From Bacillus multifaciens (GTDB lineage: Bacteria > Bacillota > Bacilli > Bacillales > Bacillaceae_G): DNA of 64,000 nucleotides. The stretch covers positions 1-64,000 of the forward strand of contig NZ_JAVBXD010000011.1 in assembly GCF_030756675.1 (NCBI RefSeq), read 5' to 3'. Position 1 is the first letter of the stretch; each line of letters begins with the position of its first letter. The notes under the pieces were generated by a model. It searched no databases. It was not told the origin of the DNA and saw only the letters and a program-made list of their open reading frames with translations. A program made the translations under genes and the position numbers. Of the stretch, positions 1 through 64,000 are shown in pieces.

Positions 1-89
1 AGAGGGTAATGGAAGAGCTTGCAAGCCTTTTTTTTATGCACTCATGCTATGTGCGAATTCTTCGCAATACTCTGTACTTTTATTTTGCA

Positions 90-203
90 TTAAACATCTA
101 TAACACGTAAAAAATAAGTAATTGCCTGATATTGATAATAATTTGTGAATACAGGGATATTATCCAATTTATCTCTTTCGGGATGAAAATATATCTTTTT
201 CAT
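90..203 (-). CDS. possible 37-residue small protein
   Basis: A short minus-strand frame starts MKKIYFHPERDKLDN and ends FLRVIDV. A GAGGTGAT ribosome site lies a few bases before the ATG, which is the main reason to list it. It has no membrane segment or motif I recognise. It may be the stump of a longer gene or a genuine small protein. The rest of positions 1-400 shows no other gene-like feature. Confidence is low because of the length. Confidence 0.3.
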   Translation of the reverse strand: MKKIYFHPERDKLDNIPVFTNYYQYQAITYFLRVIDV

Positions 204-412
204 GATATCACCTCAATCTTTTATTTAATGCTATTGTCTCACCTTTATTTTTACTTTAATAGGAAATACAAAAATCTTTTCTAATTCTTTTTCGCACAGT
301 AACCTAAGTTGGGATTATACCTCATAATTACATTTACAAAGTACGTTGCAAAAATTTAAATTGTATCAAAAGGTACACCTTTTTTAGTACAATAAACTCT
401 ATTGAATTTTGC

Positions 413-474
413 ACTTCAAAAGGTTTTAAAATACAGTTTTGAAGTACTAAATAATTAATTATACCTTTTGAAGT
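413..474. repeat. inverted repeats upstream of recombinase genes (candidate recombination site or operator)
   Basis: ACTTCAAAAGGT at 413-424 and its exact reverse complement ACCTTTTGAAGT at 463-474 flank a further half copy, TTTTGAAGTA, at 437-446. A related TATCAAAAGGTAC lies near 364. The cluster sits directly before the serine recombinase gene. Spaced, dyad-related 12-mers in front of a resolvase are what a res/crossover site or an autoregulatory operator looks like. The function is inferred from position. Confidence 0.5.
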
Positions 475-525
475 ATTTTTGTTATAATTTTGGTAGAACC
501 AATTTCGAAGGGATGTCTATTTATT

Positions 526-1131
526 TTGAATACAAGAAAATTCGGATATATAAGAGTCAGTAGCAAAGATCAAAACGAAGATCGTCAGATTGAAGCAATG
601 AAAAAACTCATCACTGACGAAAGAGATATTTTTGTCGATAAACAGAGCGGAAGAGATTTTAACCGAGAACAATACCAACTTCTAAAACGCATGTTAAGAA
701 AAGATGATATTTTATATATTCATTCCCTAGATCGTTTCGGCAGAAATAAAGAAGCTATCCTAGAGGAGTGGAAAGATATTACCCAAAATATTCAAGCCCA
801 TATTGTTGTATTAGATATGCCACTATTAGATACAATTCAATATAAAGATAGTTTGGGAAACCTTATTACTGATTTAGTACTCCAAATCTTGTCCTGGCTT
901 GCTGAAGAAGAACGAACAAAAATAAAGACTCGTCAACGTGAGGGGATTGAAGCTGCAAAGAAAAAAGGTAAGCATTTAGGTAGACCGAAAACTGAAATCA
1001 CTCAAGAATTTATCGATGTATATAACGATTGGAAACAAGGAAAGATCACTGCGCTATACGCTATGAAGAAATGCAATATGACAAGTCCTACATTTTACAG
1101 GGTTGTCAAAAGGTATGAGGATAAGGAGTGA
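526..1131 (+). CDS. serine recombinase (resolvase/invertase family)
   Basis: About 201 residues. The N-terminal catalytic domain has the resolvase signature Y-I-R-V-S with the nucleophile Ser, then DRFGRN and the GNLITDLVLQILSWLAEEER helix region. The C-terminal part carries KKGKHLGRPK and a helix-turn-helix. I place the start at TTG 526 because GAAGGGATG at 507-515 is a well-spaced ribosome site; an upstream ATG-less extension to 490 is possible. The frame runs almost directly into the tyrosine recombinase gene, so the two are probably co-transcribed. Such recombinases resolve cointegrates or invert DNA; no transposase is visible beside it, so the element it served is unknown. Confidence 0.85.
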   Translation: MNTRKFGYIRVSSKDQNEDRQIEAMKKLITDERDIFVDKQSGRDFNREQYQLLKRMLRKDDILYIHSLDRFGRNKEAILEEWKDITQNIQAHIVVLDMPLLDTIQYKDSLGNLITDLVLQILSWLAEEERTKIKTRQREGIEAAKKKGKHLGRPKTEITQEFIDVYNDWKQGKITALYAMKKCNMTSPTFYRVVKRYEDKE

Positions 1132-1141
1132 AAAATATAGC

Positions 1142-2107
1142 ATGACTACAAAAGAGACTCGAACTACAATAGAAGGCTTCTCTTCCTATTTATCAAGCAA
1201 AGGAAGAAAGCCTTCAACAATTAAAAGGTATATCTACGATGTGGAAAGTTTCATTCAATGGCTATATTTATCAAAAAGAGATAATAAAGACAATATTTGG
1301 GTTTCATTACAGAAAAAAGATTTTGAATCCTTTTTCAATTTTTTAAAAGAAGATCGGCAATACTCTGATAAAACTATACACCGTATATATATTGTTCTAA
1401 ATAGGTTGTACGAATACTTAGATTTACCAAGTCCAATGGAGAGCATTATAAACATAGATCCACCAAATAGAGCATTGCGTAGAGAAGATTTCATTTCCCT
1501 TCGAGAAGAGAAAAATCTAAAGCAAGTAGTTGCTTCATTAAAAGGACTCACAGAAAAACAACAATCAACACGCCCAATGATCTTAGAGCGGAATATTTCT
1601 ATCATTACATTACTCTTGGATTATGGATTATCTTTAAAAGAGCTTGTTTCTTTACGAATGATACACGTTCATTTCGAAAATAATACCTTATCCATTCCTG
1701 AAGAATCAAAAGTAAATAGAACCATTCATTTGAAGGAAAGAGATAAATTACACTTATACAATTACTATCAAACTATCCCTGAACCTGTACGTCCTAAGTA
1801 TCACAGTAATGATCCACTATTCGTTGCTTTCGACATTACTCGTGGGACATACCACTGGAGCTATGACGATGACGCACCGAAATTTTTAACTGAAATCTCA
1901 ATACAAAAAATGATTCGTTTAGAAATAAAACGTGCTAATCTCCGAAAGGGAATTTCAGCTCAGCATTTTCGAAACACCTTTATTTTAAGGAGTATCCAAG
2001 GTGATACTACATCTGAAGAAATCATGCAACAAATCGGATTTAAATCTCAATTCTCCCTAAAAAGATATTATGATTACTATAAGAAAAACGAACTGGATAC
2101 AGATTGA
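1142..2107 (+). CDS. tyrosine recombinase/integrase with altered catalytic residues
   Basis: About 321 residues. It has an N-terminal SAM-like core-binding domain (SSYLSSKGRKPSTIKRYIYDVESF) and a C-terminal phage-integrase fold. Box I reads GLSLKEL where active enzymes have G-L-R-x-x-E-L, so the first catalytic Arg appears to be Ser. Box II reads SAQHFRNTF, keeping the Arg but shifting the His. The usual LGH is IGF. The candidate nucleophile Tyr lies in LKRYYDYY. ATG 1142 has AAGGAG upstream, and the frame is open back to 1103, overlapping the previous gene. It may be a specialised partner recombinase or a degenerating one. Confidence 0.8.
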   Translation: MTTKETRTTIEGFSSYLSSKGRKPSTIKRYIYDVESFIQWLYLSKRDNKDNIWVSLQKKDFESFFNFLKEDRQYSDKTIHRIYIVLNRLYEYLDLPSPMESIINIDPPNRALRREDFISLREEKNLKQVVASLKGLTEKQQSTRPMILERNISIITLLLDYGLSLKELVSLRMIHVHFENNTLSIPEESKVNRTIHLKERDKLHLYNYYQTIPEPVRPKYHSNDPLFVAFDITRGTYHWSYDDDAPKFLTEISIQKMIRLEIKRANLRKGISAQHFRNTFILRSIQGDTTSEEIMQQIGFKSQFSLKRYYDYYKKNELDTD

Positions 2108-2305
2108 AAACCAGGATTTAATGTGTAATTTTTACATACCTAATACTTTTTAATTATTTTATGGAGGAAAAGAGGGGAATTTGGTCGGGATATCCTTCTT
2201 TTGATGGTTCATAAACTACAGTAGCGGTTAATGTTTTTATGTAATTTTTAGAAAATTCGTGATAAAATATAGTTAATATCAAAAGAGTGTTAAGGAGGTG
2301 AAGAG

Positions 2306-2437
2306 ATGCATTGTTCTGTTATTTTGCGCGAGAAATGGATTGATTGTATATATATTTGCCGCGCAAATTTTTACGGTGCATTTGAAAAAGGGCGAAGTCT
2401 GTCCTTTTCTAACAAATGCATACTAAATACAGAATGA
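2306..2437 (+). CDS. 43-residue leader ORF of the ABC-F gene
   Basis: The ORF begins MHCSVILREKWIDC and ends KCILNTE. It has a near-perfect AGGAGGTG ribosome site at 2293-2300, stronger than that of the ABC-F gene itself. It is followed by short hairpins and then a strong intrinsic terminator before the ABC-F gene. This arrangement (translated leader, alternative hairpins, terminator, ABC-F gene) is the one used for ribosome-mediated attenuation of antibiotic-resistance ABC-F genes. The peptide is more likely a sensor of stalled ribosomes than a functional protein. That role is inferred from layout. Confidence 0.6.
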   Translation: MHCSVILREKWIDCIYICRANFYGAFEKGRSLSFSNKCILNTE

Positions 2438-2518
2438 TAAGAAGTCTCTTCGCCAAGCCAAAATAGATTGGCAAGATGGTTCCCATTTGGGTTCCTTTCT
2501 TGTTCTAACTTTTTTGTC

Positions 2519-2555
2519 CGTAGAAAAGAACGTTTCTTCTTTTCTACGTTTTTTT
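2519..2555 (+). terminator. intrinsic terminator/attenuator before ABC-F gene
   Basis: CGTAGAAAAGAA (2519-2530) pairs perfectly with TTCTTTTCTACG (2537-2548) across a 6-base loop and is followed by seven T residues. It lies between the leader ORF and the ABC-F start codon, so it should stop transcription unless an upstream structure prevents it folding. Confidence 0.8.
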
Positions 2556-2654
2556 GTATTTACTAAAATACATTCAAGGGAAACTTTGACTTTGAATCTA
2601 AGTCATATGAATTTATAAAATGTAATATTTTAATGGGATAAAGGGGTGTTCAAT

Positions 2655-4535
2655 ATGATTATGAGTAGATTGCAACAAATAAGTAAGATGTTTGGAGGGA
2701 ATTCAATTTTTGAGAATCTTTCACTTGAAATACATGATGGAGAACGTGTTGGCTTAGTTGGCCACAATGGCGGGGGAAAAACCACTATTATGAAAATCAT
2801 AGCAGGTACCGAAACAGTGGATAGTGGAATTGTTACATGGAAGAAAGGAATAAAAATCGGTTATTTATCGCAAATCCCTGTCTTTTCTGATCAGACTTTA
2901 AGTAAAGATGTGTTGATGTCTGCTTTTTCAGAAGTTCTTGCTATTTCAAAGAAAATGATGTTACTTGAAGCAAGCATGGCTGATGAAAAAGGAGAAAAAG
3001 ACTTAAATCACCTTTTAGAGGAGTATGGTTCGCTGCAAGAATCTTTTGTTATGCTAGATGGCTATGAGATTGATGCAAAAGTTTCTAAGGTGGCAAATGG
3101 TTTGGGGGTAACTAAATTATTAGATACTCCGTTTTCATCCTTAAGTGGTGGAGAGAAAACGAAAATATGCCTCGGGATGATATTATTGGAAAAACCCGAC
3201 CTGCTACTGTTAGACGAACCAACAAACCACTTGGATATTTCAGCTGTTGAATGGTTAGAACAGTTTTTAAAGGATTATAAAGGATCAGTTGTTATTGTCT
3301 CCCATGACCGTTACTTTCTGGATGAAGTGGTAACTAAAATTATTGATTTAGAAAATGGAGAAGTAAATGTTTATCACCAAAATTATTCAGGATTTGTTAT
3401 TGAAAAAGAAAAGCTACTGATGGAGGAATTTCAGGCTTATAAAGAGCAACAAAAGAAAATAAAAAAAATGAAAGAGGCCATAAAGCGGTTGAGAGAGTGG
3501 GCAAATCAGTCATATCCCCCCAGCGAAGCTTTATTTAAAAGAGCGAAAAACATGGAAAGAGCTTTGGAACGAATAGAGAAACTAAAGCGACCGGTATTAG
3601 AGAGAAAAAAAATGGGGCTACAATTTGATTCTGCAGATAGAAGCGGAAAAGATGTGATTATTATAAAAAATGCTAGTAAATCCTTTGGAGGAAATACTCT
3701 TTTTCAAAATGCAAATGTACATATTCAATACAAAGAACGGATAGCGATTGTTGGAAATAATGGTACTGGAAAATCCACCTTGTTGAAGATGATACAAGGA
3801 GAGGTAAAAGGCGATGAAGGAGAAATTCGGGTTGGAAGCAATGTTAAAATTGGCTATCTTTCGCAGCAGTTATATATGAATAATTTAAATGAATCGGTAA
3901 TTGAAGCTTTTCGTGCGGAAGTGAAAGTAACAGAAGGAGAAGCGCGGAATATCTTAGCAGGATTTTTGTTTTACGGTCCCTCTGTATTCCACAAAGTAGG
4001 TCAATTAAGCGGAGGAGAGAGAATGAGGCTTCGTTTGGCACAACTGATGCATCAGGATATAAACCTATTGATATTGGATGAGCCGACAAACCATCTTGAT
4101 ATTGATTCTCGGGAAGTGCTTGAGGAAGCAATCAAAGATTTTCAAGGGACGATTTTAGTGGTGTCCCATGATCGCTATTTATTAAATAAACTGTTTGAAA
4201 AAACATATTGGATTGAGAATGGAGCCATTTATCACTTTGCCGGAAATTACAGTTGGGCACGAAAAAAGCTTCAAGAGTTATCTTCTAAAAAAGAAGAAAC
4301 TGAAAAAACAAAAAAAACTGTTGAAAAAACCAAAATCCAGATAAATAAAGAAGGGGAAAAATTGGAGCAATTCGAAGTGGAATTGGAGGAAGTTGAAAAT
4401 TCTCTACAGGAAAATAATCAGAGAATGGAAATAGAAACAGATTTACTAAAACTACAAACTCTTTTTGAACAAAGGCTGATATTGGAACAACAACGAAATG
4501 ATTTATATCGGGATCTGGAAGAATTTATTGGATAG
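2655..4535 (+). CDS. ABC-F family ATPase, probably ribosome-protection type
   Basis: About 626 residues with two ABC domains and no membrane segment. Domain 1 has Walker A GHNGGGKTT, signature LSGGEKTK and Walker B LLLLDEPTNHLD. Domain 2 has GNNGTGKST, LSGGERMR and LLILDEPTNHLD. A highly charged linker (around residues 250-320) joins them, and the C terminus is a coiled coil. ABC-F proteins bind the ribosomal E site; some housekeeping members have this length, while others displace lincosamide/pleuromutilin/streptogramin drugs. The attenuator upstream favours a drug-responsive role, which is inference. ATG 2655 is chosen because AAGGGG lies 8 bases before it; a GTG at 2646 overlaps that site. 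Confidence 0.88.
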   Translation: MIMSRLQQISKMFGGNSIFENLSLEIHDGERVGLVGHNGGGKTTIMKIIAGTETVDSGIVTWKKGIKIGYLSQIPVFSDQTLSKDVLMSAFSEVLAISKKMMLLEASMADEKGEKDLNHLLEEYGSLQESFVMLDGYEIDAKVSKVANGLGVTKLLDTPFSSLSGGEKTKICLGMILLEKPDLLLLDEPTNHLDISAVEWLEQFLKDYKGSVVIVSHDRYFLDEVVTKIIDLENGEVNVYHQNYSGFVIEKEKLLMEEFQAYKEQQKKIKKMKEAIKRLREWANQSYPPSEALFKRAKNMERALERIEKLKRPVLERKKMGLQFDSADRSGKDVIIIKNASKSFGGNTLFQNANVHIQYKERIAIVGNNGTGKSTLLKMIQGEVKGDEGEIRVGSNVKIGYLSQQLYMNNLNESVIEAFRAEVKVTEGEARNILAGFLFYGPSVFHKVGQLSGGERMRLRLAQLMHQDINLLILDEPTNHLDIDSREVLEEAIKDFQGTILVVSHDRYLLNKLFEKTYWIENGAIYHFAGNYSWARKKLQELSSKKEETEKTKKTVEKTKIQINKEGEKLEQFEVELEEVENSLQENNQRMEIETDLLKLQTLFEQRLILEQQRNDLYRDLEEFIG

Positions 4536-4629
4536 TAAAAAAGAATAATTATTTTGGTTCTTTTAGCAGGCCACCAGATACCGGCAAAACTACATTAAAC
4601 TTAAGGATTTAGACTAAAAGCACATTACT

Positions 4630-4794
4630 ATGAGTCATGGACTGCTAGAAGCATCAAAAAGAGGGTACAAATTTCTTTATCTTACTTCAGATTTTAAAGA
4701 CTATTATTAAAAATATGGATGGGAAAAGATTGGGGTTGCTTATGGACCTAGTGGGGGATACATACCTTTGTTTAAAAAGTCAACGAATCTATAA
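4630..4794 (+). pseudogene. GNAT acetyltransferase C-terminal remnant
   Basis: The translation reads ...GYKFLYLTSDFKDYY, then an in-frame TAA at 4708-4710, then KYGWEKIGVAYGPSGGYIPLF. This is the typical end of a GNAT acetyltransferase (Y-x-K-Y-G-W-E). No intact N-terminal half is visible upstream as far as the ABC-F stop. It is a decayed fragment, with the stop probably derived from a Glu codon. Confidence 0.6.
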
Positions 4795-4854
4795 TTAAAG
4801 CGACTTTTGTTCAACAAAAAGGTACTTTAGTTGAACAAGATTAAACAACTTTAA

Positions 4855-4895
4855 AGAGCCTTACTACAATAAAATGTAGCAAGGCTCTTATATTT
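4855..4895 (+). terminator. intrinsic terminator between convergent units
   Basis: AGAGCCTTACTACA pairs with TGTAGCAAGGCTCT around a short loop and is followed by TATATTTTTAT. It can end transcription arriving from the left. It also lies downstream of the minus-strand MFS gene. Confidence 0.65.
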
Positions 4896-5021
4896 TTATA
4901 TCAAAGCTAAATAACTTTATTATCACTTTACATAAAAAGCATAGCAGGCTCATGTGATAAATTTCTTATTCATTGTTAAGATAAAAACTATCATCCATTA
5001 TATCTATTTAGCTTTCTCTAA

Positions 5022-6215
5022 TTATGCTACGGTTTTATGGCCCTTTTCGTTTTCACTTTGTTTAGAGTATATGGTAAACAATATTAATGATACAAATAAA
5101 GTACTTACACCTGTAATAATAATAATATTTACCATTGAGAAGTACTCACTTAATGCACCAAATGCTAATGATAAAACCACCATTACAAATGAACAAATTA
5201 CATTTGATAACGATACAAGAGAAGCACGTATATTAGACGGGATTGAATGATGTAAGACTGCGTTAAATGTTGTATCCCAAATTTCAAATAAAACATTTAT
5301 TATTATAAATAACGATAAGATAATAAACATATTTGGTATCGACATAGCTAAAAACGATACTAAACTTATAATCAAACTCCAAAAAATTAAATTTTTCTCA
5401 GAAAATTTGTTTACAAAATAATATGAGTATGTCGATGCTACTGCACTAAATAAGGACAATACAGTAAATATAATTGCTATAGTAGACACACTAAATCCAA
5501 CTTCAACAAATAAAACTTGACCAAACATATATATTACTGACAATGTTCCTTGTAATAATGCAATAGTGATTATTAAGTTTTTGAAACTATTTTTACTTTT
5601 TAAAAAGTTATTCACTTCCGATATAATATTCGATTTTGTTTCTTTTGTGCCTTCTGCAGATAGAATTTTTCTTTCTTTAACTGAAAACAATACTATCAAA
5701 GCTAATAATTGACCTAATATTCCTGCAATAAAAACAAACTTCCATGAAATATTTTGTAAAAAACCACCTGCAAAAGAACTTAAAGCCAAAGCTATAATAG
5801 CAATTGCATTATACTTACCAATAATTCGTTGATAATAAGTTGATTGATCCTTATCCAAATTATTGTAGATTAATGTTTGATCCGCACCCGAAATCATTGC
5901 TAATCCAATACCATAGCATACAAACCCTAAAGCTAGAAAATATAAATTAGAAGGATTCAACATAGTAAAGAGATATACAATTATCAGAGTATGTCCCAAA
6001 GTAATTGCCTTTTTATTACCAAACTTATCTGCGATTATCCCCGATGGGACTTCAAATAAAAACATTGCACAGTTCAACATAGCCTGCAATATACTAATAT
6101 GTAACAAGGATACTCCTGATGAATTTAAGTAAATCATCCAAATAGATCTTTCAAAAAATAAGCTACCCCAGAAAATATAAACAAACATTCTATTAGTACT
6201 ATTATTGTTTTTCAT
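5022..6215 (-). CDS. MFS transporter, last gene of the peptide cluster
   Basis: 397 residues with about 12 predicted membrane helices. The first loop between helices 2 and 3 has the MFS-like stretch GIIADKFGNKKAITLG. It is the last gene of the minus-strand peptide cluster and starts 4 bases after the M3 peptidase gene stops, so it is translationally linked to it. In microcin C operons the MFS protein MccC exports the finished compound and protects the producer. By position this gene is the likely exporter here. The substrate is inferred, not visible. Confidence 0.85.
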   Translation of the reverse strand: MKNNNSTNRMFVYIFWGSLFFERSIWMIYLNSSGVSLLHISILQAMLNCAMFLFEVPSGIIADKFGNKKAITLGHTLIIVYLFTMLNPSNLYFLALGFVCYGIGLAMISGADQTLIYNNLDKDQSTYYQRIIGKYNAIAIIALALSSFAGGFLQNISWKFVFIAGILGQLLALIVLFSVKERKILSAEGTKETKSNIISEVNNFLKSKNSFKNLIITIALLQGTLSVIYMFGQVLFVEVGFSVSTIAIIFTVLSLFSAVASTYSYYFVNKFSEKNLIFWSLIISLVSFLAMSIPNMFIILSLFIIINVLFEIWDTTFNAVLHHSIPSNIRASLVSLSNVICSFVMVVLSLAFGALSEYFSMVNIIIITGVSTLFVSLILFTIYSKQSENEKGHKTVA

Positions 6216-6219
6216 GTCA

Positions 6220-7926
6220 TCAACCCTCTAATTGTGTTAATAGTTTATTAAGTATCTTGATTATTGACTTTACATGGGAATCGGAATTTATATTAATACC
6301 AATATCCTTTAAGATTTCCATGTCATTTTTACTACAGCCGTTAGAAAATAGATTAATGTATTTATACTTAAATTCGTCATTCTCATATATTTTCTCGACA
6401 ATATATTCTGATATACCTACAGCAACTACATAATCTAAATTATAGAAATTTTTATACAAATGAGGAATTCTTACCCAATTAAATTTATTTAATTCAATAT
6501 TTTCAAAATGCTCACTGTCATAATATTTCGATATTGTATCTACATAAATATTAGAGATTAATTCTGCAGTTAACCTTTCTTTTAAAGAGGCTAATGATAA
6601 TGCTTTTTCAAATTCAACTAATTGGAATGTCTGAAAGAAATTCTCTCTAATTTTATCGACATACTTATGCAAAATGGACAATTTAATTTCAGAATCACTA
6701 TATTTATCCAAAAGGTGTCTACTAAGTAATCCTTCATTAACCATAGATGAAATTTCAGTAATTAAGATAGATTGCTCTGAATATATAAAAGATTGATTTT
6801 TAGAAGAAATGTAGGATGCAATTGCCCCACCTATTTCATGTATTAATGTGTATAAACTATCTATGTTAGATTGCCAGTTTATAAGAATATAAGGGTGCGC
6901 ATCGTATACATTTAGAGAATACCCACCTGTTCTTTTTCCACTATAAGGAGACCAGTCAATCCAATTTTCATCAAAAACTTTTTTTACCAGATCAAGGTAA
7001 TCTTGACCTAACGGTGAAAGTGCTTCAAAGATAATATGTTTCGCTTCAGCAATATCAATTTTTTCATTAAATTCACCTATCAATGGATACATATCATAAT
7101 AGCTAATTTTATCTACTTGCATATTTTTCTTTTTTAGTTCAATAATCTTGTGAAACAAATTCAAATTTTCGTTAATTGCATTAGAATAACAATTAAAGTT
7201 TTGATATCCAACTTTATCTTTTAAATGGTAATCAAAGCTATTAACTTCTCCATTCTCTCTTGCTTTTATATTTTGAATTTTATTATGAGCATTTAATAAA
7301 AAAGCAGAGAAGTCTTTCTTTTTTTCTAACTCTTCTAATACTGCCATGTATGTACCTTTTCTTATATCTAATTCCTGAGATTCTAATAGTGTTAAATGGT
7401 TTTCATTCCTCACAACAATTTCCTTACCATTGTGATTAAACCTTGTTATTTCATTATCAGCATATAGTAGTTCTTTATACATCATCTCTATAGAAAGTGC
7501 ACTTTCCATTTCTACAACATTGGTTTTATTTTCAAAATCCTCTAACGTATGCAGATACTTTTTTAATTTCCCATCTACTTTAGAACGACTATAAATTAAT
7601 TCCTTATTGTTTTCCAACCATTCATGAAACTTATGTAAATAATTATCATAATAACTATATAAATCCTCTGCAGCGAACATTATTTTATTCGAATGATCAT
7701 TATTTATATTAGTATCATACTTTAGTAAAGCATAATTATATATTTTATTTAATCTTCTATATCCCTCTTCAATATCCTCAAGTACTTTATATAATAATGT
7801 TAAATCATTTTGTTCAATAATTTGTTCAAATTTAATTTCTTCGATATTATCTTGGAAACTTTGGAGTTCTTGCTTCCATTCTTCTTCGTTAATATAAATA
7901 TCTTTTAAGTTCCACGTTAAACTCAT
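6220..7926 (-). CDS. M3-family oligoendopeptidase-like protein with mutated zinc motif
   Basis: 568 residues resembling PepF/oligoendopeptidase F across the catalytic region: KRTGGYS, HPYILINW, then the metal site and downstream ITEISSMVNEGLL. The HExxH zinc motif reads H363-E-I-G-G367, so the second His ligand is Gly (codon at 6826-6828) and the following conserved His is Ala. The first His, Glu and the downstream Glu ligand remain. It sits between the ATPase-GNAT gene (11 bases) and the MFS gene (4 bases). It may be a catalytically inert peptide-binding chaperone, an altered metalloenzyme or a leader-processing factor. There is no signal peptide, so it is cytoplasmic. Confidence 0.85.
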   Translation of the reverse strand: MSLTWNLKDIYINEEEWKQELQSFQDNIEEIKFEQIIEQNDLTLLYKVLEDIEEGYRRLNKIYNYALLKYDTNINNDHSNKIMFAAEDLYSYYDNYLHKFHEWLENNKELIYSRSKVDGKLKKYLHTLEDFENKTNVVEMESALSIEMMYKELLYADNEITRFNHNGKEIVVRNENHLTLLESQELDIRKGTYMAVLEELEKKKDFSAFLLNAHNKIQNIKARENGEVNSFDYHLKDKVGYQNFNCYSNAINENLNLFHKIIELKKKNMQVDKISYYDMYPLIGEFNEKIDIAEAKHIIFEALSPLGQDYLDLVKKVFDENWIDWSPYSGKRTGGYSLNVYDAHPYILINWQSNIDSLYTLIHEIGGAIASYISSKNQSFIYSEQSILITEISSMVNEGLLSRHLLDKYSDSEIKLSILHKYVDKIRENFFQTFQLVEFEKALSLASLKERLTAELISNIYVDTISKYYDSEHFENIELNKFNWVRIPHLYKNFYNLDYVVAVGISEYIVEKIYENDEFKYKYINLFSNGCSKNDMEILKDIGININSDSHVKSIIKILNKLLTQLEG

Positions 7927-7937
7927 CTATTTCACCA

Positions 7938-9233
7938 TCATTTCTTTATATAATGTTTCATCTTGATGAACTTTATTTCTTCATACAACCACTTTATATC
8001 ATTCTCATTAAACACCCCTGTTACAAAACCCTTAAAGTGCTCTTCATTATACTTAGGTATTTTATTAGCTAATCCACAATACAATTTATATTGCCAAAAA
8101 GTTATTTTGGATAAGACTCTTTCCTCAGCTAATAAAACATCCCTATGAGGTATATCTATATCTCCAAATCCTTCAAAGTATTTTTCAATGAAAATATAGT
8201 CTTCTTCTTTGTTTAATTCATATTCCTGAATTTCTTCAAACCCCATGTTTAAGAAAAAAGGAATATACTCGGCTAAAGCAGAACAAACGTACATAGGTAC
8301 CTTACCATTTAATTTTTCAACTTCACCAAAAAAATAAGTTGATAATCCGGCTCCTCGAATTAAAGGGTGTAAAATAATCCTACTCAAGATTTTTACCTGT
8401 GAGTTTATTTCTATAAATTCTTCATCCTCTTGATCATTAGAATATGGGCTTTTAAGAATAATAACGCCCATTAAATCTCCATTGAACTCTAGTTTATAGT
8501 AAACAGTATTATATAATTGATTTGTTTCTTCTGATGAATGGGGGAAATAATGATATTTTTCTAATTCAAGATAATCTTCATATGTACCCCCTGAAACTTT
8601 TATAGATTCTAAAAAAGGATTGCTTTTATCATAATCTTTTTTTAAAATTTTTATTTCTTTATCCAAATTCAATGAAATTTTATTGTCCGGTCTTAGATAT
8701 TCTTCTAAGTCGTCGTGAGCACTAGCTAGAATAGCTGAAATACCTAATTTTCTTAATAACTTTTGTGTATTAAAACTTACAATTTTAGCTGTAGGTCTAT
8801 CTAAATAACTACAAAATTCATCAATAAATATTTTCTTATACCCCTTAGATAACATATAGGCTAAATCAAAACGGAATTGCTGTCCTGTTGATAAGTTATT
8901 GTAATTTGTTATATATAAATATGGCTCAGACAATCCCACCATATTCAAATAGTAGAGTGTATCTTTAAAGTTTTTATTTAGTATATCTATAATAGGAACA
9001 TTTTTTTCAAAATCTTTTTTCACTTGGACATAACCTTTATGAAGACATATTTCTTTTGATAAAGTAGTCTTACCGCTACCCGAACATCCTGTAATATAAG
9101 TTATTCCATCTAAATTTTCTTCAAAATTAAAATTATTATATATATGTCTAACTTTCGGATTAATCCCAAATACTCTGATTACTTCACGATATTTATCAGA
9201 AAAATCATACTCACTATCAATTAAAACTTTCAT
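7938..9233 (-). CDS. ABC-type ATPase fused to a GNAT-like domain
   Basis: 431 residues. Residues about 1-200 form one ABC-type ATPase: Walker A GCSGSGKTT (49-57), signature-like LSTGQQFRF (about 114) and Walker B KKIFIDEF, followed by SAHDD in the switch-His position. Residues about 205-360 look like a GNAT acyltransferase: ILSRIILHPLIRGAGLSTYFF resembles the acetyl-CoA loop, and YIPFFLNMGFEEI the typical C-terminal strand. There is no membrane segment. MccE in microcin C systems is a GNAT that acetylates the processed toxin for self-immunity, so an immunity or tailoring role is a reasonable guess. A 104-base gap separates it from the upstream gene. Confidence 0.7.
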   Translation of the reverse strand: MKVLIDSEYDFSDKYREVIRVFGINPKVRHIYNNFNFEENLDGITYITGCSGSGKTTLSKEICLHKGYVQVKKDFEKNVPIIDILNKNFKDTLYYLNMVGLSEPYLYITNYNNLSTGQQFRFDLAYMLSKGYKKIFIDEFCSYLDRPTAKIVSFNTQKLLRKLGISAILASAHDDLEEYLRPDNKISLNLDKEIKILKKDYDKSNPFLESIKVSGGTYEDYLELEKYHYFPHSSEETNQLYNTVYYKLEFNGDLMGVIILKSPYSNDQEDEEFIEINSQVKILSRIILHPLIRGAGLSTYFFGEVEKLNGKVPMYVCSALAEYIPFFLNMGFEEIQEYELNKEEDYIFIEKYFEGFGDIDIPHRDVLLAEERVLSKITFWQYKLYCGLANKIPKYNEEHFKGFVTGVFNENDIKWLYEEIKFIKMKHYIKK

Positions 9234-9337
9234 GATTTACTCCTTTTATAAGCGTATTTTAATAATTCTGTTTTTTATATTATCAGAAAGAAGGTTTGAT
9301 CTTTTTTATTTAGGACACTTTATCTTGTATTTTTGAG

Positions 9338-10708
9338 CTATTCAATTTCTAAAAATTTATATAAATCATTATTATCTATATAGAATCCAGAAAGTTCTTT
9401 AGATTGAAAGTAGATATGTTTACCAAAATATAAAGGAATAATTGTAGAATGATTCTCTAAATATAAGTCAATCAGTACTTTCTTTTCCACTGTACATTCC
9501 TCTAAATAATCATTGAGTAATTTAATGTAACCATCTCTTACTTTTTCATCCTTAAATTTATCTAAATAGTTTAATAATAAATCTATTTCTGAGTTAATTA
9601 ATGGGGAAACTAATTTTAAACATATATCGAATTGTTTCCTATTATATGATTTAATAAAATTTTTTAATGACATTGGATGAGATTTAACTGGAATGTGGTT
9701 TTTGTCTAAAAAACCAATTATTTCACTAACTATTAGATCATTAGGATAATAATCAGCGTACAATACATTTAAATCACAATTCACTAAATTACTGATATTA
9801 GTATTCTCATACTCACCATTATTGTGTTTGTATCTTTTCTTCTGATACTTAAGATTATTAGTAAATAAATAATTATCAGAAATATTTAAACCTTTATTTA
9901 ATATTTCATTATTATGTAATTTATCATAAACATAACTTGCTAGTTGCTTTTTATATGGAAGCAAAGCCTCACTTATTTCTAACATAAATAATATGTTAGA
10001 ATTTTTCATGTAAAAATCTTGATCACCCTCAAAATTACCAATCATTTCAAATGGAAAATAAGTAGAACAACTCATATTTAGTTTATTACTCTTGTAATTA
10101 TCAATTCCGTCTGATAGTTTGTCTAAATATATAAAATTCAATTCTTTTGTTTTTACTTTTCTTTCACGGAAAAAGAAAGGGTTATTTTTCACCCTGATAA
10201 TGCTGTTACATATAGTATCAAGATGAAACCTACCATTTGATACATTATTTACAGGTTTTCTGTCAATAAAATATATTGGACTAAATTGTATTGTTGAAAA
10301 GAGTTTTTTATAGTCATAGCTATATTTTGTTTCAATATATATTGAATTTCGAGAAAGATGTATTCCCACATTTTCTATAGGATCCCCGTCATATAAGTAT
10401 TCTTCAACTCCCACAATAAAATCTAGGTATGAAGAAAACATTGTTCTTTCTTTCAATATATATATTAGTGTTTTATACATATCTTCAGCATTTAATGGTA
10501 ATCCATTAGACCAATATGATTCTAAAAATTCTAGAGTTATAACGTTATTCTTATAATTTTCCTTAACATAAAAACTTTTATATTCTCCATCTTTCTCAAA
10601 AAAAATGGGCTCGTACATGCTACTTAGTATAGATTTACTCGAGAAATCATGTGCATTAAAAGTATATAAATCATGTGGCTTATCATCTATTTGAATAAAA
10701 GTACTCAT
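9338..10708 (-). CDS. OppA-like (SBP family 5) protein without signal peptide
   Basis: 456 residues. The N-terminal half has features of oligopeptide-binding proteins: SMYEPIFF, then WSNGLPLNAEDMYKTLIYIL (the W-x-G-x-P-x-T/A-A-x-D motif of family 5 binding proteins). It starts MSTFIQIDDKPHD, with no signal peptide or lipobox, so it should stay in the cytoplasm. It begins 3 bases after the E1-like gene ends, so the two are tightly linked. A cytoplasmic peptide-binding protein beside a peptide-activating enzyme could present, hold or sequester the precursor or product. The family call is moderate; the role is inferred. Confidence 0.6.
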   Translation of the reverse strand: MSTFIQIDDKPHDLYTFNAHDFSSKSILSSMYEPIFFEKDGEYKSFYVKENYKNNVITLEFLESYWSNGLPLNAEDMYKTLIYILKERTMFSSYLDFIVGVEEYLYDGDPIENVGIHLSRNSIYIETKYSYDYKKLFSTIQFSPIYFIDRKPVNNVSNGRFHLDTICNSIIRVKNNPFFFRERKVKTKELNFIYLDKLSDGIDNYKSNKLNMSCSTYFPFEMIGNFEGDQDFYMKNSNILFMLEISEALLPYKKQLASYVYDKLHNNEILNKGLNISDNYLFTNNLKYQKKRYKHNNGEYENTNISNLVNCDLNVLYADYYPNDLIVSEIIGFLDKNHIPVKSHPMSLKNFIKSYNRKQFDICLKLVSPLINSEIDLLLNYLDKFKDEKVRDGYIKLLNDYLEECTVEKKVLIDLYLENHSTIIPLYFGKHIYFQSKELSGFYIDNNDLYKFLEIE

Positions 10709-10711
10709 GTA

Positions 10712-11638
10712 TCAATTCTCCATAAACTCTATAGTATAATCTCTGAAGTTCAATGACTTTCTCCTATAAAGATTCTCTTGTTTATCATTGATCCAAAATT
10801 CTAAAATATCATTTGAAATTAAAGCACCAATAGTCATGTTTGTAGACGAGATAGATCCCATTACTGGTTCCCTATGCTCTGTATCTAAAAGAATAGTATT
10901 AATGAAATTACCTTTAAAGATTGGTCCCCAATAACCAGTTTCAATTCCAACAGCACCTTGGATAAAAGGTATACTTCTGGCTTTACAATATTCATAAACG
11001 ATATCATTGATACATTTAGGTGTATCGGCACAATTAACAAAGAAGTCCGCATCATAATCATTACAAGCACTCTGTAAATCTTCAACTTTATTAACTCGAA
11101 TATTAATTGTATTAATTTCTATATCTTTATCAAATCTACTAATAATTTCTTTTATAATGGATCCCTTATTACATCCAATATGATTAGCATCAAAAAAGAG
11201 TTGACGGTTAAGATTGCTTTCTTCCACATTATCAAACTCTATTATCAAAAAGTGCTTAACTCCAAAAGAAATCAAATTTTTGAGTACTACAGTACCTATT
11301 CCACCACAGCCTAGAATAATCACCTTTTTCTGACATATATTTTTTTGAATATTTACAGGGTCACTTCCAAAATTTGGTTGTTTGTTTTCGAAAAAATGTA
11401 TATTTTTCACAAGTTTCGCATCTATATTTTCTATATTATATGGCTTAACTACTAAAGAGTTATCTATTAAAAAGTCTCTTAATTCAGTTGATAGTTCTTC
11501 AATTTCCCATTCTCTCTTACTTAATAAATTAAAAAAACATAAATCAGGATCTTCAATTTCAAAAAGGTTAGTTCCAAAGTAAATACTACAATAAGGTGTT
11601 TGATGTTTTATTACGACAGCTTCTTTAAAACGTAACAT
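10712..11638 (-). CDS. E1/ThiF/MccB-like peptide adenylyltransferase
   Basis: 308 residues. Residues about 1-95 form an N-terminal domain that could be a peptide clamp (RRE-like). The E1 core follows: ATP-binding GCGGIG at 110-115, then IIEFDNVEESNLNRQLFF with the conserved Asp and SNLNRQ. The CxxC zinc pairs common in MoeB/ThiF and MccB are not apparent. MccB adenylates the C-terminal Asn of MccA to make a peptide-nucleotide. Here four tiny repeated peptide genes lie immediately upstream, which strongly suggests they are its substrates. GGAGG precedes the ATG. It is the first enzyme gene of the operon. Confidence 0.85.
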   Translation of the reverse strand: MLRFKEAVVIKHQTPYCSIYFGTNLFEIEDPDLCFFNLLSKREWEIEELSTELRDFLIDNSLVVKPYNIENIDAKLVKNIHFFENKQPNFGSDPVNIQKNICQKKVIILGCGGIGTVVLKNLISFGVKHFLIIEFDNVEESNLNRQLFFDANHIGCNKGSIIKEIISRFDKDIEINTINIRVNKVEDLQSACNDYDADFFVNCADTPKCINDIVYEYCKARSIPFIQGAVGIETGYWGPIFKGNFINTILLDTEHREPVMGSISSTNMTIGALISNDILEFWINDKQENLYRRKSLNFRDYTIEFMEN

Positions 11639-11660
11639 TATTATCTATTCCTCCAAATCA

Positions 11661-11704
11661 AAAGACTTGGAGCATTAAGGATTACTCCAAACCTCCAAGT
11701 CTTT
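11661..11704 (-). terminator. hairpin between precursor genes and E1-like gene
   Basis: A perfect 12-bp inverted repeat (AAAGACTTGGAG / CTCCAAGTCTTT) with a 20-base loop lies between the last peptide gene and the E1-like gene. On the minus strand it is followed only by TGATTT, so it is a weak terminator. It could let some transcripts through while keeping peptide mRNA abundant. The E. coli mcc operon has a hairpin at the equivalent place. Confidence 0.6.
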
Positions 11705-11722
11705 GTGATAATTAAAAATTTA

Positions 11723-11770
11723 TTATGAACGGTGTGTCATTTCACGTGTAGTTTTGCGTGTTACCTTCAT
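11723..11770 (-). CDS. 15-residue precursor peptide, copy 1
   Basis: Encodes MKVTRKTTREMTHRS, identical to the other three copies. The ribosome site GAGAGGAG (11780-11787) is 9 bases before this ATG. An in-frame ATG three codons upstream abuts the ribosome site and is less likely; the codon between the two ATGs differs between copies (Arg or Thr), consistent with it not being translated. This copy is nearest to the E1-like gene. It is Lys/Arg/Thr-rich and ends in Ser. It is interpreted as the substrate of the E1-like enzyme because of position, repetition and size (MccA has 7 residues). Confidence 0.75.
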   Translation of the reverse strand: MKVTRKTTREMTHRS

Positions 11771-11841
11771 TCTTTTCATCTCCTCTCAAATCCTTAGCTT
11801 GAATTTTATGTAATGGTTTTATCATAGATTTGAACCACTTA

Positions 11842-11889
11842 TTATGAACGATGTGTCATTTCACGTGTAGTTTTGCGTGTTACTTTCAT
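11842..11889 (-). CDS. 15-residue precursor peptide, copy 2
   Basis: Encodes the same peptide MKVTRKTTREMTHRS. Relative to copy 1, Lys2 is AAA rather than AAG and His13 is CAT rather than CAC, both silent. A GAGAGGAG-type ribosome site (here TGAGAGGAG) lies 9 bases upstream. It starts the block of regular 107-bp spacing shared with copies 3 and 4. Confidence 0.75.
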   Translation of the reverse strand: MKVTRKTTREMTHRS

Positions 11890-11948
11890 TGTTTTCATCT
11901 CCTCTCAGATCTTTGGCTTGAAATTACATCCAATTCTTTAACCAATTA

Positions 11949-11996
11949 TTATGAACGGTGTGTCATTTCACGTGTAGTTTTGCGTGTTACTTTCAT
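11949..11996 (-). CDS. 15-residue precursor peptide, copy 3
   Basis: Encodes MKVTRKTTREMTHRS with its own ribosome site, exactly 107 bp from copies 2 and 4. The surrounding non-coding spacer is also almost identical to that of copy 2, which indicates recent tandem duplication. Confidence 0.75.
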   Translation of the reverse strand: MKVTRKTTREMTHRS

Positions 11997-12055
11997 TGTT
12001 TTCATCTCCTCTCAGATCTTTGGCTTGAAATTACATCCAATTCTTTAACCAATTA

Positions 12056-12103
12056 TTATGAACGGTGTGTCATTTCACGTGTAGTTTTGCGTGTCACTTT
12101 CAT
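12056..12103 (-). CDS. 15-residue precursor peptide, copy 4 (promoter-proximal)
   Basis: Encodes MKVTRKTTREMTHRS; Val3 is GTG instead of GTA, a silent change. It is the first peptide gene of the minus-strand transcript. Across the four copies every base difference found inside the 15 codons is silent, which argues that the peptide itself is under selection. Confidence 0.75.
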   Translation of the reverse strand: MKVTRKTTREMTHRS

Positions 12104-12249
12104 TGTTTTCATCTCCTCTCAAATTTTTGGTTTGAAATCGATTTATATCAATAAATCAATCCAATAAATCAATCTAATCTGTGAATAAATCCATCAATAC
12201 GCTTATTATTTAGAAAAATTATCTTCACCTTCTTTTATTATTATTTTGA

Positions 12250-12339
12250 AAAAAAAGGAATAGAAACCTCTTAATGGTATAGAAGGTTATTTTTTCCTTA
12301 GTGCCTTTGTAGAATATCACGGAATTATCTGAATTTCAA
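12250..12339 (-). promoter_or_regulatory. candidate promoter and leader terminator of the peptide operon
   Basis: On the minus strand TTGAAA (12334-12339) and TATTCT (12311-12316) are 17 bases apart, a plausible but weak sigma-A promoter. Just downstream, AAGGAA...TTCCTT and AACC...GGTT (12250-12301) can form an imperfect stem followed by eight T residues. If both are real, a leader terminator would control entry into the peptide genes. The rest of 12340-12660 is very AT-rich with no gene seen. Confidence 0.3.
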
Positions 12340-12662
12340 CAACATTTAATCATTTTTTATAAATATTTGCAGATTTTTTAAAAACTTACGAATCTTTCGT
12401 TATTATTTTGAGATTATAAGTTATATATTTTAAAATTTATTCTATATAAAATTAATACGAAATTCTTAAAATCAAATAATGTATTAGTGCTATTTTATTA
12501 TTCACTTCATAAATACTTTTTTGAAATTAAAATCCATTTCATTCCAATATTTAAAATTAATTGGTTCTTTTATATTCGATTTCATACCCAGAATTAAATA
12601 AAATACATAAATTCTAATCAATCTATTAAAAATTTAACATTTAATTCATTTTTTAAAAAATA

Positions 12663-12691
12663 TTGACTTTTCTAAAGATTGTTTATATAGT
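12663..12691 (+). promoter_or_regulatory. sigma-A promoter for the 21-residue ORF and JmjC gene
   Basis: TTGACT (12663-12668), a 17-base spacer and TATAGT (12686-12691). No terminator is visible between here and the JmjC gene, so it could drive both the small ORF at 12838 and the oxygenase. Confidence 0.6.
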
Positions 12692-12837
12692 TTTCTTAAT
12701 ATTCCATATAGTTAATGATCTAATTACCTGAAAATAGAACATTAAAGTTTTGTTAAATATTATACTGAAAATTAATTATTAGTATGGATATTAAAATCTT
12801 AACGACTGGGAGACATAATTAAAGAGGGGTGAAATAT

Positions 12838-12903
12838 TTGCACTTACTTCATAGTGAAATACCTATTGATGGTGTTCATTTTCTTTCTTTATATACAAGA
12901 TAA
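12838..12903 (+). CDS. 21-residue small ORF, candidate second precursor peptide
   Basis: TTG start, encoding (M)HLLHSEIPIDGVH and ending FLSLYTR. The ribosome site and start region GGGGTGAAATATTTG is the same as that of the JmjC gene (13022-13037) apart from one extra T. That duplication suggests a translated ORF rather than chance. It lies 131 bases before the oxygenase gene. It may be a substrate of the oxygenase, a leader peptide or a duplicated start. Its function is unknown. Confidence 0.4.
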   Translation: MHLLHSEIPIDGVHFLSLYTR

Positions 12904-13034
12904 AAAAGCAAGTAAACACACGTTCTATTACAAAATATATATACTATAGTTTCTTAGCTTAAAATATTTTCTGACACAAGAGCAAAAACTAAGCATTATA
13001 ACATTACAAATTATTTAAACTGGGGTGAAATATT

Positions 13035-13838
13035 TTGAATAAATTATTAGTAGCCGATCAAACTAATAAAATTGATAAAGTAGATAGCATTACTGACAAA
13101 GAGTTTTTAGCGAATTACGCACTTAAGAGCAAGCCGGTATTATTAACTGGAATAATTGATACTTGGAAAGCAACGAAAGAATGGTCATTTGACTATTTTA
13201 AAGAAAAATATGGAGATACTATTATAACTATCCATACATGCAGACCTCCAACTAATACAGAATTGTACGAAACTAGTTTAGGTGAATATATAGATTATAT
13301 AAAAAAAGGTGATTTTGAGGATAATCCATGGTATTGTGATTGGACATTCACGGAAAATACACCTGAAATTAGTGAAGAATATCAAGCTATAACAGCATTC
13401 GGCGATAATTGGATTGATAATATACCAAAAGGAATATTAAATGAACCTAAATGGATTTACATAGGACCAAAGGGTTCTGGTACTTCTCTACATATTGACT
13501 TTTGTATGACAAGTGCTTGGAATGCAGTTATAGTAGGACAAAAAAAATGGGCATTCTTCTCTCCAGATCAAGCCCCTTACTTATATGATGGAGAAGTAGA
13601 TGTATTTAATCCAGACTTCGAAAAATTCCCATTGTTTAAAAAAGCTCAGCCTATAATTGTTACACAAAAAGCAGGGGAAGTTATGTATACACCATCAGGA
13701 TGGTGGCATCAAGTTTTAAATGAAGAGAGTGGGATTTCAATAACAGAAAATTATATCAATTCCACGAATGCAGATGTGTCTTTATGGCCTTATTTAAAAT
13801 CTGTTATCAAAAAGAATGGTTGGAACGTCCAAGATTAA
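13035..13838 (+). CDS. JmjC/cupin_8 Fe(II)/2-oxoglutarate oxygenase
   Basis: 267 residues with the cupin_8 architecture. SKPVLLTGIIDTWKA near residue 33 is the usual N-terminal motif. The iron triad is H153-x-D155 in SLHIDF and H225 in GWWHQV. K170/K171 in VGQKKWAFF match the region that contacts 2-oxoglutarate. Relatives hydroxylate side chains of proteins or peptides. It is transcribed away from the peptide cluster but within the same AT-rich island, so it could hydroxylate the island's peptide product. The TTG start follows GGGGTG with good spacing. Confidence 0.8.
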   Translation: MNKLLVADQTNKIDKVDSITDKEFLANYALKSKPVLLTGIIDTWKATKEWSFDYFKEKYGDTIITIHTCRPPTNTELYETSLGEYIDYIKKGDFEDNPWYCDWTFTENTPEISEEYQAITAFGDNWIDNIPKGILNEPKWIYIGPKGSGTSLHIDFCMTSAWNAVIVGQKKWAFFSPDQAPYLYDGEVDVFNPDFEKFPLFKKAQPIIVTQKAGEVMYTPSGWWHQVLNEESGISITENYINSTNADVSLWPYLKSVIKKNGWNVQD

Positions 13839-14080
13839 ATAGTCGAAAGATTGAATCTCAAATATCAAAATACTTATAAGATGTAATAAGGCATGTGAGA
13901 TGGTACTGGTACAAACTGTTTTTGAAGATAGAGAGAGTTGAATAGATTCCTAATGGATGCAATAGTTTGATATGCATATATAAATTCAGAATATACATAT
14001 AGAAACTATCCTAAAGAAATAATCCAAATCTTTTAGAAAACCACAGTTTGATTTTAATTATCATTAATAGGAATTATATG

Positions 14081-14112
14081 AAAAAGCTAGTCTAAATCTA
14101 GCTTTTTCCTTT
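14081..14112 (+). terminator. terminator after JmjC gene region
   Basis: AAAAAGCTAG and CTAGCTTTTT form a 10-bp stem around TCTAAAT, followed by a T-rich tract. The remainder of 13839-14332 shows no gene. Confidence 0.7.
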
Positions 14113-14332
14113 TTATTTATAGGTATCCTATTTTCTTTATTTGTATTGTTTTGAATGTATACTTTTCTAATTGATTTTGAGGGTAATTGGAAATTCGCAC
14201 TAAAATCAATGATTAGGGCGGAATAAATGTAAACTAATAGTCCGAAATTTATACTTACTTTTTATTAAGATGTTCAAATGTATAATAAATTATAAAAGAT
14301 ATTGAGGAAAAATAGAGAAGAGGGAATACTGT

Positions 14333-15121
14333 ATGACTAATTTAAAAAATGTTCTTGAGCTTGATTTTGCATATTTTGAAACCTTTACTAGCCAAATAGA
14401 GAAATCATGGGGTTCTATATTTTGTAATGAAGGTAACCCATATTATTATGATGCAAATCATGCACATGTAAGTGTAGTAAGTTTGAACCCAAAAATGATA
14501 GTAGATGAAGTAGTTCATTTCTACAAAACTAAAAATATAGTACCTAGATTTTATATATACAACTTAGATATGCAAGAAAAACTGATCTCTGAATTACAAA
14601 TAAGGAATTTTGGATTTGAAGAATTAATACTTCCAATTCAATTATGGAATAAGGAATTAATTAAAAAAGATAAAAATAAAAAAGTTACTATTGAAAAGGT
14701 ATCTGAATTAAATTTTGAAGAAACTTTAGATATTCAATGTAATATAAAGGAGCTTGGAGGAGGCGAAGTTAGAAAAAAGGCTTTTCAAGAGGAATTTCAA
14801 CATCCAGCATTTACTCACTATCTGCTTAGATACAATGGAGTAGCATGTTCCATTGCTTGTATTTTTGAACATGAGAAACAGGCCCGAATGGAAAGTGTAG
14901 CTACAATTGAAAAGTTTAGAGGTAAAGGGTTAATAGGTGAACTTATTCATTTTATTCAATGTGAAGTAATGAATAGGGGGCTAGATAATCTTTGGGTGAT
15001 TCCAATAAATGAAAAAGTAGAAAAAGTGTATGAGAAGTATGGATTTGAAACAGTAGAAAAAATTAAGACAGGACATGCATTTTTAGAAGGAAAAAGTATT
15101 AAAGAAATTCACGAGGGATAG
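14333..15121 (+). CDS. GNAT-family N-acetyltransferase
   Basis: 262 residues. The C-terminal half (about 125-255) carries the acetyl-CoA fold: ARMESVATIEKFRGKGLIGELI (motif A, R-G-K-G-L-I-G) and VYEKYGFETVEKI (motif B). The N-terminal half is a divergent GNAT-like or lineage-specific domain, giving the double-length form seen in several Bacillus acetyltransferases. AGAGGG precedes the ATG. As the last gene of the island it could supply immunity, as MccE does in microcin C systems, or be unrelated. The substrate is unknown. Confidence 0.75.
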   Translation: MTNLKNVLELDFAYFETFTSQIEKSWGSIFCNEGNPYYYDANHAHVSVVSLNPKMIVDEVVHFYKTKNIVPRFYIYNLDMQEKLISELQIRNFGFEELILPIQLWNKELIKKDKNKKVTIEKVSELNFEETLDIQCNIKELGGGEVRKKAFQEEFQHPAFTHYLLRYNGVACSIACIFEHEKQARMESVATIEKFRGKGLIGELIHFIQCEVMNRGLDNLWVIPINEKVEKVYEKYGFETVEKIKTGHAFLEGKSIKEIHEG

Positions 15122-15173
15122 AAAAAATCAACTCATTTTGTTTTTAAGAAATATTTAGTTAACAAGTGTATTA

Positions 15174-15211
15174 GGGGTACCGTCAGGAAAATGCGGATTT
15201 ACAACGTTAAG
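15174..15211 (+). repeat. 38-bp Tn3-family terminal inverted repeat (left end)
   Basis: Starts GGGGTACCGTCAGG and ends ACGTTAAG exactly 38 bases later. Tn3-family ends are 38 bp, begin GGGG and end TAAG. The inside of the element would be to the right, where a resolvase gene lies. I found no matching right end or full transposase, so this is a remnant or a transposase-less derivative. Confidence 0.7.
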
Positions 15212-15226
15212 GAAATTTAATGTGAA

Positions 15227-15262
15227 AAAGCCGGATTCCAATAGCTATGGAATCCGGCTTTC
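15227..15262. terminator. terminator hairpin inside the Tn3 remnant end
   Basis: AAAGCCGGATTCCA pairs with TGGAATCCGGCTTT (14 bp) around ATAGCTA. It can terminate in either direction, including for the minus-strand sigma/DUF4179 operon. Confidence 0.7.
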
Positions 15263-15356
15263 ATGACGGCTTTTAATAAAACCCGTTATTCAACTATCGC
15301 GTGTTCGTTAGCTTAAGGTACTTCCGCGATATGAGTAAACAAAGCAAACGAGGTCA

Positions 15357-16385
15357 TTATTTACTTTTATTTAAAGGAACGACTAATTCTAATTCCTTTA
15401 TTTCTTCACTAAATCCTTCACTATTTGTTCGACTTGGCTTGAGTGTAAATGATTTTGGTATGGTATCCATTGGAGGCAAAGTCAGTACCATATGATGACC
15501 ATAGTTCCCAACAGCCATGCCTTCCTGTAGTTTTAGTTTATCATATACATGACCATTATCATCGACTACAGAGAAATTAAACCATGGCCAACTATCGTTT
15601 TTATCCATTTCGGCAGGGTAATCAATCGTTAGGTCTATTCTTGTTGATAAAGGTGATAATGTTACTTTGTCGGCTGTTAGTGTATACACTTCATCAACCG
15701 TTTGAGTTGTAACTTCTGGATAAAACTCAAATACATCACCTTTTATTTTTTCAAGTGGGAAAGCCACCTTCAACTTACCTTCATAGCCAAATAAATCTTC
15801 TCCATGGACCGCAATTTCAATTTTATCGCCATATTCATTATAATTAGAAAAGGTAAATTGATGATGTTCAATTATTGTTTTCGAGTTTATGTCATCTTGC
15901 CCTGTTGAACTAATCGCTGGTTTAACTTCTTGTTGTCCATTAATTGTTATATAGCTAAAGCCGACCTTTTCTTCTTTCATCGAAAGTTCTTTTTGACCTG
16001 TGTAAACAACTGTTACGATTAACCGGTTTCCATCATAAGCTGCTTCTTTTACAGTCATTGTTAAGCCGTTTTTACTATCTTGTTTATCAATTACTGTCGT
16101 AAGTTGATCATGTTCAATTTTATCTGAGGCAATGTCTCTAAAATCTTTATAAATTGGACCAATTAGGGGAATATTTGATAAGGCTTCCGCCATGCCTGTT
16201 GAAACAAATCCAGAACCAAGCAAAGATAGACATAACCCACATGCAACCAAGATTGACCGTTTTGTGGTTCTTCCGGCTTTTCTTTTTTTCTTGGCTTGAA
16301 AGATAGCCGCCTTCTCCCTTGCCATTACCTTTTCAATTGGTACATTTATGTTGTCGATAGATCGATTGAATTTGTCTTTATTCAT
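15357..16385 (-). CDS. DUF4179 membrane protein, probable anti-sigma factor
   Basis: 342 residues. A short cytoplasmic N terminus (about 1-45, Lys/Arg-rich) leads to one membrane segment, SILVACGLCLSLLGSGFVSTGMA. Then comes an extracellular region beginning LSNIPLIGPIYKDFRD, as in DUF4179/RsiV-like proteins, and a beta-rich C terminus. Its start overlaps the end of the sigma factor gene by 8 bases, so translation is coupled. An ECF sigma factor and a single-pass partner encoded together is the usual sigma/anti-sigma layout. The inducing signal is unknown. Confidence 0.8.
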   Translation of the reverse strand: MNKDKFNRSIDNINVPIEKVMAREKAAIFQAKKKRKAGRTTKRSILVACGLCLSLLGSGFVSTGMAEALSNIPLIGPIYKDFRDIASDKIEHDQLTTVIDKQDSKNGLTMTVKEAAYDGNRLIVTVVYTGQKELSMKEEKVGFSYITINGQQEVKPAISSTGQDDINSKTIIEHHQFTFSNYNEYGDKIEIAVHGEDLFGYEGKLKVAFPLEKIKGDVFEFYPEVTTQTVDEVYTLTADKVTLSPLSTRIDLTIDYPAEMDKNDSWPWFNFSVVDDNGHVYDKLKLQEGMAVGNYGHHMVLTLPPMDTIPKSFTLKPSRTNSEGFSEEIKELELVVPLNKSK

Positions 16386-16911
16386 AAAGATAGCCCTCCT
16401 TTAAAATGGGTCTTAGTTCTTTTTTCGCCCGATTTAAGTGTGATTTCACGGTTCCTTCCGGGTAATTCATGATGGTGGCAATTTCTTTAATGGACAAATC
16501 GTGATAATACCTCAACAAAATAATGGTCTTAACAGTAGGATTTAAGAATTTAAAGGCCTCTGATAAATCCATCGAATGCATGATAAAATCAACATTTTCA
16601 GAAGCGATTAATTCAGTAAAGATTTCCTCATTATCTGTAGTAAAATGGCGGGACTCTTTCCGAATAAAATCAATCGATTTAAAAACTAGAATTTTTGTAA
16701 TCCAACTCGAAAAACGTTCAGGCTTTTTTAATGTCTTTATTGAAATATAGGCTGTATAAATTGTTTCTTGATAAACATCTAGAGCATCTTGTTCATTTCT
16801 AACATATGCATAGGCTGTTCGATACAGCTTTTGTCGAACAGAAGCAATCAGTTGTTCAAATGCTTCATCATCACCCTTTTTTGCTTTTTTCACTAATTTT
16901 GCTAGATCCAT
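16378..16911 (-). CDS. ECF-type RNA polymerase sigma factor
   Basis: About 177 residues. Region 2 contains AYAYVRNEQDALDVYQETIYTAY (the D-A-x-D-V-x-Q-E-T box), and region 4 contains LLRYYHDLSIKEIATIMNYPEGTVKSHLNRAKKEL. ATG 16911 is chosen because GAGAGGAG lies about 8 bases upstream; the frame stays open to 16968. Its gene overlaps the DUF4179 gene. It lies between the Tn3 end and the resolvase, so the pair may be a transposon passenger. Confidence 0.88.
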   Translation of the reverse strand: MDLAKLVKKAKKGDDEAFEQLIASVRQKLYRTAYAYVRNEQDALDVYQETIYTAYISIKTLKKPERFSSWITKILVFKSIDFIRKESRHFTTDNEEIFTELIASENVDFIMHSMDLSEAFKFLNPTVKTIILLRYYHDLSIKEIATIMNYPEGTVKSHLNRAKKELRPILKEGYLYE

Positions 16912-16991
16912 TTTGGTTCTCCTCTCCGTTACACAATAAAGTCGAATGAGGAAGTAAATCGGTTGCAAAATAATTAAATGTATTAAAATTG

Positions 16992-17564
16992 TTATCCATT
17001 ATCTTTTTCCATTTCCTTTAGCCTACGATAAAATGCCGCCTGACTGATTCCTGTAATTGCACATATCTCCTTTACAGTTTTATTGGTAGTTTTACGTAAT
17101 TCAATGGCATGATTCATACCTTGATGCTTATATGTATATTTTTTAACTCTTCCTCGATATTTCCCCTTTTGCTTGGCCAATTTAATTCCTGAACGTTGCT
17201 TCTCTTTAATCATTTCTCGATCTAGTTCACTAAAGGCTGCCATTACCGTTAAAAAGAATTTACCAGTTGGTGTTCTGGTATCTATTCCTAAGTTTAAAAT
17301 AACAAAGTGTATATCTCTTTCTCTAAGTTGTTCAACTAACTGCAGTAACTGAATAGTGTTTCGACCAAGACGATTCATTCGTGTCACAACTAATGTATCA
17401 TTAGGAGCTACCTTGGAAAGAAGTTCATCTAAAAGTGGCTTTTGTTTAGAAACGCCACTTATTTTCTCCTCCACAAGTTCATCTACTCCGTATTTTGTAA
17501 GTTGATCAATCTGGCTATCTAGATTTTGATCTTGTGTACTTACTCGAGCATATCCATAAATCAT
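16992..17564 (-). CDS. Tn3-type serine resolvase
   Basis: 190 residues. The N terminus is MIYGYARVSTQDQNLDSQ, with the nucleophile Ser in R-V-S-T. VVTRMNRLGRNT and FFLTVMAAFSELDREMIKEKQRSG follow, and the C-terminal helix-turn-helix is TVKEICAITGISQAAFYRRL. Length and motifs are those of TnpR resolvases that recombine at res. The 48-bp sequence at 17625 immediately upstream is the obvious res candidate. Confidence 0.92.
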   Translation of the reverse strand: MIYGYARVSTQDQNLDSQIDQLTKYGVDELVEEKISGVSKQKPLLDELLSKVAPNDTLVVTRMNRLGRNTIQLLQLVEQLRERDIHFVILNLGIDTRTPTGKFFLTVMAAFSELDREMIKEKQRSGIKLAKQKGKYRGRVKKYTYKHQGMNHAIELRKTTNKTVKEICAITGISQAAFYRRLKEMEKDNG

Positions 17565-17624
17565 TTTTATCCCTCTTTTAATCTATAATTTTGATAAGTG
17601 TTATTGAGAGTCTATTAAGCTAAT

Positions 17625-17672
17625 TGTAAATTTAGGAGATAAATTGCACTTGTTTTAAGTGCTATTTTGCAC
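17625..17672. repeat. 48-bp inverted repeat, left copy (candidate res site)
   Basis: Begins TGTAAATTTAGGAGAT and ends AGTGCTATTTTGCAC; its exact reverse complement lies at 19138-19185. It contains the internal dyad GCACTT-GTTTT-AAGTGC, as expected for a recombinase subsite. It lies directly upstream of the resolvase gene. The pair encloses the PadR/DUF2812 genes. Confidence 0.85.
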
Positions 17673-17894
17673 GAGTTTTGGAACAGATAATGCTATTCTT
17701 TTAACAATATAAATATAGAGAATGTGAAGTAATGCACTTAAAGTAACGGATCAGTATAGTTATAGAAGGATGATGGACAAGAACATCATTTGTTTTTCGA
17801 TTTGGCGAAGAGACCATTTTGCAAGGATTTTTTTGATTATAAAGGATAAATATTATCCATTGATGTATCAAATTATGATATAACTCTAGATATA

Positions 17895-17951
17895 TATATC
17901 ATATCATGATATATTGTTTTTAGATATATCGTTTTGCGATACATATTAAAG
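17895..17951. promoter_or_regulatory. dyad-rich region before padR-like gene (candidate operator)
   Basis: The perfect palindrome ATATCATGATAT (17901-17912) is flanked by further TATATC/GATATA half sites, up to GCGATACATA at about 17946. PadR regulators commonly repress their own operon at such dyads. The assignment rests on position. Confidence 0.4.
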
Positions 17952-17970
17952 AGATATAGAAGGTGATGGG

Positions 17971-18285
17971 TTGAAAAAAACTGAGCTAACGGATTCAGTG
18001 TTTTATATTATGGCTGCTTTAACTAAACCAGGGCATGGTTACGCAATTATGAGCTTAATTGAAGAAACAACAAATGGGGCAATTACTATAGGTCCTGCTT
18101 CAATGTACACGATTATAAAAAAGTTATTAAAACAAGAATGGATTTATTTGCATGATGGTTCGGATTCAAGGCGTAAAACATATCTGCTTACTGACAAGGG
18201 CAGAGAAGTATTAGAAGAAGATGTGAAGATAAGGAAAATGATGATTCAATTAGCAGAAACGGGATTGAAGGAGGTTAAAGAATGA
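17971..18285 (+). CDS. PadR-family transcriptional regulator
   Basis: 104 residues with a winged-helix domain: FYIMAALTKPGHGYAIMSLIEE, then GPASMYTIIKKLLKQEWI and the wing DSRRKTYLLTDKGREVL. The length matches small (subgroup 2) PadR proteins. The TTG start follows AAGGTGATG. Its stop codon overlaps the start of the DUF2812 gene by 4 bases. PadR-DUF2812 pairs are common in Bacillus, and the regulator normally represses the pair. Confidence 0.9.
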   Translation: MKKTELTDSVFYIMAALTKPGHGYAIMSLIEETTNGAITIGPASMYTIIKKLLKQEWIYLHDGSDSRRKTYLLTDKGREVLEEDVKIRKMMIQLAETGLKEVKE

Positions 18286-18998
18286 GAAAAACAAAGTATA
18301 TTACGTCAGGCGGGTTAGCTTTTTCTGAGGAAAAGGACATGGAAAAATTACGCCGATTTTCTTTGAAGGGTTGGCATGTCAGTGATTTTAAGTTTATGGG
18401 GTATACGCTTGAAAAAGGAGAATGCTCAGATTATATCTACAGTGTAGATTATCGTTCATTAAAAGAGGGGGAAGCAGAGGAATACTTGGACTTTTTTTCA
18501 TTCTCTGGCTGGTCGCATATTGCCTCAGAAGGAGATATTCATTTATTTCGAGCACAACCTAATACAAAACCAATTTATAGTGACCGTGGCACATCCGTAG
18601 AAAAGTATGGGAATTTAGCCCGTTCTATGAATTATTTTGCCATTCCGTTCGTTTTAATAACAGTACTTGCATGGGTTGGAGCAATGATAAGCTCTGGAAC
18701 ATTACAATCCATATTGTTGGCAATCGCAGTTATTTTCACTGTCATTGCACTTCCAACAGCTTGGACTGTAATCGCAACATATAATAACAAATGGAAGGTA
18801 CAAGAAAAAAAAGGCTTAGTTAATCTTTTGAAAACTATACGAGCCCTTCTCTTCTTAATTGCTGTTTTTATATTGTTATACGCCGCTGGCAGTGCAGTTA
18901 ACATGTTAGCGTCTATGATTATTGGAGCAATCGCACTTCCAACTGCTATTTGGCTTATCATGTCTCTTTGTCATAAAATGAGGGGGAAGAAAGCTTAG
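18282..18998 (+). CDS. DUF2812 membrane protein
   Basis: 238 residues. The first 110 residues are soluble, with YITSGGLAFSEEKDMEKLRRFSLKGWHV and YSVDYRSL, which I recognise as the DUF2812 pattern. About four hydrophobic helices follow in two pairs (around 120-165 and 185-232). It is coupled to the PadR gene. The function of the family is not established; it is probably an inner-membrane protein controlled by its PadR partner. Confidence 0.8.
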   Translation: MRKTKYITSGGLAFSEEKDMEKLRRFSLKGWHVSDFKFMGYTLEKGECSDYIYSVDYRSLKEGEAEEYLDFFSFSGWSHIASEGDIHLFRAQPNTKPIYSDRGTSVEKYGNLARSMNYFAIPFVLITVLAWVGAMISSGTLQSILLAIAVIFTVIALPTAWTVIATYNNKWKVQEKKGLVNLLKTIRALLFLIAVFILLYAAGSAVNMLASMIIGAIALPTAIWLIMSLCHKMRGKKA

Positions 18999-19092
18999 TA
19001 TAGGATTCGAATAATAAAGTTTTAGACATTGTTATTGAGCTAAAAGGTGCGTTAGTGGAATAAAGAGTATTAAAATAATCGTACTTAGTTAT

Positions 19093-19125
19093 AAAAAAGC
19101 TATCATGGAATTGATAGCTTTTTTA
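19093..19125 (+). terminator. terminator after DUF2812 gene
   Basis: AAAAAAGCTATCA and TGATAGCTTTTTT form a 13-bp stem with a 6-base loop, just before the right 48-bp inverted repeat. Confidence 0.75.
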
Positions 19126-19137
19126 TGTTTACCTATA

Positions 19138-19185
19138 GTGCAAAATAGCACTTAAAACAAGTGCAATTTATCTCCTAAATTTACA
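19138..19185. repeat. 48-bp inverted repeat, right copy
   Basis: Exact reverse complement of 17625-17672; identity stops abruptly at both edges. Together they bound a 1.56-kb segment holding the PadR/DUF2812 operon. Inverted recombinase sites would invert, not excise, the segment. Confidence 0.85.
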
Positions 19186-19398
19186 GTCAAAGGGATTCGT
19201 GAATTAGAATTACCTAAGCATATGAAGGAAGAGAAAGAGTTACTATTGGAAGCATCAGAAGAAGATCTAGAATCGCTAATCAACGATTTGAAATTGTAAA
19301 GAGAAGTTTATATGGAGAAAAAGTGAGTGAAGATATAGTACCATGGCGTACCTTAATGGAATGGAGAAGACTTTATAGAGAAGCAGAAGAGTCATAAT
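19186..19398 (+). pseudogene. truncated coding remnant beside the inverted repeat
   Basis: Two overlapping frames remain open immediately after the repeat. One ends LESLINDLKL at about 19300. The other ends EDIVPWRTLMEWRRLYREAEES at 19398, just before a terminator. Neither has a start of its own. The second looks like a genuine protein tail cut by the repeat, but I do not recognise the family. Confidence 0.4.
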
Positions 19399-19432
19399 AA
19401 AAACGTGTAGAAATTTATTTCTACACGTTTTT
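19399..19432. terminator. bidirectional terminator
   Basis: AAAAACGTGTAGAAA pairs with TTTCTACACGTTTTT (15 bp, 4-base loop). The TAG stop of the histidine kinase gene lies inside the stem, so it serves the convergent genes on both sides. Confidence 0.8.
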
Positions 19433-21253
19433 ATTGAGATAGAAGAAAAATAATACTCCATCTTTTGTATTGTATACGCCATATTGTACGCCATGTAAAT
19501 CTAAAATGTTTTTGGAAATGGCAAGACCTAATCCAGTTCCGCCTGTGGAACGTTGTCGAGAAGCATCTCCACGATAGAAACGTTCCCATATTTTATTGAG
19601 TTGTTCTTCGGGAATATGAGCACCTTTGTTCTCTATACATATTTTTACGCATGTACTTTCTTCTTCTTCTGATGAAATGATAATACTTTCATTTTCAGGA
19701 GTATAACGAATGGCATTTGTTATAAAGTTCGTGATAACTTGTTCTATGCGATGTGGATTAGCTAATACTTCAATTTCGGAAAGGCTCGTTTGAATATTTA
19801 ACTGTTTATTTTTTATTTCGAAGGATAGATGTTCACATATATACTCAATCATTTCGTTAATATGAAATGATTGCATTTCCATTTTATACGTGCCAGATTC
19901 TAATTTTGCTAATTCAAGCATATCTACAATGAGTAAATCCATCTTGTTTACTTCACTTTCCATTGCATTGAAATAGTATTCTTTCTTATGACTAGCGACC
20001 CCATCTTTTAAAATAGACAGACAACTTTTCATAATACTTAAAGGTGTCTTTAATTCGTGTGATACGCCGGCAATAAATTCTTTTCGTGTATGTTCTAATT
20101 GTTTTTCTTTTTCTATATCTTCCTGTAGTTTATTAATGTGTGAATGTAACGTAGTTGATAGCATATTAATATTTTGCGATAAGTCACCAATTTCATCTTT
20201 TGATGTAATAGGAATTGCTTCTGAAAAATCAAGTTTTGCCATTTTTTGTGTTGTATTATTGATTTGTAACAATGGTTTTGCAATTTGTTTTGAATAATAA
20301 AATGCAGCAAGAAGGATAAGAAACAATACGAATATAACGATGTATATATAATAGTCTTTTATCATTTGTATAGCTTCATCAACAGGTTGTAAAGATGCTA
20401 GTGCGAAAATATATGTCGTTTCGCCATTCGGTTCTGCTATTGGTTGAATGAATAAGCGGTATTTTATACCGTTTTCTTCCGCATCGAGAATTTGTAATGT
20501 AGCTTTTTTAAATTGATTTTCATTAAATAATGTCTTTATTTGAAAATCGTTTATTTTTTGCATAAATAAACGATTTGTATAAATCATGTTGGATAGCGTA
20601 TTTTCTTCGGGAATGCGTATCGTTTGAATTGTCCCCTCAATATTTACAAGTCGTAGTCCTAAATCATTTTGTTTTATATAACCACTTTCATCAATATAAC
20701 CACTTTCATTAAAATAGGGCTTTATTTTTTTTAATAATTGTTGGTTCTCGTAAGTTAGACCAGTGTTGTACATGATTAACTGTACAGGAACTAGAGTGTT
20801 ACTTGTCTTTTGTGAAACAAAAAGACAGCCTAACTCACTATTAGTTGAGATATATTTATTAAAATTATGAGTAATATCGTCTATATTTATAAGATGATAC
20901 AGTGGTATTGTGAGTGTTGTATTAATTAATCCTTTTTCGAAAGAATCTGTTACTTTTACTTCGATATAAAAGTCTTTAGTGTTTTTTAAGTTTCCGTTCG
21001 TATCTAGTAACGTAATTAAAGCATTATTATTTATAGAAAAATCTTGTTCGAGTCTTTGAATACTTTGTAAATTATCTTTATTTTTTTCATAATCTTTTTT
21101 GAATTTTTGTATGTTTGTTTGAATTGCATTTACTTTTTTATTTACATAGTATTGTTTGAAAAATAGCGTTTGTCCAACAAATATACACGCCAAAATTAAC
21201 GTACATAATGCTGTTGTTAAGATAAATAATTTAAATACAATTCCTTTTCTCAT
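19421..21253 (-). CDS. sensor histidine kinase, VanS/PhoR-like
   Basis: 610 residues. Membrane segment 1 lies at about 8-30, followed by an unusually long extracellular sensor (about 30-295), membrane segment 2 (DYYIYIVIFVLFLILLAAFYYS), then HAMP and HisKA with the phospho-accepting His in AGVSHELKTPLSIM. The ATPase domain has the N box ITNFITNAIRYTP and G box GGTGLGLAISKNIL. It overlaps the response regulator gene by 4 bases. It lies beside two D,D-carboxypeptidase genes, which suggests a cell-wall signal, as for VanRS. The ligand is unknown. Confidence 0.88.
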   Translation of the reverse strand: MRKGIVFKLFILTTALCTLILACIFVGQTLFFKQYYVNKKVNAIQTNIQKFKKDYEKNKDNLQSIQRLEQDFSINNNALITLLDTNGNLKNTKDFYIEVKVTDSFEKGLINTTLTIPLYHLINIDDITHNFNKYISTNSELGCLFVSQKTSNTLVPVQLIMYNTGLTYENQQLLKKIKPYFNESGYIDESGYIKQNDLGLRLVNIEGTIQTIRIPEENTLSNMIYTNRLFMQKINDFQIKTLFNENQFKKATLQILDAEENGIKYRLFIQPIAEPNGETTYIFALASLQPVDEAIQMIKDYYIYIVIFVLFLILLAAFYYSKQIAKPLLQINNTTQKMAKLDFSEAIPITSKDEIGDLSQNINMLSTTLHSHINKLQEDIEKEKQLEHTRKEFIAGVSHELKTPLSIMKSCLSILKDGVASHKKEYYFNAMESEVNKMDLLIVDMLELAKLESGTYKMEMQSFHINEMIEYICEHLSFEIKNKQLNIQTSLSEIEVLANPHRIEQVITNFITNAIRYTPENESIIISSEEEESTCVKICIENKGAHIPEEQLNKIWERFYRGDASRQRSTGGTGLGLAISKNILDLHGVQYGVYNTKDGVLFFFYLNKNV

Positions 21254-21933
21254 ATTTGATCCTCGAATTTATAACCAGTTCGAATAATGGTTACGATAGA
21301 GGCGGAGTGCTCTCCTAATTTACTTCGCAAATTACGAATGTGACTATTTATTGTACGATCATCTCCGGTAAATTCATATCCCCAAATGCTTTGAATTAAT
21401 TGGTCTCTTGTTATAACAATCCCTTTGTGTTGCATCAAATATGTTAATATTTCAAATTCTGTATGGGTTAAATTAATATCTTCTCCATTTATTGTGACAG
21501 TACGCGAAGGAAGATGCGCAACAATCCCATTTTTTGATAATAAATTATCTTTAGATGGTTTATGTGCCGCATATCGAATTTCGAGTAATCGTTTTGCTCG
21601 CGCTAGTAAAATAGGAGGGCTATATGGTTTTGTAACATAATCATCTGCTCCTAACTCGAATCCGAGTAATGTATCATCTTCATCAGTTCGCGCTGTTAGC
21701 ATAATGATAGGTACATTGGATGTTTTTCGAATGCGTCTACAAACAGACCAACCATCTAATTTTGGTAACATAATATCAAGAATGATTAAATGTACTTCAT
21801 GTTCTTCGAAAATAGATAACGCTTCGGTCCCACTTGTCGCTTCTAATACTTTGTATCCATCATGTAACAAATAGTCTTTAACAATTTCACGTAAAATATC
21901 TTCGTCTTCTACAATCAAAATAGTTTTTTGCAT
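21250..21933 (-). CDS. OmpR/VanR-family response regulator
   Basis: 227 residues. The receiver domain has acidic residues in VEDEDIL, phosphorylation Asp in IILDIMLPKLDG, the Thr of MLTART and Lys of YVTKPYSP. The C-terminal winged helix has LTHTEFEILTYLMQHKGIVITRDQLIQSIWG and DDRTINSHIRNLRSKLG, the OmpR/PhoB pattern. It is the first gene of the operon, with the kinase overlapping its end. The likely targets are the divergent dacA/vanY-like genes; that is inference from proximity. Confidence 0.92.
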   Translation of the reverse strand: MQKTILIVEDEDILREIVKDYLLHDGYKVLEATSGTEALSIFEEHEVHLIILDIMLPKLDGWSVCRRIRKTSNVPIIMLTARTDEDDTLLGFELGADDYVTKPYSPPILLARAKRLLEIRYAAHKPSKDNLLSKNGIVAHLPSRTVTINGEDINLTHTEFEILTYLMQHKGIVITRDQLIQSIWGYEFTGDDRTINSHIRNLRSKLGEHSASIVTIIRTGYKFEDQI

Positions 21934-22254
21934 CGTATTCTCCTATATAAAATTTAGTTTGCGCATGTAAAAATGATATTTAATTTTAGCAAATAGTAAA
22001 TATTGTATTCACTTCACTGGTTTTGAAGGAAAGTATATAGATTGTAACAAACCCATATAAAGATAAAATAAAGATTAGAGTAATTCAAGAGAAAAAATAA
22101 ACAATGTGTAGAGATTTAATTCTACACATTTTTTTATTCTTTAACTTATCTCTACGTTATCTGCATCTTATCTTTATCTGTTGCTATTAATGTATGTACT
22201 GAGAGAAAAATAGAGGTGAGTGATATGAAAAACTTATATATATAAATGCAAATT

Positions 22255-22440
22255 GAAAACCGACATAAAAACCCTTTTCTTTTTAGGTGGGCGAGAGCGT
22301 CTGGCCATGCGTAGAAGCGGTCAGTGCCTTTTCCTGCCACATGCGAGGTTTTAAAACAAAAGGAGCAAGCTAGTAGCGGTCATGATATATTCTGCATAGT
22401 AGCAATCTATATGTCGAAAAATTAAAATTGACTTATATAG
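22255..22440. repeat. bcr1-like repeat
   Basis: Shares with the other copies the core GGGCGAGAG, TCTGGCC, TAGAAGCGGTCAG, CTGCCACATGCGAGG, GTTTTAAAACA and, at the end, TATATGTCGAAAAATTAAAATT. The 21934-22542 gap holds this repeat plus AT-rich sequence and a hairpin near 22100-22130 (TGTGTAGAGATTTAATTCTACACA). Confidence 0.8.
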
Positions 22441-22542
22441 ATGATTTACTGAAATATTGCTTTTATATTTTCTATAATATACAGAAAATTATATATATGA
22501 AATGTACACTTTGATAGTAACAATGATGAAGGAGAATAGAAA

Positions 22543-23424
22543 ATGAAAATAGTAAAGAAAAGTAGGAACATGCTTATAGTATTTGTTGCTATTTTGGTGA
22601 CTTTATATACTTATCTGACTTTTATAAAAGAGCCCGTTATAGAAGCTGCGGCTGCTATATTAATGGATACGCAATCAGGAAAAGTTGTTTATGGTAAAAA
22701 TGAAAATGTGCCTCTTGCTCCAGCAAGTATGTCAAAGATGATGACTGAGTATATTGTACTAGAGAAAATTCATAACGGTACATTAAAATGGAGCGATTCC
22801 GTCAGAATTAGTCCGAATGCTGTAAATAGCATTGGAGCTAAGATCAATGTACAAGTTGGTAATCGTTTGACTGTTAGCGATTTATTTTATGCAATGGTAA
22901 TATCATCAGCCAATAATGCTGCTGTTGCTTTAGCTGAGCATATTTCTAAAAGTGAAGAGAATTTTACAAAGCTCATGAATGCGAAAGCAAAGCAATTAAA
23001 TTTATCTAATGAGACTCATTTTGTTAATGCTACAGGACTACCAAATGCTCAAAATAAAGAATCAAAAATGACTGCTTTAGATGTAGCAATGCTCGCGCAA
23101 CATTTGTTAAAAACATATCCCGAAGTTTTAGATATAACCAAGCTGACAAATTATACATTATCGTATAATGGTGCAACTATAATCACTACAAATAAGATGC
23201 TCGATACATCTAATGATGAATTGTATTTTCAAGGAATTGATGGTTTGAAAACTGGATTTACAGATGAAGCAGGATACTGTTTTACAGGAACAGCAAAACA
23301 AGGTGAAAAAAGGATGATTTCTGTTGTCATGGGAACTAGCGAAGATACTAAGAGATTTATAGAAACAAAAAAATTATTTTCATATGGATTTAATAAAGTT
23401 AGCTCAACCTTTTTGAATTGGTGA
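22543..23424 (+). CDS. D-alanyl-D-alanine carboxypeptidase (S11, DacA-like)
   Basis: 293 residues. An N-terminal hydrophobic segment (about 10-28) anchors or exports it. The penicillin-binding motifs are all present: S-x-x-K in APASMSKMM, S-x-N in ISSANNAAVAL and K-T-G in DGLKTGFTDEAGYC. It ends shortly after the catalytic domain, so it lacks the C-terminal beta domain of longer PBP5 types. It trims the terminal D-Ala from peptidoglycan stems outside the membrane. GAAGGAG precedes the ATG. The neighbouring VanY-like enzyme has the same activity class. Confidence 0.9.
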   Translation: MKIVKKSRNMLIVFVAILVTLYTYLTFIKEPVIEAAAAILMDTQSGKVVYGKNENVPLAPASMSKMMTEYIVLEKIHNGTLKWSDSVRISPNAVNSIGAKINVQVGNRLTVSDLFYAMVISSANNAAVALAEHISKSEENFTKLMNAKAKQLNLSNETHFVNATGLPNAQNKESKMTALDVAMLAQHLLKTYPEVLDITKLTNYTLSYNGATIITTNKMLDTSNDELYFQGIDGLKTGFTDEAGYCFTGTAKQGEKRMISVVMGTSEDTKRFIETKKLFSYGFNKVSSTFLNW

Positions 23425-23551
23425 TATTAATCTTTAAATTACAATAAATAACTAAAACGAACTTATATAGAGATGTAAAAGCAAGTTATTAGTTAGTTTC
23501 ATCACAATACGATGCAAATTATAAAATGGATCGCTATAAGGAGTAGATAAA

Positions 23552-24259
23552 ATGATTAGAAAATTAATAGGTAGCTTAGTAGGGGGATCTTTTTTTCTCT
23601 TTCTATGCATAGATATTTTTTCACCTAGTGCCATTAACATTGCTAAAAGTAAAGACAATATGCAAAATAATGATGGATCTATAACTATAGTATCCCCAAA
23701 TACTGTGGATGTAGTAGTTAATAAAAATAGAAAGCTTCCAAGTAATTATAAACCTGACGATTTAGTTGTACCTAATGTTAAATTTGCATTTGATGGGATT
23801 CAAGAGAAAAGTCATTTGCGAAAAGAAGCTGCTATCGCTTTGGAAAAATTATTTGCCTTAGCGAAACAAGAGGGAATAGTATTACATGCTGTATCCGGAT
23901 TCCGTTCTGAACAATATCAACAAACTGTTTATAGACGAAATGTAGAAACACAAGGTCAGGTCCAAGCTGATAAAGTTTCTGCAAAGCCAGGTCATAGCGA
24001 ACATCAAACAGGGTTAACGATGGACGTTTCTGCGAATAGTGTCAATAATACACTAGAAACTCAATTCGCAAATACTATTGAAGGAAAATGGCTTAAAAAC
24101 AATGCTCATCGTGCTGGCTTTATTATACGTTATTTAAAAGGAAAAGAGCACATTACAGGTTATTCATATGAACCATGGCATATTCGATACGTAGGTGACA
24201 TTGCAAAAGAAATATATGAGAAAGGTATCACTTTAGAAGAATATCATAATAAAAAATAA
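23552..24259 (+). CDS. vanY: VanY-type D,D-carboxypeptidase (M15B)
   Basis: 235 residues with an N-terminal signal/anchor (LIGSLVGGSFFLFLCIDIF). The M15B zinc site is complete: SGFRSEQYQ, GHSEHQTGLTMDVS (His and Asp ligands) and EPWHIRYVG (Glu base and His ligand). VanY enzymes cut the terminal D-Ala from muropeptide precursors. Gene order kinase-regulator / carboxypeptidase / VanY resembles van-accessory loci, but no ligase (VanA/B) or VanH/X is present, so this is wall remodelling, not full glycopeptide resistance. GGAGTAG precedes the ATG. Confidence 0.9.
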   Translation: MIRKLIGSLVGGSFFLFLCIDIFSPSAINIAKSKDNMQNNDGSITIVSPNTVDVVVNKNRKLPSNYKPDDLVVPNVKFAFDGIQEKSHLRKEAAIALEKLFALAKQEGIVLHAVSGFRSEQYQQTVYRRNVETQGQVQADKVSAKPGHSEHQTGLTMDVSANSVNNTLETQFANTIEGKWLKNNAHRAGFIIRYLKGKEHITGYSYEPWHIRYVGDIAKEIYEKGITLEEYHNKK

Positions 24260-24281
24260 CCCATTATAAATAATTTGTGGA

Positions 24282-24335
24282 ATTACGGGTATTTCACTAT
24301 TGGTGGGCGGTATTGGTGTTATGAATATTATGCTT
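24282..24335 (+). pseudogene. FtsX/MacB-type permease fragment
   Basis: Eighteen codons translate to ITGISLLVGGIGVMNIML, the conserved helix of MacB-like permeases; the intact gene at 29731 has AAISLLVGGIGVMNIMLV. No start, RBS or remaining gene is present. It shows that a permease gene once followed vanY and was deleted. Confidence 0.6.
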
Positions 24336-24442
24336 CCAATTCCGTTAGATAATTAGATAATCGCCTATAAAAGTAAGTGTTTTATGGTCAACTAATGCTT
24401 CCAAATGCGGTCAATTTATGGGTAAAGTGACATGTATGATTT

Positions 24443-24485
24443 GAACCATAAGTTTGCCATTTCGGCAAGGTTATGGTTCTTTTTG
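24443..24485 (+). terminator. intrinsic terminator
   Basis: GAACCATAA and TTATGGTTC enclose a second small stem (TTGCC/GGCAA) and are followed by TTTTTG. Confidence 0.65.
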
Positions 24486-24573
24486 TTTGCGGCGAAGTTA
24501 TGATTCTAAAATGTTGCTGTACCTCTATATACGATTCAAAAACCAGTTTGAATATGGAGAGTTTCTAATTTAA

Positions 24574-24711
24574 AAAGGTAAAAAACAACGAGGAGTCGCT
24601 AATAGATTAGGATTTGCCATACAAATTGCTTACTTACGTTTTCCAGGAAGACCATTATCTGCGAATAAAAATATGATTAATGCTACTCTTATTAACAATA
24701 CAAAGGGAATC
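24574..24711 (+). pseudogene. Tn3-family transposase (TnpA) N-terminal fragment
   Basis: Open between two stops. It reads KGKKQRGVANRLGFAIQIAY followed by LRFPGRPLSANKN. NRLGFAxQLxYLRFPGRPL is a hallmark of the N-terminal domain of Tn3-family transposases. Only about 45 codons remain. It lies just upstream of the PlcR box and cytolysin operon, marking an old transposon junction there. Confidence 0.65.
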
Positions 24712-24724
24712 TGATACATTCTTA

Positions 24725-24740
24725 TATGCAATATTGCATA
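24725..24740. promoter_or_regulatory. PlcR box
   Basis: TATGCAATATTGCATA is a perfect match to the PlcR consensus TATGNANNNNTNCATA. It ends 10 bases upstream of the -35 hexamer of the promoter for the small peptide and cytolysin genes. PlcR with its PapR signal peptide activates extracellular virulence genes at the onset of stationary phase. Confidence 0.9.
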
Positions 24741-24750
24741 TAAGAATGTA

Positions 24751-24779
24751 TTGATAAAAATGTAAGCGCTTACTATAAT
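24751..24779 (+). promoter_or_regulatory. sigma-A promoter with overlapping cre-like site
   Basis: TTGATA (24751-24756), a 17-base spacer and TATAAT (24774-24779). The spacer holds TGTAAGCGCTTACT, one base off the CcpA cre consensus, so catabolite repression of this unit is possible. The cre call is tentative. Confidence 0.7.
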
Positions 24780-24832
24780 GAAAGCATAAAGATAAATCAC
24801 ATCCTTGCAACAACAAAAGAGGAGGAAATAAT

Positions 24833-24913
24833 ATGGAAATCGCAATGGCAATTTTAAAATTTGTAGGCGGAGCACTTCCATTAGTTCAAGAACTCTTAAA
24901 AGTATTTATGTAA
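24833..24913 (+). CDS. 26-residue amphipathic peptide under PlcR-type promoter
   Basis: Starts MEIAMAILKFVGG and ends LVQELLKVFM. GGAGGAAATAAT before the ATG is a very strong ribosome site. It has no signal peptide; it is mostly hydrophobic with E2, K9, E20 and K23 and a GG/P break, compatible with an amphipathic helix like staphylococcal delta-lysin/PSM peptides or leaderless bacteriocins (which are also about 20-50 residues). It lies between a perfect PlcR box/promoter and the cereolysin gene, with no terminator before the latter, so the two are probably co-expressed. Its activity is unproven. Confidence 0.65.
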   Translation: MEIAMAILKFVGGALPLVQELLKVFM

Positions 24914-24976
24914 GTTCACTATTTAGCAATTATGTATAAATAATTATCATACCTTAATATGAAAAAAAGGAAGAAG

Positions 24977-26515
24977 TTGATTTGTTTGAAAATTATAAAA
25001 AAACATAAAGGAACAAAATTACTAGCAAGTTTATTAATTGGCTTTTGCACTATTAATTATTCATCTATTTCCTTCGCTGAAACTCCTAAAAGTAATTCAG
25101 CTAATGCATCAAAACAAGCTATTGACATTGATACTGGTATAGCAAATCTAAAGTATAACAATCAAGAGGTTTTATCAGTAAATGGTGATAAAGTAGAGAG
25201 TTTTGTTCCGAAAGAAGGTACAAATTCAAATGGTAAATTTGTAGTAGTTGAACGTGAGAAAAAGTCACTTACAACTTCACCAGTGGATATTTCAATTATT
25301 GATTCTGTGGCTAATCGTACTTATCCAGGAGCAGTACAACTTGCAAATAAAGCTTTTGCAGATAATCAACCTAGTTTATTAGTGGCTAAGAGAAAACCCT
25401 TGAATATTAGTATAGACTTACCTGGCATGAGAAAAGAAAATACAATTACTGTCCAAAATCCTACATATGGTAATGTGTCTGGAGCAGTAGATGAGTTAGT
25501 ATCTACTTGGAATGAAAAGTATTCAAAAACAAATACGTTACCTGCAAGGATGCAGTATACAGAATCTATGGTGTATAGTAAATCTCAAATCGCAAGTGCT
25601 CTTAATGTTAACGCTAAATATCTTGACAATGCACTGAATATTGATTTTAAAGCGATTGCAGATGGAGAGAAAAAAGTGATGGTTGCGGCGTATAAGCAAA
25701 TCTTTTATACAGTAAGTGCAGAACTACCAAACAATCCATCAGACCTTTTTGATAATAGTGTTACGTTTGACGAGTTAACTCGTAAAGGAGTAAGTAATGC
25801 GGCTCCGCCTGTTATGGTGTCAAATGTAGCTTATGGTAGAACAGTTTATGTGAAGTTAGAAACATCATCTAAGAGCAAAGATGTACAAGCTGCTTTTAAA
25901 GCCTTAATTAAGGGTCAAGGCGTTGAAGCGAGTGGACAATACAAAGATATTTTTGAAGACAGTACCTTTACTGCTGTAGTATTAGGCGGAGATGCAAAAG
26001 AGCATAACAAGGTTGTTACAAAGGATTTTAATGAAATTCGAAATATCATTAAAGATAATGCAGAATTAAGTTCTAAAAATCCAGCATATCCAATTTCATA
26101 TACAAGCACTTTCTTAAAAGATAACGCAACTGCTGCTGTTCATAACAATACAGATTATATCGAGACTACAACTACAGAATATTCCAGTGCGAAAATGACG
26201 CTTGATCATTATGGTGCATATGTTGCTCAATTTGATGTATCTTGGGATGAATTCTCATATGATGAAAATGGAAAAGAAGTGTTAACTCATAAAACGTGGG
26301 AAGGAAACGGCAGAGACAGAACTGCTCATTTCAATACAGTCATACCACTTCCGCCGAATTCAAAAAATGTAAAAGTCGTAGCAAGAGAATGTACAGGTCT
26401 TGCATGGGAATGGTGGAGAACAATTATTAATGAACAAAATGTTCCATTAACAAATGAAATAAAAGTTTCAATTGGCGGAACAACATTATACCCAAGTGCT
26501 AATATTAGTCATTAA
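24977..26515 (+). CDS. clo: cholesterol-dependent cytolysin, cereolysin O/anthrolysin O
   Basis: 512 residues from TTG 24977, the length of anthrolysin O; AAAGGAAG provides the ribosome site, and an ATG at 24959 lacks one. A signal peptide ([20 protein letters not shown]) ends near residue 33. The undecapeptide [11 protein letters not shown] is intact, and the cholesterol-recognising Thr-Leu pair lies in GGTTLYP near the C terminus. The secreted monomers bind cholesterol and form large pores. PlcR box, promoter and the 26-residue peptide gene precede it. Compared with my memory of anthrolysin O it differs at scattered positions, as expected for a cereus/thuringiensis allele. Confidence 0.96.
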
Positions 26516-26536
26516 TTAAAGCCTAGTATATATCCG

Positions 26537-26564
26537 AAGCGCCCTGTTTACAGGGCGCTTTTTT
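26537..26564 (+). terminator. terminator of the cytolysin operon
   Basis: AAGCGCCCTGT and ACAGGGCGCTT form an 11-bp GC-rich stem followed by TTTT, 22 bases after the cytolysin stop. Confidence 0.85.
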
Positions 26565-26684
26565 ACTCGGCTACAAATATATCGGCGATTTTTTCGATAT
26601 ATCGGTTCTGTCAAGAAGTCTGTGTAAATTAATGAGACTTAGTACTTAGGTCTATCCAGTATTTAGTTATATGTTTTTTTCTCT

Positions 26685-26726
26685 TAGGGGAGGAGGAGTG
26701 AAGCTAGCTTCACTCCTCTTCCCCTA
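26685..26726. terminator. hairpin after the IS transposase gene
   Basis: Contains the 24-bp palindrome AGGAGTGAAGCTAGCTTCAC..., extended by CCCC/GGGG arms. A T-rich tract follows on each strand. It lies inside the IS, downstream of its transposase. Confidence 0.65.
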
Positions 26727-26751
26727 AAAATTTTTATAGTAGAATTGGGGT

Positions 26752-27942
26752 TTACTCCGATAATGATGCAGCTCCATAACGATTTTTAAACATCTTATAA
26801 ATTTCTTTATGTGCTAGGCCAAATCCTGGTGTTCTCTTAGTAGTCCAAGCATCGTTGTAATTACTGGCAACCAAAAATACAATCTTTTCTACAGCTTCCA
26901 AACTAGGTAGACTATTCATCGTTTTTAGGCGCTTCCGCACTTCCTTGATGGTGCGTTCAATCATATTTGTGGTATAGAGATATTGACGTATTTCTTTGGG
27001 GTACTTATAGAAAGTAAGAAGGACTGGTAAATCTTTTTCCCACGAATCCACTTCCTTTTTGTATTTCTTTCCCCATTTTTCTTTTGCATTTTTAAAGGCT
27101 TCTTGCGCATGTACAAAGTCTATAGCTTTATAAACTTGTTTAAAATCCTCCGCAACCTCAGCCTGATCAGACTTTCTTACTTTGGATAAAATATTTCTCA
27201 TTTTATGAACGACACAACGCTGAACGTCAGCTTTTGGATACACACTAAGAAAGGCTGTTTCCAATCCAGATAATCCATCAAAAATACCTAATAAGACATT
27301 CTTAACGCCTCGCTCATAAAGATCTTCTAAAATTTCCTTCCAGCCACTTGATGACTCTCTACCGCCAACATAAAAGCCTAATATTTCACGTTTTCCTTCA
27401 AGAGTTATTCCTAAAACAATATAAATAGCTTCTTTTTCAACCGTATCACGGCGAACACTAAAAAATAGGCAATCTAAATAAACAGCTAAATAATCGGACC
27501 CTAATGCCCTTGATTGCCAGCTTTCAATATCTTCTCTAATCTTTTCTGTAATGTTAGACACAGTGGTAGCTGAATATGCGTTTCCATCCAATAGACGCTC
27601 CACAAATTTCCCAACTTGACGAGTGCTTACACCACTTTGATAAAGACTAAGAATCGCTTCTTCCAACCACCCGTCACGACGTTGATAAGGTTGAAATAAG
27701 GAGGTTTGAAAATCACCGTTGCGATCACGAGGAACAGTGAGATCTTCCATTCGTCCGAATTTAGTATCTAAAATACGGTTGTAATAACCATTTCTAGAGT
27801 TTTGAACATCTTTTTGTTCCACCTTCAAAAAGTTTTGAATTTCTTCTCTAAGAATCATTTCAAGTTTTTCTTGAACAAAATCTTTTACCATATTTTCTAT
27901 TTGCTTTCCTAAATCTAGTTGAGATATAGTATTATTAGACAT
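26752..27942 (-). CDS. IS256-family (mutator-type) transposase
   Basis: 396 residues, full length for the family. Motifs include GVSTRQVGKFVERLL, YLAVYLDCLFFSVRRD (first Asp of the DDE triad), NVLLGIFDGLSGLETAF (second Asp), and YLYTTNMIERTIKEVRKRLK with the terminal Glu. It appears intact, with no internal stop, so the element could still be mobile. AGGAGAC lies before the ATG. Confidence 0.93.
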   Translation of the reverse strand: MSNNTISQLDLGKQIENMVKDFVQEKLEMILREEIQNFLKVEQKDVQNSRNGYYNRILDTKFGRMEDLTVPRDRNGDFQTSLFQPYQRRDGWLEEAILSLYQSGVSTRQVGKFVERLLDGNAYSATTVSNITEKIREDIESWQSRALGSDYLAVYLDCLFFSVRRDTVEKEAIYIVLGITLEGKREILGFYVGGRESSSGWKEILEDLYERGVKNVLLGIFDGLSGLETAFLSVYPKADVQRCVVHKMRNILSKVRKSDQAEVAEDFKQVYKAIDFVHAQEAFKNAKEKWGKKYKKEVDSWEKDLPVLLTFYKYPKEIRQYLYTTNMIERTIKEVRKRLKTMNSLPSLEAVEKIVFLVASNYNDAWTTKRTPGFGLAHKEIYKMFKNRYGAASLSE

Positions 27943-28160
27943 AAGACAAAGTCTCCTCTCATTTATAGGTTCTGGACAAACCTGAGAGTACTTTGTCTTA
28001 TTTTTTTTGTCCAGAAAAATGCTTACACATACTTTTATACATCATCGATATATTGTAAATATCGCCGATATATCGGTGGGCATGTAATTTCCAGTCAGCT
28101 TCAATGGAGAGATGTATACAAAAAACCGCTGATTGTTCAGCGGTTTTTCATATGTTTATA

Positions 28161-29294
28161 TTAATTGTCATTTGTTTCACTAGTCGTTGTATTCTTTTGC
28201 GCAGCTGGTTGTTTATGCTCTTGGTCTTGTTTATTATCTGTATTTTTATCTTGCGCTACAGAATTTGCATCAGCAGGAAGCCCAAGATGTTCGCGGAGCT
28301 GCTTTGAGATGTCAGCAATATTTTTTTGATCAGGCATGTAGTAATACGTATGTTTCGGGGCGGAAGTAGGTCTACAAACTTTATCCTCCGCCATATAGCA
28401 GTCTTCTCCAGCGAGTTGAAGTTTTCCAATTGAAGCATCTATACCATATTTGTAGAATGATAACATATCATCAAATGAGAAGTTTGTTTTAAATTCCCCA
28501 TTAATATCATCAATGACTTTTCCTACTTTTGTGATGGATCCAGCACTTGCTAGTTTTTTAACAATCGCTTCAATAACAAGCTGCTGACGTTGGCCACGCA
28601 TTGCATCGCTATCAATTTTACGCGTTCTTGCTAGCGCAAGAGCTTGTTCTCCATTTAGATGTTGGTACCCTTTTTCAAGATGAATTGCACCAGCTGTATC
28701 ATTACTATCTTGTTCTGTAAATGTAACAGGTACATCTAAGTCAATTCCTCCTAAATCGTCGACAACTTTTATGAAAGAGTTAAAATTAAATCTTACAAAA
28801 TAATCGACTGGAACGTTGAATAGCTTTTCTACTGTTTCAATCGTAGCTTGAGGGCCACCATCTTTTCCATTTTTTGTAGCACCAAATGCATAGGAATGAG
28901 TAATCTTATCTTTTTTCTTCTCGACTGGAACGTATGTGTATGTATCACGTGGAATACTTACTAGTTTTACTGTTTTACTATCTTTATTAAACGTTGCAAG
29001 TAACAGTGCATCTGGATGAAATGCACCAGCGTATAGTTTCTCGCGTCCTTTATTTTCATCAATTCCCATAATTAACACAGATACGTTATTGGTAACAGGT
29101 TTGACCGCTTGTTCGCGTAATTCAGACTTTTCACCACGTTCTAAATTTTGAGAGGCATTTCGAACAGCGGAAGATGCTTTATTTACTAAAAACCAAGTGT
29201 AACCTCCACCGCAAATTAAAAACAAAACAATAATGAACCCTGCAATTTTTAGCATCTTATAGCTTTTTTTATGTCTATCTGTTTTTTGATCCAT
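28161..29294 (-). CDS. LytR-CpsA-Psr (LCP) family protein
   Basis: 377 residues. One N-terminal membrane helix (MLKIAGFIIVLFLICGGGYTWFLV) is followed by the extracellular LCP catalytic domain: VLIMGIDENKG, HPDALLLATFN, SIPRDTYTYV, then HSYAFGATKNGKDGG and DSDAMRGQRQQLVIEAI, where the Asp/Arg residues bind the polyprenyl pyrophosphate head. LCP enzymes attach teichoic acids or other glycopolymers to peptidoglycan. The C terminus is a low-complexity Gln/Asn/Lys tail. AAGGAG precedes the ATG. The specific polymer cannot be told from sequence. Confidence 0.92.
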   Translation of the reverse strand: MDQKTDRHKKSYKMLKIAGFIIVLFLICGGGYTWFLVNKASSAVRNASQNLERGEKSELREQAVKPVTNNVSVLIMGIDENKGREKLYAGAFHPDALLLATFNKDSKTVKLVSIPRDTYTYVPVEKKKDKITHSYAFGATKNGKDGGPQATIETVEKLFNVPVDYFVRFNFNSFIKVVDDLGGIDLDVPVTFTEQDSNDTAGAIHLEKGYQHLNGEQALALARTRKIDSDAMRGQRQQLVIEAIVKKLASAGSITKVGKVIDDINGEFKTNFSFDDMLSFYKYGIDASIGKLQLAGEDCYMAEDKVCRPTSAPKHTYYYMPDQKNIADISKQLREHLGLPADANSVAQDKNTDNKQDQEHKQPAAQKNTTTSETNDN

Positions 29295-29490
29295 TCTATT
29301 TACTCCTTCATCAATAATTAGAGCTAATTCAGTCCCCGCATCAATTAATTATAATTCTTTGTTGTAGAAAAGAATATTACAAGTTATTTACATTTTTAAA
29401 ATTTTCTTTCTATTTTGGTAGTAATGTAGTGTAATAGGTTGATGGAAATGAAAGCGCTTTTGTTTTTAGGCAGGCGAGAAGTAATCTAAA

Positions 29491-29673
29491 CTATATGAAT
29501 TCATTTTGATTTTCCGACATATAGATTGCTGCTATGCAGAAAAAAAGGAGCTTCCACTCGCTTTCTTCCTTTGTTTTCACTTCGCATGTGGCAGGAAAAG
29601 GCACTGACCGCTTCTATGCATGGACAGATGCTCTCGCCCATCTATAAAAAGATGGTTTTATGTCGGTTTTTTA
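29491..29673. repeat. bcr1-like repeat (reverse orientation)
   Basis: Reverse complement of the core: CATGTGGCAGGAAAAGGC, ACTGACCGCTTCTATGCATGG, GCTCTCGCCCA and terminal TTTATGTCGG. It fills most of the gap between the LCP gene and the permease operon. Confidence 0.8.
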
Positions 29674-29699
29674 ATTCGTATTTATATATATAACAAAAT

Positions 29700-29726
29700 A
29701 ACAAGGTTACCAAAGGTAACCTTGTT
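29700..29726 (-). terminator. terminator of the yknXYZ-like operon
   Basis: AACAAGGTTACC and GGTAACCTTGTT form a 12-bp stem with a 3-base loop and T residues beyond, directly after the permease stop on the minus strand. Confidence 0.75.
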
Positions 29727-29730
29727 TATT

Positions 29731-30927
29731 TTATTCATATCGTAAACACTCAATTGGATCTAGCTTCGCAGCTTTGTTTGCTGGAAGTAAGCCGAATGCA
29801 ATACCGATTAACATAGACAGCCCAACCGAGATTAAGCCTAATTTTATTGAGACAACGAGCGGCCATGCTGCGAATATGGATACGATCCAGGCGAAGAAGA
29901 TACCGAGTACGAATCCAATCAAGCCGCCTAATGCTGTTAAAATACAAGATTCAATGAGGAATTGCGTTAATACTTTTCCGCGCGTTGCACCGAGTGCTTT
30001 ACGAACTCCGATTTCACGTGTACGCTCTGTGACGGAAACAAGCATGATATTCATAACGCCGATACCACCAACTAATAGTGAAATGGCTGCAATACCACCG
30101 AATACACTTTTTAAGATATTTGTGAAGTTATCGATTTCTTTTAATGTTTTTTGTGGATCCGGTACTTCGAAATGCCCAGTATCCTCTGGTTTTTTTGCAT
30201 TATCTAATAATTGTACGACTGCATCTTGAACAGTTTGCTTATCTTGACCAGGAGCAATTTTTACTGTGATACTATCATAGGTGTTTTTACCAAATAAAAC
30301 AGGCCAGTTTTCTGCGGAGATGACCCCTTCTGTAAATTCCACACCGCCCATCATTCCTTTGATGGAATATACACCGACTATTTTGTAAGGTGTCCCTTTT
30401 ATATCTATATATAAGTTTGGCTCCCATGAAGAGAACAATTTATTGAATGCATCTTTATTTAATACAATTGTATGTTCTGGTTTATCTAGATCGGCAGCTG
30501 TTAAAAATCGGCCATGTTCAAGTTGAAATTTAGAAGCATCATCAAAGTGATCTCCTTTAGCACCAATTAAATTAACATCCAATTCCTTTTTGCCTGCATA
30601 TACTTTCGCTGATCCCCTAACGTCTGGATACACTTCTTGAACACCAGAAATTTTTGAGATATTGTCGTACATACGTGCTGAAATTTTTCCGTCCGCATTT
30701 GAAACATCTTCTGCTGTATAGTTTACTTGAAACTGATCTTTCTTTTCTTTTCCAATCTCTTCACGGAACTTAGCATTAGTTCCATCACCGATAGAGATAA
30801 TGGTAATAATCGCACTAACCCCAATAATAATGCCAAGCATTGTTAAAATCGAACGCATTTTATGAGCGAAGATGGAGGAAAGGGCCATACGTATATTTTC
30901 ACTTAAGTTCAAACTCAACCTCTCCAA
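29731..30927 (-). CDS. yknZ: MacB/YknZ-type ABC permease
   Basis: 398 residues with the MacB topology: an N-terminal helix (MRSILTMLGIIIGVSAIITIISIG), a large extracytoplasmic domain (about 50-265), then three helices containing AAISLLVGGIGVMNIMLVSV, TERTREIGVRKALGATRG and LGLISVGLSMLIGIAFGLLP. It overlaps the ATPase gene by 13 bases. In B. subtilis the equivalent YknWXYZ protects against the killing factor SDP. By analogy this is a peptide/antimicrobial efflux or defence pump. Confidence 0.9.
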   Translation of the reverse strand: MERLSLNLSENIRMALSSIFAHKMRSILTMLGIIIGVSAIITIISIGDGTNAKFREEIGKEKKDQFQVNYTAEDVSNADGKISARMYDNISKISGVQEVYPDVRGSAKVYAGKKELDVNLIGAKGDHFDDASKFQLEHGRFLTAADLDKPEHTIVLNKDAFNKLFSSWEPNLYIDIKGTPYKIVGVYSIKGMMGGVEFTEGVISAENWPVLFGKNTYDSITVKIAPGQDKQTVQDAVVQLLDNAKKPEDTGHFEVPDPQKTLKEIDNFTNILKSVFGGIAAISLLVGGIGVMNIMLVSVTERTREIGVRKALGATRGKVLTQFLIESCILTALGGLIGFVLGIFFAWIVSIFAAWPLVVSIKLGLISVGLSMLIGIAFGLLPANKAAKLDPIECLRYE

Positions 30928-31589
30928 TCTTGGACGATTTTTCCATCACGAATTACAATTTGGCGTGCTGCCGCTTCCCCAATTTCTCGGTCATGGGTAA
31001 TCATAATAATGGTAGAGCCTTGTTTATTTAATTCGTAAAAGAGATCCATAATTTGTGTACTTGTTTTCGTATCAAGTGCGCCAGTCGGTTCATCGGCTAA
31101 AATGAATTTTGGATTATTCACAATCGCACGAGCAACAGCGACACGTTGTTTTTGTCCGCCAGATAATTCATTTGGTAAGTGAGTCGCACGGTCGGCGAGC
31201 CCTACTTTTGTTAATGCAGCTAACGCACGCTCGCGTCGTTCTTTTTTATCTACGCCACCATAGATAAGCGGTAGTTCGACATTTTGCATCGCATTGAGGC
31301 GAGGGAGCAACATAAAGTTTTGGAATACAAATCCAATTTCTTTATTACGAATGTGCGCCAGTTCTGTTTCGGACATGTTTGAAATATGTTGTCCAGCTAA
31401 CGTGTATGTGCCTGCTGTCGGTTTGTCTAAGCAACCGATGATATTCATTAATGTTGATTTACCAGAACCAGATGGTCCCATAATGGAAGTAAATTCACCT
31501 TGGTTTAGTGTTATATCAATGCCATGTAAAACTTGAACAATTTCTTCTCCGTTTTGAAAAGACTTCGTGATGCCTTTTAATTCAATCAT
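30915..31589 (-). CDS. yknY: MacB/YknY-type ABC ATPase
   Basis: 224 residues. Walker A GPSGSGKST, Q loop VFQNFMLLPRL, signature LSGGQKQRVAVARA, Walker B FILADEPTGALD and switch His MITHDREIG. It is the standard single-domain ATPase of the LolD/MacB branch. It overlaps both the upstream adaptor gene (4 bases) and the downstream permease gene, so the three are one operon. Confidence 0.93.
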   Translation of the reverse strand: MIELKGITKSFQNGEEIVQVLHGIDITLNQGEFTSIMGPSGSGKSTLMNIIGCLDKPTAGTYTLAGQHISNMSETELAHIRNKEIGFVFQNFMLLPRLNAMQNVELPLIYGGVDKKERRERALAALTKVGLADRATHLPNELSGGQKQRVAVARAIVNNPKFILADEPTGALDTKTSTQIMDLFYELNKQGSTIIMITHDREIGEAAARQIVIRDGKIVQDWRG

Positions 31590-32686
31590 TTCATGTTAAC
31601 CTCCATACCATCTTGTAAATCTTTTTCTGGTTTTGAGATTACTTGCTCACCTGTTTTTAATCCGGAAACTTTTGCTTCGCTATCTGTTTGAAATTCAATG
31701 GTAATGGCTTGTTCTTTTGCTTTTCCGTCTTTTACAACAAATACGACGTTTTTATCACCTTTTTTCACGATACTGCTTTTCGGAACAACGGTACCGTTTG
31801 CTTCACCAGATTTTGCTGTTACATAAACATGGAAGCCTGGTTGTAGGTCATCATTATTATCTAATGTAATAACGAAAGGATAGTTAGAAACGGTTTTGTT
31901 TTCATCCGCATTCTTTACTGGTGCTGTGCCAATTTCTGTTACTTTTCCTGTCCATGTTTTTCCTGGTACTGTTTTAGATGTAACAGAAACCTCTTGACCA
32001 ACTTTCATTTGAGAGAGTTCGTATTCAGATAACTGGCCTTTTACTTTTAACGGCCCAGCAGTGCGAATCGTAATACCGCTCATAGCTGCTTTTTCTTCTG
32101 TACCTTTATTAATGTCTTCGATTGTGCCATCTACAGGACTTGTTGCTGATAGCGCATTTTCTTTTTCTTGAATATTTTGCATCATTTGCTTCGCTTTTTC
32201 GACTTCTAACTTTTTCATTTCAAGCTGCGTTTCTTGTGCTTGTACTTCTTGTTCAGCAGCTTTTAACATGTCACCTGCAGCACCAGATTGTTTAGCTGTT
32301 TGGAGTTTTTGTTTTGCTGCGTCCACTTGCTTTTGAAGGAGTGCAACTTCTTTCTCAGCTAATTTCTTTTGCATTTCCGCTTCGCTTTTTTCTAGTTTAA
32401 TAGATGAATTGTTATATTTTAAAAGTAATTGTCCTTTTTTTACTTGATCGCCTTTTTTTACGGCAAGCTCATAGTTACCTTTCGTTGGATCAAATGCAAT
32501 TGTTTCGATGCCGTTTGGAATGACTTCGCCGCCAAATTTTTGTGCATTTTCAATTTTCTTTTCTGTTACTTTATAACCGCTGTATGCCATAGCCGGTGTA
32601 GATCCGCCAGCTAATGCAAAGTAAGAACCAGCACCAATTCCGATTGTTGCTAAACCGACAATTAATAATTTTGTTTTCTTTTTCAT
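31586..32686 (-). CDS. yknX: YknX-type periplasmic-adaptor-like (HlyD/MFP) protein
   Basis: 366 residues. An N-terminal signal-anchor (LLIVGLATIGIGAGSYFALAGG) is followed by a lipoyl/barrel-sandwich half motif (EVIPNGIETIAFDPTKGNYE), a long coiled coil (about 95-175, rich in K/E/Q) and the second half (SATSPVDGTIEDI), then a beta barrel. It is the extracytoplasmic partner of the YknYZ-like ATPase and permease, as MacA is for MacB. It is the first gene of the operon. Confidence 0.9.
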   Translation of the reverse strand: MKKKTKLLIVGLATIGIGAGSYFALAGGSTPAMAYSGYKVTEKKIENAQKFGGEVIPNGIETIAFDPTKGNYELAVKKGDQVKKGQLLLKYNNSSIKLEKSEAEMQKKLAEKEVALLQKQVDAAKQKLQTAKQSGAAGDMLKAAEQEVQAQETQLEMKKLEVEKAKQMMQNIQEKENALSATSPVDGTIEDINKGTEEKAAMSGITIRTAGPLKVKGQLSEYELSQMKVGQEVSVTSKTVPGKTWTGKVTEIGTAPVKNADENKTVSNYPFVITLDNNDDLQPGFHVYVTAKSGEANGTVVPKSSIVKKGDKNVVFVVKDGKAKEQAITIEFQTDSEAKVSGLKTGEQVISKPEKDLQDGMEVNMK

Positions 32687-32927
32687 TGTATTTTCACCTT
32701 TTCGTGTCGTTTTTGTCTCTGTAATTTCTAGTATAAAGGAGGCGTTAAATATGGGAAATTGTTTTATCTTACAAAAGTATTACATTTTTGTAAGGATTAC
32801 AAGAAAGGTGGATGATGTCGTATTTTCATAGCAGAGACTCATATGAAAAAGATGATTTTACAGAAAATATTTACAATTTAGAAAACTTTTTATAAAATGG
32901 GAGAAAAAGGATTGGGGTTAGAAGAAT

Positions 32928-33842
32928 ATGGCAAAGAGGGTGTTTATACATAGTTCGGAAGTGATTGTGCAATTTTTTTTATCGGTAATCGGAATTATTT
33001 GTGTAGGAGCGTTGCCAGGTTTGTTTCAAGGTTTAAAAATAGATTTTCACAAATATATAGAAACGATTAAGATGGTATGCAATAATTTACTGCATCTATC
33101 ATCAATGACGTATGTTCCAGCTACTAATAGTCCAATTTCAAGCAAAATCCCAATTACAAAACCACTATTTCCACAACTATTTATCCACTATAAAGAAACG
33201 ATGATTGTTTTTTTAGCAGCTTTTTTTATTTCACTTTTGATTGCTTTTTTCATTGTTTATATCGTTTTACGGAGTAATGCTAATGTTCAAAAGAAAATGA
33301 AATCATTTTTACTCTTTCTTGAATCTATTCCAGATATTCTTCTTATTCTCGGCTCACAGCTTTTCGTCATTTGGATTTTTAAACAAACAGGAATTTTAGC
33401 TGTAAGTATTTCAGGGTTAGGAGAGCAATCCGTTCGAGGGTTACCCATTATTTGTTTAAGTGTACCGACAACGATTATGTTTATAAAACTAGTATTACTG
33501 CGTTTTGAAACGGAACTTGAAAAAGATTATGTCCTATTTGCAAAGGCAAAAGGGCTGGATAAGCTTTATATTTTAAATCATCATGTCTTACGTAATGTGT
33601 TATTAAGTACGCTCTTTTTTGCGAAAACAAACATTTGGTTTATGTTATCCAATTTGTACATTATTGAATGGATGTTTAATACATATGGCATGTTTGTATT
33701 TGTAAGAGTAGCTGCTGATACGCATTTTGCAACAGGTATTCCTCTGTTTACAGTGAGTTTGCTGCTGCTCTATGTACCTATTTTTATTATTTTTAAGCTG
33801 TTTCATTATTTCGTTCCAAATGCAATGAAAGAGAGGGTTTAA
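32928..33842 (+). CDS. OppB/DppB-type ABC permease
   Basis: 304 residues with about six helices. The cytoplasmic EAA-like loop reads DYVLFAKAKGLDKLYILNHHVLRNVL, typical of BPD permeases for peptides/nickel. It lies 1 base before the OppC-type gene. No ATPase or binding-protein gene is adjacent, so partners must be encoded elsewhere, or this is an orphan pair. GGGGTTAGAAGA precedes the ATG. Confidence 0.8.
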   Translation: MAKRVFIHSSEVIVQFFLSVIGIICVGALPGLFQGLKIDFHKYIETIKMVCNNLLHLSSMTYVPATNSPISSKIPITKPLFPQLFIHYKETMIVFLAAFFISLLIAFFIVYIVLRSNANVQKKMKSFLLFLESIPDILLILGSQLFVIWIFKQTGILAVSISGLGEQSVRGLPIICLSVPTTIMFIKLVLLRFETELEKDYVLFAKAKGLDKLYILNHHVLRNVLLSTLFFAKTNIWFMLSNLYIIEWMFNTYGMFVFVRVAADTHFATGIPLFTVSLLLLYVPIFIIFKLFHYFVPNAMKERV

Positions 33843-33843
33843 G

Positions 33844-34842
33844 ATGTGGCAACATTTGAAACGTGATAAGCGCTTTTGGATTAGTGGTGGATTCATTACT
33901 ATATTACTTTTGTTAAGCATTGGAAATACAATTTTTAATGATGGACATATTCGGAAGGTATCCATTCAGTTTAATAAAGATGGAATACCAGAAGTACCTC
34001 CATTTCCACCTTCGTTTCAGTTTTTACTTGGAACAGATGGAAAGGGATTTGATTTACTAAACTTAGTAATTGAAGGGGCAAAATGGACAATTGGAGTTTC
34101 GATACTCATTGCATTGTTACGTATTGTATTTGGAGTTTGTTTCGGTGTTTGTCTCGGTATGTACGTAAAGAGAGGATTTCCAAAATTAGAAGCTTTTTTT
34201 GATAGTTTTACAATTATTCCGATGGTTATGATTGCAGCTTTTTTATTAAAACATGCGATTAAATTTGAGAATGGCGAAGAAATGTCAACTTTTTTTGAAC
34301 GAGCTTCGTTTGAAATCATTTTATTAACGGCGCTCGCAGTTCCGACCCTTTCTTTGTACGTTGCCAACGAAATTCGTAAGATATTAACAGAAGAATTTAT
34401 TGATGCTGCTAAAATTTTAGGAGGAAGTAAACGACATCTTCTTGTAAAACACGTGTTTCCGCATTTGTACCCAACTTTCGTCATTGTATTTATGCAGCAA
34501 TTTGTCCAGACACTTATCATCTTATTGCACCTCGGTTTATTAGATTTATTCTTTGGGGGAACGGTAAAGTTTTATGGAGGAGAGACTGATTCTTTTACTC
34601 ATGAATGGTCAGGATTAATTGGGGTATACTTTCGTTCTTTATCAGTGCATCCATGGATTCCGCTTGTACCGATTACCTGTTTTGGATTAACCATTTTTTC
34701 AGGGAATATGATTGTAAAATGTATTCAGGATGCGGTGGCGAGAGCAAAACTAGGAGAGAGAAGAGAGCTGGAAGAAGTAGAGACGACACAATCTATAGCA
34801 CAAACGAAGGAAGAATTGTTTGCGTTTAAGCACACGATGTAA
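33844..34842 (+). CDS. OppC/DppC-type ABC permease
   Basis: 332 residues. It opens with an OppC-like helix and the FLLGTDGKGFDLLNLVIEGAKWTI segment (L-G-T-D-x-x-G-x-D), then the EAA loop EEFIDAAKILGGSKRHLLVKHVFPHL. It has a Glu/Arg-rich C-terminal tail. With the preceding gene it forms a permease heterodimer for an oligopeptide-type substrate. The substrate is unknown. Confidence 0.85.
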   Translation: MWQHLKRDKRFWISGGFITILLLLSIGNTIFNDGHIRKVSIQFNKDGIPEVPPFPPSFQFLLGTDGKGFDLLNLVIEGAKWTIGVSILIALLRIVFGVCFGVCLGMYVKRGFPKLEAFFDSFTIIPMVMIAAFLLKHAIKFENGEEMSTFFERASFEIILLTALAVPTLSLYVANEIRKILTEEFIDAAKILGGSKRHLLVKHVFPHLYPTFVIVFMQQFVQTLIILLHLGLLDLFFGGTVKFYGGETDSFTHEWSGLIGVYFRSLSVHPWIPLVPITCFGLTIFSGNMIVKCIQDAVARAKLGERRELEEVETTQSIAQTKEELFAFKHTM

Positions 34843-35010
34843 GAACTTAAAACCCTTAAAACCATTTTTTTAGGTGGTCGAGAGGAACTGGCCGTGCGTA
34901 GAAGCGGTCAGGGCCTTTTTTCTGCCACGTGCGAGGTTTTAAAACAAAGGTAGGGAACGAGAGCAGGACATGTTTTGGGTAGCGGTGACTTATATGTTAA
35001 AGGTAAAATA
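34843..35010. repeat. bcr1-like repeat
   Basis: Same core as other copies (GTCGAGAGGAACTGGCCGTG, TAGAAGCGGTCAGGGCC, CTGCCACGTGCGAGG, GTTTTAAAACA), starting at the stop codon of the OppC-type gene. Confidence 0.75.
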
Positions 35011-35075
35011 AAAAGACTAGGTGTTGATTTGGAATAAAGTTTGATACTTTATTTACACAGAAAGGAACATTAGGT

Positions 35076-35276
35076 ATGAAAAAGTCAAGAGACGCTAAAG
35101 ATTTAATAGATAGTTTAATACCAATGGGAATGATTTTTGGTTGTGCTATCGGTGTAATTTTTGGCATGTTTTTCAAACCAATCTTTCTAGTATTTACAGT
35201 TAGTCTAGGAACTGGAATAGGCTATTTATTTGGAGTTATTGCTTTTGGAATTTATAGTAAGAAAGAGAAATCATAG
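35076..35276 (+). CDS. 66-residue glycine-rich membrane protein
   Basis: Two hydrophobic stretches (LIPMGMIFGCAIGVIFGMFF and IFLVFTVSLGTGIGYLFGVI) with a GxxxG-like pattern, a charged N terminus (KKSRDAKD) and Lys-rich end. AAAGGAAC provides a ribosome site. It resembles small hypothetical membrane proteins of Bacillus; no function can be given. Positions 35277-35450 show nothing recognisable. Confidence 0.65.
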   Translation: MKKSRDAKDLIDSLIPMGMIFGCAIGVIFGMFFKPIFLVFTVSLGTGIGYLFGVIAFGIYSKKEKS

Positions 35277-35452
35277 TTTGAGAATATGAATACCGGTGTA
35301 ATTATTGCGGGGATAAGGTCTGTTATTATTATTATTGACGGAAAAAGGGAAGTAAGGGGCTTAAAAAACAATAACTTATGAGCGATTGTGGAGGATCAAT
35401 AGTAGAAAATAATCAAACTTTTTTATGAAAGTTGAACAATACTTTATAAAGA

Positions 35453-35494
35453 AAGAACCCATTTTGATCAATCTTTTTCAAAGTGGGTTCTTTT
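35453..35494. terminator. terminator hairpin
   Basis: AAAGAACCCATTTTGA pairs with TCAAAGTGGGTTCTTT and is followed by TAATTT. Confidence 0.65.
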
Positions 35495-35575
35495 AATTTA
35501 ACGTAAAATTCGGATTTGCAAGGTGTTATTAGAGCAAACCTTAATTTAAAGCTATACTAGGGCTCCCTAGTCTTC

Positions 35576-36895
35576 TTATTTTGTAGAAACTTCACCTTTT
35601 GTTTGTGTTTGCGGAATGAAATAACCGACAATACCGCCGATAATTGCTGGAACAATCCAGCCAATTCCTAAGTTGTAAAATGGAATTGCACTTGCAAGAG
35701 ATGAAATGGCAGATGGCATCATGCCGATGTTATCAAGGGCGTGAATACAGCTTATAATAAAGGCTGCAATCATGGCGCCAACATATACGCTCGGCTTTCT
35801 TTTTGTGTATTTATCAATAAACGATACGAAAATTAAGATAATTGTAATTGGATAAAGGATAATTAATACTGGTAGTGTCAGTTTAATTAATAAGCTTAAT
35901 CCTAAGTTCGAAACAACAAAGCTAAATATACAAACCCACAGTACAAGTTTTTTGTATGATACATTTGTTAATACGTTTGAAAAGTAGTTTGCAAATGCAC
36001 TCACAACGCCAATTGCTGTCGTTAAACAAGCGAAAATAATAGCTAGGCTTAATAATATGTTACCGCTTGTCCCAAATAAATTGTACATAATCGTCGCTAA
36101 TAGCTGGCCGCCGTTTTCAAATTGTCCAAGGTTTCCGTTTGATGCCCCGATATAGCCTAGTGCGAAATAAATGACTGTTAAAAATAACGCCGCAATGCTT
36201 CCGCATACAATTGTATATTTCGTAATTGCTTTTTTATCATTTACTCCATTTTGACGAATCGCATTCACAACAATGTTAGATAATACAAGTGCTCCAATTG
36301 CATCTAATGTTAAAAATCCTTCTAAAAACCCTTTGAAAAAGGGAATGTCGTTGTAGTCACCAATCGGAGTAGCAAATGAACTTGTTGGTGAAAGAATTGC
36401 TTTTGTTGCCATAACCGCAATAATAATAAGCAAAATAGGTGTTAAAATTTTTCCGATGTGATCCACTAATTTGGTAGGGTTTAACGATAGGAAATAGGTA
36501 ATCGTAAAGAAAATTCCTGTAAAGAGCAACATCGAATACCAGTGATCTTGGAACAGTGGTACAATGCCGATTTCGTATGAAACAGATCCTGTACGCGGGA
36601 TAACGAAAAGCGGTCCAATAGAAAGGTAAATAATGATGGATAAAATTGTTGCGAATTTTGGATGAACACGGCTTGCAAGTGTTTTGAAGCTGCCTCCTAC
36701 TAATGCAACTGCAACAATTGCTAATAGTGATAAACCGACATCTGTAATGACAAATCCTGCGATAGACACCCACATGTTCTCTCCAGATGAAAGACCAAGC
36801 AGGGGCGGGAAAATCATATTACCAGCACCAAAGAAAATCGCAAATAGCAATAAGCTAATCGAGAAAATTTGGGATGGTTTTAAAGTTGTACGCAT
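35576..36895 (-). CDS. brnQ: branched-chain amino acid:cation symporter BrnQ
   Basis: 439 residues with about 12 membrane helices. The N terminus LFAIFFGAGNMIFPPLLGLSSG is the LIVCS family signature, and LTLDAIGALVLSNIVVNAIR is also typical. It imports Leu/Ile/Val with Na+ or H+. GGAGGAT precedes the ATG. AATTATTTGAATTTT upstream is a loose match to the CodY motif, which would fit known CodY control of brnQ genes, but this is weak. No T-box was seen in the short leader. Confidence 0.93.
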   Translation of the reverse strand: MRTTLKPSQIFSISLLLFAIFFGAGNMIFPPLLGLSSGENMWVSIAGFVITDVGLSLLAIVAVALVGGSFKTLASRVHPKFATILSIIIYLSIGPLFVIPRTGSVSYEIGIVPLFQDHWYSMLLFTGIFFTITYFLSLNPTKLVDHIGKILTPILLIIIAVMATKAILSPTSSFATPIGDYNDIPFFKGFLEGFLTLDAIGALVLSNIVVNAIRQNGVNDKKAITKYTIVCGSIAALFLTVIYFALGYIGASNGNLGQFENGGQLLATIMYNLFGTSGNILLSLAIIFACLTTAIGVVSAFANYFSNVLTNVSYKKLVLWVCIFSFVVSNLGLSLLIKLTLPVLIILYPITIILIFVSFIDKYTKRKPSVYVGAMIAAFIISCIHALDNIGMMPSAISSLASAIPFYNLGIGWIVPAIIGGIVGYFIPQTQTKGEVSTK

Positions 36896-37029
36896 TCTAT
36901 AAAAATCCTCCTAGATTATTTTTGTCGAAAATTCAAATAATTCGTCGAATTGATGTTTTAATTTTAAAGGTCTGACGACTAGAAAGCAACCGTTAATTTT
37001 TAAAAGATGTAACTACTCAGTTACTTTAT

Positions 37030-37206
37030 GAAAAACCGACAGAAAAGCATTTTTTTAAATGGGCGAGAGGGACTGGCCCTGCATAGAAGCGGTCAGTGCC
37101 TTTTCCTGCCACATGCGAAGTGAAAACAAAGGGAGAAAGCGAGTGGAAGCTCCTTTTTTTCTGCATAGCAGCAATCTATATGCCGGGAAATCAAAATGAA
37201 TTCATA
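37030..37206. repeat. bcr1-like repeat
   Basis: Core GGGCGAGAGGGACTGGCCCTG, TAGAAGCGGTCAGTGCC, CTGCCACATGCGAAG, and an end CAGCAATCTATATGCCG. It occupies the region upstream of brnQ. Confidence 0.8.
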
Positions 37207-37249
37207 TAAGGGAGGAGATGAAAAAGAAATATGGAAGATCATAAATAGG

Positions 37250-37275
37250 GGCTTACTGCCCACGAATAGCGGGAT
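37250..37275 (+). repeat. remnant end of the GCGGGATAAA repeat
   Basis: CTTACTGCCCACGAATAGCGGGATAAA is present here and in inverted form at about 38151-38176, bracketing the small membrane gene and cotJC. It matches the end of a larger repeat also seen at 59630-59775. Confidence 0.6.
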
Positions 37276-37326
37276 AAATAATTTTTTATCATGATAAGGT
37301 AAATACTGTTAAACTATAAAAAGGAG

Positions 37327-37518
37327 GTGTTTAAATTTAATAATAAGTTTTTAGGATTTATTTTTGCTTCCGTAGGTATGGTTTTCTTAATGTTATCATT
37401 TACATTACCGGCACCAAGTGTATTATGGGCAGTTTCACTTGGAACAAGTGTTGTAATGAATTTCGCGGGTACTGCAATTATGATGAAAGTTATTAAAGCA
37501 GCGAAAGAGAATGTATAA
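37327..37518 (+). CDS. small membrane protein, start codon uncertain
   Basis: About 63 residues with two hydrophobic helices (FLGFIFASVGMVFLMLSFTL and VLWAVSLGTSVVMNFAGTAI) and a KAAKENV tail. The only conventional start in frame, GTG 37327, overlaps the AAGGAGG ribosome site, and no ATG/TTG/GTG lies at the expected spacing. A terminator follows at 37523. Function unknown. Confidence 0.55.
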   Translation: MFKFNNKFLGFIFASVGMVFLMLSFTLPAPSVLWAVSLGTSVVMNFAGTAIMMKVIKAAKENV

Positions 37519-37522
37519 TGAA

Positions 37523-37559
37523 ACGAAGTGACCTAATCTTAAGGTCACTTCGTGTTTTC
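37523..37559. terminator. bidirectional terminator
   Basis: ACGAAGTGACCT pairs with AGGTCACTTCGT (12 bp) and is followed by GTTTTC. It separates the small membrane gene from convergent cotJC. Confidence 0.75.
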
Positions 37560-37566
37560 ATATATT

Positions 37567-38136
37567 TTAAAAATAAATTTGCCGATCTCGTTCTTCTTTT
37601 AATATTTCAACTGCTTCTCGAAAGCGCTGGGAGTGAACAATTTCGCGCTCTCGTAAAAAGCGTAATCCATCGTTTAAATCGGGATCGTCGGACATATTAA
37701 TGAGCCATTGATATGTGGCTCTCGCTTTTTCTTCGGCCGCGATGTCTTCGTATAAATCTGCAATTGGATCTCCTTTTGCTTGTATGTATGTGGCTGTAAA
37801 AGGGGCGCCTGCGGCATTGTGATAGAAAATGGCGCTGTCATGATCAGCGTAGTGAGCATCAAGACCGGCCGCTATCATTTGATCCGGTGTGGCATCCTTT
37901 GTCAATTTGTATACCATTGTCGCGATCATCTCAAGGTGTGCAAATTCTTCCGTTCCAATGTCTGTTAATAAACCAACGACTTTGTCAGGGATGGTATAGC
38001 GCTGATTTAAGTAGCGCAGGGCAGCAGCTAATTCGCCATCAGCGCCGCCGTATTGTTCAATTAAATATTTAGCGAGTTTTGGATTACAAGTACTTACCTT
38101 TACAGGATATTGTAATTTTTTTTCATAGATCCACAT
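37567..38136 (-). CDS. cotJC: spore coat protein CotJC (Mn-catalase-like)
   Basis: 189 residues, the length of B. subtilis CotJC. It has the manganese-catalase four-helix fold: EQYGGADGELAAALRYLNQR, GTEEFAHLEMIATMV (E..H ligand pair) and EDIAAEEKARATYQWL, then EREIVHSQRFREAVE. It is the third gene of the cotJ operon, made in the mother cell and placed in the coat or at the forespore surface. In this genome a 400-bp repeat separates it from cotJB, and its ribosome site lies at the repeat's edge (AAAGGTGGG). Confidence 0.95.
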   Translation of the reverse strand: MWIYEKKLQYPVKVSTCNPKLAKYLIEQYGGADGELAAALRYLNQRYTIPDKVVGLLTDIGTEEFAHLEMIATMVYKLTKDATPDQMIAAGLDAHYADHDSAIFYHNAAGAPFTATYIQAKGDPIADLYEDIAAEEKARATYQWLINMSDDPDLNDGLRFLREREIVHSQRFREAVEILKEERDRQIYF

Positions 38137-38149
38137 GTTTTTCCCACCT

Positions 38150-38546
38150 TTATCCCGCTATTCGTGGGCAGTAATACTCCCACCTCAAAATTCAGCAAAA
38201 GCATTGTCCAGTTCCAGTGGCTAGAATGTTCGGTGGCTTCGCTTCTTCCTACGAGGTAAAAAACACCTCTACGTCAGAAGCTCCATCCCCCTCACATTCT
38301 GGACGAGCCACTTCCACATTTCTTTGTTGTCCAGCTCTAGCGGCTAGAATCTCCGGTCGTTTCACCCCCTCGGACGAGGCAAAAAGCGCCTCGTCCGAGG
38401 GTGCTCCAACGTCCTACGATTCTGAGCGAGCCGCTTCCGCTTTTCTTAAGAAGTTAGGCGGGAGATAAACTGCCCGTAAAAGCCCGATTGGTCGGGCTAA
38501 TAATCAGTGGGGGATGAAGAAAACCCCCACTGATTAAAGTTTCACT
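38150..38546. repeat. composite repeat inserted in the cotJ operon
   Basis: Reading on the minus strand: CCCCCACTGATTA stem, CCAATCGGGCTTTTACGGGC, CCCGCCTAACTTCTTAAG, a GC-richer block with two related units (TTCCACATTTC/CTTCCGCTTTTC and GACGAGGCAAAAAGCGCCTCGTC stems), then GAGGTGGGAGTATTACTGCCC and GCGGGATAAA. The outer parts match 59630-59775. No coding content is convincing. It separates cotJB from cotJC. Confidence 0.7.
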
Positions 38547-38810
38547 TTACATTTGCCATGGCCAAGGTCCTTTATTCCATTCCCAAGGAGCTTTTGAATA
38601 ACTATTTCCATATTGCTGAAGCGGCCCGTATTTTTCTTCAATTTGCTGTTTTAACAGTCTCCGTTTATAGGAAAAATCATTAAATTGTTTAATGGATGCA
38701 ACATCATCAGGATGGGTATCTAAATATAGAGTCAGTTCAACTAGTACAAAATCGAGTTCCTGCATTTCTTCCATCCATTTATAAAATTCATCGGGAAGTG
38801 GTTGCGCCAT
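38547..38810 (-). CDS. cotJB: spore coat protein CotJB
   Basis: 87 residues from MAQPLPDEFYKWM, the same length as B. subtilis CotJB; the frame is open to 38855 but GGTGAGG fits the internal ATG. It contains EEMQELDFVLVELTLYLDTHPDD and ends with a Trp/Pro-rich tail (APWEWNKGPWPWQM), both typical. It lies 7 bases after cotJA and is needed with CotJA/CotJC for the coat-associated complex. Confidence 0.93.
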   Translation of the reverse strand: MAQPLPDEFYKWMEEMQELDFVLVELTLYLDTHPDDVASIKQFNDFSYKRRLLKQQIEEKYGPLQQYGNSYSKAPWEWNKGPWPWQM

Positions 38811-38817
38811 GATAGCC

Positions 38818-39033
38818 TCACCGTCCTTTTTTATAAGGATTTTCATAATAGTCATATAAAGCAGGCCACAGTGTCCCTTTTTTTAATGCTTCACTCGGAG
38901 AAAATTGTGGTAAGTTTGTTGGTTGAAATCCCATATATAAATGCGGCGGGGTAAAGTAGTATTTCTTTCCGATTGGTGGACATGGATCTTGCGGACCGTG
39001 ATACGGTGTGTATGATTTCACAGATTTATTCAA
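38818..39033 (-). CDS. cotJA: spore coat protein CotJA
   Basis: 71 residues from TTG 39033, chosen because AAAGGAGG lies 8 bases upstream; a GTG at 39042 overlaps that site. It is rich in Pro and Tyr: YTPYHGPQDPCPPIGKKYY and LYMGFQPTNLPQF. Short and extended, as coat proteins are. First gene of cotJABC. Upstream, TCATAAA and GAATACAAT resemble a sigma-E promoter, consistent with mother-cell expression. Confidence 0.9.
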   Translation of the reverse strand: MNKSVKSYTPYHGPQDPCPPIGKKYYFTPPHLYMGFQPTNLPQFSPSEALKKGTLWPALYDYYENPYKKGR

Positions 39034-39143
39034 CCTAGACACCTCCTTTGGAAAACGTCGCTATTATGTATTGTATTCGAACATAATTATCGTTTATGAC
39101 TCATATACAAAAACTAATAGATGGAAAAGGGAAAGGAGATAAG

Positions 39144-39542
39144 ATGGCACATTCTGTTGTGTTAGAGGTGAGAGATTTAAAGAAAACATTATATTTTTAT
39201 GAAGGTATATTAGGGTTTCGGCCAAGTGTAGAGAGGCCGCAATTAGATGTACCTGGAGTGTGGTATGATGCAGGTGAGATGCGGATTTGTTGTGTTGTAA
39301 ATAAGGGAAAAGAAGTTATTCATTGTGAACAAGCCCTTATGGAAATTGAAGTAACTATACAATTGCATGAAGTGGAAATTTTACTGAAAAAGTTAGATTA
39401 CTATCAAGTGATGTACACAGAAATAGAAGATTATATAGAGAAGAAAAAAGTGATATCTGTATATGATCCTGACGGGCATATGATTCAATTGCAATCACAA
39501 TATGAGAGTGAAGAGTCAATATCATCCGCAAAAGGTATGTGA
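39144..39542 (+). CDS. VOC/glyoxalase-family protein
   Basis: 132 residues. It opens AHSVVLEVRDLKKTLYFYEGILGF, the first beta-alpha-beta-beta-beta module, and closes KKVISVYDPDGHMIQLQSQ, with the usual D-P-D-G-x-x-I-x-L. Metal-ligand candidates are His3 and the C-terminal region. ATG 39144 has AAAGGAG at good distance; an earlier ATG at 39096 lacks one. The same frame continues for 40 codons after the TGA (to 39665), so the protein may be truncated. Substrate unknown. Confidence 0.8.
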   Translation: MAHSVVLEVRDLKKTLYFYEGILGFRPSVERPQLDVPGVWYDAGEMRICCVVNKGKEVIHCEQALMEIEVTIQLHEVEILLKKLDYYQVMYTEIEDYIEKKKVISVYDPDGHMIQLQSQYESEESISSAKGM

Positions 39543-39665
39543 TCAAAAGATGTTTCGCTAGAAATGAATTTATTTGCGAGTTTTCTTCGTGAATTAGAAG
39601 AGTTAGAGTTATCGGAACAAGTGCTAAGTTCATTTTCGGCAAGGGAAGAGGGGATTATTTATTAA
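39543..39665 (+). pseudogene. in-frame extension after the VOC stop codon
   Basis: Forty sense codons directly follow the TGA in the same frame: SKDVSLEMNLFASFLRELE, then a Leu/Glu-rich helix ending EEGIIY. The amphipathic composition looks like protein. It is either the old C terminus of the VOC protein cut off by a nonsense change or a fragment of another gene. Confidence 0.35.
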
Positions 39666-39718
39666 AACTTTCGCAGTCTTCGGGAGTAGAGATTCTAAAT
39701 TGTAAACTTGTTTAAAAA

Positions 39719-39750
39719 CAAAAAAGCTAGATTCATTCTAGCTTTTTCCA
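39719..39750 (+). terminator. terminator hairpin
   Basis: AAAAAGCTAG pairs with CTAGCTTTTT around ATTCATT. It is nearly the same as the terminator at 14081. Confidence 0.7.
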
Positions 39751-39916
39751 CACTTATTTATAATTTAATAAATTAGTCCGCAAACAATAAAAAATGATAA
39801 CTGCATAATATTTTGTTAAAAAGATAAATCATTGGGTGATTCATAATATCTTTTCTCGTGTGTAAATCCAGCGTAGCTCGTATCTTTTTTTTCGACAATA
39901 ACCTCTGGTATTTATT

Positions 39917-40378
39917 CTACTTAGCTTTGATTTTCTTTACGATGGATTGAAGCATATTAACAATCTCTTTTTCAAAAGTCTTATAAAAAGCATTGTTTGA
40001 TAACGCAACAAATAGCAATATAAGACAAGCAACTTTTGTAGTGCTATCAACTGAGATATTTTTAAATTCCCATTCAGTTAAAGTTTTTTCTCCGATGTTT
40101 ACGATTGAGAACGCACCTGAAATATATGTAGCAAAAAAATGTACCCGATAAAACGGTTTTAAAAACTTATCTGAATCATATTTCCAAATATAAATAAAAT
40201 GTAATAAAAATGAGAATATAGCTGATAAAATACTAGACGCTACTAATATAGAAAGAAATGCTCCTATTGAATCTGGATCCATAAACATTGAAAGAAGTGG
40301 TGATGCCCAATTAGAAACTTGAAGTCCAAAGATTACTGTAAAAAAATACATAATTAAATAATAGAAATAAACAAACAT
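39917..40378 (-). CDS. unrecognised four-helix membrane protein
   Basis: 153 residues. Hydrophobic segments lie at about 2-20, 38-62, 78-100 and 115-132, and the C terminus is Lys-rich (VNMLQSIVKKIKAK). GAAGAGGAGTA precedes the ATG. No motif assigns a function. Base composition is more AT-rich than the genes around it. Positions 40379-40680 upstream show nothing recognisable. Confidence 0.65.
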   Translation of the reverse strand: MFVYFYYLIMYFFTVIFGLQVSNWASPLLSMFMDPDSIGAFLSILVASSILSAIFSFLLHFIYIWKYDSDKFLKPFYRVHFFATYISGAFSIVNIGEKTLTEWEFKNISVDSTTKVACLILLFVALSNNAFYKTFEKEIVNMLQSIVKKIKAK

Positions 40379-40677
40379 ATAGTACTCCTCTTCTAAAAAA
40401 TAATAAAGTAAACGATTATATTTTGTGGTTCTGATTGTGGCCTTGTTGTTTCTTGTTTTACTAAAATAACTCTCCAGGAATTATTAGTTTTGATTATTAA
40501 CGAAATAATATGTCCACTTTAAAACCACATTTACTACATTCAATTAGAATAATTACATTCTGTGTTACCGTCAATAATTTTTTGTAAATAAAGACTTCCT
40601 TTCTGCAAGCAGACCGTAAAGTTCATCGGGAGGGGCTATTTACTGGATAGTCTAGTATTCATACATAAGAGAAATCA

Positions 40678-40717
40678 TTGACTTTTTAATTGAAACCTTT
40701 TAACATAGCGGTATAAA
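40678..40717 (+). promoter_or_regulatory. promoter(s) of the riboswitch transcript
   Basis: TTGACT (40678-40683) is 17 bases before TAACAT (40701-40706). An overlapping pair is TTGAAA (40690-40695), 16 bases, TATAAA (40712-40717). Either would start transcription just before the riboswitch. Confidence 0.55.
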
Positions 40718-40727
40718 ACATGTATAT

Positions 40728-40885
40728 AAAGGGGAGTAGCTCTAGCAGCAAAGTCGTCATTACAGGGAGAAACCCTCGGCTTTGTTGGCAACAATCGTGT
40801 TGTTAGTGAGACCTTTACCAATCATGGTAAAGGCCCCCTATTGTCTTTTTTAGGACCTTTACCATTTCGGTAAAGGTCCTTTTTA
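40728..40885 (+). ncRNA. yybP-ykoY (Mn2+) riboswitch with terminator platform
   Basis: The 5' AAAGGGGAGTAGC and the 3' GAGACCTTTACC (40808-40819) are the two conserved sides of the yybP-ykoY aptamer, with CAGGGAGAAACC between. A following GGTAAAGG can pair with the aptamer's CCTTTACC, and a second stem AGGACCTTTACC/GGTAAAGGTCCT (40852-40880) with TTTTT is a terminator. Known members turn genes on with Mn2+. Here the downstream genes encode a DUF1232 protein and a DedA protein. Confidence 0.88.
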
Positions 40886-40920
40886 TATGCGTAATAAGAG
40901 ACCGAGAGAGGAGAAAGAAT

Positions 40921-41199
40921 ATGAGAAAGTTGTGGAAAAGAGTACGTCTCATCTTTCAAGTGCGTAAATTCATTCCATTTTTAGGTGAGTTCTTTACATC
41001 GAAGGATGTTGAATTGAAGAAGAAAATGCTTTCTATCTTATTCTTATGTGGATATGTCATGTTTCCGTTTGACATCATTCCAGATTTTTTATTGTTTTTT
41101 GGTGTACTAGATGACGTGGCGGTGATTCTATTTATTTTGCAGCGGATTGTGAAGATGGCTCCTGTTCATTTACAGGATAAATATGGATTAATAGAATAG
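40921..41199 (+). CDS. DUF1232/YkvA-like membrane protein
   Basis: 92 residues. The DUF1232 core is KKKMLSILFLCGYVMFPFDIIPDFLLFFGVLDDVAVILFIL, with the D-x-I-P-D...D-D pattern conserved in the family. It has two short membrane segments around that core. GGAGAAAG precedes the ATG. It is the first gene after the Mn2+ riboswitch, so Mn2+ should raise its expression. It lies 11 bases before the DedA gene. Biochemical function is unknown. Confidence 0.85.
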   Translation: MRKLWKRVRLIFQVRKFIPFLGEFFTSKDVELKKKMLSILFLCGYVMFPFDIIPDFLLFFGVLDDVAVILFILQRIVKMAPVHLQDKYGLIE

Positions 41200-41210
41200 G
41201 AGAAATATAG

Positions 41211-41816
41211 ATGGAGCAACTGATTTTAGATTTTATTAATTACTTAAAACAATTTTCTTATTTTGGTGTTGTGTTAGCTTTAACGTTTGAGTTTGTCCCA
41301 GCTGAAGTTGTCTTGCCGCTCGTTGGCTATTGGGTATATGAAGGTGATATGAATTTTTGGGTTGCCGTTGTAGCGGGAACAATCGGGGGAACGACAGGGC
41401 CGTTAACGTTGTATGCTTTAGGATATTACGGAGGCCGTCCTCTAGTAATCAAATATGGAAAGTATTTCTTTATTAAAGAAGAACAGATTCAAAAGGCAGA
41501 TCAATTCTTTGCAAAGTATGGTCCAGTGGTAGCATTTACAGGGCGATTTGTTCCAGGTGTACGGACGCTCATTTCGATTCCATGCGGCATGGCAAAAATG
41601 AATATTTGGCAGTTTATGATTTACACATTTGTTGCGATGCTTCCGTTAACAGCGCTGTATATTTATGTTGGAATGAAACTTGGTCCGCATTGGCACAAGG
41701 CCGGCGCTATGGTAGAGCAGTATATGTTGCCAATGTTAGGAGTTATAGCTATTTTCTTAATTGGGTTTGTTATGTACAAGCTGGTGAAGAAAAAAGGTAG
41801 AAGAGAGTGTCGGTAA
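41211..41816 (+). CDS. DedA/SNARE-associated family membrane protein
   Basis: 201 residues with about five membrane segments. The DedA signatures are FEFVPAEVVLPLVGYW near the N terminus, GTIGGTTGPLTLYALGYYGGRPL and the Arg motif FTGRFVPGVRTLISIPCGMAKM. DedA proteins include undecaprenyl-phosphate and phosphatidylethanolamine flippases. The gene is downstream of the same Mn2+ riboswitch as the DUF1232 gene. GGAGAAATATAG precedes the ATG. Confidence 0.93.
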   Translation: MEQLILDFINYLKQFSYFGVVLALTFEFVPAEVVLPLVGYWVYEGDMNFWVAVVAGTIGGTTGPLTLYALGYYGGRPLVIKYGKYFFIKEEQIQKADQFFAKYGPVVAFTGRFVPGVRTLISIPCGMAKMNIWQFMIYTFVAMLPLTALYIYVGMKLGPHWHKAGAMVEQYMLPMLGVIAIFLIGFVMYKLVKKKGRRECR

Positions 41817-41882
41817 GAAAGGTAGGTCTGTAATAAAGATATGTTAAAATAGAATAGAGATTGTTTAGAAGGAGCGGATAAT

Positions 41883-42086
41883 GTGTCAAACCGAAAGATA
41901 AAACAAATTCTTGAGTATGTATGGGTTGGTATCGTGCTCCTAGTCGGATATAAATTTTTGGGAGATAAAAGCCTGTGGATGCTTTTTTTAATAACCTTTG
42001 TATTAGGGGGACTAGGAGCGTTGTTTATTAACTTTTTCTTTGATAGTATGGAATCTTGGAAAAAGAAGAAGGAAGAACAAAAGTGA
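41883..42086 (+). CDS. 67-residue small membrane protein
   Basis: Two hydrophobic segments (VWVGIVLLVGYKFLG and LWMLFLITFVLGGLGALFIN) and a strongly basic/acidic tail (SWKKKKEEQK). GTG start 8 bases after AAGGAG. It is followed directly by a terminator. I do not recognise the family. Confidence 0.65.
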   Translation: MSNRKIKQILEYVWVGIVLLVGYKFLGDKSLWMLFLITFVLGGLGALFINFFFDSMESWKKKKEEQK

Positions 42087-42087
42087 T

Positions 42088-42128
42088 AAAAAAAGCAAGC
42101 TCGCTAAGGATAGCGAGCTTGCTTTTTT
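42088..42128. terminator. bidirectional terminator
   Basis: AAAAAAGCAAGCTCGCTA pairs with TAGCGAGCTTGCTTTTTT (18 bp, 4-base loop), between convergent genes. Confidence 0.85.
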
Positions 42129-43530
42129 ACGCTTCTTTTTTTTCATCGTTTGGCTTGGAAAGGATTAAATGACTGTTTCGTTTGGAGTAGAAAAAGTATA
42201 CACATAAACCGATTGTTAGCCATACCCCGAAGCCAATCCATGTTTCTTTTGAAAGGTTGAACATCAAGTATAGACAACAACAAATTGCAATGATTGGCAA
42301 GATAGGGACAAATGGAACTCGGAATGCTCGCGGTAAGTTTGGATGTGTTTTTCGTAGGATCAGTACGGCAAAGCAAACGAACGTGAATGCTGTTAATGTA
42401 CCGATACTTACAAGGTTTGCGAGTATGTGTAAATCTAATAATCCAGCAAGTGCCGCAGCGCCAATCCCCATAATCCATGTGTTTACTAAAGGAATTTTAA
42501 ATTTTTCATTTACGCGAGATAATGCTTTTGGCAGTAGTCCATCACGGCTCATCGCATAGGAGACGCGCACTTGTCCATACATAACGACAAGAATAACAGT
42601 TGTCATCCCCGTCATTGCTCCTACAGCTAGTAAACTAGCAACTGTATCTTCACCAACAAATCTTAATGCATAAGCAACTGGATCTGATACGTCTAGTTGT
42701 GTGTAAGGAACCATCCCTGTTAATACGAAAGAAACGATGATATATAGTACGGTACAAATAAGAAGAGAGCCGATAATTCCAATTGGCAGGTCGCGCTGTG
42801 GCTTCTTTGTTTCTTCGGCAGCAGTTGCAATCGCATCAAAGCCTAAAAAAGCAAAGAATACAGTTGCAGCTCCGGCAATAATTCCGTCGTAGCCAAACGG
42901 TAGAAACGGTGTCCAGTTTTCTGGTTTTACATATTTTGCGCCGGCAACGATAAAAGCAATGATGACGGCTAGTTTAATTAATACCATAATATTATTAATA
43001 CGTGCGCTTTCACGAATGCCTCTACTTAAAAGTAATGTAATAAAAAGGATAATGAGAACAGCTGGTAAATCAATGATGCCTCCTTTTCCAATACCGGGAG
43101 CAGAGGCGATGATGGCCGGGAGTTTGATTCCAAATCCAAGGAGTAGTGATTGTAAATAACCAGACCAACCAACGGCAACCGCGGCAACTGCGAGTAAATA
43201 TTCAAGCATTAAACACCAGCCGACGATAAAAGCAACAATTTCTCCAACGGTCATATAAGCATATGTATAAACGCTTCCTGAAATCGGAATAGAGGATGAA
43301 AACTCAGCATAGCAAAAAGCAACGCATGCACAAGTAAAGGCAGCGATGAGAAACGATAGCATAATAGCAGGACCAGCGTGCTTTGCCGCAACAATACCGG
43401 TTAAAACGAAAATGCCTGTCCCAATTACAGCTCCAATGCCTAAAAAGGTTAAATCAAGAGCACTTAATGTTCGATTAAGCTGACGAGGTGCTTCGGTCGT
43501 AAGGGGTTTCTTTCGTAAAAGTGTTTTCAA
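42127..43530 (-). CDS. APC-family amino acid permease (YfnA/CAT-like)
   Basis: 467 residues from TTG 43530, which follows GAGGAGAT; the open frame extends further upstream without a ribosome site. About 12 helices. The first helix has LTFLGIGAVIGTGIFVLTG and helix 6 FFAFLGFDAIATAAEETKKPQRDLP, both typical of cationic/YfnA-type APC transporters. The 3' end meets the bidirectional terminator. A leader of about 250 bases (43531-43780) with a CCCGTT-TTAACGGG stem is unidentified. Substrate is probably an amino acid. Confidence 0.9.
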   Translation of the reverse strand: MKTLLRKKPLTTEAPRQLNRTLSALDLTFLGIGAVIGTGIFVLTGIVAAKHAGPAIMLSFLIAAFTCACVAFCYAEFSSSIPISGSVYTYAYMTVGEIVAFIVGWCLMLEYLLAVAAVAVGWSGYLQSLLLGFGIKLPAIIASAPGIGKGGIIDLPAVLIILFITLLLSRGIRESARINNIMVLIKLAVIIAFIVAGAKYVKPENWTPFLPFGYDGIIAGAATVFFAFLGFDAIATAAEETKKPQRDLPIGIIGSLLICTVLYIIVSFVLTGMVPYTQLDVSDPVAYALRFVGEDTVASLLAVGAMTGMTTVILVVMYGQVRVSYAMSRDGLLPKALSRVNEKFKIPLVNTWIMGIGAAALAGLLDLHILANLVSIGTLTAFTFVCFAVLILRKTHPNLPRAFRVPFVPILPIIAICCCLYLMFNLSKETWIGFGVWLTIGLCVYFFYSKRNSHLILSKPNDEKKEA

Positions 43531-43811
43531 ATTTAAATCTCCTCTCCGTAAAATGGTGGTCTTACTCCCGTTAAAACGGGATCGATACAACTGCGAGGTT
43601 TCGTAGCACCTGAAAGAACGAAATAGAGAGTCGAGATTGTATGATATATAAATATAATGCAGTTGCACTTTTGGAATAAATATGTAATTTTACTTGTGAA
43701 TTTATCATAATTCAGAATATTTTGTCAATAAAAACTGTAACAAATAAAACGACACATTTAAGCAAACACTATCGTAAGAAATGAATGCATTTTTTAGTAG
43801 GAGAAGATAGC

Positions 43812-44939
43812 ATGTTATTTTATTTTGAACTTGTCGTCATTTTACTTTGTACAAAACTGGCCGGTGATATTAGCGTTCGGCTTGGACAACCGTCTGTATT
43901 AGGAAAGTTAATAATCGGTATTGTAATTGGTCCGGCAATGCTTGGTATTATTAATAGTTCCGAGCTAATTGATGAATTGAGTGAAATTGGTGTATTGCTT
44001 CTTATGTTTATGGCCGGGCTTGAAACAGATTTAGAGGAATTAAGCCGTAATCTTACATCATCCTTTGCTGTGGCGATAGGGGGAATTATCTTTCCGTTTG
44101 TCGGCGGATATGTTGGTGGTCTTTTGTTTGGAATGGTGCAGGCGCATGCCATTTTTTTAGGGTTACTTCTTTGCGCTACTTCTGTTAGTATTTCTGTTCA
44201 AACATTAAGAGATCTTGGAAAAATGAATACAAGGGAAAGCATAACAATTTTAGGAGCAGCTGTATTCGATGACGTTATCGTTGTTATATTACTAGCATTT
44301 GTAATGAGTTTTCTAGGTGCGCAAGAAGTGAATGTAACGATCGTCATTGCGAAGAAAGTCATCTTTTTTGTTACGATTTTTCTCATTAGCTGGAAGGCTG
44401 TTCCGTTCATTATGAAAATTTTGTCGCCGCTTCGCGTTTCGGAGTCATTAATTAGCGCGGCGCTCATTATTTGTTTTTCCTTTGCTTATTACAGTGAAAT
44501 GATGGGGATTGCCGGGATTATCGGAGCGTTTGCTGCTGGAATTGCCATTTCGCAAACTACATATAAGCATGAAGTAGAACATAAAATTGAGCCGATTGCC
44601 TATGCCATTTTTGTTCCTATCTTTTTCGTAAGTATTGGGATGGAAATTACGTTTCACGGGTTAGGGAATCAAATATGGTTCATTGTCATTATGACTGTTA
44701 TTGCTATCTTAACAAAATTAATTGGCTCAGGACTTGGAGCTCGTTTAACAGGATTTGATTTACGTTCTTCCATTAGCATTGGAGCAGGAATGGTATCGAG
44801 GGGAGAAGTAGCACTTATTATTGCTTCAAATGGGTTAACTGCAAATTTATTGGCGAAAGAGAGTTTTACATCGATTGTCATCGTTGTTATTTTGACGACA
44901 ATTATTACGCCGCCATTATTGAAGAAGTATTTTGTGTGA
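43812..44939 (+). CDS. CPA2-family cation:proton antiporter
   Basis: 375 residues and about 12 helices, with no C-terminal TrkA domain. FELVVILLCTKLAGDISVRLGQPSVLGKLIIGIVIGP and LSEIGVLLLMFMAGLETDLEEL are CPA2 signatures. The ion-binding region is ILGAAVFDDVIVVILLAF, with Asp-Asp instead of Asn-Asp. ATG 43812 follows TAGGAG. It exchanges Na+ or K+ for H+. A near-perfect 26-bp palindrome terminator follows the stop. Confidence 0.9.
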   Translation: MLFYFELVVILLCTKLAGDISVRLGQPSVLGKLIIGIVIGPAMLGIINSSELIDELSEIGVLLLMFMAGLETDLEELSRNLTSSFAVAIGGIIFPFVGGYVGGLLFGMVQAHAIFLGLLLCATSVSISVQTLRDLGKMNTRESITILGAAVFDDVIVVILLAFVMSFLGAQEVNVTIVIAKKVIFFVTIFLISWKAVPFIMKILSPLRVSESLISAALIICFSFAYYSEMMGIAGIIGAFAAGIAISQTTYKHEVEHKIEPIAYAIFVPIFFVSIGMEITFHGLGNQIWFIVIMTVIAILTKLIGSGLGARLTGFDLRSSISIGAGMVSRGEVALIIASNGLTANLLAKESFTSIVIVVILTTIITPPLLKKYFV

Positions 44940-44972
44940 GAGCTGGCAAAGGCCTTTGCCAGCTCAAGTTTT
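44939..44972 (+). terminator. terminator palindrome after antiporter gene
   Basis: GAGCTGGCAAAGG pairs with CCTTTGCCAGCTC as a 26-bp perfect palindrome, followed by AAGTTTTG. Confidence 0.75.
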
Positions 44973-44978
44973 GTATCA

Positions 44979-45090
44979 ATTATCGGCGATCTTTGCAATA
45001 TATCGACCGTTTTTTAGAATATATCGGCGACTTTCACAATTTATCGGCGGTTCGACACAGTATAAAGATTCTTCGGCAATATTCAACATA
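44979..45090. repeat. ATCGGCGA repeat array, copy A
   Basis: Four spaced copies of TATCGGCGAT/C-type units, then TTCGACACAGTATAAAGATTCTTCGGCAATATTC. The same succession occurs at 51363-51475. Related single units lie at 26578-26606 and 28062-28080. Confidence 0.7.
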
Positions 45091-45094
45091 CTTC

Positions 45095-46000
45095 TTAATG
45101 GGTCTTTGCCAAGCGGGTCGATGTATATGAAGTCGTACTAGATTTGAAGTGTGAAAATAAGTAACAGCCACCAATCACAATCATACTTCCGACGATTTGT
45201 ATCCACGTCATCCGTTCCCCTAATAAGAGAAACGCTAAAATAGCAGTGAAAATTGGGTTGAAGTTCAAGAAAATACCAGCTGTAGTCGCCCCTAATTTTT
45301 TGACGCCGATATTCCAGAAAACCATACATAATACAGTTGAGATCACACCTGTGTATAGAATAGATCCTAAGAACGAAGCGTTTACATTTGAAATTGTGAA
45401 ATCAGAAACATTAAAAGGAATCAATATGATGAGACCGAAGATACCAGAATATAAAGTAGACATCATCGGCGTCGTCTTTTTCGTTGCCCATCTACTGCAA
45501 ACAGAATAAACGCCCCATACGCATACCGCGGCCATCATCCACCAATCACCGATATTAAAATGTAAGGAAAACAGTGCATCTATTTTGCCTTTTGAAAGAA
45601 CAAGCGTAACGCCAAAAAAGGAAATAATCATCGATGTGATTTGCCATATATTTATTTTTTCTTTTAAAAATAGCGCCGAACAAGCAGCGATAGAAATCGT
45701 ATTTAATGTAGAAATAAGTCCAACATTTGTTGCTGATGTATGCTCTAACGCCCAAAATTGAAAAATGTTAAAGAAAACAACACCAGTAACTCCCATTAGA
45801 AATAAAGGGAGAATCGCCTCTTTCGGCGGGAATAGTTTCTTTTCTTTCAGCCAAACAATTGGGAAAAGGCAAATGACCGCAATGCCCCAGCGAAGAGTAG
45901 TAAGTGTCATCGGCGAAGCGTGCCCGACAAGAGATTTTCCCACAACGAAATTTCCGCCCCACAATAGGCTTGTGATGAGTAATAAAATAACATAAGGCAT
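45095..46000 (-). CDS. EamA/DMT-family transporter
   Basis: 301 residues, ten helices in two EamA halves. Half 1 begins LLLITSLLWGGNFVVGKSLVGHASP, and half 2 VCVWGVYSVCSRWATKKT. AAAGGAGCTAACTC precedes the ATG. Drug/metabolite exporters of this type often secrete amino acids. It is transcribed divergently from an Lrp-type regulator 270 bases away, which probably controls it. Confidence 0.9.
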   Translation of the reverse strand: MPYVILLLITSLLWGGNFVVGKSLVGHASPMTLTTLRWGIAVICLFPIVWLKEKKLFPPKEAILPLFLMGVTGVVFFNIFQFWALEHTSATNVGLISTLNTISIAACSALFLKEKINIWQITSMIISFFGVTLVLSKGKIDALFSLHFNIGDWWMMAAVCVWGVYSVCSRWATKKTTPMMSTLYSGIFGLIILIPFNVSDFTISNVNASFLGSILYTGVISTVLCMVFWNIGVKKLGATTAGIFLNFNPIFTAILAFLLLGERMTWIQIVGSMIVIGGCYLFSHFKSSTTSYTSTRLAKTH

Positions 46001-46270
46001 AATATGAGTTAGCTCCTTTTACAAGAAAGTAGGGCTTGCGCATCGCCCTCTTAATAAAAAAAGCCACTGTGCACGGTGGTGTAATACGTATATTTTAAAC
46101 TATGTAAATTGTAGCATTTTTCTTGTTTGTCATATATGTTATTTTGTATAATTAATAAAATTCGAAATAATAAAAAGTAATTATATTATTTTGCAGAATT
46201 TTATTCATTTTATGTACGGTTGTCATGTGTTTTCGTGAATAATCTTTTGTGGTGAAAAGGGAGATTGGAA

Positions 46271-46747
46271 ATGGAACAGTTAGATCATTTAGATGTCCAA
46301 ATTTTAAATGTGCTGCAACAAGAAGGGCAGCTAAGTAACGCGGAGGTTGCTCGCCGCGTTAATCTGTCGCCGCCAGCTACGCATGCGCGGGTGAAGCGAT
46401 TAGAAAACGAAGGATTCATTAATCGGCAAGTAGCTATTTTAAATCAAGAGAAACTTGGATTTGATTTATTATGCTTTATTTTTGTTAGTACAAATATTCA
46501 TCAAGCGGAGAAGCTCGAAGTGTTAGAGAAAGCGCTGCGCGAAATGCCGGAAGTATTGGAATGTCATTGCTTAACAGGGGAGTATGATTATATTTTAAAA
46601 GTCGTGCACCGCGATCGAAACGAACTGGAACGTTTTATTCGTAAATTAAATATGCTCGGCATTACGAGAATTCAAACGAGTTTAGCGCTGCGGGAGATTA
46701 AGTATTCTACTATATTGCCGTTGCAGCGAGAAGGCGGAGCTATTTAG
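46271..46747 (+). CDS. Lrp/AsnC-family regulator
   Basis: 158 residues. The N-terminal helix-turn-helix is LDVQILNVLQQEGQLSNAEVARRVNLSPPATHARVKRLENEG. The C-terminal RAM ligand domain contains LECHCLTGEYDYILKVVHRDRNELERFI. ATG 46271 is 7 bases after AAGGGAG. The likely target is the divergent EamA exporter gene, with an amino acid as effector; both are inferred from context. Confidence 0.93.
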   Translation: MEQLDHLDVQILNVLQQEGQLSNAEVARRVNLSPPATHARVKRLENEGFINRQVAILNQEKLGFDLLCFIFVSTNIHQAEKLEVLEKALREMPEVLECHCLTGEYDYILKVVHRDRNELERFIRKLNMLGITRIQTSLALREIKYSTILPLQREGGAI

Positions 46748-46756
46748 CTCCGCCTA

Positions 46757-48490
46757 TTATGCATGAGGACGAATCCATAGTTTTGCAAAGTCCGTCCATC
46801 CGAACGAATCGATAGTGACATTTTGCAAGGCTGATGGGAAACTTCTTCTTTTTAAGACGTGGTAGTAAAAGACAAGAAGGTACTGGTCGCTAAGAAGTTT
46901 TTCGATTTTAGATATGAAGTTATATCGTTTTTCTTTACTTGGCTCTGCTATAAAGAGATCAAGCATGTTCTCAATTTGCTCATGATAATGCGGATGCCTG
47001 AAGCGATGAACAAAGCAGCTTTTATTTTTAAAAATATGTACAAAAGCCATTTCAAGATTAGCGTCGAGTACTTCGCCTGTTAAAATGATATCGGCTTGCT
47101 TAGCAATCTCTTCGTTAAAGTAATCAGTGACTAGAAAAGGATGAAGCTGCAGACGTATGTCGAGTGGTTCACAGCGTTTTTGTAACCAGATTGCATCGCT
47201 CTCGCTCCCTTTAAATGCAAAGAAATAGATGTGTATCGTCTCTCCATTATATGTACTTTGTTGCAAGTATTCTTTCGCTTTCGATAAAGATGTTTCTTTA
47301 TGCATCGTACGGCTTTTATCGGGAAAGAAGCTATAAGCCGGCATTGTCCGATTATCACCAAGGTCTTGAATTAACGATAGGGGATCCATGATTTCTGCCC
47401 ACGCTTTTCGGAAAAAGATATCATGCTGCGGACCGTGTTTTTGGAAGTTAAACGCTGCGTATATACAGCCGATTTCTTCTGTTTCCACTGCCTTTTCTTC
47501 TTTACATCCCATGTTCGGTAATTCGTAATTTGTTTGTATTTTGGACTGCTCTGGAATAAACCAAAATTCAATTTGATCAAGAAGTGCCCGCTCTTTAAAA
47601 TAATCTGGAAATGCTTCTAAAATAACATTATCTTCAGTAAAGCTTTTTATTTTAAAGGGACCTGTACCACTATATTGATGAGTTTGAATCGTTACATCGT
47701 GCGGTAAAATGGATAATTGTACAGAACTTACGTAATGTAGAAAAAAGCGATTTGGTTTTCGTAAATGAAAGATAACTTGCAGAGGAGATGGATTTTCAAT
47801 TTTTACAATTCCCTCTGTTAACCAGTCAAAAGGAGATTGAACGGTCTGTAATCTTTCGAAGGAGAAGATTACATCTTTTCCTGATAATGTTGTTCCGTGA
47901 TGAAAACGAACGCCTTTACGTAAGTAGAATATCCACGTGAGTTGATCATCGCTTACTTCCCATGTATGTGCCAAATGTGGCTCGATTTCGTCCGTTTTCT
48001 CGTTATATTTCACTAATGTATCAACGATTTGGCTAATCAGATGACTTTCTGTTGTCACAGCTGCAAAAGCCGGGTCGATGGGGAGTAATTTTCGGTTATA
48101 AGGGATTTTAAGCACATCATATAGATCGTCTGAAGTTGTATATCCAAAATAAGTATTTAATCGTTCTTCTATTTTTTCACGGAGTAAGAAAGGAAGCGGT
48201 TCTTTTAATAGAAGGAAGACTTCTTTTAATTTTTCATTTTTTAAAAGCTCTTCAACATGCGGCAAGATCGCTTCTGTAAATGTATGAAGAAAGTAAATTT
48301 CTGTTTTATTCCCACGACCCCTTCCTGGTATCCAGTCAATCAGTTTTTCTTCACTCATTTTTTTCAGTAAAATCTTTACATTTTTTGTACTGCAAAATAA
48401 AATAGCGGCCAGTTCTTGGAGACTATTTTGAATGTGTTGTTCATTTGGAAAGGAAAGTCTTAGCCGAATATAGTGGTCCATAATTTTCAT
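46757..48490 (-). CDS. SgrR-like regulator: HTH plus SBP family 5 domain
   Basis: 577 residues. Residues 1-110 resemble the SgrR DNA-binding domain (IQNSLQELAAILFCSTKNVKILLKKMSEEKLIDWIPGRGRGN). From about 150 on it is a peptide-binding-protein fold: DTLVKYNEKTDEIEPHLAHTWEVS, FYLRKGVRFHHGTTLSGKDVIFSFERL. It has no signal peptide. It is transcribed divergently from an MFS gene that starts 106 bases away, the usual target arrangement. It would sense a small ligand in the cytoplasm. Confidence 0.88.
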   Translation of the reverse strand: MKIMDHYIRLRLSFPNEQHIQNSLQELAAILFCSTKNVKILLKKMSEEKLIDWIPGRGRGNKTEIYFLHTFTEAILPHVEELLKNEKLKEVFLLLKEPLPFLLREKIEERLNTYFGYTTSDDLYDVLKIPYNRKLLPIDPAFAAVTTESHLISQIVDTLVKYNEKTDEIEPHLAHTWEVSDDQLTWIFYLRKGVRFHHGTTLSGKDVIFSFERLQTVQSPFDWLTEGIVKIENPSPLQVIFHLRKPNRFFLHYVSSVQLSILPHDVTIQTHQYSGTGPFKIKSFTEDNVILEAFPDYFKERALLDQIEFWFIPEQSKIQTNYELPNMGCKEEKAVETEEIGCIYAAFNFQKHGPQHDIFFRKAWAEIMDPLSLIQDLGDNRTMPAYSFFPDKSRTMHKETSLSKAKEYLQQSTYNGETIHIYFFAFKGSESDAIWLQKRCEPLDIRLQLHPFLVTDYFNEEIAKQADIILTGEVLDANLEMAFVHIFKNKSCFVHRFRHPHYHEQIENMLDLFIAEPSKEKRYNFISKIEKLLSDQYLLVFYYHVLKRRSFPSALQNVTIDSFGWTDFAKLWIRPHA

Positions 48491-48596
48491 GTTATACAGC
48501 TCCTTTTTCTAAAAGGGGAAACTCTTCTGAATATTTTAACCTTTTTCTTCCTCTTTTTCAAAGTAAAATGGAGAAACAAGAAGGAGGGGGAAACAG

Positions 48597-49856
48597 ATGG
48601 GGTTTTGGTCAATGCATCGCAACATTAAAATTAGAATTATTACATCCTTTTTAACTCGGACAGTAGGAACGATGATTTTTCCATTTATGGCGATTTACTT
48701 TTCCATAAAATTAGGAGCAGCACTAGCAGGGTTCTTATTGTTATTGAATGTAATTGCGTCGTTAATAGTTGGTTTATATGGCGGCTATATTGCCGATACA
48801 TTAGGACGGAAAAAAGTCATGATTATCGGACAGATCATTCAAGTCGTCTCTATTGCTTGTATGGGAGTTGTGAACTCAGATTATATAGATTCAGCTTGGC
48901 TTACATTTGTATTTTTACTGATTAATAGCATCGGTTCTGGCGTGATGAACCCAGCAACAGAAGCAATGTTAATTGATGTAAGTACACCGGAGAATCGAAA
49001 AATGATGTACAGTATTAATTACTGGGCAATCAATTTATCAATAGCAATCGGTGCGATTTTCGGCGGACTTCTCTTTGAACACTATCGTTTTCAATTATTT
49101 ATGCTGCTGACAGGCATTGCCTTATTAACGCTGTATTTAATTACAGCTTACATGGAAGAAGTATATGTCGTTCAAAAGAAAGTAGAAGAGAAGAACGTAT
49201 TAACAGATATGGTAAACAATTACCGAGTTGTCGTGAAAGACAAGGCATTTATCCTATTATGCTTAGGAAGTATATGCGCATTATCATTAGAATTTCAAAT
49301 TAATAATTATATCGGCGTCCGGCTGCAAAAAGAATTTGAAACGATAACATTTTCACTTTGGAACGGAAGTAATTTTGATTTAACAGGGATTCGGATGCTA
49401 AGCTGGATCTCTACTGAAAATACAGTATTAGTCGTTTTATTTTCAGCGTTTATGGTAAAAATCATGAATCACTTTGAGGACCGGAAAGTACTGTATACAG
49501 GTTTATTCATCTATACAATTGGGTTTACGATATTTGGAGCAAGTAACAGCCTATGGATTTTATTACTCGCAGGTTTGTTCCAAACAACTGGAGAAATGAT
49601 GTATGTACCAGTCAGTCAATCGATTCGGGCAGATATGGCAAGGGATGATGCAAGAAGTTCCTATATGGCGATTAACGGCATGGTCTTTCAAATCGCAAAG
49701 ATGGTTGGAACGCTTGGTATTATGATTGGTTCCGTTATTGCTTCTTGGGGAATGAGTATTTTGTACTGCCTGATCGGAATCAGTAGTATTCTCTTATTTA
49801 AGAAAGCGGTTGATATGTATCATCTTCAAAAGGAGAAAGTAGAAAAGATAGGGTAA
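48597..49856 (+). CDS. MFS transporter
   Basis: 419 residues with about 12 helices. The loop between helices 2 and 3 reads GGYIADTLGRKKVMIIGQ, the MFS motif (G-x-x-x-D-x-x-G-R-K). AAGGAGGGGGAAACAG precedes the ATG. It is divergent from the SgrR-like regulator, which likely controls it. MdtG/YttB-type drug efflux is a possible role, but the substrate is not visible. Confidence 0.9.
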   Translation: MGFWSMHRNIKIRIITSFLTRTVGTMIFPFMAIYFSIKLGAALAGFLLLLNVIASLIVGLYGGYIADTLGRKKVMIIGQIIQVVSIACMGVVNSDYIDSAWLTFVFLLINSIGSGVMNPATEAMLIDVSTPENRKMMYSINYWAINLSIAIGAIFGGLLFEHYRFQLFMLLTGIALLTLYLITAYMEEVYVVQKKVEEKNVLTDMVNNYRVVVKDKAFILLCLGSICALSLEFQINNYIGVRLQKEFETITFSLWNGSNFDLTGIRMLSWISTENTVLVVLFSAFMVKIMNHFEDRKVLYTGLFIYTIGFTIFGASNSLWILLLAGLFQTTGEMMYVPVSQSIRADMARDDARSSYMAINGMVFQIAKMVGTLGIMIGSVIASWGMSILYCLIGISSILLFKKAVDMYHLQKEKVEKIG

Positions 49857-49877
49857 TGCGAAGGCTGCTTGTAATGA

Positions 49878-50045
49878 TCTAAAAACCCTTTCTTTTTAGA
49901 TGGACGAGAGGGACTGGCCGTGCATAGAAGCGGTCAGTGCTTTTTTCTGCCACGCGCAATGTTTTAAAACAAAGGGATAAAGCAAGAGCAGGTTATGTTG
50001 TATCCTGCTATAGCAGAGATTTGTATGTTAGTAAATCAGTTAGAA
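49878..50045. repeat. bcr1-like repeat
   Basis: Core GGACGAGAGGGACTGGCCGTG, TAGAAGCGGTCAGTGC, CTGCCACGCGCAATG, GTTTTAAAACA. It fills the gap between the MFS gene and the first GNAT gene. Confidence 0.8.
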
Positions 50046-50060
50046 TAGGAGGTAATAGTA

Positions 50061-50606
50061 ATGAAGATTAGCCCAAAAGAATTTTATAGTCGTAATATAC
50101 GTTATATGATTCGGTCTGCAGAGGAAGAAGATGCAAAAAAGTTATCTGAAGTACGATTGCAAATAGATGGTGAAACAGAAAATTTAGATAGAGAAAAAGG
50201 CGAAGCATACATAGATGAGGCTGGATTTAAAAAGATCATTAAAGAGGATACAGACAGCGCTAGTAATCTATTTTTAGTAGCGGAAGTAAGTGGAAGAATT
50301 GTAGGTTTTTCAAGGTGTGAAGGGAACAAATTGAAAAGAACGTCTCATAAAGTAGAATTTGGCGTGTGCGTATTACAAGAGTATTGGGGATACGGTATTG
50401 GAAAGAACTTCTTAATAGAATCCATCAATTGGGCAGACTCGCATGAAATTAAGAAAATCACTTTGAATGTTCTTGAGACGAACGAGAAAGCGAAAGACCT
50501 TTATGAAAGATATGGGTTTGAAGTAGAAGGGATATTGAAAAATGACAAAGTTTTATCGGATGGGAATTATTACCATGCGATTTTGATGGGGAGGTTTAAG
50601 GGGTAA
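50061..50606 (+). CDS. GNAT-family acetyltransferase
   Basis: 181 residues. RYMIRSAEEEDAKKLSEVR opens the fold. Motif A reads VEFGVCVLQEYWGYGIGKNFLIESINWA, and KAKDLYERYGFEVEGILKND closes it. AGGAGGTAATAGTA precedes the ATG. Bounded on both sides by bcr1-like repeats. Substrate unknown; the length and layout are those of amino-acid or aminoglycoside-type GNATs. Confidence 0.9.
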   Translation: MKISPKEFYSRNIRYMIRSAEEEDAKKLSEVRLQIDGETENLDREKGEAYIDEAGFKKIIKEDTDSASNLFLVAEVSGRIVGFSRCEGNKLKRTSHKVEFGVCVLQEYWGYGIGKNFLIESINWADSHEIKKITLNVLETNEKAKDLYERYGFEVEGILKNDKVLSDGNYYHAILMGRFKG

Positions 50607-50624
50607 AGTGTTATATATTCAAGT

Positions 50625-50810
50625 TAAAAAAAGACATAAAAACCCCTTTCTTTTAGAGGAAGACGAGAGCATCTGGCCGTGCATGGAAGCGGTCAGGGCC
50701 TTTTCCTGCCACATGCGAGGTTTAAAACAAAGGGAGCGAGCAAGTGCAAACCATGTTGTATCGCTACATAGCAACGATTTATATGTCGAAAAATTAAAAT
50801 GGGTTTATAT
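50625..50810. repeat. bcr1-like repeat
   Basis: Core AAGACGAGAGCATCTGGCCGTG, GGAAGCGGTCAGGGCC, CTGCCACATGCGAGG, and the end TATATGTCGAAAAATTAAAAT. Confidence 0.8.
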
Positions 50811-50828
50811 AGGAAAGGGAGTGGGAGA

Positions 50829-51362
50829 ATGTTTCCTATTTTAGAAACAGAAAGACTAATCTTAAGAGAACTAGTAGAAGATGATGCACAAGCGATATTG
50901 AATTGCTTTTCAAATGAGGATGTATTACGTTACTACGGGCAAAATCGGCTAACAGACTTAGAACAGGTGAAACATATCATTGGGAACTTTTCTAATAGCT
51001 ACAAAGAAAAACGCGGAATAAAATGGGGAATTCAAATAAAAGAAACAGAAGGAATTATCGGAACCATCGGATTTCACGACTGGTCTTCGGAACATAAGAG
51101 AGCGGAAATCGCTTATGCCCTTTTACCTGAACATTGGGGCAAAGGATATGCCACTGAAGCAGTTAAAAAAGTAACAACATACGGATTTCATGAGCTAAAT
51201 TTAACGCGGATTGGAGCAGTTGTTTTTACAGAAAATCAAGCATCTCATGTATTACTAACAAAATTAGGCTTTCAAAAAGAAGGCGTTCTTCGAAATTATA
51301 TGTATCAAAATAATGTTGCATATGATACGAACGTGTACTCCTTACTTCCAACTCGGAATTAA
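50829..51362 (+). CDS. RimJ/RimL-type GNAT acetyltransferase
   Basis: 177 residues. It opens FPILETERLILRELVEDDAQAIL, the hallmark of RimJ/L-type GNATs. Motif A is AEIAYALLPEHWGKGYATEAVKKV, and SHVLLTKLGFQKEGVLRNYM ends the fold. ATG 50829 is preceded by GGGAG. These enzymes acetylate N-terminal or side-chain amines of ribosomal or other proteins; the target here is unknown. Confidence 0.9.
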   Translation: MFPILETERLILRELVEDDAQAILNCFSNEDVLRYYGQNRLTDLEQVKHIIGNFSNSYKEKRGIKWGIQIKETEGIIGTIGFHDWSSEHKRAEIAYALLPEHWGKGYATEAVKKVTTYGFHELNLTRIGAVVFTENQASHVLLTKLGFQKEGVLRNYMYQNNVAYDTNVYSLLPTRN

Positions 51363-51475
51363 GTTTATCGGCGACTTTTACGATATATCGGCGCAAATGC
51401 TCCGTTTATCGGCGACTTTTCTAATATATCGGCGATTCGACAAGGGATAAAGATTCTTCGGTAATGTTCGACAGG
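51363..51475. repeat. ATCGGCGA repeat array, copy B
   Basis: TTTATCGGCGACTTTTACGATATATCGGCG... with four units, followed by TTCGACAAGGGATAAAGATTCTTCGGTAATGTTCGACA. It has the same order as the array at 44979. It starts directly at the GNAT stop codon. Confidence 0.7.
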
Positions 51476-51509
51476 TAAGTGGTCGCTCAGCTGGACTTAT
51501 ATCATATTA

Positions 51510-51557
51510 AAAAGAAGCTGTCTTAAAAGCAAAACTTTGGATACAGCTTCTTTTTTC
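51510..51557 (+). terminator. terminator hairpin
   Basis: AAAGAAGCTGT and ACAGCTTCTTT enclose about 20 bases and are followed by a T tract. Confidence 0.7.
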
Positions 51558-51675
51558 ATTTAGATATTAATAAACATAATACATAATGTAAAATTTGTTA
51601 AAAAATGCTATTATTCTTTATGTAATATTGTTATTCATATAAAGGATAACAAATGAATGGAAGGGTGGGATCAAG

Positions 51676-52422
51676 TTGATCAGTGACTTAAAAAAAGCAG
51701 CACTATCTTCATTAAAGGGTAGATGGGGATTAGGAGCAGGGGCATCGTTTCTGTATTATGCAATTCCCTCAGTTGCTATATCAATTATTGCAGGTCCATT
51801 TTTTTTACTGTGGAGCGTATGGATCACAATGATGGGTCCTAGTTTTTTTGTAGAGTATTCGATTACAGGAGAAGAGGAGATAAATGTAGTAGGCCTTGTT
51901 TTTGCTTTAGTTGCTTATGCCCTTTTAGTTGTTATTATGTTTATTGGTTCAATGGCTGTACAAGGCATTATGAATTATGGGTATTATAATGTTACATTTC
52001 GTTTAGCAAAAAAGGAATCTACTACGATTGATGATTTATTTGAAGGATTTCGAAAAAAGAATGTATTTAGATCTATAAAGGTAGGTCTTTTAACAGGTGT
52101 ATACATATTTTTATGGAGTCTATTGTTAGTTATACCAGGCATTATAAAATCTTTCTCTTATTCTATGGCTTACTACATTTTGTTAGACAATCCAGAATAT
52201 ACTGCGAGTGAAGCGATTAAAAAGAGCCGAGAAATGATGAAAGGACATAAATTAGATTTATTCATACTATGTTTAAGCTTTATTGGATGGTTTATTTTAG
52301 GAGTATTTACATTTGGTATTGCGTATTTTTGGATTTATCCATATTACACTACCACAGTATCGCATTTCTATTTAAATTTGGTGAATAAAGATAAAATTGC
52401 GGAAGAAAAACCAGTTATCTAG
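51676..52422 (+). CDS. DUF975 membrane protein
   Basis: 248 residues, TTG start after AAGGGTGGG. It begins LISDLKKAALSSLKGRWGLGAGASFLYY, typical of DUF975, has about five to six helices, and contains GYYNVTFRLAKKESTTIDDLFEGFRK and YILLDNPEYTASEAIKKSREMMKGHKLDLF, also characteristic of the family. Function unknown. It ends before a strong terminator shared with the convergent EcsB-like gene. Confidence 0.85.
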   Translation: MISDLKKAALSSLKGRWGLGAGASFLYYAIPSVAISIIAGPFFLLWSVWITMMGPSFFVEYSITGEEEINVVGLVFALVAYALLVVIMFIGSMAVQGIMNYGYYNVTFRLAKKESTTIDDLFEGFRKKNVFRSIKVGLLTGVYIFLWSLLLVIPGIIKSFSYSMAYYILLDNPEYTASEAIKKSREMMKGHKLDLFILCLSFIGWFILGVFTFGIAYFWIYPYYTTTVSHFYLNLVNKDKIAEEKPVI

Positions 52423-52493
52423 GTGACGGAATATTGGTTTCTTATGGATTGTTCCATATTTCTATACGACGTTTTACGAGGAAATTTCACAAG

Positions 52494-52557
52494 GAAGAAG
52501 CTGTCTCCAAAAGGGCGTTGAATATCGACCTTTTGGGACAGCCTCTTCTTTTTATTT
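52494..52557. terminator. bidirectional terminator
   Basis: AAGAAGCTGTCTCCAAAAGG pairs imperfectly with CCTTTTGGGACAGCCTCTTCTT and is followed by TTTA. It lies between convergent genes. Confidence 0.7.
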
Positions 52558-53669
52558 TAGACAATTGCTAGTTTTAATAAAATAACCCCAAAAAAGAACA
52601 AAAACTGCATAAAACTCACTAAATAGATAAACGTCATAAAAGCCCGCTTTCGTTCCGCAACTGAAACGGGATACAATGCTACAATACTATTTCCCGAAAA
52701 ATAATTCCAAAGGGCACGGAGTTGTACAAATGATATGTATAGGAAACATACCACGGTGATTCCTGCTCCAATCAAGCTAGGAATGTAGTAGGAAAGAAAG
52801 CCCCCTACTAAAGTTAATCGTATATACATACCGAAATAATCGTTAGTACGTACAAAGGATAAACTATATAAATATAAAAAAGGGGATCGTTTTTTATATA
52901 GGATCCGTTCCATCCAAGTGGTGAGCCATTTTCTTTGTTTGACTTGCTGTTTGATTTGCGGCACATCTGTAAAGAAATGTACAAACTGATAAAAGCGCAT
53001 GTCCATTTTTTCTTCTTGCTCTATGAAATATTCCCAATGAATGTACCCTTTTTGTTTGTTCATCGTATATAAAAATAGGAGTGTTACGATAAGGAGTATA
53101 CTTCCTACAATCATCATCGAAGTGAATTGAAACATTGTATACGTAATGGCCGCATTACAGAATATCCGAATAAGCAACCAGTATGAAGCAGTTTCTGTAT
53201 TTTGAAATGTCCAATGGATGTACATGTTCCACCATTTTATAAAAGAAAGAATGACAAAAGCTCCGCACAAAAAAGCAGGCGTTGTATGTAATGATTGTCC
53301 GGCAAGAGGTGTAATGATGAGCATTACACATAATAATGGAAAGAGTTGAATGAGATAACTATATAAAAGAGAACGCTTAAAATAATAGGTTAGTTTTTCT
53401 TCTATCGGCAATAGATATAGAATATCTGGCTTTTGTAAAAATGTGCGAATGGGAGACCGAGTCAGAATAATTGTAAGAAAAACTGTCACAATGGTTAATG
53501 CCACAGACTCTGATGGAAAGGAACGAAGAAATTTCGCATAATAATAGCCGCCAACGCCAAGTAGAATAAGGGAGCTATAAATGAGACTACTTGCAATGCG
53601 TGCAAAGTACATCGTGATTTTTTGTAAATGTTGCTGGAAACGACTCATCCAAAGTGTTTCGATTGTCAT
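52557..53669 (-). CDS. EcsB-like ABC transporter permease
   Basis: 370 residues with about eight helices. The EcsB-like features are TRSPIRTFLQKPDILYLLPIEEKLTYYFKRSLLYS and, later, YSLSFVRTNDYFGMYIRLTLVG. In Bacillus, EcsB pairs with the EcsA ATPase in a peptide/protein-processing ABC system; no ecsA is adjacent here, so this is probably an orphan paralogue. ATG 53669 follows GAGGTGAC. Confidence 0.8.
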   Translation of the reverse strand: MTIETLWMSRFQQHLQKITMYFARIASSLIYSSLILLGVGGYYYAKFLRSFPSESVALTIVTVFLTIILTRSPIRTFLQKPDILYLLPIEEKLTYYFKRSLLYSYLIQLFPLLCVMLIITPLAGQSLHTTPAFLCGAFVILSFIKWWNMYIHWTFQNTETASYWLLIRIFCNAAITYTMFQFTSMMIVGSILLIVTLLFLYTMNKQKGYIHWEYFIEQEEKMDMRFYQFVHFFTDVPQIKQQVKQRKWLTTWMERILYKKRSPFLYLYSLSFVRTNDYFGMYIRLTLVGGFLSYYIPSLIGAGITVVCFLYISFVQLRALWNYFSGNSIVALYPVSVAERKRAFMTFIYLVSFMQFLFFFGVILLKLAIV

Positions 53670-53734
53670 TACAGTCACCTCTGTATTGTGGAATTGTTAC
53701 GATTTGAAATATATGAATAAGTTCTCGAAGCGAC

Positions 53735-54103
53735 TTAATACCCGTTTTTTCGAAAATGTTCTAGCCTTTTATTTTTATGTTTTGTTCTTTTAGGCTTGTG
53801 TTCGGTTGCCATGCATAGGCTGGCTATAATATACATGCAATTAGATATTGCTAGTACGATTAAAGAAAAATGCATAATAGGTAAGACAGGGAAAACAGCT
53901 AAACACATAAGAGATGAGCGATTTAGAATAATTGCGAAGAAGACTAACATAATGGATATGATTAGGAAGGAAAGGGATACCATCATTTCCGTATTTAAAT
54001 AAAAGTTGTGAATAAAGACTGTTAAATTGAGAGTGCATCCAAGAATTCCGAATAAATACCCTATAATATGTACAACGCTTCTCTTTTTAAAAACTTGTAA
54101 CAT
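53735..54103 (-). CDS. unrecognised 122-residue membrane protein
   Basis: Four hydrophobic segments (about 10-30, 38-58, 62-80, 82-98) and a very basic C terminus (EHKPKRTKHKNKRLEHFRKNGY). AAGGAG precedes the ATG by about ten bases. It resembles small Bacillus membrane proteins without assigned function. Confidence 0.65.
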   Translation of the reverse strand: MLQVFKKRSVVHIIGYLFGILGCTLNLTVFIHNFYLNTEMMVSLSFLIISIMLVFFAIILNRSSLMCLAVFPVLPIMHFSLIVLAISNCMYIIASLCMATEHKPKRTKHKNKRLEHFRKNGY

Positions 54104-54187
54104 GTTGTAAATACTCCTTATTCCTTTTTCTGTTATTTTATCATATGCACATCACGATATCATGGGTGAATTTGGAGAATATCTGTT

Positions 54188-54258
54188 AGTTTTACGCCGC
54201 ACATGGACAGGTGCTCTCACCCACCCTAAAAAAGGGGTTTTATGTTTTTGTATGTAAA
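54188..54258. repeat. truncated bcr1-like repeat (reverse orientation)
   Basis: Only one half is present: CGCACATGGACAGGTGCTCTC, ACCCACC, then GGGGTTTTATGTTTTTG. The tRNA-like centre and other end are missing. Confidence 0.6.
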
Positions 54259-54278
54259 TAAAAAAAGCAAGTCACCTG

Positions 54279-55697
54279 CTAGGCAACTTGCTCATTTTGT
54301 TTCTTTTTCTTCTCATCACGTTTCATTAATGGATAGAAAGCAAATCCGACGACAAATAATCCAATGCCAAGCAGGAATGTTTTCATATCAGAAGATCCTG
54401 TTTTAATAACCCATAGTGCATAAATGAGTGCAATTGCCGCAATGATTCCATCGATGATACGAGAACCTTTTTGATTTTCGTATGTTTCACCTGTCATCAC
54501 GAGTTTAAGCTGGAAGATTGGTGAAACGAGATATGGAATTAAGTAGGCTAGCGTTGAAACGGTAATCACAAATGTATATGCCTCAGCAATTGTCCCGGAT
54601 AGTGTTGAGAATAGGAACACTTGTGACATAATATTTGTTATACGAAGCGAATGAATCGGACTTCCTTTTTTATTTGTTTTTGCAAAGAAAGAGGGGAAGA
54701 ACCCTTCTTTTGCTGCTTGATACGGTACTTCTGAGCTTAATAAAACCCAGCCAAGAATAGAACCAAATAAAGAAGTAAGTGCAAGCAGTGCCATTAATTT
54801 TCCACCGCCATGCCCCATTGCTGCCGATAATGCATCTGCTAATGGTCGTTCAGATGTTTGGAGTTTATCGATATGAAGAACGCCCATTGTTAAGATTGTA
54901 ATTCCTAAGTAAATGCAAACTGTTAACAATAAACCAGCGACAGTTGCGTGTTTTACCGTTTTTGGTGAAACGGCACGGTTTGATAGTAAGACAGCTGACT
55001 CAATGCCGATAAAGGCCCAAAGTGTTGTTAAGGCAGCTAAGTTTACTTGTGATAATAGTCCGTGTGAAATACCTTCTTTATCAATAATCGGTGTATACCA
55101 TTGTCCAAGTTTAGATGCTTGGAAAGCAAATAATGTGACAACGATGAAGAGAAGGAATCCTGTTACTTTCGTTGTAGTTGCAAGGAAGTTTAGTTTCCCA
55201 GCACCGCTTATGCCGTTCGTTAAAATCATGTGTGTTCCCCACAGTAAAAGGGTACAAATGGAGAACGTAATCAGTTTTCCAACTTCAATGTCAAGCGTTC
55301 CGATTGAAAATAATACACGTGTATCTTTCATAATTGGGAAGAAGAGCGATAAATAACCAGCGAATGATGTAATGATCGCGACGTTACTTGCCCAGTTTGC
55401 AACCCAATAGCCCCATACGATGCTAAAACCCGCCATTTTTTTCGTTTTTTGTGAAGAAAAGAGTGCATAAGCATGACTTTGCGGGCCTGTTGTTAAATCA
55501 GGACGACGAATTGCTAAATTACCGAAAACAAGAGCGAGCATTAACACGCCAAACCCTGTTGTTAACCAAGCTAATGTAACACCAAGAGGGCTAGCTGTTT
55601 GTGCTAATGTACTCGGAACCATGAAAATACCAGCTCCGACCATATTTCCAACTACAAATGCAGTGAGTACCCAAAAGCCCCATTTTTTTTGTTGCAT
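54279..55697 (-). CDS. APC-family permease, probably lysine/basic amino acid
   Basis: 472 residues from MQQKKWGFWVLTAF; GGAGGTAATT lies before this ATG, although the frame is open upstream through the leader. About 12 helices; VGNMVGAGIFMVPSTLAQTASPLG and TLWAFIGIESAVLLSNRAVSP are APC antiporter (ArcD/CadB/LysP-like) signatures. A lysine riboswitch precedes the gene, which points to lysine as the regulated substrate; import when lysine is low is the simplest reading. Confidence 0.9.
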   Translation of the reverse strand: MQQKKWGFWVLTAFVVGNMVGAGIFMVPSTLAQTASPLGVTLAWLTTGFGVLMLALVFGNLAIRRPDLTTGPQSHAYALFSSQKTKKMAGFSIVWGYWVANWASNVAIITSFAGYLSLFFPIMKDTRVLFSIGTLDIEVGKLITFSICTLLLWGTHMILTNGISGAGKLNFLATTTKVTGFLLFIVVTLFAFQASKLGQWYTPIIDKEGISHGLLSQVNLAALTTLWAFIGIESAVLLSNRAVSPKTVKHATVAGLLLTVCIYLGITILTMGVLHIDKLQTSERPLADALSAAMGHGGGKLMALLALTSLFGSILGWVLLSSEVPYQAAKEGFFPSFFAKTNKKGSPIHSLRITNIMSQVFLFSTLSGTIAEAYTFVITVSTLAYLIPYLVSPIFQLKLVMTGETYENQKGSRIIDGIIAAIALIYALWVIKTGSSDMKTFLLGIGLFVVGFAFYPLMKRDEKKKKQNEQVA

Positions 55698-55771
55698 AGA
55701 AATTACCTCCAAAATTAGTATAACCAAGTCAAGCGAGGAGATATGTATGTGTTTGAAGTTCCAAACAAAAC

Positions 55772-55801
55772 AAAAAAGCGCGTATATGTTCACGCGCTTC
55801 T
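55772..55801 (-). terminator. terminator of the lysine riboswitch
   Basis: GAAGCGCGTG/TACGCGCTT stem followed by T residues on the minus strand, between the aptamer and the permease start. It is the expected expression platform. Confidence 0.7.
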
Positions 55802-55817
55802 CAATCTTATTAAGAAA

Positions 55818-56020
55818 CCCACGGACATATCTCTCGATAGCTCTCCACAAGCAAAAAGCTTGTGACAGTCCTGCACTTATTCAATGCAGACCCAGCAAGA
55901 AAGCGTTGTGGATACTTCTTGCTTCGGCAATTATTCCTTTTTGATTTGTTCAGCGATGCCACACATCTCCCAAATCATACTATTAATAATTGCAACCTCT
56001 ACCTCACCGAGATACGAATG
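55818..56020 (-). ncRNA. lysine riboswitch (L box)
   Basis: On the minus strand the conserved L-box blocks occur in order: GTGAGGTAGAGGTTGC, GATTTGGGAGA, GCCGAAGCAAG, CTGGGTCTGCATTG with its GTGCAGGACTGTC partner, and GTGGAGAGCTATCG. They lie about 120-320 bases before the permease start, with a terminator between. Lysine binding should reduce read-through. Confidence 0.9.
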
Positions 56021-56243
56021 AGGATTTATATATAAAGTTAACATAACCAAGGGTAACAAATGGATTTTTATTCGTCAATGCAATTAAATATAATCGGATG
56101 ATTGCGAGAATAGAGTATGTTTAAAATAATGAAACAACTTCTGGATTTGCATCATACAATATGTATATAAAAGAAGGGGAAGTGCAGCTTTTATCATGGA
56201 GAGCACTTTGATTTCCCTAGAACTTTGAGGTAGGGATAAGCGG

Positions 56244-56618
56244 ATGGAGAGATGGTTTAAGAGGAACTGTTTTATATGCGGAAAGGGAATGGATACGTGT
56301 GAAAAAACGGATCCGATAGAGGAGTTGAAAAAACAAAATGAAGAGCTCGCAGCTTCTTTAGAACAGTGTATGAGGCTACTCCATAACATACAAAAGAATA
56401 TAAGTGAAAAAACAGAAAAGAGTGCATTGCCTTCTCTTTTTTCGTTAGGAGATAAGATAGAAATATTTGACGGAGAAACGAGTATAAAGGGTATTTTTAT
56501 TGATTGTACAAATGAATGGCTATATTGGATTAACGTAGATTATGATTTAACCATTAGCCATATAAACAGTGTAAAACATATTATAAAAAAAGAGTCTATT
56601 CAAAAAGGGTTTCTCTAA
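56244..56618 (+). CDS. unrecognised 124-residue protein with SH3-like C terminus
   Basis: The N terminus has two Cys pairs in NCFICGKGMDTC and then a coiled coil (DPIEELKKQNEELAASLEQCMRLL). The C-terminal 50 residues (GDKIEIFDGETSIKGIFIDCTNEWLYWINVDYDLTISHIN) resemble the two 61-residue proteins encoded just downstream. The ribosome site is weak (GGATAAGCGG). A DNA copy of its 3' end recurs at 57005-57080. Function unknown. Confidence 0.6.
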   Translation: MERWFKRNCFICGKGMDTCEKTDPIEELKKQNEELAASLEQCMRLLHNIQKNISEKTEKSALPSLFSLGDKIEIFDGETSIKGIFIDCTNEWLYWINVDYDLTISHINSVKHIIKKESIQKGFL

Positions 56619-56676
56619 CTCCTTTTGATATAGACCCAGCGTCTTTTTGTGAGAGGGTAAAACATTTTAAAAATTA

Positions 56677-56862
56677 TTAGGAAACTTTGCGAATGCTAAT
56701 TGTATTTAAGCTTGTAACATTGATATTTGCGTGGCTATCAACCCAAACTAAGAAGTTGTTGTTGTCTACGCGGATGAAAACACCTCTGCCGTCAATTTCA
56801 CGTCCTGCTGAGAATACGCGAATTTTGTCGCCCTCTACTAAACCATTTAATGTGATTGCCAT
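56677..56862 (-). CDS. 61-residue small protein, paralogue 1
   Basis: MAITLNGLVEGDKIRVFSAG..., with the body DGRGVFIRVDNNNFLVWVDS and the end NTISIRKVS; it looks like a small beta-barrel (SH3-like). GAGAGGAGGCGG precedes the ATG. It is about 90% identical to paralogue 2, 460 bp away. No function can be assigned; a spore or cytoplasmic small protein is possible. Confidence 0.8.
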   Translation of the reverse strand: MAITLNGLVEGDKIRVFSAGREIDGRGVFIRVDNNNFLVWVDSHANINVTSLNTISIRKVS

Positions 56863-57136
56863 GTGACCGCCTCCTCTCTATCAGAAGTTAATATATATAT
56901 ATGAAAATGATAGAGAGTGTGTGCTAGAGAAATGTAGTGCTAGCAACCATTTTTATAGAGTTACGTTAAATTCTTACAAATACCTTTTGGTTCCGTTAAT
57001 CTTAACAGAGTTATCAGTCATATAAAAAGTGTAAAATGTATGATAAAAAAGAGTCTATTCAAAAAGGGTTCCTCTAACTCCTTTTGATATAGACTCAGCG
57101 TCTTTTTATGAAAGGATAAAACAATTTTATAGGTAA

Positions 57137-57322
57137 TTAGGAAATTTTACGAATGCTAATTGTATTTAAGCTTGTAACATTGATATTTGCATGGTTATCA
57201 ACCCAAATTAAGAAGTTGTTGTTGTCTACGCGAAGGAACACACCTTCACCGTCAAGTTCACGACCTGCTGAAAACACACGGATTTTGTCGCCTTCTACTA
57301 AGCCGTTTAATGTGATTGCCAT
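57137..57322 (-). CDS. 61-residue small protein, paralogue 2
   Basis: Same length and frame as paralogue 1, with changes such as REL/REI, DGEGVFLRV/DGRGVFIRV and VDNH/VDSH. GAGGGGAGGCGG lies before the ATG. Conservation of the frame through many base changes suggests both paralogues are functional. Confidence 0.8.
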   Translation of the reverse strand: MAITLNGLVEGDKIRVFSAGRELDGEGVFLRVDNNNFLIWVDNHANINVTSLNTISIRKIS

Positions 57323-57459
57323 AGGACCGCCTCCCCTCTATCAGAAGTTAATATATATATATGAAAACGATAGAGAGTGTGTGCTGGGGAAATATAGTGC
57401 TAGTAACTATTTTTATAAAATATATGAGGGGAAGTAGAGACTATTTTCTATATATATCC

Positions 57460-57655
57460 AAATTAAAAAACCGACATAAAAACCTCTTTCTTTTTAGGGG
57501 AGGACGAGAGCATCTGGCCATGCATAGAAGCGGTCAGGGCCTCTTCCTGCCACAGGCGATGTTTTAAAACAAAGGGAAAAAGCGAGTACAGGTGGTGTTG
57601 CAGTCTGCATAACAGTAACTTATATGTCGAAAAATTAAAATTGATTTATATACTT
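57460..57655. repeat. bcr1-like repeat
   Basis: Core GGACGAGAGCATCTGGCCATG, TAGAAGCGGTCAGGGCC, CTGCCACAGGCGATG, GTTTTAAAACA and the end TATATGTCGAAAAATTAAAATT. Confidence 0.8.
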
Positions 57656-57985
57656 CCCCTCATATATTTATTTTCATTTTTTAACCTATAAACTGCTGCT
57701 ATCCAAAACAAACCAAGACCTGCACTCGCATGGTCTCTTTGTTTTAACCCTCGCCCGTGGCAAAAAAAAAGCCCTGACCGCTACTGCGCACGGCCAGGTG
57801 CTTTTGACAACCTAAAAGAAATTGTTTTTTCAACCGATAAATTGCTGCTATCCAAAACAAACCAAGACCTGCACTCGCATGGTCTCTTTGTTTTAACCCT
57901 CGCCCGTGATAAAAAAAAAGCCCTGACCGCTACTACGCACGGCCAGGTGCTCTCGCCCACCTAAAAAAGAAGGTTTTTGTCTTTA
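57656..57985. repeat. two tandem bcr1-like repeats (reverse orientation)
   Basis: Two units of about 175 bp run head to tail. Each has GCTGCTATCCAAAACAAACC, CCTGCACTCGCATGGTCTC, CCTCGCCCGTG, GCCCTGACCGCTACT and GCACGGCCAGGTGCT. They are in opposite orientation to the copy at 57460, so three copies meet here. Confidence 0.75.
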
Positions 57986-59422
57986 CATTAAATTCAATAC
58001 CGTTACTTTCTCGCGTGTCATCGATTCAAGACTTTTACGAATACCTTGTGCTCCCATACCAGAACCTTTTACACCGATGAATGGGAAGTGATCTGGGCCG
58101 CGTTCCGTGCGGCCGTTAATTTGCACAGCACCTGCTTCGATTTTGTTTGCGATGTGAAATGCTTTGTTAATATCTTTTGTAAATACACTTGCTTGTAACC
58201 CAAACTCAGATTTGTTTGCAATTTCAATTGCTTGTTCGTCAGAAGAAACGCGAATAACTGGGAGAATTGGACCGAATGGCTCTTCCCAAGCGACTTTCAT
58301 ATCTTCTGTTACATGATCAAGAAGTGTTGGATAGATTAAGTTACGCTCACGTTTGTTGCCGATGACAACAGTTGCCCCTTTTTGAATTGCATCGTCTACT
58401 AAACTTTGAACGAAGTCAGCAGATTTATCATCGATTAATGGTACGATCGTGCTGTCTTGTTCCGGAGAACCAACAGATAGTTTTGCAATTTCATCTTGTA
58501 ATAATCGAACAAGTTCATCTGCTACATGTTCATGTACAAGGACGCGTTTAATCGCTGTGCAGCGCTGGCCAGAGTAAGAGAATGCCCCGCTAATAATATG
58601 TTTGGCAGCTTCTTGTAAGTCCGCGTCTTCGCGTACAATACCAGGGTCTTTTCCGCCAAGCTCAAGGACAAGTGGAATCATTGCTGCTTTTTTCGCTAAA
58701 TGTCTTCCTGTATGTGTACCACCTGTGAACGATACCATATCGATACCAGAATGCTCGACTAAATAATCACCGATGACAGAACCACGTCCTGTTACTACGT
58801 TAACAAGCCCTTTTGGAAGGCCAGCTTTATGCAAGGCTTCAATCATTTTAATGCCGCTAATTGCACCTTGTGTAGCCGGCTTAAAGATAACTGCGTTTCC
58901 TGTAATAAGAGCCGGTGCAAGCTTGGCAGCTGCTAAGTTGACAGGATAGTTAAATGGTGAGATTGCTAGAATAACGCCAAGCGGAGCGCGCTGAATAATC
59001 GCAAGTTTCGATTTAGCGCCGCCTGGGAAGCTATCGCCCATCATACTTTCACCGTGCATATGCATTGCTTCATCTACTGTGTAACGAATGAAATCCGCTG
59101 TACGAACAACTTCTTTTTGTGCATCTTTATACCCTTTGCCGACTTCTTTCATGATGATGTCAGCAATTTCATCTTGCATATTCACGAGCTCATCAGCCCA
59201 TTTATATAAATATTGTGCACGATCTTGAAGAGACGCTTCAGCCCAGTCTTTTTGAGCCTCTTTCGCTAATTGAATCGCTTCATCTACTTCTGTGCGAGTA
59301 ATGGCTTGTACTTGTCCGATTACTTCATGAAGATATGGAGATGAAATGTCGATTGTTTGCCCCGAAGAGCTTTCTTTCCATTCTCCATTTATATAAAATT
59401 TGTACGTCTTGCTAGTTTGCAT
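57983..59422 (-). CDS. gapN: NADP-dependent glyceraldehyde-3-phosphate dehydrogenase, non-phosphorylating
   Basis: 479 residues of the aldehyde dehydrogenase superfamily, the usual GapN length. SPFNYPVNLAAAKLAPALITGNAVIFKPA binds cofactor, the general base Glu is in LVLELGGKDPGIV, and the nucleophile Cys is in FSYSGQRCTAIKRVLV. The motifs NGRTERGPDHFPFIGVKGSG near the C terminus favour GapN. It converts glyceraldehyde 3-phosphate to 3-phosphoglycerate, giving NADPH instead of ATP. GGAGGACTTAC precedes the ATG. Confidence 0.93.
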   Translation of the reverse strand: MQTSKTYKFYINGEWKESSSGQTIDISSPYLHEVIGQVQAITRTEVDEAIQLAKEAQKDWAEASLQDRAQYLYKWADELVNMQDEIADIIMKEVGKGYKDAQKEVVRTADFIRYTVDEAMHMHGESMMGDSFPGGAKSKLAIIQRAPLGVILAISPFNYPVNLAAAKLAPALITGNAVIFKPATQGAISGIKMIEALHKAGLPKGLVNVVTGRGSVIGDYLVEHSGIDMVSFTGGTHTGRHLAKKAAMIPLVLELGGKDPGIVREDADLQEAAKHIISGAFSYSGQRCTAIKRVLVHEHVADELVRLLQDEIAKLSVGSPEQDSTIVPLIDDKSADFVQSLVDDAIQKGATVVIGNKRERNLIYPTLLDHVTEDMKVAWEEPFGPILPVIRVSSDEQAIEIANKSEFGLQASVFTKDINKAFHIANKIEAGAVQINGRTERGPDHFPFIGVKGSGMGAQGIRKSLESMTREKVTVLNLM

Positions 59423-59574
59423 TGTAAGTCCTCCTAAAAATAGTGACTTGTAAGAGTGAGTATATGGTGATTGTAGGGGGTTTGAAAAAAGAATTCAAAT
59501 GAAATGTTTGTGAAATCTATTTTTGGCATGATTTTTGCATTCGCTTTCTTTGGCATAAAAGTTAAAAAAAGTAA

Positions 59575-59602
59575 TTGACAGAAAAGTCTTTAAAGTTATA
59601 AA
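59575..59602 (+). promoter_or_regulatory. sigma-A promoter of the BmrCD-like unit
   Basis: TTGACA (59575-59580), 16 bases, TATAAA (59597-59602). It would start a leader of about 530 bases containing a repeat, two short ORFs and a terminator before the first ABC gene. Confidence 0.65.
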
Positions 59603-59629
59603 ATTAAAAATGGAAAATAAAGTGAAACT

Positions 59630-59775
59630 TCCATCAGTGAGGGAGGGTCTTATCCCTCATTGATGGTTAGTTGAACCAATCGGGCTTTTACGGACAGTTA
59701 TCACCCACCTATCTTCTTCGATTTTTCTAAGAAGCTTGAGGTGGGGGTCTTACTGTCCGTTAATGCGGGATAAAA
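59630..59775 (+). repeat. GCGGGATAAA-type repeat in the leader
   Basis: CATCAGTGAGGGAGGG...CCCTCATTGATGG stem, then AACCAATCGGGCTTTTACGG, CACCCACCTATCTTCTT / AAGAAGCTTGAGGTGGG stem and AATGCGGGATAAA. It is the same family as 38150-38546 without the GC-rich central block. It lies between the promoter and the leader ORF. Confidence 0.7.
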
Positions 59776-59794
59776 GAAGAAGGAGGTGTGCGTG

Positions 59795-59872
59795 ATGATT
59801 GTAATCGTATATGTGGCTGGCTTAGGTGTTTTACAAAATAAATATCATCACGCAACCTCTACGGACAAATAA
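59795..59872 (+). CDS. 25-residue leader peptide ORF (BmrB-like role)
   Basis: Starts MIVIVYVAGLGVLQNK and ends HHATSTDK. AGAAGGAGGTG provides a very strong ribosome site. Two hairpins follow, the second a terminator, before the ABC exporter genes. B. subtilis bmrCD is controlled by the leader peptide BmrB through drug-stalled ribosomes; this ORF is in the same position but I cannot claim sequence homology. Confidence 0.55.
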   Translation: MIVIVYVAGLGVLQNKYHHATSTDK

Positions 59873-59892
59873 CGCTTCTTTTTAGCATGAAA

Positions 59893-59933
59893 AGAAAGCG
59901 TACGTTGCGTGTGTCGTGACGTACGCTTTTATG
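59893..59933 (+). promoter_or_regulatory. hairpin after the leader peptide (possible antiterminator partner)
   Basis: AAAGCGTACGT pairs with ACGTACGCTTT, with a GC-rich loop, and is followed by TATGCG. It lies 20 bases after the leader ORF and could alternate with the downstream terminator. Confidence 0.5.
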
Positions 59934-59941
59934 CGTTTTTC

Positions 59942-59976
59942 GCATATCGTCAAAGCGACGGTATGCCTTTTTTTGT
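59942..59976 (+). terminator. leader terminator before BmrCD-like genes
   Basis: GCATATCGTC pairs with GACGGTATGC (one G-T pair) around AAAGC, followed by a long T tract. It should stop most transcripts unless the leader ribosome alters folding. Confidence 0.7.
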
Positions 59977-60046
59977 CTCTTTTTTTAGATTGTTCCTATA
60001 CATTTGTATAGTTTCAATAATCAATTTCAGAAAGGTAGGAATGACG

Positions 60047-60100
60047 ATGGAAAAGTATGAGGTTCGTATGGTAAAAACGGAGACGCTAGATAGCGGATAA
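60047..60100 (+). CDS. 17-residue small ORF before the exporter genes
   Basis: Encodes MEKYEVRMVKTETLDSG. AAAGGTAGGA lies about 7 bases before the ATG, and an extra in-frame ATG is at 60041. It ends 41 bases before the BmrC-like start. It may be a second leader peptide or a translational coupler. The evidence is its ribosome site and position only. Confidence 0.35.
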   Translation: MEKYEVRMVKTETLDSG

Positions 60101-60141
60101 CGAGTCGATGTTTACACAACAACGAGAAGGGAGAGGTTACA

Positions 60142-61896
60142 TTGTTTTCTGTATTACAAAAATTAACATGGTTTTTTAAGACACATCGGAAAAGGTATAG
60201 CATTGCTATTGTTTGTTTACTTTTTGTCAATGTCATTGAGGTAATCCCGCCAAGGTTAATTGGGTTAGCAATTGATGATATAAAAGCCGGAGATTTAACA
60301 AACATAGGAATTATGAAGTATGTAGGGATGTTGCTTGGGGCAGCAGCTGCTGGTTATGTACTTTCTTATGTGTGGCAATATCAGTTATTTGGCGGTGCAT
60401 TTGAGCTTGAAAAAACGATGCGTTCCAAATTTATGGGACATTTGCTGAAAATGACGCCAACTTTTTATCAGAAAAACCGGACAGGTGACTTAATGGCAAG
60501 GGCAACGAATGATTTGAAAGCCATTGCCATGACGGCTGGATTTGGTATTTTAACGCTCGTTGATTCGAGTTTATATATGTTGACAATTGTACTTATGATG
60601 GGGATTTCAATTAGCTGGAAGTTAACTCTTGCAGCACTATTACCTTTGCCGATTATGGCATATGCAGTGAGTGTTTATGGAAATAAATTACACAATCGCT
60701 TTACAGTTGCTCAAGATGCCTTTGGAGATATGAACGATAAAGTGCTGGAGTCGATTGCCGGTGTACGTGTGATTCGCGCTTATGTACAGGAAAGAGAAGA
60801 TGAAAAGCGCTTCAATACGTTAGCGACAGATGTGTATGAAAAGAATATGAAGGTCGCAAAAATTGATTCGCTTTTTCAACCGACAGTGAAAATGCTTGTT
60901 GGGATGAGTTATTTAATTGGCCTTGTGTACGGAGCATTTTTAGTGTTCCAAAATGAGGTAACGCTTGGGGAGCTTGTATCGTTTAATGTGTACCTTGGCA
61001 TGATGATTTGGCCGATGTTTGCGATTGGTGAGCTGATTAATGTCATGCAGCGCGGGAATGCTTCGCTTGATCGTGTCAATGAAACGTTAGCGTATAAGCA
61101 AGATGTACAAAACGTAAAGAAACCAGTGCGCGTACATCAGCCAGATGGTATTGATTTTGAAGATGTAACGTTTTCCTATCCGTCATCTTCTACGCTCAAT
61201 TTAAAAAACGTTTCGTTCTCGCTTAGCAGAGGAGAAACGCTTGGGATTGTTGGGAAAACAGGGAGCGGGAAAACGACGCTCGTTCGGCAGTTTCTGCGTC
61301 AGTATCCACTAGGAACAGGGGAAATTACAGTGTCAGGTATACCGATGCAAAATATTCACATCGATCAAGTATTAAGCTGGGTTGGATATGTCCCGCAAGA
61401 ACACATCCTGTTTTCTAAAACAGCGCGGGAAAATATTTTATTTGGGAACAGAGAAGCAAGTGAAGAGGAGCTGCAAAAGGCAATTGAAATTGCTGCTTTT
61501 ACGAAAGACTTGGAATTTTTGCCGGATAGACTTGAAACGCTTGTTGGAGAAAAAGGTGTATCGCTATCTGGCGGACAAAAACAACGTATTTCCATTGCAC
61601 GGGCCGTCATTCAAAATCCAGAAATTTTAATTTTAGATGATTCGTTATCAGCGGTTGATGCAAGAACGGAAGCGACGATTATTGAAAATATCCGGAAAGA
61701 GCGCAGCGGGAAAACGACGATTATTACGACGCATCGTTTATCCGCAACGCAGCATGCGGATTGGATTCTCGTGATGGATAATGGGGAAATCATTGAAGAA
61801 GGAACGCATGACATGCTCATTCAAAAGGGCGGTTGGTATACAGAACAGTTTGAAAGACAACAAGGGGAAAACGTTGAAGGTGAGGTGAAAATATGA
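60142..61896 (+). CDS. bmrC: ABC exporter half-transporter, BmrC/YheI-like
   Basis: 584 residues (B. subtilis BmrC is about 585). Six N-terminal helices form the exporter domain, with RNRTGDLMARATNDLKAI as coupling helix. The ATPase has Walker A GKTGSGKTT, signature LSGGQKQRISIARA, then ILILDDSLSAVDARTE, where the Walker B catalytic Glu is Asp; this is the degenerate site of heterodimeric exporters. TTG start after GGGAGAGG. Overlaps the partner gene by 4 bases. Confidence 0.9.
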   Translation: MFSVLQKLTWFFKTHRKRYSIAIVCLLFVNVIEVIPPRLIGLAIDDIKAGDLTNIGIMKYVGMLLGAAAAGYVLSYVWQYQLFGGAFELEKTMRSKFMGHLLKMTPTFYQKNRTGDLMARATNDLKAIAMTAGFGILTLVDSSLYMLTIVLMMGISISWKLTLAALLPLPIMAYAVSVYGNKLHNRFTVAQDAFGDMNDKVLESIAGVRVIRAYVQEREDEKRFNTLATDVYEKNMKVAKIDSLFQPTVKMLVGMSYLIGLVYGAFLVFQNEVTLGELVSFNVYLGMMIWPMFAIGELINVMQRGNASLDRVNETLAYKQDVQNVKKPVRVHQPDGIDFEDVTFSYPSSSTLNLKNVSFSLSRGETLGIVGKTGSGKTTLVRQFLRQYPLGTGEITVSGIPMQNIHIDQVLSWVGYVPQEHILFSKTARENILFGNREASEEELQKAIEIAAFTKDLEFLPDRLETLVGEKGVSLSGGQKQRISIARAVIQNPEILILDDSLSAVDARTEATIIENIRKERSGKTTIITTHRLSATQHADWILVMDNGEIIEEGTHDMLIQKGGWYTEQFERQQGENVEGEVKI

Positions 61897-63893
61897 GCGT
61901 TGGAAAACGATTATTTCAATATGCGATGAAAGTAAAAGCAACGATTGGAATTGCTTTAGCGATGTTATTTATTTTCGTTATTGCGGAATTAGCTGGGCCG
62001 TTTGTTGCGAAAACGATGATTGATGAACATATTGTTGGCATTGAAAGACCTTGGTATGAAACGGTAAAAGGAGATGATGCTGTTTTTTATCACAACGCTT
62101 GGTATAAGCGAAGCGATCGGTTTGAAGCAGGCGAAAAGAAAGGAAAAGAAGTGCGCATTGTTCAAATTGGCCGCGACTATTATTTTATTCCAAATAAACT
62201 TTCACTTGAAGGAACGCGGTCTGTAAAAGGAGATATGGTGACGATCCAAAAAGGGGAAGCAACGCAAGTATATAAAGGGACGAAGCTGACAGGAGAGGAA
62301 GTTTTCTCGTTTTATCAGCCAGAAATAAAACGACTACTTATACTCGGAAGCGGCTATTTAGCACTATTACTTGTTGTATCTCTCTTTGCATATGGAAAAC
62401 AATTTTATTTACAAAAAGCCGCGAATAAAATTATTCAAATTATGCGAGAAGACGTATTTTCTCACATTCAAACTTTACCGATTCGCTACTTTGATCATTT
62501 GCCGGCCGGGAAAATTGTTTCTCGTGTGACAAATGATACGGAGGCGATTCGCGAGTTTTATGTAACGGTATTATCAACATTCTTTTCTAGCTTTATTTAT
62601 ATTATCGGTATTTTTATTGCCTTGTTCTTATTGGATGTAAAACTTGCGTTTATGTGTTTAATCCTTATCCCGATTTTATATGTGTGGGCGATTTTTTACC
62701 GAAAATACGCATCTGTATACAATCATAAAATGCGCTCACGCTTATCGGACATTAATGGAAAAGTGAATGAATCCATTCAAGGGATGCCGATTATTCAAGC
62801 GTTTCGTCAAGAGCGCAGGGAAAAGCAAGAATTTGAGCAATTAAACGAAGAGTATTATATGTACCAAAATAAAATTTTAAGTTTAAATGCAGCAACGTCT
62901 CATAACTTAGTTGGCGTGCTGCGCAATATTGCATTTACAGGTGTGATTTGGTACTTTGGCGGTGCATCATTAAGTGCCGCAGGAATGATTTCGTTAGGTG
63001 TGTTATATGCATTCGTTGATTATTTAACGCGGTTATTTTCGCCGATTACCAATATGGTGAATCAGTTAGCAAACTTAGAGCAAGCGCGCGTTGCTGCTGA
63101 GCGTGTGTTTGAATTGTTAGATGAAAAGGGAGAAGCGGTGCAGGAAGAACACGTTCCGGCGATAAAAGGAAATGTTCGCTTTGATAACGTCTCGTTTTCT
63201 TATAACGGGAAAGATGAAGTACTGCGAAATATTTCCTTTGAAGCAAAGAAAGGCGAAACAATTGCTTTAGTCGGCCATACTGGATCAGGAAAAAGTTCGA
63301 TTATGAATGTACTCTTTCAGTTTTATGAATTTCAAAAAGGCGGCATTACAATTGATGGATACGATATAAAAGAAATTCCAAAACAAGCGCTTCGCGAACA
63401 TATGGGAATTGTTCTGCAAGATCCGTTTCTCTTTACAGGAACAGTTGCTTCTAATGTAAGTTTAGAGCAAGAACGAATTTCGAAGGAAACGATTGTGAAG
63501 GCGCTCCGTGATGTTGGAGCAGAGCGTTTTGCGGGTAACATTGAGGAAGAAATAACGGAAAAAGGAAGTACGCTTTCAACAGGTGAAAGGCAGCTCATTT
63601 CTTTTGCCCGGGCACTTGCCTTTGATCCAGCCATTTTAATTTTGGATGAAGCAACATCTAGCATCGATACGGAAACGGAGGCAATGATTCAACAGGCGCT
63701 CGAAGTCGTGAAAAAAGGGCGAACAACATTTATTATTGCCCACCGTTTATCGACGATTAAAAGTGCTGACCAAATTATCGTACTAGACCGTGGAACGATT
63801 CTTGAAAAAGGCTCGCATGAAGAGTTAATGGAAAAGCAAGGTCGTTACTATGAAATGTATAAAACGCAAATGGCAAATAGTCAAAGTGCGTAA
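61893..63893 (+). CDS. bmrD: ABC exporter half-transporter, BmrD/YheH-like
   Basis: 666 residues (BmrD is about 673). An extra extracellular insertion of about 90 residues lies between helices 1 and 2, as in BmrD. DHLPAGKIVSRVTNDTEAI is the coupling region. The ATPase has GHTGSGKSS, LSTGERQLISFARALA and AILILDEATSSIDTET with the catalytic Glu, so the heterodimer has one canonical site. The LSTGE signature (Thr for Gly) is usual in the degenerate partner arrangement. Multidrug efflux is the expected role. Confidence 0.9.
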   Translation: MSVGKRLFQYAMKVKATIGIALAMLFIFVIAELAGPFVAKTMIDEHIVGIERPWYETVKGDDAVFYHNAWYKRSDRFEAGEKKGKEVRIVQIGRDYYFIPNKLSLEGTRSVKGDMVTIQKGEATQVYKGTKLTGEEVFSFYQPEIKRLLILGSGYLALLLVVSLFAYGKQFYLQKAANKIIQIMREDVFSHIQTLPIRYFDHLPAGKIVSRVTNDTEAIREFYVTVLSTFFSSFIYIIGIFIALFLLDVKLAFMCLILIPILYVWAIFYRKYASVYNHKMRSRLSDINGKVNESIQGMPIIQAFRQERREKQEFEQLNEEYYMYQNKILSLNAATSHNLVGVLRNIAFTGVIWYFGGASLSAAGMISLGVLYAFVDYLTRLFSPITNMVNQLANLEQARVAAERVFELLDEKGEAVQEEHVPAIKGNVRFDNVSFSYNGKDEVLRNISFEAKKGETIALVGHTGSGKSSIMNVLFQFYEFQKGGITIDGYDIKEIPKQALREHMGIVLQDPFLFTGTVASNVSLEQERISKETIVKALRDVGAERFAGNIEEEITEKGSTLSTGERQLISFARALAFDPAILILDEATSSIDTETEAMIQQALEVVKKGRTTFIIAHRLSTIKSADQIIVLDRGTILEKGSHEELMEKQGRYYEMYKTQMANSQSA

Positions 63894-63895
63894 TG

Positions 63896-63966
63896 TTCAC
63901 GGAATGTTCAGATAATTTTAAAGTAATGTTTACAAGTAGGACGTATTCTCCCTTTGTTTATATGAT
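63896..63966 (+). promoter_or_regulatory. Pho box and promoter
   Basis: Hexamers TTCACG, TTCAGA, TTAAAG and TTTACA start at 63896, 63907, 63918 and 63929, exactly 11 bases apart, the direct-repeat pattern bound by PhoP (TT[A/C]ACA with 5-base gaps). TATGAT at 63961-63966 is a -10 candidate. The box begins 3 bases after the bmrD-like stop. It points to phosphate-starvation control of the next gene. Confidence 0.65.
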
Positions 63967-63991
63967 AAGTTGAACGAAAGGGGGAATATGA

Positions 63992-64000
63992 ATGGAGGAA
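63992..64000 (+). CDS. start of a gene cut by the window edge
   Basis: AAAGGGGGAAT is followed by two ATG codons (63988 and 63992); only a few codons are in view, MEE from the better-spaced one. The Pho box upstream suggests a phosphate-related gene. The product cannot be determined. Confidence 0.5.

Follow-up and report, generated by a model that had tools for sequence, protein, structure and literature searches.

The 64,000-nucleotide stretch of Bacillus multifaciens DNA analysed here (the window) carries a gene set that seems to represent a natural-product family not yet described. Its reading as an E1/ThiF-dependent peptide cluster, with four minigenes as the predicted precursor genes, is well supported, because a conserved short ORF is kept beside the ThiF gene in all 11 loci of the family (the window and ten other bacterial loci). 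An earlier note on this DNA had proposed such a cluster, with AMP/CMP-type or other additions to the peptide, and had named homologous loci with the enzyme genes but no conserved short ORF as grounds against it; each of the 11 loci has one. A nucleotide product is not the leading expectation, the C-terminal Asn being missing.

The four minigenes lie in tandem on the minus strand, at 12056..12103 (copy 1, read 12103-12056), 11949..11996 (copy 2), 11842..11889 (copy 3) and 11723..11770 (copy 4). Copy 1 encodes MKVTRKTTREMTHRS, and the peptides of the other three are identical to it. The ribosome site gagaggagatgaaaa[c/g]a precedes the ATG in every copy, so that the arrangement described earlier, four tandem genes with their own ribosome sites for one 15-residue peptide, was confirmed in the minus-strand sequence. 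The codon differences are silent, as had been claimed, and are confined to the third positions of codons 2, 3 and 13. Over the 46 nt 5' of the minigenes, copies 2 and 3 are identical, and copy 1, the pair 2/3 and copy 4 differ from one another at 11-14 bases. The peptide ends in Ser and contains a single Glu (Glu10). A terminator-like hairpin with a main 12-pair stem is predicted in the gap that separates thiF from the last minigene (11661..11704, minus strand); folding of positions 11641-11722 gave an MFE of -25.9 and a z of -4.76. A hairpin was predicted in the same interval in all nine other loci folded, a set without L010, with z from -1.76 to -12.4, and the weakest (L002) was matched by 10 of 200 shuffles.

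The ThiF/MccB-like adenylyltransferase is encoded downstream of the minigenes, as previously proposed (10712..11638, minus strand; Pfam, PDB, structure model), and has an N-terminal RRE-like domain. It matched the Pfam ThiF family with an E-value of 1.1e-33, and MccB was both its best PDB sequence match and its closest solved structure. In the comparison with known families that the earlier note had called for, PaaA (5ff5) was the next family after MccB in Foldseek. The ATP-site residues are evident from the sequence. According to the structure model the enzyme has the MccB fold including the N-terminal peptide-binding domain, which was modelled with a pLDDT of only about 60-75. The general features of ThiF-dependent RiPPs were found together: an RRE-ThiF fusion, whose RRE part is supported by the window model alone, an adjacent conserved short precursor and an exporter.

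Seven window genes were scanned against Pfam. The OppA/SBP_bac_5-like protein (9338..10708, minus strand) has no evident signal peptide and is a conserved partner of thiF, which its gene overlaps or abuts in most relatives. The protein alone matched weakly, below Pfam's cut-off (E 0.0017), whereas the family profile against OppA chains gave an E-value of 1e-5; its structure model was unusable (mean pLDDT 43). The next gene, at 7938..9233 on the minus strand, encodes an ABC-type ATPase with a GNAT-like half and a predicted immunity function. The ATPase part of the proposed ATPase-GNAT fusion held, but the window protein itself had no GNAT match in Pfam; a homolog beside the L103 cluster (L103:10736-12013, 35% identity) had a sub-threshold one. 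The oligoendopeptidase F-like (M3B) protein (6220..7926, minus strand) fell below NCBIfam's cut-offs and matched PDB entry 2qr4 with an E-value of 1e-67. The M3-like assignment stands in terms of similarity, but the M3B zinc motif HExxH reads HExxG in the window, the second histidine being lost. HExxG was present in all five M3-like proteins (window, L001, L002, L017, L098), while 2qr4 and the unrelated L004 retain HExxH. The M3-like protein is predicted to be a non-catalytic peptide binder; its gene is absent from L. ruminis. Pfam also confirmed the MFS transporter (5022..6215, minus strand), the predicted exporter; across the 11 loci an MFS protein was found by Pfam above cut-off in eight, by annotation in two and as a sub-threshold fragment in one.

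Beyond the range of the earlier note, a JmjC/Cupin_8 protein, a predicted tailoring hydroxylase, is encoded divergently at 13035-13838 on the plus strand. It likely belongs to the cluster, because relatives adjoin three other clusters (31%, 41% and 48% identity). JmjC genes were counted in four of the 11 loci, the other seven being judged from annotation or ORF lists. A ribosomal-protection-like ABC-F protein (2646..4535, plus strand) may provide self-immunity, its linkage being less certain. Its standing as a strict cluster gene is weakened by a homolog in genome G1376 that belongs to this subtype (56%) but lies among unrelated housekeeping genes, and at E <= 1e-40 none was found at the cluster in the three other cluster genomes searched (G001, G003, G1376).

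The family peptides carry Arg-Ser/Thr/Cys at or close to the C-terminus, exactly terminal in eight of 11. Glu is found at -5 in eight of 11 peptides and in all six of the window's clade, within which Glu10 is invariant (n=6); Lys6 is also conserved. Three of these six have a tail of 2-4 residues beyond Thr/Cys with the Glu10 spacing unchanged. Outside the clade Glu is not universal: the E. faecalis peptide has Ile at -5, the L102 peptide has Glu at -6, and MKIKRIKPTSSRPMAVRS, the candidate precursor of G1376/L104, lacks an acidic side chain, so that its enzyme, if this is the true precursor, could activate only the C-terminal carboxylate. A C-terminal Asn is absent from ten of the 11 peptides, that of the window included; the L. 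ruminis peptide ends in Asn after a 4-residue tail. A hydrophobic C-terminal core (WWIVI, NWYFI) occurred in none of the 11. Excluded from these counts were L008 and L014, with the same peptides as L001 and L017, respectively (the M3-like gene of L014 also reads in two pieces), and L009, a decayed copy. As a control, 14 non-family ThiF loci were scanned by script for short ORFs, and eight RBS-bearing ones were chosen by eye (L004, L015, L019, L025, two in L030, L035, L049); no ORF in the remaining loci was judged to be a precursor. None of the eight had the exact R-[STC] end; with a loose 4-residue margin one did (L025, ...QRTADR).

The 11 loci are a thin census, and the family numbers at least 11. 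They are scattered and often plasmid-borne. The profile scan of genome contigs covered the best 80 of 337 matches. Genome and viral contigs gave no match when scanned with single sequences, and profile scans of the viral ones gave one distant ThiF fragment and otherwise nothing. In phage records ThiF had four matches, all of them weak, partial and below 80% coverage. The M3-like (E 6e-63), ATPase (2e-33) and ThiF (4e-27) proteins match PHROGs families that have no assigned function. No DNA-level match to the window locus was found in plasmids, and PADLOC returned only E1 and ATPase matches on the locus. The Sporosarcina plasmid L004 (M3, ThiF and ABC genes) was rejected as a look-alike, since its ThiF groups with the outgroup, its M3 protein bears HExxH and the motif is missing from its short ORF. 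By title and start of abstract, the motif and gene set were not recognised in the open literature searched; the Streptococcus branch may have been sighted earlier.

We tentatively propose, with slightly less than even confidence, that the minigene peptide is adenylated by the ThiF enzyme, closed into a side-chain ester ring between Glu10 and Ser15, and exported by the MFS protein. The hairpin 3' of the minigenes would give a short mRNA in excess, and the several copies would raise the precursor dose. The RRE-like domain would bind the front of the peptide with its conserved Lys6, and adenylation of the carboxylate of Glu10 would consume ATP. The hydroxyl of Ser15 (Thr/Cys in relatives), beside Arg14, would then capture the activated Glu10 with loss of water, a step modelled on GrcB (Glu35 to Cys39); relatives with Cys would form a thioester ring instead. 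A Ser/Thr ester is chemically less favoured than a Cys thioester as in GrcB. The OppA-like and HExxG M3-like proteins may keep hold of the short, cationic peptide while it is modified or passed on, JmjC may hydroxylate a side chain, and the finished product would leave through the MFS pump. The ABC-F and ATPase-GNAT proteins would shield the producer, which points to an antibiotic directed at translation. The leading expectation is a (thio)lactone of -18 Da, and the previously suggested AMP/CMP addition is not, since the window peptide has no C-terminal Asn.

That the enzyme activates the C-terminus instead of Glu10, the tails of three relatives being clipped beforehand, is a serious possibility, though probably not the case. 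The exact R-[STC] end of eight of 11 peptides and the L104 peptide without an acidic side chain would fit it, and the C-terminus is where MccB, IndF and EnfB act according to the available text of PMC12250964 and PMC12150305. An amine could come from PLP-dependent enzymes, of which the E. faecalis cluster has two and, judged by eye, that of L. lactis also two. The invariant Glu10 of the window's clade, its spacing preserved before the 2-4 residue tails of three of six members, and the HExxG of the clade's sole recognisable peptidase argue for the Glu10 ester. With either chemistry the modified peptide might be a quorum-sensing signal and not an antibiotic, which we consider improbable. HTH/RNPP-type regulators lie near the precursors in three of 11 loci (L013, L017, L103), staphylococcal signals contain thiolactone rings (available text of PMC12250964), and a re-imported peptide could be sensed by the cytosolic OppA-like binder. 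However, no such regulator was among the seven window genes scanned, the GNAT/acetyltransferase, ABC-F and MFS genes fit self-immunity and export, and streptococcal RiPP loci, some of them antibacterial, also neighbour or are controlled by such regulators (available text of PMC13361665 and PMC12445099).

A short ORF ahead of a terminator-like hairpin, with ABC-F genes nearby, would also suit attenuator leader peptides, a stalled ribosome opening the hairpin ahead of thiF. This is very unlikely, since four and three identical copies, each with its own ribosome site, share one hairpin, the exact C-terminal motif was found in none of the eight short ORFs of other ThiF loci, and no conserved short ORF besides these was noticed that could supply the substrate which an MccB-like enzyme with its peptide-binding domain requires. 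True microcin C membership, i.e. a peptide-nucleotide Trojan horse with an N-P bond, is scarcely credible and was rejected. The parallel drawn earlier holds for the enzyme fold (MccB is the closest solved structure), the hairpin, placed as between mccA and mccB, and the MFS pump, and the GNAT-like immunity agrees with it; but MccB requires the C-terminal Asn of its precursor (available text of PMC6495379), and this defining residue is missing from the window peptide as from nine others of the 11.

Taken jointly, a still broader claim is doubtful: a new RiPP class in which MccB-fold enzymes form Glu-to-Ser/Thr macrolactones (thiolactones with Cys) on 15-26-residue Arg-[Ser/Thr/Cys] peptides, which an OppA-fold chaperone in the cytosol and an inactive M3 peptidase would hold, with a dedicated ABC-F neutralising a ribosome-directed antibiotic in some producers. 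The scattered, often plasmid-borne family adds to the few ThiF RiPP classes of known chemistry. If the lactone is real, an MccB-like enzyme would form an ester, a reaction undescribed in the available literature passages. The window peptide is short enough for synthesis, and the ThiF enzyme could be assayed in one tube. Conservation of the OppA-like and pseudo-M3 proteins raises the possibility that proteins with transport and peptidase folds have been co-opted to chaperone peptides, and the ABC-F neighbours hint at where the target may be sought.

Microcin C (E. coli, B. amyloliquefaciens) shares with the window a tiny precursor gene, a hairpin before the MccB gene, GNAT-type immunity and an export pump, MccC, which is an MFS protein. 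The window differs in its four tandem copies and the added OppA-like, pseudo-M3 and JmjC proteins. Pantocin A shares the E1-like fold of PaaA, which acts on Glu; its chemistry is bicyclic Glu-Glu, whereas only one Glu is present in the window peptide. Enterofaecin (EnfB) and indolylamide (IndF) have an RRE-ThiF enzyme that cyclises a short precursor, and the Ind pathway additionally includes a peptidase and a transporter; they differ in C-terminal activation and in the motifs WWIVI and NWYFI, which the window family lacks. GRC (GrcA/GrcB), a name that we take to stand for Gly-Arg-Cys, likewise has a ThiF-like enzyme with an RRE. In this RaS-RiPP of S. pneumoniae, GrcB joins Glu35 and Cys39, and the ring from a Glu carboxylate to Cys parallels that predicted for the window (available text of PMC12250964). 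GRC differs in that its precursor has 39 residues and its cluster includes two radical SAM enzymes as well as a standalone RRE protein, and the description of GRC in the same text does not mention tandem minigenes, OppA-like or M3-like proteins; the Pfam scan of seven window genes showed no radical SAM enzyme. The Glu-Cys spacing is 4 in GRC, with GrcA compared by its partial description, and 5 in the window. Biphenomycin scaffolds are built by MNIO, B12 radical SAM and arginase enzymes, with no ThiF step in the available text of PMC12707348 and PMC12257519; according to the same text, the JmjC/cupin hydroxylases BipG and PbsQ tailor these RiPPs, which provides a precedent for the JmjC protein of the window.

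Four 15-codon minigenes were found in tandem on the minus strand of the window (12103-11723), spaced 107, 107 and 119 nt apart. All encode MKVTRKTTREMTHRS, and each is preceded by gagaggagatgaaaa[c/g]a. The copies vary at three bases, each a third-codon position. Comparing the 46 nt in front of copies 1, 2/3 and 4 gives 11-14 differing sites; copies 2 and 3 share the same sequence over this stretch. A strong hairpin (z -4.8) follows the last minigene, and beyond it come the thiF, OppA-like, ATPase-GNAT, M3-like and MFS genes. The earlier note was thus borne out in describing one peptide encoded four times, with own ribosome sites and silent differences only, and in the gene set placed downstream. 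An ABC-F gene (2646-4535) lies beyond the MFS gene, and a JmjC/Cupin_8 gene (13035-13838) is divergent from the cluster.

Downstream of the JmjC gene is a GNAT acetyltransferase gene (14333-15121, plus strand), whose product does not clearly resemble the S. aureus cluster's GNAT. A sigma-70-family (ECF-type) factor is followed by a membrane-protein-like ORF, by eye possibly its anti-sigma factor (15357-16968, minus strand). Resolvase- and tyrosine-recombinase-like ORFs on both flanks (490-2107 and 16992-17564; ORF list, by eye) are in keeping with a mobile island. The sole Rfam match at gathering threshold within the window was a lysine riboswitch aptamer (55830-56009, minus strand, 133.8 bits).

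Searches with tblastn, using ThiF as the first query and the OppA-like protein as the second, gave clusters on plasmids of S. aureus, L. plantarum and L. garvieae. Scanning genome contigs with a profile added the L. ruminis and S. parasanguinis loci, among the best 80 of 337. An OppA-like profile (E <= 1e-15) matched in 1/295, 1/350, 0/193, 2/397, 2/398 and 1/348 genomes of six partly overlapping sets. G003 or G001, both known beforehand, accounted for the matches in the sets of 295, 350 and 348 and for one of the two in the set of 398; G999, G956 and G1376 were new cluster genomes. As matches were so few across the surveyed genomes, the family is rare and sporadic, which fits the expectation for mobile DNA. 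A distant branch is present on E. faecalis and L. lactis plasmids (L010 and L011), where each cluster has two PLP-dependent enzymes and one acetyltransferase (Pfam-tested for L010 only) and the peptides end in ERT and VRT. In the ThiF tree the 11 family members clustered together with support of 91/87, which is below the star threshold, in a group that includes two long branches; the window and five others formed one group (99/98). Two further S. aureus plasmids (L008 and L009) carry the same cluster, its genes annotated as fragments, and the L009 minigene itself is out of frame; these are decayed copies on small plasmids.

A short ORF 5' of thiF was present in 11 of 11 loci, contrary to the case named by the earlier note as refuting, in which the enzymes are kept and the ORF is lost. 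Besides the window peptide, the precursors were MKVTKKTSREMVKRT (S. aureus), MEIEEKESREMHRRT (L. garvieae), MLVDEKETREMHRRTLF (L. plantarum), MIVEEKETRESTRRTVL (S. parasanguinis), MDVDEKDVREIHHRCLRMN (L. ruminis), MKIEELELDRTAEMLTHRT (G999), three identical copies of MKIEELELEVELDELVHRC (G956), MKIKRIKPTSSRPMAVRS (G1376), MNEEGKTTEMTFEDLFVEIISVERT (E. faecalis) and MEENDIITENIDFEEIFSDLEMRVRT (L. lactis). All 11 have R-[STC] at the end or at most 4 residues from it; across 20,000 permutations this number averaged 1.6 and never exceeded 7. Among eight short control ORFs, chosen by eye near non-family ThiF genes, none had the exact R-[STC] end and one fell within the loose margin. The second identical tandem set, in G956 on a different tree branch, argues for selection on minigene copy number itself. 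A Brevibacillus ThiF locus (L030) has two similar tandem short ORFs at 9627 and 9731, ending in HSS and HAS, and is another ThiF peptide group.

The OppA-like protein adjoins thiF in 10 of the 11 loci; it was not detected in the L. lactis locus, where two short ORFs occupy its place. Its gene overlaps thiF or sits at most 4 bases away in nine of the ten, the L. ruminis gap being 92 bases. The relationship to OppA is weak but consistent. By hydropathy only, no signal-like hydrophobic start stood out, in agreement with the signal-less protein described earlier; the S. aureus protein has an internal hydrophobic stretch. The M3-like proteins have HExxG in all five members (window, L001, L002, L017 and L098), while 2qr4 and an unrelated Sporosarcina plasmid protein (L004) retain HExxH; the motif is no longer present in the E. 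faecalis relative. The OppA-like and M3-like proteins are both read as putative peptide binders. At the G956 cluster, where M3 was not found, a prolyl-oligopeptidase-like S9 protein (L103:12089-13795) is a candidate processing peptidase. Window genes at 6220-11638 matched PHROGs families of unknown function (M3-like, E 6e-63; ATPase, 2e-33; ThiF, 4e-27), and relatives of all three therefore exist in prokaryotic-virus genomes.

A neighbouring JmjC gene with HxD was found for 4 of the 11 clusters, the window's included, and the products of the other three are 31%, 41% and 48% identical to that of the window; JmjC hydroxylases are described as RiPP tailors for biphenomycin (PMC12707348, PMC12257519). 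Methyltransferases adjoin the L002, L017 and L102 clusters. A B12 radical SAM RiPP C-methyltransferase (TIGR03975, E 7e-170; L104:12659-14557) and a DUF5825 protein (L104:11925-12659) adjoin the G1376 cluster, so the family probably includes a C-methylated branch. A BipA/TypA-like GTPase (L104:5972-7798, by eye) also adjoins it, perhaps by coincidence.

ABC-F genes above the NCBIfam ribosomal-protection-like cut-off adjoin three clusters (window, G999 and G956), which suggests that the product may have a ribosome-related target. The G999 and G956 proteins are 59% and 49% identical to that of the window, compared with at most 39% for other ABC-Fs found in those genomes, and the G956 gene starts 18 bases after the MFS gene on the same strand. 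Against a cluster link, a 56% relative in G1376 sits in an ordinary neighbourhood, and no ABC-F was found at the cluster in G1376, G001 or G003. The window's ATPase-GNAT protein is predicted to confer immunity, and a relative of it (35%) is encoded next to the G956 cluster. Regulators of RNPP or HTH type near three loci suggest quorum control. That the modified peptide is itself a signal is unlikely; this role fits either chemistry considered below.

The microcin C-like reading of the earlier note is disfavoured as regards microcin C proper, because all microcin C precursors described in PMC6495379 end in Asn, which sets the window peptide apart. The same source reports 71 rounds of reiterative translation in vitro on the wild-type 7-codon mccA and 6 on an A15 template; tandem minigenes may compensate for such a drop. 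In the ThiF RiPP enzymes described in PMC12150305 and PMC12250964, a carboxylate is adenylated and the nucleophile varies. The window product is tentatively predicted to be a Glu10-Ser15 lactone. Glu10 is the sole acidic side chain of the window and S. aureus peptides, and Lys6, Arg9, Glu10, Arg14 and Ser/Thr/Cys15 are invariant in 6/6 peptides of the window clade. Because the tail past position 15 has 0, 0, 0, 2, 2 or 4 residues, the distance from Glu10 to the nucleophile is fixed there and the C-terminus is not. This speaks against activation of the C-terminal carboxylate instead, a somewhat less likely alternative. Against the lactone, the G1376 peptide has no acidic side chain and the E. 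faecalis peptide lacks Glu at position -5, so the C-terminus may be activated at least in these two. In the fixed arrangement of Glu10 and nucleophile, the window clade resembles the system of GrcB, which joins Glu35 to Cys39 (PMC12250964).
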